A stretch of DNA of 64,000 bases from Onchidella celtica (Eukaryota; Mollusca; Gastropoda; Systellommatophora; Onchidiidae): positions 65,093,370 through 65,157,369 of the forward strand of contig OZ007570.1 in NCBI GenBank assembly GCA_963931925.1, written 5' to 3'. Below, in pieces: positions 1 through 64,000 of this stretch. The notes beneath the pieces were generated by a model. The model saw nothing but the letters and a program-made list of their open reading frames with translations, was not told the DNA's origin and ran no database searches. Every line of letters begins with the position of its first letter. Position 1 is the first letter of the stretch. Made by a program: the position numbers and the translations under genes.

Positions 1-3000
1 AGCCCGGCATCTCGAAGTTTACTAAGCACTTGACGAAGTGCTTCTAAGTGGCCTTTCCAATCCGTATGGAAAGCGCAAATGTCAAAGTAGCTTAGGACGT
101 ATGGTGTCTGCTGCAATAGGATGTTCATCGTCCTCGCAAATGTCGCTGGTGCTGTTACGAGACCGAATGGCATGAACCTCCATTGCATGAGACCCATAGG
201 GGTCTGAAACGCTGTGTACTGTTTACTGGCCTCTTCCATTGGGATTTGCCAGTAGCCTTTAGCTAAATCTATTTTCGAAAATACGGACGACTCAGCCAAT
301 CGCGCAAATAGCTCTTCCTGATTCGGGATAGGTTCAGCATCGTAAATGGTTAGAGCGTTAAGCTTCCTGTAATCGATACAAAACCTAACGGAACCGTCTG
401 TTTTCTTTACTAGTACAATCGGCGAGCAGTAAGGGCTCGTCGAGCGCTCAGTGACTCCTAAGCTGAGCATCTTTTCCACCTCGGACTGTATGGTGTCGTG
501 CGCGTGCAGCGGGCGCGGGTAGGGTTTAACAAACACGGGTACGTCCGAGTGCAACCGGATGACGTGTTGAACTAAGGATGTTTTACCCGGCAAATCAGTG
601 AATAGTGGCGCAAACTCCCCAACAAGATCCATTATGTCCTGTGTCTTACTTTGATCCAGCTGTGGATTGATATTAACGGAAGTCGCGTCCTCTGTGGCTT
701 GTAAGGGCAGGAGCGATCTAGTCATAGGTAATGGCTCCCGGTCGTTGTCATCGATAGTGACCATCGCTGCGTTTGCTTGGGCCACAACATGGCAAGAATG
801 ATCGTGATGACCTTGATCATCGGTAAAATACTTTTTCAACATGTTTATGTGGTAAACCTTATCGTTACCACGGATGGTAATGAGATAATTAACTCTCGAG
901 AGTCGCTTCTTAACTAGAAAGGGGCCTTTCCAAGTGAGGAGTAGCTTGTTGTTCGTTTCTGGTAACAGCACCAATGCCCGATCTCCGACTGACAGGGTTC
1001 TTAACCGACTACCCTGATCGCGATATCCTATAAATGACCTGGTCCGTACGCATGCAAATTGTCGAGCCAGGTCGCATGCATTAACTATTCTATGTCGGAG
1101 ATCGACGATGTACTGATACGCGGATCGCGTATCAGGAACGTCGGTATCAGAACCGGCGTATAAATCGCGTAAAATGGCCATCGGGCCACGTGGTTTACGA
1201 CCGTATAAAAGTTCAAACGGGGAAAAACCCGTTGTCGCATTTGGGAGTTCCCTATATGCGAACAAGATGGCCGGAAGTCGACGGTCCCAGTCACCAGGTC
1301 TATTGGCTGAAACGCGTGCCAGCATAGCTTTCATGGTGGCATTTCAGCGCTCGCAACAGCCATTGGACTGTGGATGGTATGGTGACGTAAGTTTCTGCCT
1401 AATGCCCGTGAGTTCCAGTACTTTCCTGAAAAGGTCGGAGGTGAATTGCGGACCTCTATCGGATAATAATTCGGACGGGAATCCGACGCGCGTGAATATG
1501 GTGACCAATGCCTCGGCGACGTGATCGGCCGATATTTCTTTTAACGGGATTGCCTCAGGCCAACGGGTGGCATAATCGATTACTGATAGAATAAACCGAT
1601 GGCCTCTATCCGACTTCGGTAATGGCCCGACGATGTCAACGGCAACTCGCTGAAATGGAGTGGAAACCGGCGGCATCTCTTGTATAGGTGCCCGCGAAGT
1701 TTTTCCTTTGGGGGTTCTTTTCTGGCATGTATCGCAACGCGACACATAGCTATTTATGTCACCGTAAACCCCGGGCCAAAAAAACTGAGACAGGACTCTC
1801 GATTTTGTTCTCGCTTTGCCCTGGTGGCCCGACAATGGCGTGTCGTGAGCGAGGCGGGTGATGTCTCGGCGAAATGATCTTGGTATGACCAATTGCAAAA
1901 TAGTTTCGCGCTTTCCCCGAAAAACGCGATATAGGAGGTCGTCTTTCAGGCAGAACCTGGTTGTATCCGGGCTGTCCGGATGAATCTTAGCAAAGAGGGG
2001 CTTTAGTGATGGATCTGTGCGCTGTTCGTTACGAAAAATCTCGGGGGTCACATCCAAGTCGACGACAGGCGATCGTAATGTGTCGTCACTCTGGCGACGC
2101 GATTGTTGTCTTGTCGTGACACACGCAATGTCGTTCTCATCGTCCCAAATCTCGAGTTCGCTATCGGAGACGTCCTTTAAATGGGGAATATTGCCAATGA
2201 TTAGGTCGGCAACCGGATTTGGTAGCACACAGGCCGTGACAACACCAGTTATAAACGGAGTGTCAACATATATTTCCGCCAAACGAAAATGTTCAACTGA
2301 ACCACCAAAAGTAATACATGTCGCATCGCGATCCAGGAGTTGTGCAGGACGGACCAGCGATTCACGCACACCGACGGTCGTACAGCCTGAATCTCGCAAT
2401 ACGGATGCTCGTATGGCGTTTACTTGTCCCTCATATAGTGTCAGCGCGCCTCGCTCGTGGAGGGCGGACATAACTGGAATAACTTTATTTACGGTTTCGG
2501 CATTCCTAGTTCTGTTACCGCGGTTTTCGGTGAATGCTACAGAGCATGCATTTGCCGCATCTAATCTAACTCGGCATTGTTTCCGAATGTGGCCTTCGCC
2601 GCCACATCTATAACAGTGGAATGGATTATAATCCCTTCGAGGTGTACCTCGATAAGAAGGAAATGGGGGCGCTTGATAGTAGTTGTTACGCGGTCCTCCG
2701 GTAGGGAAAGGACGTGAATATCGGGGTTCCCAGTCCCGAGAAAAATTACGGGGATTCGGTTGTCTCCTGTTAAACGGCGGCTCGGACCGTGGACGAACCT
2801 GCGGCGACTGTCGAAAGGGCTGTCGTGATTGTCTCGACGGTACCGGTGTCCTAGTAACAACGCCGGCGTAACACGGTTCGCTTAATTTAGCTTTAGCTAA
2901 CGATCGATTAGGGTGAGCCGCAGCGTACCGTTCCGCTATCGATGTTATCTCGACGGTAGTTTTGGGGGCTTGCTCCTTAAAATGCGCCACCAGGTCCGGG

Positions 3001-3782
3001 TGGCAGGACATATATATTTGGTCTTTAATTATTAAATCATAAATTTTCTTGAAATTTCCCTCTTCCACACCGGCCAACTCAGTCCAGCGGCTGAGCAGGT
3101 GGCGGAGGCGGTCCACGTAAGTGGAGAAATTCTCAGATGCTTCCGGCTTGCAATCGCGGAAACGCTTATGAAATCCCTCCTCCGTATGTTGGAAACGCTT
3201 TAGTAGCGCGGTCTTTAGAATGTCATAGTCCCTAGCGTCATCAATAGTGAGGCTATGGAAAACTTCCAACGCTCTCCCTGTCAAAAGATTGGCGAGGCAT
3301 GACGTGTACTCGCCACGCTGCCATCCCGCGCAAACGGCATGGAGTTCGAAACGGTGGAGGCAGGAATCTATGCGATCAACCTTATCATTAAAGGTTGGCA
3401 ATTTAGGTTTCGTTTTATTATTGGAAGTAACTTCCGGAGCCCCGGTAGGTTGGGCTTGCTTCGCTTCCAACTGTTTCAAAGCGAGCTCATACTCTCTTTG
3501 AGCCTGTTTCTCCGCGCGTTCCGCGGCTCTATCGTCACGTTCCGCGGCTTTTTCTTGGGGTAATATCTCCGCGGCCTTTTCTTCTCGTTCCGCAGCCTTT
3601 TCTAGGCGTAATCTCTCCGCGGCTTTTTCTTCTCGTTCTTCTTTCAGTTTCTGGTCAACCCAAGAAGCACGCTGAGCTTCCGGTATGCCAAATGATTGAG
3701 CGAGTTCCAAATATCTCTGTAGTTCGGCCATGATACCGGTCGATAATGCGATATAATGTCCTAATCGAGGACAACTTATCAA
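1..3782 (-). mobile_element. gag-PR-INT-RT coding part of the Gmr1-like element
   Basis: Parts recognised, in element order. A charged, coiled-coil-like N-terminus rich in E/K/A/R (about 3,500-3,780) leads into a retrotransposon gag domain (about 2,900-3,400). A basic RQP-rich linker follows, then a CCHC knuckle CYRCGGEGHIRKQC (about 2,570-2,615) and a protease-like DSG motif (about 2,360-2,400). The integrase HHCC zinc-binding region is at about 1,710-1,850 and the catalytic core at about 1,340-1,640, with AVDIVGPL and SDRGPQFTSD. A C-terminal integrase/linker region lies at about 560-1,300. RT motifs follow: LVKKTDGSVRFCIDYRKLN at about 360-420 and the palm region toward base 60. Family assignment rests on these motifs and their order. 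Treated as a fossil. Confidence 0.82.
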
Positions 3783-5690
3783 AACTCTCTAACTTTATTC
3801 TCCCTGGAAGCAATGTATCAATTGCACTCTGCGGGTGTTCGTTCCTGCAGTATGAACGAAATTAACGAAATCAACAACAAACAGTATGTCTTAGTCAACC
3901 AAGTAGTGGTTGAGCTATCCTAGTGATCACTTATCTCCTTCACGTATATCTCCTAATCCTCAAGCAGTCAGTCTACTGCTTCCTGCTTGGTCGTTAACTA
4001 ACGATACCAATGTAATATTCCCAGTGTATCTTCCGTACACTCCTAGCAGCGTTCCCTCTGCTATAAACCGGAATAAATCAATATTCACGATATTAACTTC
4101 CTTGGCTATACAAGCCTAACAACTGTAATATCCAGATTATCTCTCAACGTGCCATAGACACGTGATTTATCCCAGGCAATAATAGCAATAATGAGTATAA
4201 AAATATGATACTGTAACACTATAATGGACAAGAATTACACAGAGAGTGACTAGACTAACAGAAAGAACAAACGACAACAGACCCGACTAACCTGAAACTA
4301 TCTACAGAAAGGTAAGAAAAAGAACAGGAGAGACGTCTTCCTAAAAGTACGAGGAAGATAGAACGCTAACAATCTACACGAATAACAGGTCCCTACAGAA
4401 CTATTCAAGGCAAAGCATACCTCACACCCGGTTTAAACCACCATCTAGATCGACTAGTCTGGCAAGAAAGGTAAGCTGAGTCTCGATCCCTTCCAACCTC
4501 CCGCGTATCTAATCTAAACACAAAAGAAAAAAAAATAATGCCTGTCAAAAGTAGGGGAGCTGGAACAACGGACCCCTCAAACGAAGACTAATACAGATGG
4601 TTCACTTAACTGGGTGAAATGGACTGGCTCTTTCCCTTGGTCCACAGCGCTGGTCTTGTCTTTTCCTGTTACTAGCTGTCAGTCCCTCGTAGTGGTCCCA
4701 GGATCAATGACGAGAGGACATGCCAGACATGTGGGGGAGAAACAAAAAAAAAAGACAATAGAGGTATATTCAAAGCAATAAATTCTAATTACTAACTTAA
4801 TATATGATATTTCATGTAATTATGGTTCCTTATTGGATGTACTGCAATCAATAGCAAATAGGTATATTATACGAAACTAGATATCAATTTAAAGTGACAG
4901 TTGAGTCGCCACTGGCCAGTCGCCAGGCAAACTCTCCCTAAATCATATGGGCTTGAATGTTAGGAGAGCCCAGTATGTTCCAAGCCTACAGAAGCACACT
5001 TCGGCTTGTAGGTAATTACGTAGTTGCAAAAAACTATTTATATATATGCACAATCATTATTCAATTCATCAACAATGTGCCATATTACTTCAATCATACT
5101 ATGGAAATAATTCTATAACACAGGCCACTCGTCATCGAGTGCCAGCTGGGGTTTCCTTAGACTTCCTATGAGGCTGTGGTTCTCTCTCTATCTCTGATCT
5201 TCTATTATGCTTGAACAAGTAAGATATATTACCATTGGTCACGCCTACTGGTAGGCGCGAACATCAAAATAGCGCAGCGTGGGCTTTCAAAGGTCAGCCC
5301 ACTCAGACCTTTCTTTCTAGAGCTCAGTCAGTCCGTTAGCAAGGACTTCTAGTCTTCAAACCACACAGTTCAGGTACTGGCCAACCGGATATACTTCACG
5401 ACACGATGCTTCTGCTCGTCTGTATTCACCAAATCTGAACATTACACGATGTTATATACTATCTGGCTACCCAGCAGTGCTAGTCCGCTGGCCCAATTAG
5501 TTCAGCTATCTCATAGGTCGAAACCTCCCACCATTTTAATTGTAGTAATACGTCTGCACTATTCTACCAGCCAGTTAACGTGCAAAAACTTGTCTAGTCA
5601 TACTTAACAATGTCAACTATCCCCACCTTGTTTCACCCCTACTCCATTACTTATTAATCACGAACATTAAAACCGACAAGCGTGCATCTA
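3783..5690 (-). mobile_element. 5' LTR and leader of the Gmr1-like element (approximate limits)
   Basis: This noncoding stretch precedes gag. It is related, in reverse orientation, to the solo LTR at 8.9-13.0 kb. The segment around 4,890-4,935 (GAGTCGCCACTGGCC, then CGCCAGGCAAACTCTCC) matches the reverse complement of about 9,915-9,955. The segment around 5,160-5,260 (GCTGTGGTTCTCTCTC, then ACCATTGG) matches the reverse complement of about 9,590-9,665. The two are clearly diverged, so they are sister subfamilies rather than one burst. I could not place the primer binding site or the exact LTR ends. Confidence 0.55.
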
Positions 5691-6433
5691 ACAGTTTAAC
5701 TTTACATTTATTTACTCACCAACTATAATTCGCGAGGGCCGTTCAAGGCCACCAGCCAATTTCTCATGGCCCTGGTAAAACAACAACTCACTCTCTGCGT
5801 GAGTTTTAACAACATCTGAATCATGACACCACTTGTAATACAATTTTTATTTTTACAAAAGCTCTGCTTTGAAAGCTGTGACTTGATTTCAACCTTGAAT
5901 CTTGGGCACAATAAAGAGCACGTGAACCATAATTTTTGCATGCTGATTTCATTCGCTCAAAATACACTCTGATACCTCTTTATCACATTGAGACTGATAT
6001 TTTTTATATATAGACAATGATTTTGTGTGTTTATTTTGTTAAAGAAAAAGCTTACAAATACCACCGGGTTTCCACGATGTCTATGGCTATGCTGATGTAT
6101 CACTGTAAGTAACACGTTGGGAAATCTGGATCAGGACACAATGCAAGGGACAGAACAACAGTTGCATAAAACGCCGAAAAATGAAGTAAGATTGTATCCC
6201 TTGTCACAGTAAACCGGTATGGCCGTCCATTTTAATGTGAGTGGCTACAGGCCCTTCTCATCATTGGCTTGTATTTGCTGTGTTTGTCATAGTCAGGGTC
6301 ATTCAGTGGTCATGTTTTCTAGTTTTCTGTTTACAGGAAATAATGATCTAGTTTCTTCTAGTGCATTTTCCTAATGGCTTGTAGTGCATTTTCCTAATGG
6401 CTTGATTGCACAAGTTCCAACTGTTGTAAATAC
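5691..6433. other. No gene seen; 3' flank or last intron of TEX11
   Basis: This stretch lies between the LTR element and the last TEX11 exon found. I see no exon with plausible splice sites, no poly(A) cluster that can be tied to the gene, and no recognisable repeat beyond a 20-bp tandem duplication (GTGCATTTTCCTAATGGCTT, about 6,361 and 6,382). From the vertebrate protein, roughly 130 more C-terminal residues would be expected, so the terminal exons may lie left of the window, beyond the LTR element, or be too diverged to see. Confidence 0.4.
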
Positions 6434-9400
6434 CTGCATTTTTCAAAGTCTGGGCTCTCCATCTGCAAATACAGCCTCACAGCAACTTTGAGAGCCCTCA
6501 TACTGAGTCTGTCATTGCTGGCAGGAGGATCTATGGCTAGTGCTGAGATCAATACAAAAGGAATGTCTGTGTGAAACAATATGTATTGAATGCAGTCTGT
6601 TCACAAAATCTGATGTTGAGATTGTTTATAATCTGATGTACCAGTAACTGACTGACCGTGAAAGCTTTGTTGTTTTCTAATAAGAGTGTGATGTTTGAAA
6701 ATGTTCACCTGGCCATTCATTTGTTTAAATTTGTGTGCAAAGTACATTGCGAGTTTTACTGAGTAAGACATTTTCCGTCTGCCTGAACAGAACCATTGAA
6801 ACAGCTGGCAAAAGGAAAGAGTTTATTTTATGGAGAAGCGCTACAGTATTTCTTTTCTTAGAATTCAGGTTATGCCAAGATAATAAATTTCCAGTTTCAT
6901 GTATCTTGCTCAAGATTCAAAAAGCCAAATCTTTACTGTGATTTTCAGACATTCAAAATTGATCATAACTCCCAGGACTATACAAAGCGAGCAAGGAGAT
7001 TAGAGCATTGTTCTCTTGGTCTTCACTGAAACTGAAACACCATAAGATTGAGAAAGTCAAGTGACAGCTTTTGCATTTCATACATTGTTTTTATATTTAA
7101 ACAGTCTTGTTTTCATATGACATGTGAGTACTGAAAATCACACAATATCACCAAGTATTTGCCATATTGTTGTATAAGCATTTGTGCCTTTTCGAGAAAA
7201 TGAGGACTGGGGTTTGGTCAGAAAAGGGGCATAAAACATAACACATAAAACATTATAGCACAAACACATATCTCAAAAACGTTTGAACCGACTGCAATGA
7301 CTTATTCATAACGAAATAAGTAGTGAGAGAACCACTTTCGTGACAAAACCTCAAAATCGGCAAAATGTCACATACAACAGTATGGCAAATACCCCTCGAT
7401 ATGATGAAATTACAGCAACCTTCATATTAAAAATGTTATCATGTCCTCATATATCACTAATCATGCAAATATGGTAGAGCAGTGTTCTTGACAAGAGTTG
7501 ACCATATTATCTCATCAAATAATGCGATTCAAATGTCACACTGTGGTACCCTGGTCATCCAAATTATGCTAAGTATATAAATGCTGATGTAATCATAATT
7601 ACCTGCAAGAGTGTGAAACAATTTAGGGTCCGAATTTGGTAAAGCAAACGCCCTCTCAAGCACCAGTTCTGCTCTTTGATCATGGAGTTTTGTCAGGGCT
7701 TCGAATTCAAACATCAAAAGAAACATATCTGTTGAAACAGATGGCTTTGTTGGACCTGAGAGGAATGACCACAAATTTGTCAATAAAACTGATTTGGCTT
7801 CTAAAACAAATCACACAAAGAGAAAACTATGCAAGGTCACAATGTGAGCAATCAATTGTCATATTACGTCTTCTCTGTTGTGATCATACCACCCAATTAT
7901 GAAATGAAATAACAAAACGAGGAAAATACAATAGAGTAGGCCTACAAACCAGCTGACTGGAATGCAACAAAACAGGAGATTCCAGAAATTTTGGGAATAA
8001 AATAAGGGAACTTTATTCTCGCCAGCGATTTTAATCCCAAAAGGAGAATCCTAACCTTGATCCTGATCATAGGAAATATTTGAAAAACAGTCTGTACATT
8101 AAATAATGACAAAATGCCTGAAATTTGGCAGGTAACATTTTTCTGGTACAGAGGTATTTTATAATCATCATCTTGACAGCAAGTCTTAACAAATCGAAGT
8201 AGCTTTTATTTCTTCCCTTACTACTTTTTTTTCTTAATACAGAAGCCCCCACCTGGAACATTTTCCAACTACATCAATAAATAACATTGTTTATGAGAAC
8301 ATTGATGACTTTTATTAAATCTCATCAGAAGTTTGAGTGATGTATATGTCAATGTAAACAGACATGTCACACTAATGAATGTTGATTACAGTAATCAAAC
8401 TGGAATGTAACAGAATAAGATGAAGTGGATTTTACCCAACATTCAATTGATATGACAGCCAGAGTAGAGATTATGGCAGTCACACATCATTCCCAGACAC
8501 TATCTCTTGCTTAAGTACTTTCAAATGCTCAGATATGTCATTGTTATTGTTGAACAAGTAAGACTAAGAGGAAGAACCTTGATGAAAACAACTAAAAATT
8601 ACCTTGTGGCCACAAGGATTTCTGAGTTGCCATTTCTGCATGTCTATATTCCTCAACATGTTGAAGTACTTCCTCTAGTAAGTCTTGCTGCAAATAAAAA
8701 AAATAAAAATTATATGTACGTATCCTCATTACATATTATATATATATAAGTTCTATTCCCTCGGAGGAGCAATGTTAAATATCATTACTCCATAAGCATG
8801 GATTTTCAGATTTGTCCACTTCCACAAACTAGATTGCATGTAAATGTTTATTTCTTCTTTACTTTCTTTGATAAGAATGAATTTGTCTGAATTTGTTGCA
8901 AATGCATATTGTCACGAGTAGATAGGGTTTAAAATGTAATGCGAGGTCATGACTTGTTTACTCATCGAGATGCCCAGAGTTTTAACTGGTGACCTCGAGT
9001 TGTTCTCGTGAGTAGGATTTTTTGAGTAGGAAATTGTAAGGTGAGGACCTAGAAATCACACATTAGGTTTTGTTGTCCGTGATTCAGAGCATTGAAGTAG
9101 TGGTGAGGCAAGGTATTAATTACCGATATTGTTGTGTCTAGTGAGACTTGACTAGACAAGATTAGTAGGCCAGCTGGCTGGTGACAGTGCAGAGATAGCA
9201 TACCGAGCTGGGGGTGAATAGCCAATGGGTGTACTGAGTGATTGGACTGCGGAGCAATCTCGCTGGGAATTGTGACAAGTATATAAGAGGGCACAGAGCT
9301 AAGATTAATGGAGTAGTCGAGGCGTAAATGCCCACGGCAATGAACCTCCGAAAATAAACACCTAAATCCCAGATTAATTGAGTACAGATGAGAAGACAGC

Positions 9401-12400
9401 ATCCTTTTCATGGGGTATTCCGGCAGATGCTAATTGCCAGAAGTAAGCGAGAATGTAGACAGGCAGTCCACGTGGCATGACTGGACAGACCAAGAGACCT
9501 GACAGAAAGATAGCTCTATGTCGAGTGAACTGGACTGAGGGGCCATAAAGTGCTATTCTGAATTGCCGCTCACATTATCGTGAGCGCCCAATGGTATGTG
9601 TCCATAGCTGTTTGGTTACTAATACAGGAAGATTCTGAGAGAGAGAGAGAGAACCCACAGCTCTGAACTGCGAAGAACGAGTTCTGATCTATTGTCAATA
9701 GGAAATGACATCATTGCACTTTGCAAGAACTATTGCTAGCTTGTGGCTAGCTAAGGCAGTAACAACGTTGTGATTAAGAGATGTTGCATTGATTTATTGA
9801 TTGTCCATTTATAGCAGTGGTTCTTAAGTGATTATAAAGGAGAAATCATGTTTCTTAATTAAGCTTGATAATGTATTGGGACCATCCGTGCATTTACATT
9901 GTGCTATCGGAACCCCTGGAGAGTTAGTCTGGTGACTTGCCAGTGACGACTCTGTTATTAGAGTAATTATATAACCCATTCACATAATTATAGGTAGATT
10001 ATTTGTATATGTGCAGTCGAATTAGGATAATGAGTGACAGTTAATTACAGATTAGGATAGTCAGTGCTTGGAATCTATGCATTGAATATATATCTATTTT
10101 GATTGTATTGTTTTATAGTATTGTAATAATATTATGTCGACGACTCTGTTATTAGAGTAATTATATAACCCATTCACATAATTATAGGTAGATTATTTGT
10201 ATATGTGCAGTCGAATTAGGATAATGAGTGACAGTTAATTACAGATTAGGATAGTCAGTGCTTGGAATCTATGCATTGAATATATATCTATTTTGATTGT
10301 ATTGTTTTATAGTATTGTAATGTGAGAGGATGAACGATTTTCTATTTTTAATATGTGCTTTCATGGTAACTCTGGTGCGTGAGTGAGGGACGGCCACTCT
10401 TAGTAGTTTATGGGCATTTGGCCGAGTACCATTAATTGGATTATTTCCCTTGTAATACTAGCGCGGGACCCGTTATTCACATCACGGTGAAAAGCGCGCA
10501 TTTTGATTGGTCAGTTGGAAATGTACCGGGCTTCCAACTCTTATATCATGGCTTTGAGTTTCTTACAACTCGCTCCTTCGCTGTTATCCACCGACAGAAA
10601 GACGGGAACCCGAATTCATTTTTGAGAGTAGACAATACCCTATCGGTACAAAATAGGTACTCATGATAACGTTTGTTATCAATGGAGATACGTCGTATTA
10701 ATGGACGAAAGTATCCCGCACAAAATTGTCGAATGTTGTTAGTCCTGACACTTTGAAAATTTATATTAAAACTATTACCGGGTTTCTGGTATAAGTAGTC
10801 AGTTAGAATTTTAGCAGCAAGTTTCTACTTTATAATGGTACCAATTTTGTTGTACTTTGATGCACATATCCTATTGAAATAATTAATAAGAGGATCTCGG
10901 ATTTAAAGTAAACCACGAGTTAGACGCATGTTATCCCCGATAAATCCAACCTGGGTCAAATTTATTCAATTATTGCTGGAGGGGTCGTTAGAGTAATTTC
11001 TGCAGTTTACTGGGATACCTAATTGACTTTTGTGTGCACCCTTTTAACCGTACTGTAAATTCGATTGTGTTAGGACCCTAACCGGTTATGTTGTCGGGCT
11101 GGACTCCATGTCCGAGCCTTTCACTTGTGCAACACGGGCTACGTAATAGCTCTCTCGGACGTCCGCGCGGGCTCATAAATAAGATGCGGTTCGAGTGGTC
11201 AACACACTCCATCATAGACGCAGAGACAAGAGCCGACAGCACAGTGAACCCAGCCCAGCAACCCGGGCCCGTAGCAGCTCAGAGGCTTGCCGACGCTTGC
11301 CATCTCCACCCCGCCCCATAAGGCATGTAGCGGTAGCGCAGGACCCGGAGAGACCTTGGGTAAGTTGGAGACTATTATATTAGAAGTGACTTTAATTTGC
11401 GCACCCCCCCCCCCTTCGAGGATGCCGCGTAGAGAATGCTGAGCTACAGAGACCATTATGAGTCCGGCTCAACGGTAATTGCCATTGTCATTAGACGTGT
11501 AAGATGCGCGGTGCAGTGTAGTGTCTTGATATTGTGACTTTATTGTCAAAGTTAACGTTTGCGGTGCTAGATGATAATGATGGCTCGCTAACCAAGCTAT
11601 CACGATTTGCTTGTGTGCATATATATAGTGTATGTGTAGCATTGCCTTGTTGTGGTAGGCAGTGAGGATTTCCTGACATGTTAATGTGGATGGCTTATGT
11701 TACAGCGAGCGGCACTATACGCTTGATTGTATTACGGGTATTTGTGTACCTTGCCAGTACCACTATGCTATAGAGAGCAGTGTGATTGTGATTGCGTGTT
11801 TAGTGTTTAAGATGAGTAATTAATTACATGTATTGGAGATGTATAATATTAGTTGGGCCTCACATGGGTGAGCCCCAGGATTGTTCTATGTGCGGCGGTG
11901 GATGAACAATGTTTCAGTGAGTCTACACATGTTGCAATGAGTCTCGCCGACATATATATATATATATCATGTGCATGTATTATAGTTATCCAGATGTATT
12001 ATGCTTCTATGAGTTTCGTAAGTGTGTGAAGGACAGTTTCATTTTAAGGAATGTACACATTACTTTATGTATCTAGTGGTGTGTCATACACATGTTAGCC
12101 TGGCGGCATAGCTCCGCGGCTAAGGTCAAAGGGCATGACCCTTCAGTATCGATTGGGAAGGGAAGTACCAATACAATAGCCCTGGGGCGGGTTAGTACTA
12201 ATAATGGGAGTGGGCCTATGAGGATGGCCTGCATTGGGATGCAGCGTCTGTGTTATGGACGGTCAGTGGGCCATGTTGGCCACTGCGTTATTAAATGGAA
12301 TGGCCACCCTGGATGTGCTGTACACCGGCTCAGTGGAGCGAAACTATTGTGTTCTTGCCCCTTCATTTGTTATGTCCTTCATACTTTGATTAGTACATTA

Positions 12401-14878
12401 ATTAGTTTATGTTGCCAGTGTACTAGGAAACTCCTTGTGTATATGATATAGCCACTTGTAGTTGTTATTCATTAACCTTACCGCTATTTTATTCCATGCA
12501 TACATATCCAGTTGGTTATTGCTTAAATTCTATATTATGTTGTTGTTGCTTGATTTAATACTTAATACTATTAATATGTATGTCCACCATTGATTGCCTG
12601 ATTAATGTTGTCATTATATCCTAATCATGTTTTTGTCTTTTTCTCTTGTTCCAGCTTATGGCTGGTTGGGCTTTTTTTTTGTTTGGTAGTGATACCGTTG
12701 TTAGGCTTTTTGAATAAATAAGATTGCCAGCAGAACCCTGTGTTTGTTAATCCTGTGTATCCTTAAGGGAGTTACTATTGAACCCACATTAGCCACTCGT
12801 AGTTCATCCAACAGTAATAATATTACGGCCTTGCCGGCCTGTCCAAACTTATACACCTTTTGTTATTCAGTAATTACTTGTGTCTTTGGGAGTACTAGTC
12901 CGAGTGTGAGTTAGATGCCTCTTGTACAGTCGAGAGCTATATCCTCTTGAAGACCTAACTCAGCTCGTGACACATATATATATATACAATTTGTTTTGGA
13001 AGTTGTAAATTTGTGTTTCTCGTATACATCAGTATCTTCTCACAGCTTTGGATTCAGCAAATCTATCAGACTATAAATAACATATAAACCATCAACTATC
13101 CTTTTACCATTGATTTCTTACCGCAGATGACGTGTCTTCTTTTTCTCTGACTAATTGCAGGCAGGCAGCACATGACATGATCAAGCACTTCTGACGACGG
13201 TCATAACTTCCAGGATCGGATGCACAAAGTGACAAAAGCTGTTATGTCAAACAGTATAAATAGCCATTGGAATAAAGATAAAAACAATTAAAAAATGAAA
13301 ATTAATGATTCATCTCATTAGAAAAATATCTAACACAGTCATAAACTGTAGACAAACTCTGATAATTGTTACTGCTAAATCTTTGCATTGGAACTGGACC
13401 ATTGTTAGAAAAAAAAAACCAGCCTACCTATTAAAACTGATTCTGTGCTTTTTATGTGAATCTGCATCTCAAATAAATACTGCCGTTCACATTTACACAG
13501 AGTTGTTGCAGTTCATAAGGAACCTTACATTATACCTGGAAAGTAAATTTGAGATATGCTTCAGCCTACATTCGATCAGTGCCTTGCATGCAGATGGTGA
13601 AGGAAGAGATCAGACACTTAGCACACTTACAGAAAACAGCTAAGTCTAGTTAGATAATCTCACAACACCTTGATACCAAGGGAAAAGCTAATCACCTGGA
13701 AGCAAAGATTGAAAAATCCCTTCAAGAAGAAAGGTTCATCTTTGCACTGTAGTGCCAAATTCCATGCTGTGTGCGGATTTCAGACAAAATGTTTAGCATA
13801 TTATTAATGACATAAAAGAGGATTCTTAGGGGACGTTCAAATATAATCTTATCCCCCCCCCCCCCCCGAAAGAAAAGTGTAAGAAGGGGGCGGGGGGTCT
13901 TCTTGAACCAATGTAATATTACACTTTTGTGAGGTGAGAATATAAAAAGGAATAAAAAACTAGACAACATAATAAACAAATAACATAAAAAGAGAGATAA
14001 CTTATGGTATTCTTATTCATGAATCAGTCTAATTAACAGTATTATGTATGTAAGAACAGTGTAAGAAGAAGGGGCGGGTCAAAAAGCCCCAAAAAAGGTG
14101 TAAGATTATATTTGAACGTCCCCTTACACAATATTACCAAAACATTAATTCTTTATAAATTAATGTTAACAAATAACGGTAAATTTTTAGATAAACCAGC
14201 ACAATTCCTCTACTTAAGGTATACCTATTTCAATCACATTGACAATCCTAGAATATATATTTTCTAACCTTTTTATGACAAGCACAGAGAACTATGAATT
14301 AACAAATTCACACCAATTTAGGCTCTCTTAAAAACGTAATAAAACAATCAATTTAAGTAGAATTTAACTTTTCATGACAAGGCTGGTGTGACGTGCATAT
14401 ATATTGCTGTCCTCCCTTTTGCAGCAGCTTGCAATAAAGTTGCGCTGTTGTGATAGCTGATAGCAGCAATTTGAAAAAATTAAAATGCATAACCAATTGG
14501 CTGAAACACAGAGTTCTGTGACAGGTCTTTTTGCACAATAACAAAAAAAGTGATTGGACATCAAAATCTATGCATTCTTCCAGTTTCATTTCAATTTTTC
14601 CAAAATATTTTTTTGCCTGTCATCTATCAATATTTCAGTGCTATTTCAAAAAATATATTGCATTAATCTTATACCTGCATAACAGGCTGCTTTTAGTGAA
14701 TTTTATTTTCTATAAGAGTTAACATGTGAGCAAAACTGCCAAAGAAGAGCTAACTGTAACTTGCGTTTTTGTTTATATTTATTATACTTACCAACTTTCA
14801 TAAACCAAGTTGCCTCCTCCTGAATTTCCGCAGATGACATTAACTCTTTATCTTTAACACACAGAAGTCTATTGTATG
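6434..14878 (-). CDS. TEX11: TEX11 C-terminal exon block
   Basis: Six exons with consistent phases: 14792-14878 (KELMSSAEIQEEATWFMKV), 13696-13766 (AWNLALQCKDEPFFLKGFFN), 13122-13238 (RRQKCLIMSCAACLQLVREK), 8603-8687 (QDLLEEVLQHVEEYRHAEMA), 7603-7728 (MFLLMFEFEALTKLHDQRAE) and 6434-6536 (DRLSMRALKVAVRLYLQMES). The order and motifs follow the mammalian C-terminal half (AWNLAVQ, LLYEFEV and the A..ALK..L segment). The 4.4-kb intron between 13,122 and 8,687 is almost wholly a nested LTR insertion; without it the intron would be about 370 bp. The block ends two bases into a codon at 6,434, so at least one more exon is required. Confidence 0.88.
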
Positions 14879-17800
14879 CTGTAAGAATGCAATTATCAGG
14901 GAAGCAGTGATTGTTAAAAAAAAAAAAAAATTAAAAAATGAAGTTAATGTTTCTGTTATGTTTTACATTATTGTTGTGCTTCTGTGGTTCATCAGACATA
15001 AGTACTCACAGTCTTAAAGTTAGTTATCTTTGAGTATATGATTATGAAAGCAGTTTTGCAAAAACAAGATTTCAGCATCTTGAAATCAAAAGGGTTTAAG
15101 TTTCATTTTTGAATTGTTATATTTGCTTCATCCCTTGTGAGAAATTCTTCAAGCAAAAATATTGTGTTTCATCTGCAGTTTATGAATCAGTTGACAAAAG
15201 TAGTTAATAAAGATAACTGGACTAAACTTATGTTGTGGTTTGTGGTGAAAAAAATTACCTCCGGAGTGGTGAAATAAAAATATTGAGACATTTATAAAAG
15301 ATGTCAGACAGAAAGAGGAACATACGTTAAAGAGTCACTAATGACAGAATTGGATATGGTTATGATATCAATTACAATTACAATTCATGTAGGTCGATCA
15401 TGAAACAGCCTAAATAGCATTTTACCACAAAATAACTGGAGTGATGAATGGACAGGATTCAAACAGACCTTACTTAATACTGACCTGTTCTGACATGTAC
15501 CAATATGGATGACATATCAATGCTGAAAGAAGGAATTATTTTACATATAAATAAGCCAAAAGACAGTAAATTCAGATGACTGGGTCAAGACATTCTTGCT
15601 GATAAACTGGTGCTGAAGAACAATATTTAACATTAAACAGGTGCTCATCAGACATTAACAGGATAATCAGTGTTAAAATGAGTTTATTAAATTGAAGGAC
15701 AAACTCTTTTAGCTGTGCTGCAGTTCTGTATATGGGATTTGCTTTGTGAGTTCCATTTTCCATCGGCAATTTATGATTAATGCATTCTTTCAGATTTTCA
15801 ACGTGGCTACACCACTGACTGTATGAAATGGAAGGAAATGACAGAATTCTGTTATGTTTCCTAAACTGTTACCAAGACTTGTGAAGACACAAGACTGAAA
15901 GGACTGGAGGAATATTGTGTGAGCAGGTTGTGGTGGTTAATTCGTTAGAATACCAGCTGTTTTAATGGACTTTTTTTTTCAATTCACACTATACTTTTAC
16001 AAGGAACCTGGGATGTGATAGGTAGTGATCCAAGTCTTTTTTTTTTTAGGTGGAATGAACACTTTACTGGTTGCTCCACAGCTCAATGTCAGAGTGCTCG
16101 TCTTGTAAACGAAAGCTCCCCGGTTCAAACATGAATTTCTTACCATTTTTTCATCCTTTATACTTTTGCTCATCCAAACATTGCAATTATTTAAGTTTTT
16201 CTGGTCAGCCAGTCACCATGTATGATTTAAAAGACTCTTTCATTTCTCTTGAGGAATCCTATCATGAAACAACTTATGACAATAATGTTATCTTATCCTT
16301 TATGGAGATCAGCTCTTTAATATGCTGTCAGAATCATGTCTTAATTTCATACATTACTCTTCGCAAATACTCAAGATGCAGAACTACACTGTAATCACCT
16401 CTCAGCATTTTCCAGATGGGTAACTAGCAGTCTAAGAAGACATCTTAGTGCTGTAATCACACGCTTATCGTCACTGATGTGTGAAATCAAACACTCAAGA
16501 GCAGGAATGGCTAAATGTGTTTTCTCTTGCTGGCGAAGAAAATTAGAAAAGATCAGAAGGAGGATGCTGACAACTGACATGAATAATGACAGACTGTTAC
16601 AATAGAAATGGTGGCCTGACATTAGGGAACTGTGATTTTTCAAGTTTTTCTTTTAAGTCCCGCATCTTCCAGTCCTTAAGTGCCTTTAATGAAATGGACG
16701 TGACAAAATCATTCTGGTAACAGATAATACCGGTTTACCAAACCTGTATGAAATCATCAAATACAACCACTAAAGTCACTTCATTACTTCTCAGTGTTTA
16801 ATTCTTAATTAATGATGTTGTTACCATCAAATGTGTTAATATAATTGTGCCAACAAGAATTCATCATTTTTGGTCAGCCGATGCTTTAACTTACTGCCAA
16901 AAAAGAGAAAAAAAAACAACAAAAGAAAGAGGGAGTAGTTATGTATCGAAATACTTTCACCGCATACCAGTACAAACCTCAAGTGCCAAGTGAGCAACTA
17001 GGCAAATGACACTGGGATTTTCATTACTACTGACGTCAGGCACACAGTCCACCAAATTCTGCAGAACTGATAATGCTGAGAAAAGATTGTACTGTATTAT
17101 CGGTAAAGTATAAACTGAAACCAACTGTAGTTTCATTTATTTCATGTTTTCTTTTACAATGAGTAATATCTGTACATCGAAAGATTTATGTACAACTGTT
17201 CACACATTCCTGGGATTATTTCCCCTCTTACTGACCTTGCCACTTCAAGAACAATCTTCATTAATCTCACCAGTAGCTGTCCAAATGAGGCATTTGCACA
17301 TTAACTATTTTCCTCATCACAACAAATAGGTCTTCGGTTAGGCAACATTAAATTCTTGTTATAGAGTTTGTAAAAGTGCCATGGTTTTGAGTTTGAGGCA
17401 TTTGTTTGATAATTTCACCACCGCATACCTGTTGTTGTCTTTGCTCTCTTTGATTATGGAATAAAATAGACTGCTTACTAACAAAGACATTCAGTTTGCA
17501 TTCTCAAACTGCCAACTTTACCCCAAAAAAAGAAAAAATTGAACACACTGTTGCGGAATATGATATCGATTACATCACAGTTCATTTTTTGTTTAATATC
17601 TCAATAAGATTCACAGTGGAAACACACTATATGACAAGCATTGTGAGTATATCAGTTCAGTTTAAATCAGATACTCATGTTTCATGTTCTATTGTAGAAC
17701 AATTTTTAACACATTCTGAACACATGAGTATCTGATTTAAACCAAACTGATATTCTCACAAGGTCTGTCACATGGTATATGTATCTGCTTTTCCATTTTC

Positions 17801-20800
17801 ATTCCGCTGATCTTACTGTTTATTTTAGCATTTGCAATAGCTATTTTTCAAATGATACCTGTAACCTATATATGCAAATTTGAATCTTCATTTTTATGTT
17901 AGTTCAAAATATAAAAATAAGTCACGAACTGTGAACTCTCTCCGCCTGTTTATGCATACTATTTGAATTAAGTGTGTCAGAGTGGAGTGAAGCAAGCATG
18001 TTATCTCAAAATCAAACCAACCTTTTTCATTGTCATCCATCAATAATGCAATTTTAAAAGCCATGTACAGTGTATGAGCATTCCTGGGTTCACATTTCTC
18101 TGACATTTCTATTGCAGATAATGCCTGAAATATATCAATGCAAGCCATGAAATAATGTGCATTTGTATTGCAAATTCTTCCTAAAAGCATTTTTAACATT
18201 TTCTGCAGCACCATAATTCTCAAACTCAAAAATTAAAAGACTATTCCTTACATTATGGTGTCAGCATTCAAGGAGTTAAACAGTAGGAGAATGGCTTTCA
18301 ATGATTTGATTTATTCTCTACCATTACATTCAACCATCTTTTTAAGGGAAGGTTGTGATCGATTTATAAGCTAGACAAGCATGGATAAAATTGACTTTTT
18401 CTGAAACAATAGTTCTACATGCACCTAAATATCAAATAATGAATTAGGGCTCACAACTGTAATTCCCCGATTTGGTGTCACAGTGACCACAGACAACTTG
18501 AAATTAAGACAGCAGCACCATTTACTAGATGCTGGCAAAATCCTAAGTGAGAGACCATGGCGGCAAGATTGTAAGGACCATTCCCTGTATAAGATATCAA
18601 TACTGAGACCGGCCTTTATGACCACTGTCTTGAGGTGAGGCTTGGTCCCAAAACCAAACTAGCAGTCTAAAAAGCAACAAGCAACATGACCAATGACACT
18701 GCACTTGAATGTAACAGCTGTTAATTTCCAGTTGTTCTCACAGCCCTATTATCTTAACCTATTCAGAGCTGAGGACCATGAGCTACTGTCCTTGGACCAG
18801 TCCTCACCCATCTCTAGCATGCTGTACATAAACCACATTAAGGTATGAACTTTCTTAAAGGACAACAATAACACTGCAGTTGGTGTCAGAAAATAAAACA
18901 AACAGAAAATGCTACAAACCCTGGATGTCTCCCCCAGATGCAAATAACAAGTTGCTAGATTTCTCTGCAGTTTTCCAAGATTGGGTTCTGACAATGACAG
19001 TGAGGGATACAAGCTGAGCGAGTAGTTATACCATGTCAGTGCTTCAAGATAGTTGTGCTGCTGAAAGGGGGAAGGCATTTATGTCAATTTTATTGTTTTC
19101 CAAGTTTCTTAGTGCACTTGTGAAATAAATCATCCTCAAATCTGATCGTGGTATCCAAAACTGTGAAGGATGGTGAATATGCTTCAGTGTAAGGCATGCT
19201 TCATAGAATCATAGTGACTGTACTGCATCAGGAATAGTTATCACCAAAAGGAATGTATTTTTCTTTTTTAAATGAACAGCATACTGTCTTCATTCAATTC
19301 TAATTCTAATCCATGTACGTTAGCCTTGCTTTGATGAAACACTGTGAAGTACTGAAATCAGACAACACTAAAATGTGGTAGTTATTAGCATAGTTATTTA
19401 TGAAACTTGAATATTTGATGCAGTCATACTGTAAGCACTATGCTGAACAAATAATTCTTGAAATATTGATCAGTTCTTCACAACTTCATGAATAAACATA
19501 AATCTGAGATGATATTTTTAAAAAAAAGAAAAAAACACAATTAATTATTTTTACCTCAAAGTGATGAGCAGCCTTCCCCCAAAATAAAACATGAAACTGT
19601 TTAGTTGTTGCCCCATCTAGTCTCCGGCCAGTATTGTGATCTGTAAAGATATTCAAACTCTACTGACTGTAAACTATAATGACAGCATGCCATGTGGGAA
19701 ATGATGATTATGTAGACCATCTCGTTGAAATATTGAAAAGTGAGATGCGCACAGACACAAACACATGAGATGGTTTTAATTGCTCCTTTCTGAATAATGC
19801 AGAAATTGAAAAAGAGTATGGTTTTTGTCTTCTCACTAACAAATTAGGCAGACTCTGAAAATATAGAAAGTAAAAAATAGATTAAGACTCTGGAATTGTA
19901 GAATATAAAAGCACATTTCTATTGCATTATTGTAAAAGTGATGAAGGATAAATACCTGTTATACACTCTTCAGCAAATGTTTTAGCATACTGCACATCTG
20001 AGGCATTAAGAAATACGTCAAGCAACATCACCAATAATGAGCCAACTTCTGGATGGACTTCATATTTCTTTATAATATTTTGCCTCAGATCAAAGATAAT
20101 TTCTGGCCTGCTCCAAGAAAAAAAAGGCATTACTGCATAGCCGCATGTAATACAGACACATAAACATATTTAATCTAAAATGTGCTAAAGATTTTTCTCT
20201 GAGCACTGTAAATGAGGAAAACATGAAGTAGCATGCCATGGGGCTAAATCAGGCATCACTCCAACCCCCCACAGACATTGTAAAGATTAAAAAAACCTAT
20301 GCACTTGACTTAAATCAATCTAAAGGGTTCAATGAAAACAATCATTACAATAAATTCCGTTCTCATGCAAACACTCTAGGCCATTTCTAAAACTATTAAA
20401 TGCATTCACATAACATATAAATCCTGCAATCAATTCAGATGGCAACATAGGCCTATCATTTTGAACTTTTTTACCTCTGGTTTTGCTTCAACAGATGCAA
20501 AGCATTCATGCAGAGGTCCATACTGCAGTCCGGATGACACAACAAATCATTCATGGCTGTGGGTTACAGAAGCAGAGCATCACCTGGCTAACTGTACTTT
20601 CTTTTTGGAACATAACATGATTTTCTCAGATTAAAAATATATCTCTGAAATAGTATCAAGGTTCATCTTCAACTTACTGGAAGAGAATGTGGACCTCCCT
20701 TTATATTTTTCTGACCATATATATTTAAAAAATCCTATCTCAATGCATCCAAGTTTTACTGCCAATCTTTTTTTCTGCACTTGCAAAACATCGTGTCTGC

Positions 20801-23800
20801 GGTTTCCACAACCAATCTTAGGAGAATGTACCACACTGTATGGGTAAATTTACATTTGTCCTTTTCCCATCACCTACATAATTATGAGGAATAGCGTTAA
20901 AACAAAAATCAGTCTCTGGAATTTACTGTTCTCAGCCAAAGCAACTAACTTCTAGTTTGTCCATATTTTGTTAACATTCTGATCACCACCGTGGGCGAAC
21001 TTTCCTATGATCAAGCAAAAATACTGAATCCACTGAAATGCTTTTGAAAAAAAGAAGCATGTTTCCATCTAAATGGATAGTCTTATTGTTGTACATCTGT
21101 AGGATATCTTGTGGGTTTCTCCGAATAAGTTCAGCAATATTTCAATCCTTAGAAATGGATAATAGCACCCATAAATCAAATATAATATAAGGTTTCTTTA
21201 GAGGACTATGAAAAGTAATCACTGTGTTTTATGTCCATAAGAGTTCCTTCAGACAGGAGGAGAAGATGAAGCCTCAAGTAAATGCCAGCTGAATGAAAAT
21301 GAGCCTGCCAAAAGAAACAAACAAAAAAACCCAAAACAATCCATTGTTGGACATACTAATACTGCAGTACCGGTATATTTTTGTATTTTTTTTTTTGCTT
21401 GCTTGAACTTTGATCCCATTTGGGAAATTTGCATTAGTGTTGTGTCATGCAACCCAGTTACAACAGGAGCATTCACGATGTCGCCACAGTGCAGTGCTAG
21501 TCCGCGTTTTTTTGGGGGAGGGGGGGAGAGATTAGTTTTTCTTTAATTCTGCTCGTGCAGCAGCCTTGTTAAGCCTACTCTTCTCGACTTCCAACTGCGA
21601 AGGTATCTTTAACGTGTGCAACGTTCACACGGGCCATGTGAGTTTTTCGTCGTTATCTGAGAAGACTAGGTGCTCAATCCTACCTACCATAGGATCGGGG
21701 ACATACAGGAAAATATGAGAAAAACCCCAAATTCCAACATGCCCACACTGTGACTGTCCGGAAATCAAAAATGGTACCTCAGCATGAAAGGCGAACACTT
21801 TGCCTCTAGACTAATGTGCCCCCAACAAAATACTGTTGTACATGTGATTCTCTCATGTAACGACAAAATTAGGCAAAAAAAAAAGTTGTATGTAGCAAAG
21901 CCTCGCGTAAGAAATAATACCCAAACGATACTATGCAAACTAAAAGAGAAGGCAGAAAATGTTCGATATTTCGGCTAGCACTTCCATCAAGGAAAAAAAG
22001 AAAAAACAACAACAGAAAAAAAGAAAAATTGAACAGATAAAACAATCAAACATGAAAAGATTTCAATAGGAAATGTAAAGAACCTAAACAGAATATGTTT
22101 AGGCTACTTATCTGCGAGTTCTTGCTTGGTCAGCAGCACAGAAGCATGTCTGCCAATGTGTGGAAGCTCTGTCTTCTCTTTTAGTTTGAACTGTATCGTT
22201 TGGGTATTATTTCTTATGCGAGGCTTTGCTACATACGACTTTTTCTTTTTGTCCAATTTTGGTGTTGCTTATAGCCTTGCTGCGACCCCACAGTTTCTCT
22301 GTGGTTTTTATACTAGTAGAGAACGGTTAAACCGAAAATGGCTAAACCGAAGGAAAATAAGAATCTCTGATTTTTTTTACTCTTTATCTTCGTTAACAAA
22401 CTAGCGCTAAACCAAAATAACCCTATGGTTATACCGAAAAGAAAATTGCTGGATTCAGTGGCCATCCCACTGTGATTTGCCATAGATTGAGTCAAGTCAC
22501 TGTATCACCCCCCCCCCCCCCCAAGCACAGCTTGCTTCGTTCTGCCCGTAGTTTAGGCCCACATGGAAGCGGCAGCACTACAGGGATAGGGGGAGAGGGA
22601 GGGAGGCCTACAACCTCAAGGGTCCAAAATCAGATAGCAGCAGACGTTATGTCTGGTGCATCACGACTGACCTTTCATGTAAATTGTGCGACATCAGAGA
22701 GACAACACTAGTTATCGTGGACAGCTCATTTCATGGCATCGTTGAGTCTGTTTAGTCTGTGCACTTACATTATTTGTCCTCTGTGATAATGACTTGGGTT
22801 GCCTCTCCTGAAACCGGCATTTTTCAAGCCTCCTATCCCTAAACCGAAACTCTGTCTAAACCGAAAACAAACCCATGGTCCCGCAGATTTCGGTTTAACC
22901 GTTGTCTACTGTATTTCGTCATTCTCGCATGTAAGTGTGTTCTGCATCTTTTGAAAGTTTCTGCATTCTGCATGAAATACTGTCCGTGGAAAATGAAAAA
23001 AAAAAAATGAACTAATCCTTACCATTCCGCCCCCCCCCCCCCCCCCACACACACACACATAAAAACAACAAAACAAAAACAAAAAATCGCCGACCAGCAC
23101 TGCACCATGACGACAACATATCTGCTTCAGCTGTAACTGGTTGCAATCACACCAGGGCAAATTTCCCATATGGGATTAATACAAAATACAAAAAATAAAT
23201 ACAAAATTTGCCTCTTACCTTCAAAAATTTTACAAAACCTCATTTGTGTCTCATCAAATTTTTAGATAGAAAAAGTTTTGGGCACATTAGCCTGAAAAGG
23301 AACCTCTTAAATCAGTTTCTAGCTATCTGTTAGGCTAAATACTGGTAACAGCCACATTCTACGATATTCAAAGCATGCCTCAGATTACAAGTGTTCAACT
23401 AATTTTGAGGTGACTTTGATTCAAGCATACGGTTTGCTAGTATAATGCTGCCCTATCATGAAATCACACAAACACATTCTGACGATTGCCATGTGACAAT
23501 TCTTTTGTCAATATTCTATAGGAACTCCTTGTAGGTATTCAATTTTTTTCGATTGATTAACGGGTAGCACATAATATTATACCTATTTGAAATATTTTTA
23601 ATTCAAAATGTTTAAGGAATACATTTCACTTATTTAACAATTTTTTCCTCCCTTGTACATTTAGACCCTTTGCCAGCAATAAGTCTGAAATCATTCTGAT
23701 GAAAACAGTGAGGTACATGTACAGTTACCTGCCTTCAAAAAAAGATCTTCTTCACATCACCTTCTACATTATCCATGGCATACAAAATTATCCTGGTACC

Positions 23801-26800
23801 ATATGAGTACAGATCATACATTCTGAACAAAGGTTCCTTCATGTGGAAAAGGAACTAACCTTATTTGCTAAGGACACTGCATTCAAAGCAGCCTCTTGCC
23901 ATCCATCACAGTGCCATTCAAGGTAACAGTTAGCCATTAAACGCAGGGTACGGGCCTATAAAATAACAACAGAAACAAAAAAAACTTGAATAACACACTT
24001 CTCTAAAAGATCAAACAAAGACAAAAACACTGAAACAAACAAGTTAGCGCTTAGTGAAAAGACTGAATAATAATCTCGTTATTCATTATCAAAATATAGA
24101 ATTTCAGTGTAAACTGGACATTGAAAACAGAAGACCTCAGAAGACCTACAACACGAATAAAGAGTACTTACAGTAGAGTTTGTGATTTGGAAACATAATT
24201 ACTTGTGTTGAGTTGCTTATTTCTGGACTGTCTTTGCCAATATCAAAACTTTCTCTTAGGCAATGAACTCCATGTTCAAAGTGCTTTTCTTGATAACAAT
24301 CAACTCCAAAGTTATAGCACAACATGCTAAGACAGGCAGCCTGGCAGATAAAATAGGTTTTCTTAATGTATTCAATTCCAAAATAATCAAATCAACTTTC
24401 AGCAGTTTTCTGGGGGAAAAAAAAATTCCAGTTTTACAAATAATTAACATCCATATACAACATAATCCCACATTACTTCATAGAAGTTAGGTAATAAATT
24501 AGTTAATAAATAAATAAAATGCCAGCGCCATCGGCACACCGCCATGGCCATCCCCTCATCCCCCCCCTTTTTTTTTTTTGTGTGAGACAGTCATGTCCAC
24601 ACCCCCCCCCCCCCCCCCAAAACATACGATAGTCTGTCTCCCTTGTCCATGGCAGGGGCGACAACAACTAAATAAACAAAGTAATTAAATATTTAAACAC
24701 TTACCGCCCCTGATGTGGGGGATAAATCCTTCCAAGTTACAAGGATCCCCCACTACCCCCCCCCCCCCCCCCCACCCATGATAGGAATCTCTACCCTTTT
24801 TTTTTTTTTTGGCGTCACCCAAAAGAAAGAAAGAAGAAAGAAACCATAGAAGACACCCATAAGGGAGCCCTTTTGAGGGCTAGGAAAGATCGAAGGCCAA
24901 GGACTTGACAGAAGAAACAAAACAAGAAAAGGAGGCACAAATGCCCACGGCAGCGAACCTCCCTAAATAAAGATCTACTGCCTTCATAGAAGTCTAGGTG
25001 ACAACAAGAATTTAGCCAAGTCAGATAGGGAGACAAAAGTAACCCATTAAGCAAAGATTTTATATTTATTGTAATATCTGGGAGTGAAATGAAAATACTG
25101 CACCAATACAAAATACAGATTTTCTACCCATAAATCCAAAAGTTCTATGAAATTTAAGAGCATTCATCACAACTCTTCATCAAGTAACCCATTTGGCAGG
25201 TAAGTAGGTCCCAGAAATAAGCAGTCATTTAACTGCTTTTTGAATGAAACTGGTTGATAGCAGTGATTACTCCTTGAGTTGGGCTGCAGTATTTTGTACC
25301 TCATTTGGAAACTTGATCAACAGCTCCTTTGCTTTGTCAATAGCTGCAAGGGTATCACTGTAACAACCCAGGGCAAATTTCTGGAAGTGGTGGAGAGAGG
25401 TAATTACATGTATTAAGATTAAGAAGTGTTAAATGTCCATCATAACATTTCACTAGGTCCCCACACAAAATTTCCTTCTTTAAATACACAAAATGCCCTA
25501 GATTCAAATGAATGTGGATTCACAGTCAATAAATTTAATAAAGTTTTAATAATTTAAATATTTTTTTCTTTTTAATTTGTCCTACAGTATCCTTATTAAT
25601 AGTGTATTTCCTCCATTACAACATTTAATTTTATTAGCAAGTAAAGACAAGGTAGTCTTCGCATTGGAATTGCATTATTATTTCTTGAGGTTTCAGTGAC
25701 AAGGCGTTTCATCTCTGGTTTTCTTCATAGTTAAGAGTCAGAGATCACTGTTGCACCATATATCAGATGCACTATTTCCAGTCATGATGGCGTATCTGGC
25801 TGATTTAAGTCAGGGTATGGACACATAATATTACATCTTTACTACTAAAGCCCAAAAAGCGGTACATGCCACCTACAATTAAATAATAGCCATTGGAAAC
25901 TTTAAATAAAAAAAATAATAAATAAAATTTTTAAAAAAGACAAAGGTCATAAATTTTGAACATAAATGAAATTTAGCTTGATATGAGACACCAGTGGAAG
26001 AGAAATAGAAAATGAAAACTATGTCAAAAATACCACTTCAGCTTTGAGGCATAAAATCTTCAGCAAGTCCCTATCCATGTCTTTTTTTTCCTTCTCAAGA
26101 CTGCATGGCTGTGATGAAGAATTTTTCTTTTCAATAGCAATACACAGAAGCCTCTGCCATGTCTGTAACACCAAAAAAGGCGTAAATCATGAAAACATAG
26201 AATGAAAAGATAAACTATCACCTGCTATGAATGTACTTTATGATACTTTATTCTTCTGATCATGTTGGTACAGCTTTAAGAAAGCAGCATTAAACTGTTT
26301 CACAAGATAAACTTGCAGTAAAAAAGAAAAAAAAAGAACTGACACTTTTGAAGGAGCAAAATTACAAGAGATTCTCTGAGGAAGAGAATTCTTAACAGTG
26401 CATATTAAAGAATATGAAGGAAATAAAACTGGTACCTGATTAAGAATGCTAAGAACTCTCTCAGCAAATTCACACTCTTTACAACCTACAAAATAAAGGT
26501 AAGAAAAGATGAGTAAATCCTCATAACTGCCGAAATAATTTTGTCATTGAAAATAATTAAATAATTTACGGTTTTTTGTGTTCCACTACAGATATGATAA
26601 GACATGTGACACTGATGGTCACATCTCTATGCAACTTTCTTGTTTAATTTATCTGTCTTATGTGAGTCAAAAAAGGAGAAAATAAAGGTATTGTTATTGT
26701 TATTTCCCCAATCTTCAACACATATGGATCTGAATATATCAGTTGAAGACTCCAGCTAAAACAACTCAACCAAGGCGCTTACTGAACAAAGGGTGAATAA

Positions 26801-29800
26801 GATTGCTGGATCAAGATAACAGAAAAATTCTGCTTACCCCAAACCATATTTTCTAATAAAATGCAATAATACGGGTTAAGAATTGCCTTAAATAATCTTT
26901 ATTGAGTTTAGGAATAACAAATTCAACGTGTTGTCTTTGAAGCATATTGTGTGTGAAAAATAAATTTAATAATCTCAATTTTGTGTCAGAAGCCTTCAGA
27001 CATAGACTTATTTAGTGGTAGTAGTGTGAGAGGATGAACGACTTTCTATTTTTAATGTGCTTTCATGGTAACTCTAGTGCGTGAGTGAGGGACGGCCACT
27101 CATAGTAGTTTATGGACACTTGGCCGAGTACCATTAATTGGATTATTTCCCTTGTAATAGTAGCGCGGGACCCGTTATTCACATCACGGTGAAAAGCGGG
27201 CATTTTGATTGGTCAGTTGGAAATGTTGACCACCGGGCTTCCAACTCTTATATCATGGCTTTAAGTTTCTTACAACTCGCTCCTTCGTTGTTATCCACCG
27301 ACAGAAAGACGGGAATCCGAATTCATTGTTGAGAGTAGGCAATACCCTATCGGTACAAAATAGGTACTCATGATAACGTTTGTTATCAATGGAGATACGT
27401 CGTATTAATGGACGAAAGTATCCCGCACAAAATTGTCGAATGTTGTTAGTCCTGACACTTTGAAAATTTATATTAAAACTATTACTGGGTTTCTGGTAAA
27501 AGTAGTCAGTTAGAATTGTAGCAGCAAGTTTCTACTTTATAATGGTACTAATTTCGTTGTACTTTGATGCACATGTCCTATTGAAATAATTAATAAGAGG
27601 ATCTCGGATTTAAGGTAAACCACGAGTTAGACGCATGGTATCCCCGATAATTCCAACCTGGGTCAAATTTATTCAATTATTGCTGGAGGGGACGTTAGAG
27701 TAATTTCTGCAGTTTACTGGGATACCTAATTGACTTTTGTGTGCACCCTTTTAACCGTACTGTAAATTCGATTGTGTTAGGACCCTAACCGGTTATGTCG
27801 TTCGGCTGGACTCAATGTCCGAGCCTTTCACTTGTCCAAAACGAGACTACGTAATAGCTCTCTCGGACGTCCGCGCGGGCTCATAAATAAGATGCGAGTT
27901 CGAGTGGTCAGCACACTCCATCAAAGACGCAGAGACAAGAGCCGACAGCACAGTGAACCTAGACCGGCGGCGGCCTGCCGTGGCGCGCCTCGCCCAAAAC
28001 ATGGCCTAGTCCAGTTGCGCCAGTAGCAGAGAGACTTTGGGTAAGTTGGAGACTATTATATTAGAAGTGACTTTAATTTGCGCACCCCCCCCTTTCGAGG
28101 ATGCCACGTAGAGAATGCTGATCTACAGAGACCATTATGAGTCCGGCTCAACGGTAATTGCCATTGTCATTAGACGTGTAAGATGCGCGATGCAGTGCGG
28201 TGTCTTGATATTGTGACTTTATTGTCAAAGTTAACGTTTGCGGTGCTAGATGATAATGATGGCTCGCTAACCAAGCTATCAAGATTTGCTTGTGTGCATA
28301 TATATAGTGTATGTGTAGCATTGCCTTGTGGTAGGCAGTGAGGATTTCCTGACATGTTAATGTGGATGGCTTATTTATGTTACAGCGAGCGGCACTATAC
28401 ACTTGATTGTATTACGGGTATTTGTGTACCTTGCCAGTACCACTATGCTATAGAGAGCAGTGTGATTGTGATTGCGTGTTTAGTGTTTAAGATGTGTAAT
28501 CAATTACATGTATTGGAGATGTATAATATTAGTTGGGCCTCACATGGGTGAGCCCCAGGATTGTTCTATGTGCGGCGGTGGATGAACAATGTTTCAATGA
28601 GTCTACACATGTTGCAATGAGTCTCGCCGACATATATATATATATCATGTGCATGTATTATAGTTATCCAGATGTATTATGCTTCTATGAGTTTCGTAAG
28701 TGTGTGAAGGACAGTTTCATTTTAAGGAATGTACACATTACTTTATGTATCTAGTGGTGTGTCATACACATGTTAGCCTGGCGGCATAGCTCCGCGGCTA
28801 AGGTCAAAGGGCATGACCCTTCAGTATCGATTGGGAAGGGAGGTAACCAATACAATAGCCCTGGGGCGGGTTAGTACTAATAATGGGAGTGGGCCTATGA
28901 GGATGGCCTGCATTGGGATGCAGCGTCTGTGTTATGGACGGTCAGTGGGCCATGTTGGCCACTGCGTTATTAAATGGAATGGCCACTCTGGATGTGTTGT
29001 ACACCGGCTCAGTGGAGCGAAACTATTGTGTTCTTGCCCCTTCATTTGTTATGTCCTTCATACTTTGATTAGTACATTAGTTTATGTTGCCAGTGTACTA
29101 GGAAACTCCTTGTGTATATGATATAGCCACTTGTAGTTGTTATTCATTAATCTTAGCGCTATTTTATTCCATGCATACATATCCAGTTGGTTATTGCTTA
29201 AATTCTATATTATGTTGTTGTTGTTTGATTTAATACTTAATACTATTACTATGTATGTCCACCATTGATTGCCTGATTAATGTTGTCATTATATCCTAAT
29301 CATATTTTTGTCTTTTTCTCTTGTTCCAGCTTATGGCTGGTTGGGCTTCTTTTTCTTGGCCTCTTTTTCCTTTTCTTGGTAGGGTTTTCCCTATGCCTTT
29401 TGGTAGCGATACCTTTGTTAGGCTTTTGAATAAATAAGATTGCCAGCAGAACCCTGTGTTTGTTAATCCTGTGTATCCTTAAGGGAGTTACTATTGAACC
29501 CACGCAGTAACCACATTACCCACTCGTAGTTCATCCAACAGTAGTATAGGGGAGTCGCAAAGTGACAACTTACTCAGCCAACCCTTTGCCGCTTTTAAGC
29601 CCATCTGTGCAGAAATAAATATACTGGTCAGTACAAAAATGTTCCGTGAGCAGAGATACTTTATAAATGAAAAGAAAAAAGGTAAGAGGCAGTTGTCATA
29701 TTTATTTGGAATGTTTGAAACTTTTGTTAGATAATCTCACTTAATTCAAGCAGTTAGTGAACTAGCTGTTAAGACCAAAAGAAAGAAAAGGACACTGTAA

Positions 29801-30847
29801 AGTATTTATGTTTCATTTCCCCCAAAAGAGCCCTTAGAATTTATATAATACACTCCACATACTTTTTATAATATCCTTTACATATGTCACAAATATGAAT
29901 GTTCCATAGCTCATTTTGGCCCCATAAAGATGTGAAAGTGAAAAACAAAAGCTGATTTTTGAAAAGTTAGTACATGAACAAAAAACTTTGAAACACTCTG
30001 TCATCTGTAAATATCAAATGTCAGTAACAATAAAAACCTAGCATTAAGCAATGGGAATGTCCCATAACAACTCATTATTTGCCTAACCAGTCAAGTTAAA
30101 GTCTTGATTTTGAATTTACTCTTCATGATGTGGCAATCATCCTGACAATTCCCTGTTCACGACTGAAATGTACACAGCACTAATTAAGCCTAATTACTTA
30201 ATCTCAAAGGCATAATCAATATTCAGAACAGCAGCTACCACTGTATTAAATAGTAACTAGCAACTCACGGAATCTTTTAGCAGTTAGAAAACTTACAACA
30301 AGCTGTTTCTTCAAAGATTTCTGATCATTGGTAGACTCGTTCAGGAAGACCACAATTAGAAAGGAAATATGCCGCACTGAAAGAAAAAGGAAAAAGACAA
30401 TTATGAAAATAATAATGTTAAACTGTTCACAATATGTCCTATATATGTACTTTATATGATACCCTAAAGATAGAAATATCAAGGAAGTAAAAGACCAGAT
30501 GAGAACAACTGGATGTAACAAATGTATACATGTCTGTTATGAAGTAGTTTGTTTTCTTTCAGTATGGCAGACCCAATTGTCTTTGCGATCCTGAAATATA
30601 CAGTCTCATATTCACACTGCAAAAGGCCACCGCATAGTAACTAATTTTAAATGATGTGAATTTTACTTGGGGCATCCAATAAAAAGAAAAACAAAAAGCA
30701 TAAAACTTTTCATCCTAAATAATTATTGGCAAACAAAATGCAATAGTAATATTTTTACTCACACTTTGCATAAGACAATGACTGCAAATTTCCTTTGCCT
30801 TTCATTACTGATGTCATATTCCATAGTTCAATAACAAGTTTGTCCAG
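6434..30847 (-). CDS. TEX11: TEX11 (SPO22/ZIP4-like meiotic TPR protein), multi-exon, 5' and 3' ends not found
   Basis: TEX11 is the animal SPO22/ZIP4 homologue, a helical-repeat scaffold on meiotic chromosomes needed for crossover formation and synapsis. Twenty-one exons were placed by GT-AG signals and agreeing phases: 30763-30847, 30297-30376, 29574-29604, 26436-26485, 26037-26162, 25300-25380, 24203-24340, 23860-23955, 20475-20556, 19956-20107, 19555-19640, 18920-19060, 18022-18124, 16978-17075, 16399-16529, 14792-14878, 13696-13766, 13122-13238, 8603-8687, 7603-7728, 6434-6536. Family hallmarks include KLRHIS near the N-terminus, LCYNFGVDCYQ, ALNAVSLANK, WYNYSLSLYPSLS, LRCLLRLLVTHLE, AWNLALQCKDEP and LLMFEFEALTKLHD. 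These align in order with the mammalian protein as I remember it. The first and last exons are missing, and two internal junctions are unresolved (near 15.7 and 23.8 kb). The introns have absorbed most of the mobile DNA in this half of the window. Confidence 0.9.
9945..10320 (+). repeat. 194-bp-period tandem duplication inside the solo LTR
   Basis: Bases 9,945-10,126 recur at 10,139-10,320 (GACGACTCTGTTATTAGAG...ATAGTATTGTAA) with no difference that I can see over about 182 bp. The second copy ends exactly where the nested LTR-like unit begins, so the duplication and the insertion share a border. Confidence 0.9.
11175..11184 (+). promoter_or_regulatory. TATA-like box in LTR-like unit, copy 1
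   Basis: CATAAATAAG lies 3' of a CpG-rich segment (CTCGGACGTCCGCGCGGGC) and about 30 bp before a likely start region. The same arrangement is conserved in copy 2 at about 27,881. Function is inferred from position and conservation only. Confidence 0.4.
12713..12718 (+). terminator. AATAAA poly(A) signal in LTR-like unit, copy 1
   Basis: AATAAA is followed by TAAGATTGCCAGCAG and a GT-rich stretch about 95 bp before the element's end, the layout of R-U5 in an LTR. Conserved in copy 2 at 29,429. Confidence 0.5.
13829..14123 (+). mobile_element. PIF/Harbinger-type MITE
   Basis: A 295-bp element with near-perfect terminal inverted repeats beginning GGGGACGTTCAAATATAATC, flanked by the 3-bp duplication TTA (13,826-13,828 and 14,124-14,126). 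It has no coding capacity and contains a 15-base poly-C. TTA duplication plus TIRs indicates the Harbinger superfamily. It lies in the TEX11 intron between exons 13696-13766 and 14792-14878. Confidence 0.85.
15622..15806 (-). CDS. TEX11: Candidate TEX11 exon, donor unresolved
   Basis: Exon 16399-16529 ends two bases into a codon and exon 14792-14878 needs one base before it, so an exon must lie between them. Here an acceptor (...GGTGTAG at 15,807) opens a frame of the right phase with 61 codons (HVENLKECINHKL, then TAAQLKEFVLQFNKLI). That resembles the variable linker seen at this point in TEX11. The only GT giving the needed phase near the end (at 15,620-15,621) is a poor donor, so the low boundary is a guess. 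Confidence 0.45.
16399..20556 (-). CDS. TEX11: TEX11 central TPR-like exon block
   Basis: Seven consecutive exons with matching phases: 20475-20556 (MNDLLCHPDCSMDLCMNALH), 19956-20107 (PEIIFDLRQNIIKKYEVHPE), 19555-19640 (TTKQFHVLFWGKAAHHFE), 18920-19060 (NYLEALTWYNYSLSLYPSLS), 18022-18124 (ALSAIEMSEKCEPRNAHTLY), 16978-17075 (ALSVLQNLVDCVPDVSSNE) and 16399-16529 (TALRCLLRLLVTHLENAER). These correspond to the helical TPR-like repeats of SPO22/ZIP4: the paired-helix pattern (LEALTWYNYSL, then LQRNLATCYLHLGE) is visible. One donor (GTTTGT after 18,920) is weak but keeps the frame. No stop codon falls inside these exons. Confidence 0.9.
17633..17769. repeat. 137-bp hairpin (foldback) element
   Basis: Two arms of about 48 bp, 17,633-17,680 and 17,722-17,769, are inverted copies (GACAAGCATTGTGAGTATAT against the complementary end ...ATTCTCACAAGGTCTGTC) separated by about 41 bp. 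It looks like a short foldback MITE in a TEX11 intron. No clear target duplication. Confidence 0.75.
20557..22312. other. TEX11 intron with a SINE, otherwise nothing recognised
   Basis: Apart from the SINE at 21.5-21.8 kb I see only AT-rich unique-looking DNA and short homopolymers. Several open stretches of 60-90 codons here have no family match that I recognise and no splice context. Confidence 0.5.
21497..21822 (-). mobile_element. tRNA-derived SINE, older copy
   Basis: Homologous along about 300 bp to the SINE at 49.9-50.2 kb. Shared blocks include TTCCAACTGC(C/G)AAGGTATC, GAGAAGACTAGGT and TTCCAACATGCC. Its tRNA-like head (minus strand, 3' of about 21,740) is degraded and box B is no longer clear, so this is an older copy. 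It lies in a TEX11 intron, in the same orientation as the gene. Confidence 0.75.
22313..22911 (+). mobile_element. pogo/Tigger-type MITE (CAGTAGACAACGG ends)
   Basis: Terminal inverted repeats of about 23 bp (left CTAGTAGAGAACGGTTAAACC; right, reversed, CAGTAGACAACGGTTAAACC) are flanked by TA on both sides (22,311-22,312 and 22,912-22,913). The CAGTAGA start and TA target are typical of the pogo/Tigger branch of Tc1/mariner. AAACCGAAA motifs recur just inside both ends. It is about 600 bp, noncoding, and holds a 15-base poly-C. Confidence 0.85.
23733..23831 (-). CDS. TEX11: Candidate TEX11 exon whose frame does not close
   Basis: A segment encoding SYGTRIILYAMDNVEGDVKK sits where TEX11 should have its conserved PAGLFLKMRILL...EELLEA segment, between the LANK exon (23860-23955) and the MNDLL exon (20475-20556). 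However, a seven-T run moves the frame to a stop (ATC TTT TTT TGA), whereas six T would continue to GAA and then a GC-type donor of correct phase. The only in-frame acceptor leaves an intron of about 23-30 bases. Either the gene is damaged here, the sequence has an indel error, or the true exon lies elsewhere. Confidence 0.4.
23860..30847 (-). CDS. TEX11: TEX11 N-terminal exon block
   Basis: Eight exons: 30763-30847 (LDKLVIELWNMTS; ends one base into a codon, strong donor GTGAGT), 30297-30376, the 31-bp exon 29574-29604, 26436-26485 (CKECEFAERVLSILNQ), 26037-26162 (TWQRLLCIAIEKK), 25300-25380 (KFALGCYSDTLAAIDKAKEL), 24203-24340 (AACLSMLCYNFGVDCYQ, then ESFDIGKDSPE) and 23860-23955 (ARTLRLMANCYLEWHCDGWQ). 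Every exon length agrees with its phase. This block is the start of the SPO22 domain; the conserved LCYNFG...SYDIGK-type motif identifies the family. No initiator exon was found upstream of 30,847, where the next 14 kb is mostly transposons, so the true start is probably far upstream. The 3.1-kb intron between 26,485 and 29,574 is largely filled by an LTR-like insertion. Confidence 0.88.
24491..24985. repeat. Poly-C-rich repeat region with a block shared with the solo LTR
   Basis: Starts with a TAAATAAATAAA run and carries poly-C tracts (about 24,562, 24,603 and 24,757) and poly-T. At about 24,930-24,975 it holds AAATGCCCACGGCA and GAACCTCC, a block of about 40 bp that also occurs inside the solo LTR at about 9,322-9,365. 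Likely a SINE or composite repeat; I cannot name the family. Confidence 0.45.
27025..29540 (+). mobile_element. 2.5-kb LTR-like noncoding unit, copy 2 (fossil)
   Basis: Second copy of the unit at 10,321-12,813, same orientation, same TGTGAGAGGATGAAC...GTTCATCCAACA ends, flanked by a 4-bp duplication GTAG (27,021-27,024 and 29,541-29,544). Alignment by eye is near-perfect except for one GC-rich segment (about 27,960-28,035 here, 11,230-11,350 in copy 1) that is replaced rather than merely mutated, and small indels near the 3' end. The donor (28,041), acceptor (29,329) and AATAAA (29,429) are conserved. It is antisense in TEX11 and ends 34 bp from the microexon. Confidence 0.78.
29574..29604 (-). 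CDS. TEX11: TEX11 31-bp microexon
   Basis: Ten codons plus one base (MGLKAAKGWL, then A) bounded by an acceptor TTTCTGCACAG and a perfect donor GTAAGT. It bridges the phase-0 end at 30,297 and the phase-1 start at 26,485 exactly, and matches the short K-T-G-x-x-WL segment of TEX11. The 3' side of its donor is only about 28 bases from the target duplication of the LTR-like insertion 27,025-29,540, so the exon sits on the edge of a mobile element yet keeps intact splice signals. Confidence 0.8.
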
Positions 30848-31214
30848 CTGAATTGAAAACAGTTACTATTCAAAAGCATTCACATGAACTATCAAATTGA
30901 CATGTAGAAACTACAGATGGTTACTGTGTACATTGAGGTGAAAGCATTAATTGGTCTTAAAAGATCATATAAAACCACATAACTTGATTATGTTTTATGT
31001 AATTAATGGCAGATCTATTTCATTTTTTCTTGAGTCATCCAAAGCCATAAAGACAAAATTTTGAAATTAGATGATTTTATGGACAATATTTAACCCATTA
31101 TTTTATATGCAGCCCCCCAAAAATTGTACATGTAATACCCAAATCTCATGTTAGCGACAAACAAGAAAACTATAACATGTTGGTTTTTTAAAAAATAAAC
31201 AATTGATAGTATTG

Positions 31215-33546
31215 GGGGGATTCCAAGCAAGGTCCTGAGGTCAAAATGTTCAAAATGGGTTTATAACCGTGTCCATGGTTTTAATTACAGGTAAAAGACT
31301 CTAGGTTGAAGGTCTATATTAATTCTTCGAGTTTTAGAAGGTCAAGGTCGTTATTTTATTCGTTATTGAGTGTTAGGTAAAAATTGGCCAGAATTTCACT
31401 CTGGTCCAGAAAGTAGGTGCATGTTTTTAAACATCTGCTGAAGTTCCTGGTTTATAATTAGGATGCATCCTTATTGTCTACATGATAGCCCCTTTATAAG
31501 GGAACAATTGTACACCAGTTTTGTTGAACTAGGTATTTTAGTATTGACAAAATTTTAGAAAACAAATAAGATTAGTTTGTCACGCCGTGAGGTGTTTTTC
31601 CCTTTTTCTAATGTATAAACTTAGAAACTTAAAAAATCAAAATACCCCTTGAACTGACTTATGGCCAGGGTATGAGATATACACAAACCAAATTTAAACA
31701 AAATTGGTTAAAAAATAAAAGAGCTGTCAATAATTGAAACAGCATTAGGCCGTAAATTGTTTCCCAAAATCAATTAAAAAACATTCCCGACTCACATAGA
31801 TATGTGGTTGAAGTCTTTGAACTAATGAAAATGTGTGTATTTTGTGATAATGAATGATTAAATTTATGTTAATTTTTTTTTTTTTTATGAGCTGCTTTGG
31901 CTGAAAAATATGCAGTGTTCAAAGAAAGAAGAGAGAACGTTGATGGAAAGAATGTGGTTGTACAAGTAGATTTTGCAGAAAATTATGCTATTATACAACA
32001 AAACGAAATCCAAAGTGCTCGTTGGAGCCATGAACAAGTGTCATTGTTTGCAACTTGTGCCTGGATTAACAAAAATGTTGTCAGCTCCTGTCTTTGTAAC
32101 AGATGATTTGAATCATGACAAAGTAGCCGTTGTCTTTCTTATCAGAAAATTGATCACCACACTGCAAACTGAACACAAAGAAATTGAACATGTCAGCATA
32201 TTTTCAGATGGTGCCATTTCCCAGTTTAAGCAAAAATGTGTCCTCCCCTATCTTACTGTATTGAAAAATGAGCTGAAAGTAAATCTGTCTTGGCATTTCT
32301 TCGCAACGTCCCATGGAAAGGGTGCAGTGGATGGCATTGGGGCGGGGGGGGGGGGGGGGGGAGATGTGAAAAGGACAGTTTGGATTTCAAATTTGGCAGG
32401 GCATGTTGTTTCAAATGCAAAGGACTTTTTAGAAGTTGTCAGTGAAAGGTCAGTGAAGACTAAAGTCATTTTTGTGGCTTCTGAGAACATCAGAGCATCA
32501 GAAGATAGCCTATCTGAAATTTGGGAAGATGTGCAACCAATTCCCCAAACACAAAATACACATATTGTCAAAGCTCTCCAGCCCTTTAAAGTTGAGTATT
32601 CTCTCCACAGTAAAAAAAAAACAACAACTGTTAGCACACATGTCTTCAACTCAAGCCTTTTCAAAGCAAGTCTATATCTCATGAATCCACTTCTGCTGAA
32701 AGAAATGACCCATTTATTGGTGATTTTGTTGTGGCCAAAGTTATGGGAAAATCTCAAACCAAAAACTTTGTAGCTCAAGTGATTGAGAAATCTGAATTCT
32801 TTATTGAAGTTCATTTTTTGAAACCTGGAATTAATGCACAAACATTTACATGTATTATAAATGAAAATGATGTGCACACCGTTGAAATGCAAGATATTGT
32901 GAAAGTTCTACCAACTCCAACCTTGAACAAACGGGGCCACTATTTTTTTCAGAATGATCTCTCTAAATTCTTTTGATGTACTCGCACACGTTTTTTTTAG
33001 TAGAATTCAACTTGTTTATTGGTTTTCTTTCTTTGTACTTAAATTTACAAATTTTTTGTTAATAAAATTCAGATGCCTAAAAATAAAGAAAAACCTAGCA
33101 CAGTACATTTCTTTTTTTTTTTGCTATGTTCAGTTGATTTTTTTTATACTGTCACGCCGTAACGTCACGCCGTAACGGTCACTTATATCCTTCTCTCATA
33201 TAAAGTTAAAAACCATTAACTTCGCTATCATTTATTTGGTAACTAAGTTTGTCCTTTTACCCATCACATGTAAAGATGGGACCTCAGGTCCATCTAGGGG
33301 ACGTGAATTTTACAACTAAAGTTTATGACCCAAAAAAATGGGCTTTTGCGTCACGCCGTAACGGTCAAGGATTTGACCACTTCATTAACTTTTGATTTTA
33401 TTTCTCTTGGTGCCATCCTGAACACAATAAATCCTAGTTTATCAGTGTGTAATTTTAAGTCTGTACTGTTACTAATAATCCTTCTAGAAAAGACAAAAGG
33501 CAAAAAAGTGCCCTTTTTTGTCACGGCGTAACGCTTGGAATCGCCC
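31215..33546 (+). mobile_element. Degraded DNA transposon with GTCACGCCGT subterminal repeats
   Basis: The limits are suggested by a short inverted pair, GGGGGATTCCAAGC at 31,215-31,228 and GCTTGGAATCGCCC at 33,533-33,546. Inside are five copies of GTCACGCCGT or a one-base variant, at 31,579, 33,151, 33,164, 33,350 and 33,520, often followed by AACG; such iterated subterminal sites are typical of transposase binding. Between them is a transposase-like coding relic. I see no clear target duplication, so the exact ends and the superfamily are uncertain. Confidence 0.55.
31897..32976 (+). pseudogene. DFAENY/SDGA/TSHGKG transposase-like protein, broken
   Basis: Three overlapping frames carry one protein. 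The first has VVQVDFAENYAIIQQNEIQS and SHEQVSLFATCAW. The second has VTDDLNHDK, HVSIFSDGAISQFKQK and WHFFATSHGKGAVDGIG. The third has GDFVVAKVMGKSQTKNFVAQ and a C-terminal tail ending KRGHYFFQNDLSKFF. The pattern D...SDG..SQFK...TSHGKG..DG.GG is shared by a family of uncharacterised invertebrate proteins and probably forms an RNase H-like DDE core; that is from memory. At least two frameshifts separate the frames: one near 32,090 and one in the A-run at about 32,612. An 18-base poly-G (32,344-32,361) sits inside the conserved DGIGG motif and encodes extra glycines. An inactive relic. Confidence 0.65.
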
Positions 33547-34672
33547 ATAATTGACAGAATAAATAATGAATCCCCAACATTTTTGCTAATAGGTATACAT
33601 TATGGAAGTGTATATCCGTACAACACGCTGTATGTATATGGACAGTGCATATCCATATAACATGTTTACCAAAAAGCGCGACTGGTGAAGGTTTGCTGAA
33701 ACAAAACTTGGTATGGTGTTCACGAATTTAAAGTGACAACACATGGAATAGTCAGATGGACCTGGGGACGCGAGGGTCTAGTCAGTTTGTATCAATGGGC
33801 GGTAGTCAGATTGACTAATAAGGCGAAAGGGATTGGGGTAGCCATTGATGATCGACGTACACTCAAGTATATTATTAGCGCAGATCACGCAATCTCTGAG
33901 CAGAAGTCGGATTGTTTTGCTACTAAGCCGATTCATATTTTTAAAAACTATGCAAATTAACAAGGTCAGTAATATAGTATTCTGGTGTGTGTTCTATGTC
34001 ATGTACGGATATGCGCTTCCATAGACTCCGCCATCTTTAGTGTCCGGACCCGCCCACCACCATGTCGACTGTGGCAATGATTTTGATTCGTTGGCTGATA
34101 TGCACTGTGAGACACAGGAGGTGCCGCAAACTAACCGGTGGTAAGCTAAAAGTAGGACACTACAAGAAACAATGGCATGTGTGTAACATGTTCAATGACA
34201 GATGTTCGGTCAATTCTTTCACTTCCTTTCCCTTGTTTACATGGATGATAGGGAATCTGACCAATTTGGATCCATCCTTTCCACCCCTGTCGTAGCAATC
34301 AACTACAATGCAACTAGCAGGCAGTTTAACCGCTTAGACATATTTCGAAGTTACACTGATCAGCTGATCCACCGGCCATCTTTAGTGGCGGAAAACCAAA
34401 ACAAAAAAACTCTGTGACATCATGCGCATTCTACCTATGTCTTCCTTTGGAAGCAAAAATGGAGAATCTGCTCTTACCTCAATTCTCTCACTACAGTCCA
34501 CGCAGAGGCTGTGGGTAAGCGAGGCTGATAATGAAAGTGCTGTATCCAGTAGGGAAGACCAGTTCTCACTTGCGTCAAATTTCTCTGACATTAGCTGCCT
34601 AAGAGCAACTGAATAATAAATTTACCAGCCATCAAACGTAATCAATGATAATATCAGTAGCAAGGCAGAATC
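33547..34672. other. Intergenic spacer, nothing recognised
   Basis: About 1.1 kb between two transposons. I see no TIRs, no domain and no spliceable coding segment. Short open stretches here show no conserved motif. Confidence 0.5.
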
Positions 34673-34685
34673 GGGTATTGCTTAA

Positions 34686-34800
34686 TGTCGAAACCCGTCG
34701 AAACCCGTCGAAACCTGTCGAAACTCGTCGAAACCTGGCGAAATCAGGGTATTGCTTAAAGTCGAAACCCTTCGAAACCCGGCGAAACCTGGCGAAATCA
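34686..34800 (+). repeat. Left TIR of the MULE: iterated GTCGAAACC units
   Basis: About ten imperfect 10-bp units (GTCGAAACCC, GTCGAAACCT, GGCGAAACCT) end at GGCGAAATCATAAA. The inverted counterpart, ending TTTATGATTTCGCCGGG on the plus strand, starts at about 40,305. Iterated units inside a TIR suggest repeated transposase binding sites. Confidence 0.8.
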
Positions 34801-35050
34801 TAAATTTTATTTTCATGATTTTATACTTTTCTTTTTCATACGTTATAATCTTCAAAAAACCTTTTTTGTATTGCTAATTGGTCTTTCGCAAATACGAAAC
34901 TGAAATTACCGCATGGCTCCGGATGTTTACACTTTCGCTTTCAGAAGCTTGCTTCGCGCCTGCATTTCGGACAAGAGCGATCATCAATACTTTTGTTCAT
35001 TGTTCATTGTTCTTTGTTGATCACTGGCATTCACTGAATTAGCGAGTATC

Positions 35051-36581
35051 ATGCCTCGACGAAAGTTTCCATGCACAGTGTGTGCTTGCAACTGCAACGA
35101 AACTGAAAACGCCATACAATGTTTTCAATGTGCAAACTGGATCCACAGGTGAGGTTTTTTTCCCTTGACTTTTGTTTGTTTGTTTTGTTTGTTTTTTTAC
35201 ACAATAGTATGAACACGGTTACATTGGGGAAAAAATGAAACTAGCTTTCCTCGTGGCGGGTTTTGTGGCAGAGATTTGGCAGATAGTAGATAGGTGTGTG
35301 GGAGAAATCCACTGGGATGGGTTTTTCTACATGGGTTCTGCACTGAGCTATATTAACATTGGTGAATTATTAGAAAATGTCATACCTTGATTTTATTGCG
35401 ATATTCACAAGAGATTCACAGATTGACAAATGGTCATTTGTTCTCTTTTTAAAGGCGGTGTGTTCCAATGGACTACGACATGCTGACAGAATGGGGAGCG
35501 GATGGATTGATGTTCGTTTGCAGACCTTGTGCATTTCGTGCAGAATCTGGGTTTTACCGGACAGAGGATGCTATTGAAAGGTGAGACAAATTTCTTTTTG
35601 TTCTTCCAGTCCACACTGGAAAGAACTTTAATGTCTACAGGGAGGACAAATTCCGTTCGTCCGTCTGTCTGTCTGTGTGTCTGTCTATGTGTCTGTCTGT
35701 CAACAAGGATTTCTTAAAAACTACAGCACCTACTGAGCTGACATTTTACAGTATGGTTATGTGCATTAACGCGCTATCAACAAACTAGGTGAAGTGACCT
35801 CAAGTCAAGGTCATGGGGTCAACTTTGGCAAAAATTTAACAACTGCTGATATTTCGGATACTATTAACAGTAGAGTTATGAAATTTTCACCAAAACGTAG
35901 CACATGAGAAGGCATATCAAATCGTACGAGACTCCATGACCCTGAACCAAGGTCAAGGTCACAGGGTCAACTTTAATTGTTGACAATTTGTATTTTTGTT
36001 AATATCTCAGATACTTTTTACAGTAGAGTTATGAAAGATTTACTAAAACGTATTATATGAGGAAGCAATTAAAGCATATGTTAATATCTCGGATACTTTT
36101 TACAGTAGAATTATGAAGTCTTTACCAAAACGTAGGCGCCAAATAAACGTTGCAATATTGAACTATTGTTAATATCTTTGATACTATTAATACTGTTAAT
36201 ATCTTTGATACTATTAACAGTAGAGTATTGAAACTTGACCAAAAGTTTGTTTGTGTCAAGACTTTTGAAAGCATGGGTGAGAATGACTTTGACCTAATGT
36301 CAAGGTCACCATGCAACTGTCTAATACCTGTGATCATCAAAAAAATTTAGTACGATATTTCATCTCTCTTTTGTCCAAGAACGGATAAACAAATTATGTT
36401 AGTTTATATTCTCAGGGTTCGTTCATCCAGTTTGTACCGAGAATTACATGTAACATATTATTATCGAATGTATTTCAGACTTGCAAGTGCCAGTCCTGAA
36501 CAAGCGCAAATTCAGGCAAAAAGTGAGCAACTCCTGCTTCAGACCTACGGTATTGTGCTGCCACCCAAGAAACATCTGTAG
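35051..36581 (+). CDS. PHD-finger protein ORF of the MULE, three exons, intact
   Basis: Exons 35051-35148, 35455-35580 and 36479-36581 join in phase at GT-AG junctions into 108 codons plus stop. Residues 5-60 form a PHD-type zinc finger (C4HC3 spacing): FPCTVCACNC, then CFQCANWIHRRC, then CRPCAF. The C-terminus is a short helical, Gln-rich tail (SPEQAQIQAKSEQLLLQTYG). PHD fingers read histone tails, so this could steer element insertion or chromatin binding; that is inference. The second intron (about 900 bp) is packed with a degenerate satellite. The next ORF starts 13 bases after this stop, so this may be a separate protein or the first part of a once-continuous one. Confidence 0.65.
35640..36350 (+). 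repeat. GTCT microsatellite and degenerate satellite in MULE intron
   Basis: A GTCTGTCTGTGT run at about 35,658-35,702 leads into a block in which AATATCTCGGATACTTTTTA-like and ACAGTAGAGTTATGAA motifs recur about five times with a period of roughly 90-130 bp, with AAGGTCAAGGTCA-like motifs between them. Widespread-looking simple/satellite DNA rather than element coding sequence. Confidence 0.7.
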
Positions 36582-36593
36582 TATTCATCTGAC

Positions 36594-39247
36594 ATGAGCT
36601 GTGATAAAGTCTCACAAAGAGTCCTTGAACAATATCACCCTGTAATGTTAGATACCCATGTCCCTGTGCAGACCTGCAGTGATGGAAATTGTTTGTTTCG
36701 ATCTTTATCACTTGGTCTTTTTGAAACTGAAGATCAACACATATTGATCCGACTGTTGACAGCCATTGAAATGATCTTACACAGAGAGCATTATGACACA
36801 GACCATGAGCAGTATGTTGACAAATTTCATGATGAGCGGTTGACGTTTGACAAGTACGAGAAAATGATGTGTGACCGTAACAAGGCTTGGTGGTTACTGT
36901 GATTTGCTACCTGCTTTTACAGCTAGTGCTGTACTTGGAGTGTCATTTTATTCTTACTGTCCACCCACTTCAGGTGCATACTTTCTGAGTGATCCCCTCA
37001 GCAGATGGGTGAAGGGAAGGGGTGTATCGGGGAAGAAGAGACCTGAATGCACAATGATGTGGACTGTATCCACTTTCAATAAAAAAGACCCAGTTACAAG
37101 TTTTCGGCCAAACCATTTTGTTGTCCTTGTTGACAAAAGGCCTGCCGATGCAGCTGTTGTTGTTGATGATGATGATGATGTGAAAGATGCTGATGCAGCT
37201 GTTGTTGTTGATGATGATGATGTGAAAGATGCTGATGCAGCTACTGTTGTTGATGATGATGTGAAAGATGCTGATGCAGCTGTTGTTGTTGATGATGATG
37301 ATGTGAAAGATGCTGATGGAGCTGCTGTTGATGATATAGTTTGTAGTACTCTCAGCTCTGCTTCTGATGACGATGATGGTGTTGATGATGATGATGATGA
37401 ACATTGTGATGACACTGATACAAATGTTGCACATGATGATGATGATGACCAAACAGCTTTGCCTCATGGGAAATTTCTAAGCATAGATAACCTGTTAGAT
37501 GCTCTTATAAAAACTCCATTGTCTGAAGCCCTTGAAAAAGTTCCAAATGGAAAAAAAGACAATGTTTACTTCGTTGTAAACAATTCTGACAGTTTACAAA
37601 GAAGAGAGCAGGGTCAGAATTCCATTTTTCATGATGACAGGGGTACCTGGGGTCGCGGTCCCACAAACAAAACACTTTTTGTTCAGAAGGATGGAAAGAT
37701 CCAAAAGGTTGTAAATAAAGGGGAAAATTACTGTTTAGAAAGGACAAAAAGCAACAAAACAACTTACACACCTCTGACCCCCCAACCCCTCACAGAGGAA
37801 ATCCTGACTCTCCATAGGTACTATGTTAAGCACACTGGGTACGAAACATACCAAAAACGCGTGTCTTGGCTGTCCAATGAGTTCAAGTTGCCTACAATCC
37901 CACCCATTGCCATTTATGAGTTCAAAGGGACTTGCCCACCCCCTAAACCCCATGGTCGCACAACCACAGGGAACTGTGGCTCGTACGTCTGACTTCATCC
38001 AAAAGTCATGAAAAAAATTAAAGACAAACTAGACACCCAAAAGCCAGCCGAAGTGTACACCGAATGTGGTTTTGAAGATGGGCCGCGAAACAAAAAGCAG
38101 GTGTATAATGCAAAAGTCAGGCAACAAAAAGAGAATGAAAGGGGCACAAATATCAATTTCTCTGATCAATTAGCCTCAGTTGAGGAGATGCAGCATACAT
38201 GTCCTTTCGTTCAGCAAATTATTAGAACGTATGGAAAGACAGCGAGTATAATCCTGTTTTCAAAAGAACAGATAACTGATTTGGAAAGATTTTGCTGTCC
38301 ACCACACACAGCACACAGCACTGTCCTTCGTGTGGATCAGACATACAGTCTTGGAGAAAGAACCTTGCATTGACCAGGCGTGGCACTGAAGACCATCCCC
38401 TTTTTTTGGGGTCCTATGTACTTACAAGGAAATTCCGACTTTGATTCCTTTTTCATTTTTTCCCATCATCTGGCCGGCCGTTTGCAAGCATGTCCTCAAA
38501 GCCCAACACTGGGAAGTGATGAGGAGAGCACTCCAGAATGCCATCCGCACAGCTTTTCCTAACTCCCAGCTGTTGATATGCACCCGTCATCTTAGAAACA
38601 ACTTTCAAGCAAATCTTGCAGACAAAGTGGGAATCCCAATGAACCAAAGGAAGCAAATTACTGAATGTCTGTTTGGAAAAAAGGGCATAGTCGCGTCTGC
38701 AACAGATCCAATTGAATTTGAAGATCATGCTGATTTTGTGGCGCAGTCTCTTCCAAAAGAGGCCAGAAAATATATCTCAAGGATTGTGCCTTTTTTGAAA
38801 GAGAACATTGATGCAACCTTGAAGCCGGGATTGCTTGTAGAAAGTCCAATGTGGACAAACAATAATTCAGAATCTCTGAACCATGTACTGAAGCAGACAG
38901 TGGACTGGAAATCACAGAAGTTGGTGCAACTCATTCAAAAACTTGAGAATGTGGTAAGAAACCAGTTCCGAGAAGTAAAAAGATCTCTGTTTGGTGCCGG
39001 TGATTACACTCTTTGCGGTCATTTTCGCAAGTTTTTCATTGAACGTGACAGCTGGTTCCAAATGTTCGTGGAGCGGAAGACTCAACGCTTTGCCCGTTTT
39101 ATGAACACGACCAATGACACAAACGTTGTTCGCTCAACAGATGGTTTGAAAACCACTCTTGCGCCCAAACACACGGGGAAAAAGCCAGGCCAACGCAAAA
39201 GGAAATTGAATGCAATGCAAAAACAAACAGTGCACCCAAACGAATGA
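36594..39247 (+). pseudogene. OTU protease plus MULE transposase coding region, frameshifted
   Basis: The first frame opens MSCDKVSQRVLEQYHP and carries an OTU cysteine-protease core: DGNCLFRSLSLGLFE with the catalytic D-x-x-C (about 36,680) and, after a frame change near 36,890, the matching FRPNHFVVLV with the catalytic His (about 37,110). Then come an Asp-rich repeat (37,140-37,330) and a conserved KRVSWLSNEF region. The transposase shows LRVDQTYSLG (first acid, about 38,330), LGSDEE (second acid, about 38,508) and MWTNNNSESLNHVLK (Glu region, about 38,855), as in MULE-type DDE transposases, ending with a basic tail (HTGKKPGQRKRKLN). Further frame changes or stops near 38,000, 38,370 and 38,510 mean it is not intact here. 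Confidence 0.7.
37143..37330 (+). repeat. Acidic in-frame minisatellite (VVVDDDDVKDADAA units)
   Basis: Four units of about 36-48 bp encode VVDDDDVKDADAA-like peptides within the OTU-transposase ORF, with runs of GAT codons. Unit length varies by whole codons, so the frame is kept. More Asp runs follow to about 37,450. Confidence 0.85.
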
Positions 39248-39471
39248 AAAATAAGAAGACAATAGTTTGAGTGAGGGGAGATATTTGAGAAAGAGAGAGA
39301 AGTCTGTATGTTGTGATTTTGTGGAAGGAAGTATTTGTGATTTTTTTGTTTCATTTATTAAATTTTTCTTTTACAATGCCTCCAGGCCCGTTTTGCTGTG
39401 AACCCAATGACCTTGGCTTTTTAAATTTAAGTGTTTTTTCTCTATTGAAACTTTGATGACAACTTATGCAA

Positions 39472-39713
39472 ATGTGTATTTCCTGCATTGTATGTGTACC
39501 TACATTTTGCATTTCATTTTCAGATGGATTTTCTTTGAGTTATGAGATAAGAGAATGTGTATTTCATGCATTGTATTGTACCTACATTTTGCATTTCATT
39601 TTCAGATGGATTTTCTTTGAGTTATGAGATAAGAGAATGTGTATTTCATGCATTGTATGTGTACCTACATTTTGCATTTCATTTTCAGATGGATTTTCTT
39701 TGAGTTATGAGAT
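39472..39713 (+). repeat. Three-copy, ~82-bp tandem repeat 3' of the MULE transposase
   Basis: The unit beginning AATGTGTATTTC(C/A)TGCATTG and ending GAGTTATGAGAT(AAGAG) occurs three times with one or two differences per copy. It lies in the 3' noncoding part of the MULE. Confidence 0.85.
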
Positions 39714-40809
39714 TTATGCATGATATCCATTTAAATCCATCAATTAATTGAATAATTTCAAATATGGTTAAGGTTAGGGCTAGGCAGTATGTGAGCTGTG
39801 TCTCTTTATCTTTGATTTTGTGTGTTGCTGCTGTCACAAATTAGGTTACGTTACCTTTCAGCAATCTCTTGAATTTTGTCCTTGTCATTGTTATTGTATT
39901 TCTCCTGTTTTGACAGGCATTAAAATATATGACTCTGAAATGATTAAGTCTTAGTTCATTCCCTTTGCATGCACGAATTGTCAATTTTTAAAAGTACCTG
40001 TATATTTTGTTTCATTTCATTTGGGAGTGTCTGTTTTGTTTAGTTTGTTCGATTTTTTTTATTTTTCCTTTAAATAAATTTGTTGAAATATATGTTTTGT
40101 TGTTTCATTTTCATGACAGTAGCCAACTCCCGTGTTTGTGATGCACCTATCATTATTATTGTTATTTTTTAGGTGGTGGTGATGATGATGACGATGTTGT
40201 TGCAGGCCTGCTTAAGACTTTAAAAATCGGCAATTTAATATGAGAAACAGTGTTGGGGGTGTTGATGTAAAAAAATTCCCGGGCAGTGGCCTTGCGGCCC
40301 ACGCTTTATGATTTCGCCGGGTTTCGTCAGGTTTCGACGAGTTTCGTCTGGTATCGACGGGTTTCGTCTGGTTTCGACACTAAGCAGTGCCGGGCAGGGA
40401 TCTAATATTAATAATAATAGGCATGATAATGATTTGTACACTTTTTCAGCCCGGTCTTTGTCCTTCATACTTGTTCACTTGTAATTTATTGTAATCACTT
40501 CAAATTCATGACAAGAGTTCTGCGGTACCTATTTACCGCGAAACCCCGCGATACCCCACGGAACCCCGCAAAACCCCCAAGTGTTTCCGTTCATTGAAAT
40601 GTAAATTTATTTTATGATAATTTCATTCCGATTTGAGTCCGGTGCGGCATCTGCCTAACGGAAAATTCCAAACAATAAAAAGGAAAAACAATGAAAATGA
40701 AAGAAAGTACAACATAAACTTAATCTGAAATCTAGATCGACCAAAGAGGTTATATATATATGGCCTTTAGCGTCTTTACAGACGGTCTTAGCAGCTAGAA
40801 TATTCACTT

Positions 40810-42759
40810 TCACTTTGACTGACAGCTTCTCTCGTGGCTTATTCTACCAATGTTTGACCCGAGAGTGCGATGGCAGTGATTGCAGGTCAGTCTTTTGGGT
40901 TCACTTTGGCGAGTGTTTTCATTCCGCCTCTGTCGTTTTGTCAGGTATGTTCCTTTTGCCTTGAAGTCTATTGCGAGCGTGCCACTGCGCAATTTTTGTC
41001 TCCATCTGCTTCGATCATTTGCAAGGTTCTCCCATTCATTGGGGTCGATGTTGAATGCTTTCATCGTGACCTTGCAAGTGTCTTTGAATCGCAGATGTGG
41101 CCTACCTCTGGGTCGGTTGCCAGTAGCAAGTTCCCCGTAGAGAATTTGTCTGGGGATGCGATCATTTTCCATACGGTGGAGATGTCCAAGCCACCGCAGT
41201 CTTTTTTTGCCTAGGAGAGCCTGAGTTGATGGAATGTTGGCTCGGCTCAGAACTTCGATATTTGAGATCATGTCTTGCCACTTGATCTTGAGAATTTTGC
41301 GTAGGCAGCGCAGGTGGAAGGAGTTGAGGGATCTTTCATGTTTGGAGTAGGTGGTCCATGTCTCTGAGCCATACAGCAGGGTGCTTAGGACGCAAGTTTG
41401 GTACACGAGTACCTTTGTTTTGATGGTCAGCTTGCTATTGTTCCACACCCTTTTTGAGAGTTTGCCAAAAGCTGTGGCCGCCTTTCCTATTCTGGCATTT
41501 ATTTCAGTTGTTATGTCTGTGCTACCACTGATGGTTGAGCCTAGGTAGCAGAATTTTCCCACTTGCTCCAGAGGAGAGCCATTCAGCATGATTGGGTTGG
41601 GGTTTCTCAAGCCTTGTGTCAAAACTACAGTTTTTGAGACACTGATCTTTAGCATGAATTTGTCACAGGCTTTGGCAAGGCTATTGATGAGAGCCTGGAG
41701 CGTGGTTTCATCGTGGGCCACGATTGCGGCATCATCTGCGAAGAGGAGCTCTTGTAACATAATATGCTCTGTACGAGATTTTGCTTTTAGTCTGGCAACA
41801 TTAAAAATGGAGCCGTCCACTCTGGTGTTAATAAGTACTCCACCTGAACATTGACCAAAGGCATTCTTGAGTAGGGCTGCAAAATATATACCAAATAAGG
41901 TAGGAGCAAGAACACATCCCTGCTTCACACCGCTGTTTACAGCAAATGAATTGGATGTGCAGCCCTCAAAGTTGACACATGCCCTCATGTCAGTGTGGAA
42001 GGATGCAATAAGTTTTAGCAATGTTGGTGGACAGCCTATGGATTTAAGGACTGCCTACAGGCCAGATCGGCTTACGGTGTCGAAAGCCTTTGTTAGGTCC
42101 ACAAAGCATGTTATAAGCGGCCTGTTTTGTTCTTTACATTTTTCTTGGATTTGCCGAAGTGCAAATATCATGTCAATAGTTGATCGTTTGCTTCGAAAGC
42201 CACATTGTGTTTCTGGTAAGACTTTTTCCGCCAGTTGTTGAAGGCGGCAGAGGATGACGCGAGCAAAAGCCTTTCCAGTAATGCTGAGGAGGGATATGCC
42301 TCGATAGTTGTTGCAGTCGCCTTTGTCTCCTTTGTTCTTGTAAAGTGTGACAATTTTGGCGTCTCTCATATCATGTGGTATCACGCCTTCTTTCCAACAC
42401 TGCAGTAACAGATTATACAGGTGTGGTAATAGTGGGCCTTTTAGGTCTTTTAATACCTCTGCCGGAATGTTGTCACTTCCTGTGGCTTTTCCAGCAGACA
42501 GGTGGTCGATTGCATTGGAAAGCTCGACTGAGGAAGGTTCAGCGTCAAGTTCGCCCATTATTGGCAGTTTTTGGAGGTGTTCCTCAAAATCTGGTGGAAT
42601 ATTTTTCTCAGTTGAATACAACAGAGAGTAATGCTCTACCCACCTATTCAGTTGTTCATTTTTATCTGTGATGGGTTCACCATTTACAGACTTAAGTGGG
42701 GCGCTTTTGGTGATGATTGGCCCAAGAGCTACTTTCATCTGACTAAAGGCGGTTTTCAT
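40810..42759 (-). pseudogene. LINE reverse transcriptase with one in-frame stop
   Basis: RT motifs in order: AGKATGSDNIPAEVLK, DAKIVTLYKNKGDKGDCNNY, RGISLLSITGKAF, FVDLTKAFDTVSR, then SGVKQGCVLAPTLF and the catalytic LLFADDAAIVAHDE. The thumb/C-terminal region has FCYLGSTIS, LSTLLYGSETWTTY and LRWLGHLHRMENDRIPRQIL, and ends with a CNHC...H...C zinc motif and stop at 40,810. A TAG at about 42,053 interrupts the frame just after FDTVSRSGL, where related elements have Trp, consistent with a single G-to-A change. Confidence 0.85.
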
Positions 42760-42790
42760 ATCTCCCTTTTCATTTGCCTCTTGTATGCTG

Positions 42791-43999
42791 TTAACACAAG
42801 TCTGTCCAGTATTTGTTGGCGCAACGTCTTACCTCCAGCTGAAGTTTAGCTTTTGCATTTTTCAAACAAGTTTTTGTACTCTGATTGCAATTTTTGTTAT
42901 ACTCATTGAAAGCAGATTTCTTTTGCTCAATGAGAGGTAGGAGAATTTCGCTGTTCTGGGCTACCCAGTCGTTGTTTGAAACTTTATGCTGTCCAAAAGA
43001 CTTGATGGCACAGTCATGAATTTTTGAACTGAGAGTGTTCCATGTTTCATCTACCGAGTCACATTGGGTGACATTATCCATGCTTTCAGCAAATAACTTT
43101 TCAAATGACTTTCTATTTGATTCATCTCTGATTGCTGTTACATTGATCTTAGGGATTGAAGGGGCTTTTGATCTGTATATTTTCTTGGCCGAAATTTTGA
43201 TTTTGCTGACTACCAGTGCATGGTCGGTGTCACAGTCAGCACTGTGGAGGGAACGAGTTATTTTTATACAGCCCAAACTCTTCCTCCTTGAGAGAATAAG
43301 ATCTAATTGATGCCAATGGCCAGACCTGGGATGGCGCCATGATGTTCTTTGGCATCTCTTAAGGTCAAAGTACGTGTTTGTAACACATAATGAGTTTACG
43401 GAGCATAGCTCCAGAAGGCGCTGCCCGTTTTCGTTGATGTTGCCAATGCCGAAGTGCCCAATGCACTTTGGCCATGCGGAGTGATCTGCTCCCACTCGAG
43501 CGTTAAAGTCACCCAGAATTAGCAGGCCTTCGGTGAGAGGGATGTTGTGGAGAGTCCTCTGCAATGCCTCGTAGAAAATGTCTTTGGTTTCGTCAGAGGA
43601 GGTAAGTGTTGGGGCATAGACACAGATAATGTTGGTAAAACCAGACCGGGTGTTCAGTCTGAGTGTCATGATGCGTTCTGACACTCCAATTGGAGTTGCG
43701 ATCGAATTGATAAGGGAGTTTTTTACGGCGAAGCCCACGCCGTGGATTCTCGGCTGTTCGCTGCTAAGGCCCTGCCAGAAGAAGGTGTAGTTTTCTTCTT
43801 TGACTGACCCGGAGTCGGGAAGTCGAGTTTCTTGAAGGGCAGCGATGTCGATGTTTAGTAGCTGAAGTTCTCGATCAATAATTTGGGATTTCCTGATGGA
43901 GTCAATATTAGTGAGATCTTGCTGTTGCAAGCCTGGGCGCATTGTTCTGACGTTCCAGGTACCAAGTTTTAGTATTTTTCTGTTTTTGCCAGGTGCACA
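42791..43999 (-). CDS. LINE apurinic endonuclease domain
   Basis: Opens with LKLGTWNVRTM, the usual start of APE-type LINE endonucleases (about 43,940-43,970). It continues with IAALQETRLPDSGS, ILGDFNARVG and the HWHQLDLIL region near the catalytic His. The stretch after the endonuclease (SFGQHKVSNNDWV, NECNKN-type helices) links to RT. The frame ends at 42,791; a one-base shift near 42,800 would be needed to enter the RT frame (NSIQEANEKGDMKTAFSQMK). Confidence 0.85.
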   Translation of the reverse strand, partial: CAPGKNRKILKLGTWNVRTMRPGLQQQDLTNIDSIRKSQIIDRELQLLNIDIAALQETRLPDSGSVKEENYTFFWQGLSSEQPRIHGVGFAVKNSLINSIATPIGVSERIMTLRLNTRSGFTNIICVYAPTLTSSDETKDIFYEALQRTLHNIPLTEGLLILGDFNARVGADHSAWPKCIGHFGIGNINENGQRLLELCSVNSLCVTNTYFDLKRCQRTSWRHPRSGHWHQLDLILSRRKSLGCIKITRSLHSADCDTDHALVVSKIKISAKKIYRSKAPSIPKINVTAIRDESNRKSFEKLFAESMDNVTQCDSVDETWNTLSSKIHDCAIKSFGQHKVSNNDWVAQNSEILLPLIEQKKSAFNEYNKNCNQSTKTCLKNAKAKLQLEVRRCANKYWTDLC

Positions 44000-44718
44000 C
44001 TTTACGTCAGCTTTTTGACTTTTGGTCTAGCTCCAACCACCTTATGAAGCAGGCTGACGTGGCGGAACAACACCCAACTGCCTGGGGGCTGCCCAGGTTA
44101 CGGCGGGCGGTAGTTGATCAATGCAGCTGAAAAGCCGCTCCCACCGACAGAGGGGACCCCTGGCGCTCATCCGTACGCCAAATGGATTGAGCTTATCACC
44201 GGTAACTGCCACCTCCCGTGTTGTGCCCATCCGTAACGGATGGCTGGAGTGTCCTCTCCAAATCGGAAATGGGTGGGCTTATAGAGGAGAGACAGACGCT
44301 TGCCAAGCCCGAGCAAACGCCTCCTCGTTTTGCTGCCTTGCCTGGGCTATTTTTAAGAGATGGTGCTTTGCCCAGAGGCACCACCCCTCTCTCTGCCATT
44401 CTAGTTAAACCCAAGGGAGAGACCAGGTCAATACATTTGGAACTAGTCCGGCTGCAGGAGATGCTGGAAGCCAGTTTGATGCAGTTCTCCCTGACAACCA
44501 CCTTCGGGTCTCCACTCCTGATTTTCTGTCTGGGTTTACTCCCATAGCCTTTGCTATCATAGCAACACACAAGGCAGTGTGGTATTTGTATTCAGGGTTA
44601 CCTTCCCCTAGTCTTCCTCTCTCCCGAGATGACCCACAAGACAGTGGGGGTGACAGTAGCAGGCTGTATTGTGTACTGTCGTACAATAGCAGAAAACTCT
44701 GGCCTGACAATGAAAATA

Positions 44719-44866
44719 TGGTTATAATATAGCTTATTATAAACTCTTTGGTTAAAAATGGTTATATATAGCTTATTATAAACTCTTTGGTTAAAAATGG
44801 TTATATATAGCTTATTATAAACTCTTTGGTTAAAAATGGTTATATATAGCTTATTATAAACTCTTT
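44719..44866. repeat. Four-copy, ~39-bp tandem repeat
   Basis: The unit GGTTATATATAGCTTATTAT followed by AAACTCTTTGGTTAAAAAT is repeated almost without change. It lies between the LINE 5' region and the right TIR of the enclosing element. Confidence 0.9.
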
Positions 44867-45480
44867 GAGATCGACTAGAGTCTAGATCTAGTAGATTCTC
44901 TGCTAAAATCTAGAGATCTAGATCCAGATTGTTGATCTCGGCTTTCTTGATGTAGGCCCGGTAGGTCAAATTCCTACGCCCGTTGATAAATCTTACGTGA
45001 CATCCCCCCAAAAAAGTAAATAGACTAGCGTTATTAAAAGCTTAATTCGTAAATATAATACCGTAATAGAAAAGAAGTGCAACATATGCTTACCTGCTCT
45101 TTAGTTGCGAACCTTAAGATGCGGAAATTGAAAATCGGAAATTTCCTCTTTTGTTGCAAACGCGGTTGGCAACACGAAGTGACCATTGAGCCATATTGGA
45201 AGATGTTCATCGGCACAAAATGCCAAATTATTCTTTTAAAACACCAAAACTAAACCAAACTTTTAGTTCTAAAAAGTTGCTACATGATGTATAATTATTT
45301 TATGGTAAATAATCCATAATTACGAAAACAATGTATCGTTACATTTTCACTTTTCGGACAACACTTAAAAAAAAGGAACTGAAATTAAAAATTCCATGGG
45401 GTTTCGCGGGGGGTTCCGTGGGGTTTTGCGGGGTTGCGTGGGGTTTCGCGGTAAGTACTAAAATAGGTACCCGAGTTCTG

Positions 45481-48400
45481 GGGGCTTGAGAAATTTTGTC
45501 ATAGGTCTACTTTTAAGTAATGTCTCCATAGATCTTGGCCTAGACTCTAGATCTATGGTCAATTTGATACAAAAATTAGATTAATAGCCCATGTAACAAA
45601 CAGAGAGATCAGTCATCTTGAACCAGATCTAAACTAGATCTGAACTCAAGATCTTGAGCCTAGATTTACAGCTAGACCTAGATCATAGTGGAAAATTCTG
45701 TTACCCTTGAGACCAGACGACACTCTAGATCTAGATCTATCAGACGAAGCAAGGTCCATTTTACTTAGATCCTTGTTGTATTGGCCACACCCTATGTCCT
45801 CCATATTCAACACCTATAGCTTGCTCTCCGCCACCCTGAAACAACATGAAAAATACAATTACCAGTGGCTGTATTCAGATTACTAGGCTAATTATTAAAA
45901 TGAGTGATTGTATATTTGTCTATTTGGCCTAGAATCACCCATGTCATTACGATCAGATGTTGAGTAAACCTACTTCATTGCGAACACCCCAGCTTTGCGA
46001 ACACCTGTCTATTTTTAATTTTAGCTCTGGAAAACTCACTTGCTGTTTTTACGTTACGTTGGAGCAGACTAGATCTAGATCTAGATCTATCTGTGACTGC
46101 TCAAGTCTATTGAAAAATGCCGTCCTTTCTCGTTAGCAGACCGTGGGAACAAGAAGAGATAGATCTAGGTGTTCGCAAAGCTGGGACGTTCGCACTGAAG
46201 AATGTTTACCGATAGATCATAGATCTAGTCTAGACCTGGACTGGCTGGACAATAATTATTACATCCTGTGTCTTGGATTAAACTGATTACCTTTTTCACT
46301 TTCACCGGATCTTGAATCCAGATTCATCGGGCTAATGTTGTATAAATTTGATAATTCTAACAATTTTGGGACACCACATCAAACCGTTTTGTACAATCTA
46401 TAAAAGAAAAAGACCCGGGTGGGGTATCTAGATCTACTATGTAGTATTATAATAAAAACCAAGTGTTGAAGTAGGCCAGGCTACCAGGCTAGCAGACGAC
46501 AAACAAACGAAAACACAGGAAATGCCAAGTTTCACTGCGAATGAAAACATTTTTCTCAATGTGTTTAGCTGAAAGTTAAATTGTAATTTTGCTTCGTGCA
46601 AAAGAATTAGCAAAGCATCTTGAGACTATAAACTTCAAATTTGAAATAGTATACTTTTAATACATACTCAGTCTAAGGCATGCCTAAAGTTGCTTTTGTT
46701 TCAATATATAATACATTATTTTGTAGTCAATGCTACAACCAGGCATGTTTTAAGCCATACCACAAACGGCGAGTGTGGACTGGCCTCAGTGGCCTGGGTC
46801 TTGGAACTGTATGAAATGTGAACAGGGCTATCCTGGCGTCACTTCCAAATCTGTCAGATCTGCTTTTGGATAGTCAGTTTTGTACACCACCTAGGCTAGC
46901 CTATAGATCTATGTTTTAGATTTTTCTGCTTAGATTTAGAATCTAGATCTAGATCTAGGGGAGGATTACCATATCAGGTCATCTTGAGATGAGGGGTAGA
47001 TCTAGCCTACATTTATGGATAATGGATATGATTAAAGATTAGCGCAGGTTACTTAAGGGGGATAGATCAATAGTTCGTTCACCGAGGCGTGATCACGGTT
47101 TAGTTGGATTTTCTCCGCAATTACGAAATACAGCGTTCTGAATTTTTGCATGCAGTCTTACATTTATCATGACCCTACAAATCTTGAATTTGAAGTCTGT
47201 GCACAGCACCGTTCTTTCAAACTTCAAAGCGACGAATTCCTTTGATATTTTCTCTGTTTTCAATTAATAGGCCCCAAAGTTATAGATGTTTACAGAATAC
47301 GTGTGTTCCAACAATCTGTGGTGTATTGCAGTGGCGTAGCATCGCGTTACGGACTTGAGGTTTGCTATGTACACGTAAATGCATTTATTGTTCCTTTCCT
47401 GTAAGATAAAGCGACTACAGATTCATTACCTACCTATTGAAATTGAAAACAACCTTCTAGTTATGCTAAACGGTAATATCCTATGAAAGATAGCGTTTGT
47501 AAAGTAGCTAGGCTTTCCAATCTATAATAAGTTGTAAGCAATATACATATCGAGATACGACCACCTGTTCCCCTCTGGGTCCCTGTCGCTGCAAAAGCAT
47601 GACCACTCGTGCTATTCTTCTCTAGAATGATCAGGTTGCGAGCTTGGGACAGCCTTAGGCCCATTAGAAAGGTAAATAGCCCTAAAAATGTTTTTTTTTT
47701 TTTGTTTGTTTCAAAACAGGAAAGAACTTTTCGATGTTTTTAATGTTTAAATAATCATCTCAGTCGCTTTCTGGGTCAGATGTCTCCATTGGATTGATGA
47801 CGATATTCGGTTGAACAATTTAAGGCTCTCGTTTTGCCAGTGTTCTTCCTCCAACCGCAATACATGGTCCTTGCACTTGGAGAAAAAATCTGCATCGACA
47901 TGTTTTCAATGCTGCGTGAGTTAGATTTTGGATGTCTGACAGTTTGAAGGTCTTGTCCTCCAATGTTCCGCGTTGTATTGATTTTGATGTTTAAATCCAT
48001 GATGAAAGGAATTCTGAAATTGAAAGATCTCTGGTAACGCCTTTGACCTGGGTTGGCCTACCAGTGAACAATCACAAGAGTTTGTTTTTAAACTCACTTT
48101 AATCCCGTGCTGTACCACATTTTAGTGGGACTCAACCGATGTGTTAAATTATTACAGTAAACCACCTAAATGTTTACCCTTGTCAGTGCTCTCTTTATTT
48201 ATATACCGCAAATAAACAAACTCGAAAACTACTTTAATCATTCGGGGGGGAAAAAAATTTGGGTTAGGGTCATCACAAATCCAAGACTTCATGCCAAATT
48301 ACATTCAAATATCATCGACGGTTGCAACGCTACGAGCAGCTTTCTGTGATCATGCCTCGGTGAACGGACTATAGATCTAGATCTAGAGTCAGGTCTGTCT

Positions 48401-48571
48401 TGTGATATGATTTTGTTCAAGTTTGATCATTTTAATGTCTTTTCTCATTCCTGTCCCATTAACATTTTTACCTGCCTTTAGAACAGTAGGCTACTAATAT
48501 TCTCTAGAATGTTGCACTCAAAAATTCATAACACAATAACAATACGGCTAGATCTTGGTCTAGGCAATGTA
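45481..48571. other. Intergenic DNA rich in AGATCT palindromes; no gene established
   Basis: CTAGATCTAGATCT-type strings recur unusually often (about 45,540, 45,610-45,680, 45,720-45,735, 46,070-46,090, 46,205-46,235, 46,925-46,965, 46,985 and, beyond a gap, 48,370-48,385). A minus-strand segment at about 47,757-47,905 with acceptor-like CGATGCAG reads DFFSKCKDHVLRLEEEHWQN to a stop and might be an orphan terminal exon. I found no partner exons and no family match. A possible minus-strand first exon with donor GTAAGC lies nearby at about 45,087, inside the TIR element. Confidence 0.4.
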
Positions 48572-50681
48572 GCGCTGTTACATGCTATCAACCGATCTGT
48601 GCTATCCAACGATCGATGGATCTGTTGTTAGCACAACAATCGGTAGGTGGCTGTGCTATCAATTGATCGCGCAGCGCTGTCGATGGATCTGTTGTTAAAA
48701 CTTTTCTTTAATCATAGTTAGTAGTGCAAATTAATTTTCACTTCCTATGGACCATCAGATATTGTCAAATCTGAAGGAGCTTGCTTTTCTGAGAATTTTG
48801 ATACTTAATCTATTATTCTAGATGAAGGCTTTTAAGCTATAGTCAGTGCACTAGGTGCGGTCAGCATGTCGGTGCAGTCAATATTTGTTTTTCCATACAG
48901 TTTCATTTACTGGTGTTTTTGTGACGTTCTTATCAAGACATCACAACATCATACAGCATATGACTGCTGTCTAAGCTTGTATTTTGCCTTGGATAACTTT
49001 CCCAAATTTTGTGTCCCCACAACTTCCATCTTGAGTTCAAAGGTAAATATGTGACCCTACAGTTTTCTCCATTTAGTGGTCTGGTGTAAGCTTACAAAAG
49101 TGCTCTGGACACTCTACTTTGGGTGGATTTTCATTGAAACTATGTTTTCTGGGGATTATGAGCGTGATTATGCACATATGGCACTGACTGCACTGACATG
49201 CATTCATCTGATACCCTGCATGAGGTGCAGTCACTGGTAATTGCAGTGTGACATCAGTGTTGTGTTTGCATAAACTGGGATCACTAGCACCATTATTTAT
49301 TATTATTAATATGATAACATGATGTATTCAAAACAAGAGTTCAAAAGAGCCACTGCACACCAGTTAATAGTAAACAACTGACTTTAGGCCTAATGAGAAA
49401 CAAAGAATAATAGTGGTAAAATCCAAATACATAGGCTATATTTTAAGGCATTTTGCAACTTGATCAAAGAATAGGTCTTGTGTTGTAGTAAGGCAAAATA
49501 CCAGAATGAGGACGGGAAAGAGTGGGAAGACAAAAAATTAGAAAGGAGGAGAATGGGAAGGTTGATTATCAGATCTATTTTGATATTCATCGCACAGAGA
49601 GCATGCACTGATGGCACTTACATACAGGTGACTGCAGGACCAGCAACTTGTGACTGCACCACCAGCAGGTGACCGCACAGACATGCAATTGATGCTTAGA
49701 CATGAAAAGTGTTCTGACTAGCACAGATTAACTGAGAGAGAATTTTAAGTGTTCACTGACAAGCCCAAAGTTCAGTGGTTAAATTGAGCCAGTCAGAGGC
49801 TCGCTGGACTTTGTTTACTTCTGGGCATTTACCATTTCCTGCCTCATGACCGCACCTAGTGCATTGACCATAGGCATTTTCAAGTGTTTTTTTCTGTGGT
49901 TGGTTTTTTTTGGGGGGGGGGGGGGGGGAGGGAGTGGTAGGGATGAATTTTTATTTAATTTTGCCCGGACAGCGGCCTGTTAGGCCTGCTCTTACGATTT
50001 CCAACTGCCAAGGTATCTTTAACATTCGCAACGTGCACATGGGCCCTCCGAATTTTTCATCCTTACCCGAGAAGACTAGGTACTCGATCCTGCCCCCTCA
50101 ATAGGATCAGGGACACAAAAATATGAGAAAAATCCTAAACTTCCAACATGCCTGCACCGGCGGGGTTCGAACCCGGGACCCTTGGCATGAGAGGCGAGCA
50201 CCTTGCCTCTAGACCACCTTGTCAAGACCAAGAGCAGAATTGGCCCAACAAGCATCAAAGTTTGGGAGAATTGATTCTGCCCCTTCCCCCCTCGCCTCAA
50301 TTTTTCAATGAGGCTGTGGAAGCCAGGTCTATCCCAATCGAAAACCTCTGAAGCACCTGATCATCCTCTGTTAAGAGTAGACCGCTTTCAGAAACAGAAA
50401 TCAACAGCATCCATTGGTAGCGCTGCGTGATCGATAGATAGCGCGTGCTTCCAAACCAGCGCAATATTCACTTGCATGCGCCACAAAACATGCTCAGTTA
50501 TCAATCGATAGTTCTGCGCCATCTACTGATTGTTGAGCTAACCACAGATCCATCAGTATTAGCGCTGCGCAGATCGGTCGATAATGCTGCGCGATCACTC
50601 GATAGCACAGCCATCTATTGATTGTTGCGCTAACAACAGATTCATCGATAGTGCAGATCGGTTGATAACGGGTAACAGCAC
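48572..50681. mobile_element. TIR element with ~120-bp ATCGAT-rich ends, TA target, Tc1/mariner-like
   Basis: The left end, from GCGCTGTTACATGCTATCAA to about 48,700, is repeated in inverse at about 50,565-50,681 (GTTGATAACGGGTAACAGCAC). Matching inner blocks (TATCAACCGATC, TAACAACAGAT(C/T)CATCGAT, AGCACAGCCA) run over about 120 bp at roughly 80-85% identity by eye. TA flanks both ends (48,570-48,571 and 50,682-50,683). Extra copies of the GCTGCGCGATCGATAG-type unit extend inward on the right to about 50,400. No transposase seen; a SINE has inserted inside. Superfamily is inferred only from the TA target. Confidence 0.65.
49895..50222 (-). mobile_element. tRNA-derived SINE with recognisable A and B boxes
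   Basis: On the minus strand the head reads GGTGGTCTAGAGGCAAGGTG (A-box-like) and, about 35 bp on, GGGTTCGAACCC (B box, 50,163-50,174). The body follows: GGCATGTTGGAAG, ACCTAGTCTTCTC and GATACCTTGGCAGTTGGAAA. It ends near a poly-C stretch (poly-G on the plus strand, about 49,912-49,928). Pol III promoter boxes plus a conserved body mark a SINE rather than a tRNA gene, since no cloverleaf can be completed. A younger copy than the one at 21.5 kb. Confidence 0.85.
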
Positions 50682-50999
50682 TATTTTCATCACTATTGAA
50701 ATCACTAGAAATCCTACTTATCCAATAATTATTGCTCTCAGCATCAGATCCTTCAGTTATCCTGTTGCCTTCAGCATTTTAAAATTTAAATAATTTTACC
50801 AGTTTTGTGATGAGATCAATCAGGTTGTGAAAGTTGACATTTACTGTAGCTGACTATTTTACAATCATATTTTGGCGATGCTTAGAGACGTACACTTGTA
50901 TTTAGATCTACATGCATATCATGTAGAGCTAGGACTGCATGATGTTGATTAATTGCTATTTCAATCGTCAATGAATGTTTCAGTGTTTGTGTCATTTAG

Positions 51000-53900
51000 G
51001 TACCATGCTTCCTCTTCAAGACAGTCGTCAGAATGCAGACAGCACTGATTTCAGCAACGCTTCAAATTCTCAGACCCAGGTGAACTGTATTTCAAATGAT
51101 ATTCTTATGATATTGAATAGCTTATAAAGTAGGAAATGCAGAGTTGTTTTAGTTTATAAATTTTTTTAATGTTTGTTGCAGAGAATTTAATAGATAGAGA
51201 TCTTAAAAACTGTTAATTAAAAAAAAGTAACAGTTTCATTGTCTTGTCCCCCCAGACTATTCTTGACATGGCAAACAGTAGCACTGGGGATGAAAATGTC
51301 TTACGAGCATCTGGGGACAACTTAACAGACAGCATGATGAGCAGTTGCAATGACACAGGATATGAAAGTAAAGAGGACAGCCATCATCTTCAGGACATTG
51401 TTCCTTTAGCATTCAAAGAAACCAACCTTGTGGAATCACCCTCAAGTTCTGATTTATTTCAAATAGAGGAATTTGAACACACCATTGACAATGCTGAGGG
51501 ATATAATTTTGAGTCAATACTGTGTCAGTTTGGTGAGTATGTTATATATTGTATTCCACACATTTGAGAATAGGTTAAGATATTGTGAAGGGACATATTA
51601 ATGTGATCTAGAATTTATACTTCCACAGTGTAGGGAACATTTTTATACATCCAGCTATATATATGTTTGACAGCAAAAATTGTAGCTGCCTGTCTTATTT
51701 TTCAGTCATTCTGACAGATGCATGCTGATCTTTGGCAGTACTGCCATACTGATTACATTTTTACAGTCTGCACCTGAAACAAAGCTACAAACATTCTCAG
51801 TTGGTGCGTGGAACATTGTAGTTCTAAGTCAAATTTTGAGAGGGCCAAAAGCTCAGTCATACTTACTTTAAGTGACAAGCCTGTATGAAAATATAGCTGA
51901 AGCTCAAATATTGATATACAGTGAAGTCCATGTAAACCAAATTTTGGTAATTCAAGTTTCTGCTAAATCGAGGTGATTTTGAAATGAGTTTTTTTTGCCT
52001 TTTCTAATTATCTATTAAAGATTTACTGTTAATTCGAGTTTGAAGTTCCCCAATTCTGATAAATTGAGCTGATCGATGGCTCTCATCCTCAGTCAACTCA
52101 ATTAACTTCTGATTTCCAGCCCCGTGGCCGTGAAAACTAGTTTCCACAAACACGCTGACACACGCCTGTTCAACAACTCTTTACTCCTAGCAGCGATCGA
52201 GGGGCATGGTAGAGGTGCCTAAAATGATGCAATGGGTAGGCTGCAGAGCCTTCCTCTTATGTGTCTGTCCCGACCAAGCAAGAAACATGCTGCGGAGGGT
52301 GGCAATGGTACGGGTAGGGCCCCTGCACGCAGCGTGATTCTGCCCCAGTGACCAATGATATCAGCCAGCAACACGCATATGCGAAATAATACTCGCATTA
52401 TGGCCAGTAAATTTATCAATTGCTGACATAACAACAACAGGTACAGCCAAGACCCAGTATACCGTAGAACATAAATTACACACAGTTGAATTACGAGCCG
52501 TACAATGTGCCTACCATACTCACATAGAGCCTTTCTGGTACACACTTATGTGATGCTCGCTAAGCTATACAGCATCACATGACTGTATTAAAAGTTAAAA
52601 TTTATGGTAAGGCCGTGGAGGAACAAAGACCTCACTTACATGAGGTTCTTAGCACTTCAGTACTGCAAATATGTCGCTGTAGTGTTTACACATTCACCAC
52701 ACTCCACTCGATAGGGGGGGGGGGGGGGGGGGCGAGTACGGCATTGTTACACTGCGTAATAGTAATTCCATGCCAGTGATACACTGATAGTAAGGTGGGA
52801 CAAAGAAGTAGGCCTACAGTCTTGCATTTAATTTGGACATCATAAACGGGAGAATGTCCTTATCAATTGATGATGTCACATGCAATACATGCGGTCAAGA
52901 TAAGACAAGGAACAGTTTGCTGACTGGAACTACCAGGTCGAAGCCATTCAAATGCTGCTTTTTTGTTTTATCGCTACGGTAGGGTCACTTCTAAAGAAAA
53001 AATAATCAAAAGATCTCATAACTCATACAGGTTCCTTTGCATTTTTGTGTTTGTATAATTATGTTGAGAGAGGGAAAGTCTGCAAGAGGATGTAATTACA
53101 TGTATGGTATGGGGCAGACTGCAAAATAATGGTTATTTCTCTGCTCAGAGGTAAATCGAAGTATAATCCATTTCTCAGGGACTTCAAATTATGTGGGCTC
53201 CACTGTTGTCACTTTGAACCTGCACTCTTAGGCATGAGATGTGAGCATCCAACCTAGATTTTCACAGCCTCATTCCCTTTAGAAGACATACATGTCATTT
53301 GTTGTTTCTATCAGTTCAGTGCCCCTCAGCATTCTTATTATTTGGCAAATCGTCATCCACAGACACTTTCTTTCGAAGTAGGCTGGAGGCAGAGCTTCAA
53401 ACTTTTAAAGAATCCATGCACAGCTTAATGTCAGAGCAGCAGATCCACATTCAAAGGATAATTAGTTCTGCTGTTGCACAGTCTGTTAATCAGGTGTGTA
53501 CAGAATACAATTTCAATTTCATGAAATAAATATATAAGGTAAGCTGGTGGGTTAGTATCCAAGGAGAGACTTAACGATAAGGAGTGATAAATCAGAGATG
53601 AAATTCAAAAGAGAGAAATGAATATTACCAGAATGAAGGAGTGTTATATGAGAACGGTGACAATGTAAATTACTCCTGAAACCCTTCCTCAATTAGATCT
53701 CGCTTAATTTCTTTCCCTTCCCTCTCCAGCAGCCATCTGAGCTTGGTCCCTTCAGCCTTTTGGTTTGTTTCATCCAAACTTTTCAATGTGTTTATCAAAC
53801 TAACCTTGTAATTATTTGTCGAACAGTATAAAAGAAAGACATAACCCCAGCCTTTTTTTTTTCATCTGATTACTTTTCAGTGTTTACCAAACTTGGATCA

Positions 53901-56900
53901 GATATGCAAATATTATTTTGTCGGATAGTATAAAATGAAATATGACTAGGGAGATAGTTTCAGTAATGGAGAATAATAATAAAAGTATACGAGTTTCGGA
54001 GTCAAATTATTGAGAACAGTACATAAAGCTGCACATTACATTGACACATGTAAATCCTCAGTTGTTTTTATCAAGTGTAATACACCCTGACCATGCATCA
54101 AAGTATATTTATACAAATGATAAAAAACAAAAGAACTCATAAAGGTAGCGAGCTGTAAAAGGAGAAAGAAAATTCCGTGTTATGGCTTCATAGCTCCAAT
54201 TGGACCATATGATAACAGGAGGCTGATTAATGTTTTTAACTGAGGTGGAGAAAGCAGAATTAGAAGACTGTTTAAGTTAATGGCAGTAAATAGCAGAGTT
54301 TAGGCTCTCGGTAGTCTTGTAAATTTATGTCATTGTCTTTGCATGACTTGCTACTCTGATCAATCTGATGCCTGTTGAATGGCATTGTTGAAATAATGTA
54401 TATTAATATAATACATTATTATATACGTACATGTATTTTTCAAAGCACCTGAAGTTTGCAAAATTATTCTAGGGAGTATTTGGCTGGAACAGACAATTTT
54501 CCATTTCAAACAATGTCATTGTTGTCAATAGTTGACAATAGTTTGATATTTTAATGTGAGAAAACCACAGTGTAAACTGCAATAACAGCTTTTCTCTTTT
54601 TCAGATTAGCACTCAAGCAGGTGGAAATGGTAATATAAGCCTAATTTTATTTCATAATCTGAAGCGAAATTCTGAAAAGAACAGATAAAATTTTTTGTTC
54701 TGTTGGGCTGGTTGGCAGGAATTGAATATTCAGTTTGCTGCAAATTCTTAGCTGAATCCTTTAAGTAATGCACATGAATCCAAATTAATTTCCTTTGTTT
54801 TTCTTTGAACGTATTTTGCTTCATGAATTGAGCTAGCTCTGCGTTTCACTAGGAATGTGACGAACAAAAGAGGTGAAACCATAAGTACTCACTTTTTACT
54901 GGGTTTTTTTTCTTTCAAAACGATACATGTACATGTATATATTTATGCTAGATGTAACCCTTTCTTAAACTCGAATGAGCATCTGTGCCTGGTTTGCTTA
55001 ACCCACTTTTATCGTGGCGGTGAGCTGCAGAATTATGTGGGTGATTGATACATGCACATGTATGTTGATAGATTTTAGTGTTAAATTTATATGAATGTAC
55101 ATGTATTTGGTTCTGTGTTGGACTTAACAGCTGTGAATGCGAAATATAACTAAAGGCAGTGTACCCAAATAGACAGTGAAGGGTGCAAAGTGGCTGTTAT
55201 CATGCCGACGCGCCATAAAACCCAAACTCAAATCGAACTGAAAAAGACCGTGAAGGGCGCAAAGTGGCCATTATTGTGCTGACGTGCCATAAAACCCAAA
55301 CTCAACACTTAAACTCCCAACAAAATCAGAGAGATGAAATTGTCCTTAGTAGACTCCGTCTGGGTCATACCCACCTCACACACTGTTTTTTTACTAACGT
55401 GGGTAGATCTCCACGATTGTGTGCTATGTAATTGCCAACTATCAATAAAACATATTTTAACTGAATGTGTGGACTTCATGCATATCTGAAGAAAACATTA
55501 TACCTGTGGATCCATGAAAGAATTATTTTCTGACGTGGATCTGCAACGCATCCTGTCCTATCTGAGAGAAGCTTAAGATCTACAACTTGATTTGATAACT
55601 TTTATACTTGTTTACAAAACTTTTTTTTGTTAAACCCAATGTGTTAAAATTAGATGAATGTATTTGGTTCTGTGTATTGCTTGACAGCTGTGAATGCGAA
55701 ATATAAATAAAGGCGGTTTACCCATAAAGACCGTGAAGGGTGCAAAGTGGCTGTTATCGTGCCGACGCGCCATAAAACCCAAACTCAAACTGAGAGACAC
55801 TCACAGAATACTGGAATAATTGATTTATAAAGTACAATTTTTCAACAGTGATCTTGCATTTTCCCTAATTTTAAATATAAATAAAGGCAATACACTGCAG
55901 TGTTGTTTGGCAACCGCTTATTTTAGGACTTTACATATTTAGGGAGAAGACACTTAATTTAATACTTTTGAGTGACATGGAAACAGATGATTAGTATCAT
56001 AAGTTTCAGTTTTTCAGAGGTAGTCAGGGGTTTCACATCCCTGATAAATGTTTTGCAAATAGTGTGTGGAACCGCAGTGTAATGTAAAAGTCTTATGGAT
56101 TTTTCTCTTCCGCGACTTAAGGCTTTAACAAATCATAATTAGAGTAAAGTCGGGTAACTTCGCTCAAGACCCAGTTCAAGGATGGAGTGCCCGGCTAGGA
56201 CCATTGGTATGGCCTAAGATAGAGGCGTCCTGACCTTGCCATCAGAACACCACAGAACTGTGTCTCCAATAGGCTCAATATGATGACCAGGCCAGTTATC
56301 AATAGGTGCTTTGATGAACTGGAAGGTGTACTGAAAAAAACTCGAAATAGAAGACAAGCCTGCCCAGATTTGGAACTGTGATGAGACTGGTTTCCAGTTC
56401 TTCCCGGATGCATCTAAAGTTATTGCACAAAGAGGAGCTCGCAACATCGTAGCCAGGTGTAACCCATCTAAAGAGAGTGTAACAACACTGGTGCGTATAA
56501 ATGCAGCAGGAAGAGTCATGCCTCCATTGATTATGCGTTGTTAAAGGGAAGACCACAAGATCAGTGCAGTCCTTTGCCATCCAGGATAGCCTTGAAAGTA
56601 CCATATATGGATGAACAATGACATTGGTGTCGAGTGGTTCACCAGACACTTTTTGGGGAACTGTGGGGAGTTAAGACCACAGCTGCTCATCCCAGATTCA
56701 CACCACAGCCATGAAGTTTCAGAGATGCTGGAGCTGGCAGGAAAGTAAGATATCCACGTCCTACCTTTGCCTCCACATACGACACACGTGCTGCAGCCAC
56801 TGGTCAGGGTTGTATTTAAGCCAGTGAAAACAATATACAAAAAGTTCTGCAAAGAGTTTTTGACATCCCACCCAGGGTCAACATTAAATAAAGTAACATG

Positions 56901-57650
56901 GCCAAAACTCTTGCATCAGACTTGGATGTCCACCATAAGGCCTGAGCTCCTCATTAAATCATTTGAAGCAGAATAAGGAATTGTTGATGGATAATGCTAG
57001 TCATGCTGATACTGAATGTCAAGGAAGGCACTTTACTATCTCCCAAAAGTTAAAATTAGAATAAAGAATGCTGGGACACTTGAACATGAATAATCTTCAC
57101 CACCGTTGTTTATGATGGATTGCATTTCTTTCTACAGGTGATGAGGAGTCAGTCCTTGCTAACAAAAAGACAAATGAACAGGGGTTAGTGACTTGCTACA
57201 TATTCAGCATGCAATGAATGAACAATGTGTTAGCTATGTAGAGATGTTGAGAACTGTCAAATTAATATATGTCAAAAGTGAGTACGTTTGTCATTTTAAA
57301 AGGGAAATAGTACCAGAAACATTTGAGATGAGTAGCATCTGGCCATAAAGAGGTACATTGTGTAACTTACAAAATATTTGATGGACAGAATGGATTACTC
57401 TTTCTTTTTTTTTCTTTTTTTTGAAACGATTATTTTTACACCTTTTATTGTTTTGCATCCATTTGAGATATGCATCATTTACATCACTTGCCTGATTAAA
57501 GCATTAACCATTAAATATTTTAAATCATTACATTTCAGGTGTACCTGTGAAAATTACACTGGAAGAACAAGGATGGGGCTGATCATGGAGTTGTTGTCAT
57601 TAAGTTGTCAGATCTCAGCCTTGCTTAATTTACCCAAATATGCTGCATGA
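51000..57650 (+). CDS. Unrecognised 237-residue serine-rich, partly coiled-coil protein, six exons
   Basis: Exons 51000-51079 (ATG at 51,005), 51256-51532, 53315-53493, 54605-54629, 57138-57183 and 57539-57650 (stop TGA) join in phase at every GT-AG junction. The 237 codons are uninterrupted, which is strong evidence of a real gene although I recognise no family. Residues 1-115 are Ser/Thr/Asn/Asp-rich and look disordered (MMSSCNDTGYESKEDSHH; VESPSSSDLFQIEEFEHT). Residues about 118-178 are helical and amphipathic (FFRSRLEAELQTFKESMHSL, then MSEQQIHIQRIISSAVAQSV), probably a coiled coil. The C-terminus ends in a hydrophobic helix (LIMELLSLSCQISALLNLPK). Exons of 25 and 46 bp are unusually short. 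The first exon begins five bases before the ATG at a splice acceptor, so a 5' exon, coding or untranslated, lies upstream. Confidence 0.65.
51919..53205 (+). mobile_element. pogo-like MITE in the unknown gene's intron (diverged ends)
   Basis: The left end CAGTGAAGTCCATGTAA (preceded by TA) is matched in inverse by the right end TTATGTGGGCTCCACTG at about 53,189-53,205. AAATCGAGGTGA-like and ATCGAAGTATAA-like motifs occur inside each end, and ATTCGAG/AATTGAG motifs recur on the left. The right TA is not preserved. Noncoding, about 1.29 kb, with a 19-base poly-G at 52,714-52,732. An old copy. Confidence 0.55.
53494..54604. other. Intron of the unknown gene, nothing recognised
   Basis: AT-rich, no TIRs or domains seen. 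Confidence 0.5.
55100..55800 (+). mobile_element. LINE 3' ends (C-terminal relic plus repeated 3'UTR)
   Basis: A segment at about 55,340-55,580 reads, across broken frames, LGHTHLTH, TWVDLHDCVLCNCQLSIKH, ILTECVDF and SMKELFSDVDLQRILSYLRE. This is the GHTHLTHGFLL...CPLTVKHILVEC region that closes many I/Jockey-type LINE ORF2 proteins. A 3'UTR block (GTGAATGCGAAATATAA, then GACCGTGAAGGGTGCAAAGT, then GCCGACGCGCCATAAAACCC) occurs at about 55,133-55,235, in part again at 55,240-55,300, and at about 55,685-55,790. So at least two 5'-truncated insertions are piled up here. Confidence 0.7.
56150..56976 (+). pseudogene. pogo-family (DDE_1) transposase relic
   Basis: In broken frames: VINRCFDELEGVLKKTR (about 56,295), QIWNCDETGFQFFPDASKV with the first catalytic Asp (about 56,370), GRVMPPLI (about 56,515), LLIPDSHHSHEVSEM with the second Asp position (about 56,685), and LPPHTTHVLQPL then VVFKPVKTIYKKF (about 56,765-56,850). 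The last lacks the usual Asp of LQPLDVGVF (LQPLVRVVF here). Several frameshifts and stops; ends not found. It is a candidate source for, or relative of, the pogo-type MITEs in this window. Lies in the last-but-one intron of the unknown gene. Confidence 0.75.
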
Positions 57651-58096
57651 TTTAGACTACAGCAAATGTTTTGTAGACCAGCCTGGATTATGTGAGTTGG
57701 AACTTTCAGTGAAATGAAAGGTGTTGGCATGTGAAACTGAAACTTTCAATAATCCAAACTCATTTGATTATTGTTAACCCCTAGACCTGCCTGCAACCCA
57801 GGAAGCGCTCGAGGCCACTTTAGTACCTCTTACTCTGCAAGCCAGGAGGCCACTTTAGTGTATAGCAACGCAGCATCTTCTGTTTGTTTACTTGGTTGCT
57901 CTCACCGATCGTTTTTGTCATACTAGTTTTGCTTCTTTATCTGTCCCGTCACCCCAACTATATCAAACGAAATAGTATCATCCCATTAGGAATGTAGTAA
58001 CTATTCGTCATACTCATATAATAATGCTGATGGTCAGAAGTTTGAACTGGAGAAAATCTGAGGGAAACTTTTCACTTTGATGTTGCTTGCCATCTA
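57651..58096. other. 3' flank of the unknown gene, nothing else recognised
   Basis: Contains a short imperfect duplication around CAGGAAGCGCTCGAGGCCAC and CCAGGAGGCCAC, both followed by TTTAGT (about 57,795-57,860). No AATAAA close to the stop that I can assign with confidence. Confidence 0.4.
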
Positions 58097-58894
58097 CAGT
58101 AAAACCTCGTTATACCGCCAAGTAAGGGGCAAACAGAAAATTGGCGGAATAACGAGAATGGCGGTACAACGAAAATACCGTGTAGAACAAGGGAAATAAG
58201 TAATTAAGTAATTTACCAACATTGGACTGGCTAACATGTCTAAAATATTGCAGTTATCTCCCTTATCTCTCCACTAGACATAAACCTCCATTGTCATTTT
58301 GAAGTTTACATTGCTTTCATTTGTATTTTTTTGTTGTTGTTTTTTGTGTTTATGTGTGTTGGAGTCTATTTATTCAGGAAATCGCATCTTAAGAGTAAAA
58401 GTATTATGTATTGCAACACGACAAATAATGCTACACTACAATTCAGCAACAAACGTGCGTTGTTTGCATCATGCCCCGCGTCCGGTATGAACCAGTTGAA
58501 GCATCACCTCGTGCGCGCTTAAGTTTGTTCGCAAACTCTCTATTGAACTATGACCCGTCTTTCCCACTGCATGCCCCATCAGTAGGCCTATGAGGACTTC
58601 AAAAGCGAAGACTGTAATAGGATTGGTGTTTGAGTAACAAGCACTGTGGCGCCAAGTAATGTTCCGACTGTTACAGTGTTAGCTGGATTTAGGTAGATGT
58701 GGGGAGTGGGGGTTAAATTTACATTGGCGCTATAACGAGCAATATTTACTATACTCAAGTTATGAATGTAGCAGTCAAACTGTTGGCGTATGGCGGTATA
58801 ACGAGATTTTTAGTGACTTTGTATAGGTGTCAGATCTGTACCACGGCGAAAAGCTGGCGGTATAACGGGTGGCGGTAGAGCGAGGTTTTTACTG
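58097..58894 (+). mobile_element. pogo/Tigger-type MITE with CAGTAAAACCTCG ends
   Basis: Ends CAGTAAAACCTCGTTATACC and its inverse (GCGAGGTTTTTACTG) are flanked by TA (58,095-58,096 and 58,895-58,896). The motif GGCGGTATAACGAG or a variant recurs near both ends (about 58,132-58,165 and 58,790-58,880), so the subterminal regions are iterated. Noncoding, 798 bp. CAGT...CTCG ends with TA target are the pogo/Tigger pattern. Confidence 0.85.
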
Positions 58895-59863
58895 TACATG
58901 TGATATGATAAGAAGGTGGTGGTCATCTGCTTATTTGAGAAGCTTGTAATTATCTGTAATTATGAATTCCGATGTCATACCAGGGGGAATACTGCATAAG
59001 AATGTCTATTGGTAGGTTTTTCATCAGGGAAAAACTTGGAGAAAATGACTGACTTTGTTGTTGGTCGTTGTCTGTATTTGATGTGGTAATTAGAGAGAAA
59101 TCCTGTTTGCTTTGGTTAAACCACTCTGAAGCTTATAAAAATAATTTGTTTGCCTATACTGCATATATGGCCTAATTTAGGGATAAAATAGTTCAGGCCT
59201 CTGTTTTAAACAGCCTGCAAATGTAGACATTGTTTATTATGAGCCTTCTATTTAACAATGAACGTTATTGTCTCTCATCACAAGTACTTTATTCAAATAC
59301 CATAAGGGTCACTTACAATTTATCCAGCATATTTTTGTTATTGCGTACTAAAGCAAATCTGATACACATGTTCAAATTGACCCAACTGCCAAGGTTAGCG
59401 GCAACAAATGAGTGAGCGGCTGTCTGGCCACCAGCTTATCCCTGTACTAGACGTTTGGTGAACGAGTTTACTGAACACGGGATGTGGGGTTAATACTGTG
59501 AATTTGTCAGAAACACTGTGAGGCCTAATTTGATAATGGAAATAATAGATGTCATTCTTTTATCAACAAAATATAAACAAACCATTCGGAAATGTAATCA
59601 GAAGAAGCAATGTTTGCATTCAGCATTTTAATTGTGTTTGATTGTCTTTGTCAATTTTATGTGGCAGTTTTAGAAATAGCGGAGTTTTGGAACGGCAATT
59701 TGTTGGCTATACTATTTTTCAGTTTGAGCACACAATTTAATCTTTTAAAAGCATACATAAACACAAAATTTAATTTTTGAATTATAAATATATTACATGT
59801 ATAATATATAAAAGGCAAAACGCTAGTTGTAATTGTGTTTTTGGTAGATGTAACATTGGATAA
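58895..59863. other. Intergenic, nothing recognised
   Basis: Unique-looking AT-rich DNA; no repeats or coding signals seen. Confidence 0.5.
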
Positions 59864-60564
59864 ATGTGTGTGTGCCTGGAGAAAGGTCCCAGTTGTTGCA
59901 AATTTTGGATTTTGAGACAAGGGCATATACTTCTAGAAAATTCAATGCTGAACACGCTGCTTTGAAAATTTTTTCCAATATCTTAAGTAGTTTTGAAGAT
60001 ATGACACATTTTGTAAGGCAGAGGGCAAAAACAAACTTTTGAGAAAAACAGCTTTAACAGCTCCCTCCCATGACAGACTTTTTGGATATTGTTGGGGGAG
60101 CGTAGTTTTATTACAAAGGCAAATAGGGAAACTACTGAGTTGTGTTCACTGCTCAGCTCTAGCTTTCCATGAAAATACTGCGCTCTCCTAACAAGATCCA
60201 AAAAACTTCCGACTTGACTGTTTTTAGGGGACCGTGGCATGTTACACGGTAAACTATAGATGAGTAGTGAACACTACTCGGTATTATCTCTATAACGGCT
60301 TTGTAATTAGTCCACGGTCCCCTAGCAACAATCACTCCAATATTACTTCCTGAAGAGTCACATGATGTACAAATAATTAGTAAAAAAATATTTAAACATA
60401 AAATATTCCAAAATCCTTTTGATATACTATTTAGAAATGGTTAAACTTGTGTTTTCTGCTAGAAGCACATTTCCGCTTGGGCACGACTTTTTCGACCTTT
60501 TCACCCCCAGCTCAAAAATAGCTGTACCAACAACTGGGACCTTTTTTAGGCGCACACACAAACG
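59864..60564. repeat. Inverted-repeat element, ~700 bp
   Basis: Outer arms at 59,864-59,899 (TGTGTGTGCCTGGAGAAAGG, then TCCCAGTTGTTG) and 60,527-60,564 (CAACAACTGGGACCTTTTTT, then AGGCGCACACACA) are inverted copies. No target duplication established and no coding potential. Probably a MITE, interrupted by the palindrome at 60,089-60,332. Confidence 0.6.
60089..60332. repeat. Long imperfect palindrome nested in the inverted-repeat element
   Basis: The left half (TTGTTGGGGGAGCGTAGTTT, TTACAAAGGC and GTGTTCACTGCTCA) pairs with the right half (TGAGTAGTGAACAC, GGCTTTGTAA and GGTCCCCTAGCAACAA). Within it AGGGGACCGTGG and CCACGGTCCCCT form a perfect 12-bp pair (about 60,226 and 60,312). A foldback-type MITE is the simplest reading. 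Confidence 0.65.
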
Positions 60565-60825
60565 TTCAGAAAATTGAAAGCTAACTACAATCCAATTGGG
60601 GTTTGCTCTGTAGATAAGCAATTACATGCTCAATATATATGACACTGGTCAGCATGTGATCATCAGATACTGCATCCTGCATCTTTTATTTGATTCAATT
60701 CTATAGGATTGTTTCTTTCTGGCCAAAGGCTTGCCACAGTTGAACACTTCTCTATACTTCATGTTGCAAAATCACAGTAAACTTTTGAACTATACTCTAG
60801 CTCTAAATGGTTGACATTCAAAATG

Positions 60826-61025
60826 TACTTGGCGACAAACAGTGAATGAATCAATCGATTCAAGGAAAGACAGAAACAAAGAGAAAACAAGGAAGACCAC
60901 CCATTACATATCACGATAACATCAAGAAAGTCAGCCAGCTGGAAATAAGTGAACTAACTAGGAAAGCTAAGGACAGGATTGGGTGGAGGAGATTTTGTCG
61001 TGACATCCACTGTAGCAGCTAACAT
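60826..61025 (+). mobile_element. LINE ORF2 C-terminal fragment
   Basis: The frame at about 60,875-61,015 reads RKRGRPPITYHDNIKKVSQL then ISELTRKAKDRIGWRRFCRD, the GRP...W.D.I......L....A.DR..WR signature near the C-terminus of APE-type LINE ORF2. No RT domain here, so a short 3' remnant. Confidence 0.65.
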
Positions 61026-61714
61026 TGATGACGATGAAGCCGACAGGTGACAGGTGAGGTGACGTTTTTTTTTTAAAGGCACAAAACTCTACAGAATAAT
61101 GTTTTTGCCAATATTTTGTAGTTACCTCTCTTACTTTATTGGCCTTTATTTACATAATTATGTGCTGCAAATTTGTAGATATTCTGTCTAAATCTTTCTA
61201 AAAGATGCACTTATATTCTGGAAAATTGTGCTTTCGTGCGAACGGAATCACTGAACATGGTTTTACATTGCTTTGCCACAATCTACTGGAACCAGATGAC
61301 ACTAATCTATTTATCTTCAACAGTCATCCCCATACCGGGCCTTATGCAAAACCAGACGGAGCCTCAAAATAATGTAGCGGAAGTTTTCGTTTTGGCGGCG
61401 CAATGAACCTTTGCGCATCTGCGTGCGCCAGTGGCACATGTCTATGCAAATCACCCATGACAACAAATACGTCACTGGCGACGGTGCTCTCGCTGTTTTA
61501 TAGTTGACGTATGGAATGCCCAGGCAGTGATATCTTTGGATGTAGGCGATGCGCTCACCGTGCAGCATTCGTAGGGATTAACATTTGTGTGCAAGTTATT
61601 CATTTCTGGATTGGATATTTATGACTGTGGTGCTTGATCTTGTGATTGAAGTACCCTGTGTGAAACTTTCACTGAAAGGGTGAATCCTCTTCGAGGAGAA
61701 TACGAGAGGCCAAG
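61026..61714 (+). other. FOXO 5' flank / 5'UTR
   Basis: Directly precedes the FOXO start codon. No TATA box or intron in the leader can be fixed from sequence alone, and no repeat is seen here. Confidence 0.4.
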
Positions 61715-62083
61715 ATGGATGCAGCTGACATAGATCTTGATTTAGACTCAAATTTCGAGCCACAAACTAGGGCACGCTCCAATACATGGCCACTGAGACC
61801 TTCAAGAGAACTAGAACCCCAAAGCAGTCCTGTAGGAGGAGATGAAACTGCCAACGGTGGGGAACAGCAGAATAATGCCAAAGACCCACTTGGTTTAACT
61901 GCCAAGAAAAGTGGCTCTCGCAGAAACGCATGGGGAAACTTGTCATACGCCGATCTTATCACCAAAGCTATCCAAAGCTCACCGGAGAAACGTTTGACTC
62001 TGTCTCAAATTTATGATTGGATGGTGCAAAATGTGCCATACTTCAAAGACAAAGGCGATAGTACCAGTTCTGCAGGATGGAAG
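61715..62083 (+). CDS. FOXO: FOXO forkhead transcription factor, first coding exon
   Basis: FOXO is the forkhead factor at the end of insulin/PI3K-AKT signalling, moving out of the nucleus when phosphorylated. The 123 codons begin [20 protein letters not shown]. Residues 19-24 (RARSNT) form the N-terminal AKT/14-3-3 site R-x-R-x-x-T, with Thr at position 24 as in human FOXO1. Residues 69-123 are the first half of the forkhead domain ([55 protein letters not shown]). The KDKGD insertion and NAWGN start separate FOXO from other forkhead classes. The exon ends in phase 0 after SSAGWK at donor GTTGGT, the junction I recall for vertebrate FOXO. The rest of the forkhead domain and the transactivation tail lie beyond the window. 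Confidence 0.95.
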
Positions 62084-64000
62084 GTTGGTCGTGTCTTTTG
62101 TTTTGGTCGCATGCCAATGTTTTGAAACTGATAGGACCAGGGTGTAGTCCCCGCCCCCTTGCCTTCTCTGGAAGGGCTCCGAGTTGTGTCCGATTGGGTC
62201 GAGTAGGCCTAACCCAGCTTCAGTTCTTGCAGTAAGCTTGAGAAGGTATAGAATTGGGCCGAAAGATGGCACAGTGGTTCGGGGGAAACAAATTAGACTA
62301 AGATCTACTTTGACGTTTATAATATATTGGTTTTTCACGCTTTGCCGCTCCATGCCCGCTCGCATGGCGCATTACAGTAACCCATTAGCTCCCCTGCACC
62401 GTTAGCAGAGGTTACTGCGTAATTTTTGGCTATGTGCCATTCCAGTCGAGCTGACCGAAATAAGGTCACGGCAAGCGGTTTGTGATAAGTTTAGCACAGG
62501 GGCCTACAAGAAATACACAATTATTTTCGGGTTCAACTTTTTACATAGAATACAATGATACTCTTGGCTTATTGTAAAGTTGATTATAAAAAAAAAAAAT
62601 GAGCACACACTACTCCAATCAAGCCAGCTAGTTAAATAGGCCCATTAATTATGATTAGACATCTTTCACAGAAGAATTTGAAAAAATACCGCTTGTTCAG
62701 TACCACGAAGAAAGGTCTTACCTTTAAATTCATAACAAACAAAAAGCAAGAAAACGACGTTAGTGGGATTTATCAATGGTGGGGGGGGGGGGGGGGTAAC
62801 ATCTAATGTAATGTAAAACTTCGAAACAGTCTCTTCCCTTAAAAAACAGGAATTCCATTGAAAGCAATTTCAAGACGAAATGTGCAACCATCGCAGCATA
62901 TAAATAACTAATAACTTGCCACTCTTTCCTTACGCCTCACCGACGCTAATCGAATCCACTGACACGCGGAATACAGTATTCGATTCCTGCCACGCGCAGG
63001 TAAAATGGCGGACGGAGCGCCGGGACCGCATTTTTCTGCTAGTGCCCAGTTGTTGTCTTTAATTCTCAGTCTTTGTTAACATCGAAAGGATTTGGCGATG
63101 TAAATGAGGTTTGCCAGTAATTATAAAATGCTGACCAAGGAGAACAGGCTTTGTATATTGGGGGGGGGGAGGGGATTAATATATGGAAAGGGAAGGCTGT
63201 CAAAAACAACAATAACTTTTGCCTTACGTGGCCACCTTACTCTTTCAATAGTAAAATGGGATAAAGATTGTCTGTATCTGGTAAGCTTCATTCTAAAGAG
63301 CTTTTATTTCATGTTTCGAGTGTTAATTGCTGAGCTGTGCATAAGATGACTCCTTGAATCACTATCAGAGATAAATGGATTTGTAAACCCTGAATTTTAC
63401 TTGTCTAAAGGGGGGGGGGGGTGGGAGAAATTAAACATGGTTATATAATCTGCCTGAAATGTGGAATTTATTATCACAAGTACTATACAGAGATAGTTTT
63501 CATAAGAATGTTAGTTTAATGTTGCATCTGCATAATTATAGTGGTTGGACTGGGGTCACATTCAAACAAATGTCTAGAACTGGACTTCATCCTGTAACTC
63601 TGGTTCTCAAAATATGACCCAAAGCATAAATGGTTGGACTGGGGTCACATTCAAACAAATGTCTAAAACTGGACTTCATCCTGTTACTCTGGTTCTCAAA
63701 ATATGACCCAAAGCATAAATGAGTGCATTTAGTGTGTGTTTCTTACAAAGTCTACAGACACAAAGCAGAATAAGTAGTCTGAATGTCTTATAATTTAAAG
63801 GCTCCTGTTGCAAGAATAAACCCAAAGAACTGCAATTGCTATTGCATCTTCCTCCACATCTACGTAGTTTAGATATAAACTTGTCATGCAGATTGCGTGT
63901 TCTCATAAATGTAACTGTTCCCTTCCACACCATAATTTTTTCCTGTCAATTCAATCCTGAATAAACTGATGCAGAATCTAAGTTGAACTAGACTTCAGGG
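62084..64000 (+). other. FOXO first intron, no exon seen
   Basis: At least 1.9 kb without the expected NSIRHNLSLH continuation, so the intron is long, as is usual for FOXO. It contains poly-G tracts (about 62,779, 63,162 and 63,411) and a two-copy repeat at 63,542-63,719. A small ORF after an AAAATGGCGGACGGAGC string at 63,002 (MADGAPGPHFSAS...) has a start-like context but is only 24 codons and cannot be tied to FOXO. Confidence 0.6.
63542..63719 (+). repeat. Two-copy, 89-bp tandem duplication
   Basis: TGGTTGGACTGGGGTCACAT...ACCCAAAGCATAAA occurs at 63,542-63,630 and 63,631-63,719 with two substitutions, so it is recent. It lies in the FOXO intron. Confidence 0.92.

Follow-up and report, generated by a model that had tools for sequence, protein, structure and literature searches.

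Between positions 34673 and 40392 of a 64,000-nucleotide stretch of DNA from Onchidella celtica (contig OZ007570.1; the whole stretch is called the window below), a PHD finger, an OTU protease core and a transposase of MULE type lie one after the other, enclosed by matching ends. The locus raises the question of whether these three domains are parts of one transposon, and at one time of one protein, or whether they have come together by accident. We address it here by means of the ends, the reading frames and the domain matches of the region, and compare the region with elements described in the literature. We will argue that it is most probably the decayed, full-length copy of an animal transposon that belonged to the Mutator (MULE) superfamily and moved autonomously by cut-and-paste, one whose ancestor encoded a single protein composed of PHD finger, OTU protease, acidic linker and DDE transposase. 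The ends, the order of the domains, the frames that they share, the presence of the catalytic residues and the death of this copy are established directly.

Ends and surroundings of the element

The element spans 5.7 kb. The longest of the 48 inverted pairs in the interval 34600-40460 consists of two arms of 88 nt, at 34674-34761 and 40304-40391, which are 81% complementary and have a core of 65 nt at 89% identity in the self-comparison. Both ends are made up of 10-bp units of CGAAAC type. The left terminal inverted repeat (34673-34804, plus strand) opens with the terminal motif GGGTATTGCTTAA, followed by these units, and its terminal block is present twice, starting at 34673 and at about 34747 (91% over 56 nt); the right one (40304-40392, minus strand) is built from the same kind of units in one block. 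Terminal inverted repeats, often long, are a hallmark of the MULE superfamily, and the present pair is of this kind. Short tandem units within long inverted ends are also found in Muta1, an active MULE of the mosquito Aedes aegypti, whose terminal inverted repeat contains 12-bp subterminal repeats (PMC5225508).

The superfamily is further characterized by a target site duplication of 8-11 bp. The candidate here, GGCAGAATC at 34664-34672 and GGCAGGGATC at 40393-40402, is an imperfect and weak pair of 9/10 bp. Since 25 of 400 random position pairs match equally well in an identical search, it is no better than chance at the 5% level and proves nothing. Between the transposase stop and the right terminal inverted repeat, tandem-repeat analysis gives an 82-bp minisatellite with 2.9 copies (39471-39713, plus strand), which resembles those listed for Rehavkus and for aphid Phantom elements (PMC6446971).

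No further copies of the element ends were seen within the window, except for a short array of 10-bp units at 40536-40577. This lone array of CCGCGAAACC lies just beyond the right end and is like the units of the terminal inverted repeats, and no partner array was seen in the window. At 40810-44026, on the minus strand, there is a non-LTR retrotransposon with endonuclease and reverse transcriptase spread over three open reading frames (ORFs). Elsewhere in the window, a single ORF of 814 aa (1344-3788, minus strand) comprises gag, a CCHC knuckle and an integrase (H2C2, rve) and has no reverse transcriptase match at E 0.001, and an ORF of 267 aa at 31970-32773, containing IFSDGAISQFKQKC and HFFATSHGKGAVDGIGA, has no match in Pfam at E 0.001 or in NCBIfam at E 1. 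Located at 61676-62125 is a FOXO exon that encodes half of the forkhead domain, the first, with FOXO proteins as best matches; it identifies the window as animal DNA. Rfam at gathering scores and ARAGORN gave nothing for the window.

Protein-based scans for relatives of the element gave none in viral contigs (three pieces) or in genome contigs (one piece). Two degenerate motif scans returned 7 and 44 loci, and tblastn with four pieces of the element (exon 3 onward, without PHD exons 1 and 2) against all 51 of them gave weak matches only, the best being an acidic low-complexity stretch at E 0.001; from the alignments, these matches were judged to be chance. By eye, the ORFs of two of the 51 loci (L015 and L013) resembled those of phages. 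For an animal element, the lack of a relative in viral and prokaryotic collections is expected.

The three domains and their reading frames

We now consider the coding content, which in plus-strand order consists of a spliced PHD finger, an OTU core, an acidic linker and a MULE-like DDE transposase. The first part is divided over three plus-strand exons, which are separated by GT-AG introns and, once joined, form an open frame that is 108 codons long and ends in TAG. Exon 1 (35051-35148) has the start codon, PHD cysteines 1-4 and the histidine, with a GTGAGG donor at its end; exon 2 (35455-35580) contributes the last three zinc-ligand cysteines and ends at a GTGAGA donor; exon 3 (36479-36581) is in the frame of the OTU part and is closed by the in-frame TAG. 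The ligands, C-x2-C, C-x2-C, H-x2-C and C-x2-C in the spliced exons (C4HC3), are divided between exons 1 and 2 and united by splicing only. In Pfam, PHD (PF00628) ranks first for the spliced protein (E 3.7e-4, model 1-47 of 47) with 20.9 bits, below the cut-off of 24, and in a search of solved structures the best chain is the Pygopus PHD (E 1.3e-4). Read in frame, exon 1 alone has no Pfam match and exon 2 alone has no PHD match; the latter gives zf-C2H2_REST at E 0.0052, presumably by chance, and one weaker match. The alignment with the Pygopus PHD runs through the tryptophan preceding the histidine, a residue that forms part of the methylated-H3K4 pocket in several PHD fingers. Intron 2 contains, at 35640-36430, several diverged copies of a block of ~50 bp (at 35849, 35997, 36079 and 36190), perhaps a nested repeat.

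The OTU protease follows on the plus strand in two halves that lie in different frames in this copy, the N-terminal half with DGNCLFR at 36582-36902, recognized by Pfam and by motif, and the C-terminal half with NHFVVLV at 36868-37142 (end approximate). The DGNC codons are at 36681-36692, with the cysteine at 36690, and the histidine of NHF is at 37114; both the cysteine and the histidine codon are kept. Pfam ranks OTU first for the N-terminal half (E 4.1e-4) at 21.3 bits (21.2 in a second run), below the cut-off of 23.3, and the best solved OTU enzymes are matched at E 0.1 or worse. The acidic linker (37158-37335, plus strand) is encoded by a 42-bp tandem repeat with 4.3 copies in which the frame is maintained.

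The transposase, likewise on the plus strand, can be followed in three stretches. Its N-terminal part (37464-38373, start approximate) is without a domain match of its own and reaches past the first catalytic D at 38335; it is interrupted in frame by stops that end at 37992 and 38373. The next stretch, 38374-38562, has the second catalytic D at 38518 and is followed by a frame change. The ORF with the C-terminal part, 38390-39247, has CxxH from 38579 and the catalytic E at 38870 (NNNSESLN). By motif, then, the D-D-E triad and the C..H motif between the second D and the E are present, across one frame change, with spacings of 61 (D-D), ~23 (D-H) and ~117 (D-E). The motif around the first D presumably resembles that of a cnidarian protein family. 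In Muta1, D214, D283 and E419 are each required for transposition in yeast (PMC5225508), and the corresponding spacings, computed from the residue numbers, are 69, 24 and 136. From the second D to the E there is a single tryptophan here, 6 residues before the E; in Muta1 this distance is 18.

When the transposase is read across its breaks, MULE (PF10551) ranks first in Pfam with E 0.0025 and 18.6 bits (cut-off 27.6), over model positions 71-99 of 99 only. For the unbroken C-terminal ORF alone, MULE comes second (E 0.0096) after DUF6890 (E 0.0031). The only NCBIfam match of this ORF at E <=1 is the IS256 transposase (E 0.0087; 15.1 bits, far under the cut-off of 150), a prokaryotic family that the Muta1 paper terms related to MULEs (PMC5225508). 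A search of solved structures (PDB) with the transposase ORF gave one chance match, at E 0.64. It is important to point out that the MULE E-value is weak by itself, because the presumably accidental match of exon 2 reached E 0.0052. The assignment to MULE, which we consider probable, rests jointly on the profile, the IS256 match, the motif spacing and the ends, and not on the E-value alone.

In summary of the profile searches, PHD, OTU and MULE each rank first in Pfam for the spliced or read-through piece, all three below their curated cut-offs and MULE with the weakest score. For the four reversed controls, namely the spliced PHD and three unbroken ORFs, the outcomes were E 0.2, no match, no match and E 0.084. 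Structures predicted from single sequences had low confidence, with a pLDDT of 46 for the N-terminal half of OTU and of 51 for the C-terminal part of the transposase.

The reading frames connect these pieces. Exon 3 and the start of OTU form one frame, separated by the single TAG at 36579-36581, and the end of OTU, the linker and the start of the transposase form one plus-strand ORF of 374 aa, compared to 239 aa for the longest ORF on either strand in 500 first-order simulated elements. Beyond this ORF, its frame can be followed across two TGA codons, which end at 37992 and 38373, as far as the second catalytic D. Stop counts over 36480-39247 are 23, 42 and 83 in the plus frames and 19, 30 and 33 in the minus frames; they do not single out the plus strand, because the reading frame shifts within this interval. 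Since PHD exon 3 shares a frame with the start of OTU, and the end of OTU an ORF with the start of the transposase, the three domains appear to belong together in a single element with matching ends. These frames point to one ancestral protein, with the order PHD-OTU-linker-transposase, that decayed after insertion, which is the simplest reading.

The decay itself is clear. The coding sequence is interrupted by three in-frame stops, whose last bases are at 36581, 37992 and 38373, and it changes frame twice. The first change falls within OTU, somewhere in 36868-36902, and the second, located by means of the motifs, comes after the second D, somewhere in 38518-38562. The copy is a dead pseudogene and can make no working transposase or OTU. 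Another option considered was a working domesticated host gene, and this is rejected because of the three stops and two frame changes.

The results confirm the observation at the core of the original prediction, in which one plus-strand element at 34673-40392 with matching terminal inverted repeats combined a spliced C4HC3 PHD finger, an OTU core of the form DGNCLFR...NHFVVLV and a MULE-type DDE transposase. The arms, the complete set of PHD ligands, the catalytic codons of OTU and transposase, the first-ranked Pfam models and the common frames are all as described above. That the copy is a pseudogene was absent from that prediction.

Known elements and alternative explanations

Several of the features found here are known from other transposons. 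Dupeyron 2019 lists, in Table 1, an 'Ovarian Tumour Gene' for MuDR-6_HM of Cnidaria (Hydra), in MULE group 14 (PMC6446971). The original prediction had regarded an OTU in an animal MULE as a new parallel invention, a claim that is not supported in view of this listing. Judged by the Table 1 entry alone, MuDR-6_HM is like the present element in being an animal MULE with an OTU, and differs in that a zinc finger and a terminal inverted repeat are not listed for it, whereas here there are a PHD finger and 88-nt terminal inverted repeats. Muta1, also an animal MULE and an active one, has tandem repeats in its terminal inverted repeat, a DDE triad and a CH motif (PMC5225508), all of which have counterparts in the dead copy studied here; the available text of that paper mentions neither PHD nor OTU.

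Proteases of a similar type have also been reported by Bao 2010 (PMC2836005), who describe Ginger1 elements with OTU or Ulp1, some Helitrons with OTU, and hydra, lancelet and plant Mutator elements with Ulp1. The last of these resemble the present case in that a ubiquitin/SUMO-system protease accompanies a MULE transposase, the protease being Ulp1 and not OTU. In Ginger1-9_HM, Ulp1 occurs together with PHD, and the legend of Fig. 1e of the same paper refers to Ulp1 and PHD domains of Ginger1 and Mutator transposases, with the PHD in the Mutator ones uncertain. Ginger1 is thus similar to the present element as a DNA transposon with OTU or Ulp1 and, in Ginger1-9_HM, PHD in one transposase, and it includes a gastropod family with OTU. 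It is different in having a transposase of Gypsy-integrase type, a 4-bp target duplication and its extra domains at the C-terminus.

OTU and PHD are absent from the available main text of a 2026 survey of arthropod MULEs (PMC13359780), and the accessible portions of PMC6431247, PMC6875170, PMC3482391 and PMC9993606 contain no PHD-OTU-MULE case. A PHD, an OTU and a transposase in one MULE frame were not found in searches of one open-licence library, and an earlier description may exist outside it, in Repbase or in subscription papers. Since an OTU has already been reported for an animal MULE, the novelty is smaller than first thought.

With these systems in mind, we can weigh other origins of the locus. 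The element could belong to Rehavkus, a PHD-bearing sister group (outgroup) of MULEs, and have gained an OTU. According to Dupeyron 2019, two features set Rehavkus apart, its PHD finger and the minisatellite that precedes the 3' terminal inverted repeat (PMC6446971), and both occur here, the minisatellite being the 82-bp one between the transposase and the right end; as far as the published description goes, the long terminal inverted repeats are shared as well. However, no OTU is listed for Rehavkus in that paper, its PHD is said to sit in the transposase domain and not N-terminally ahead of an OTU as here, and the listed hosts are arthropods and annelids. We regard this origin as unlikely. 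The published PHD of Rehavkus and the OTU of MuDR-6_HM (PMC6446971) also speak against an ordinary animal MULE having captured pieces of PHD and OTU genes from its host in the manner of Pack-MULEs, in one or a few copies and with domains useless for transposition. Such uptake is known for MULEs (PMC6446971), and the PHD finger here does resemble host Pygopus PHD fingers, but a common ORF of OTU and transposase together with a common frame of PHD exon 3 and OTU is unexpected under random capture, which we consider quite improbable.

In an accidental pile-up, the PHD/OTU part would stem from a separate nested element or gene remnant with which the MULE has nothing to do. Only a single copy has been seen, intron 2 has its diverged internal repeats, and introns 1-2 or OTU are linked to the transposase or beyond by some inverted pairs that are short (18-26 nt, 74-89%). 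Separate ends of the PHD/OTU part, in the original prediction the sign of such a pile-up, were looked for. Among the 25 longest of the 48 inverted pairs, none starts before the PHD finger and ends between OTU and transposase, and the only pairs that start before the PHD finger are those of the terminal inverted repeats; the self-comparison shows no direct repeat bracketing PHD and OTU. As the frames, moreover, continue from domain to domain, we consider a pile-up very improbable, and a full-length MULE that encoded the three domains in one protein is the explanation that we prefer.

Proposed mechanism and implications

For the ancestor of this MULE, a mechanism can be outlined. By analogy with Muta1, the transposase would bind the repeated 10-bp units of both ends, and its D-D-E site would excise the element and reinsert it elsewhere with a short target duplication. 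Judging from the identity of the domains, the PHD finger most likely tethered the complex to histone H3 tails, and the OTU most likely deubiquitinated the transposase itself or else chromatin or repair proteins in the vicinity. A role of this kind was proposed by Bao 2010, in whose view OTU and Ulp1 domains act in transposition, e.g. via repair factors (PMC2836005).

Among DNA transposons, the unrelated Ginger1, Helitrons and Mutator all have members with a protease of the ubiquitin/SUMO system, and PHD fingers are found in Ginger1-9_HM and Rehavkus. A MULE with PHD and OTU in one frame is a further case for the question raised by Bao 2010 of whether such domains take part in transposition. 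It is possible, and we suggest it only tentatively, that there is an animal MULE lineage that retains a fusion of PHD, OTU and transposase under selection. If this is true, one and the same protein would read histone tails, strip ubiquitin and cut DNA, and would thus constitute a transposase with its own chromatin-targeting and anti-turnover module.
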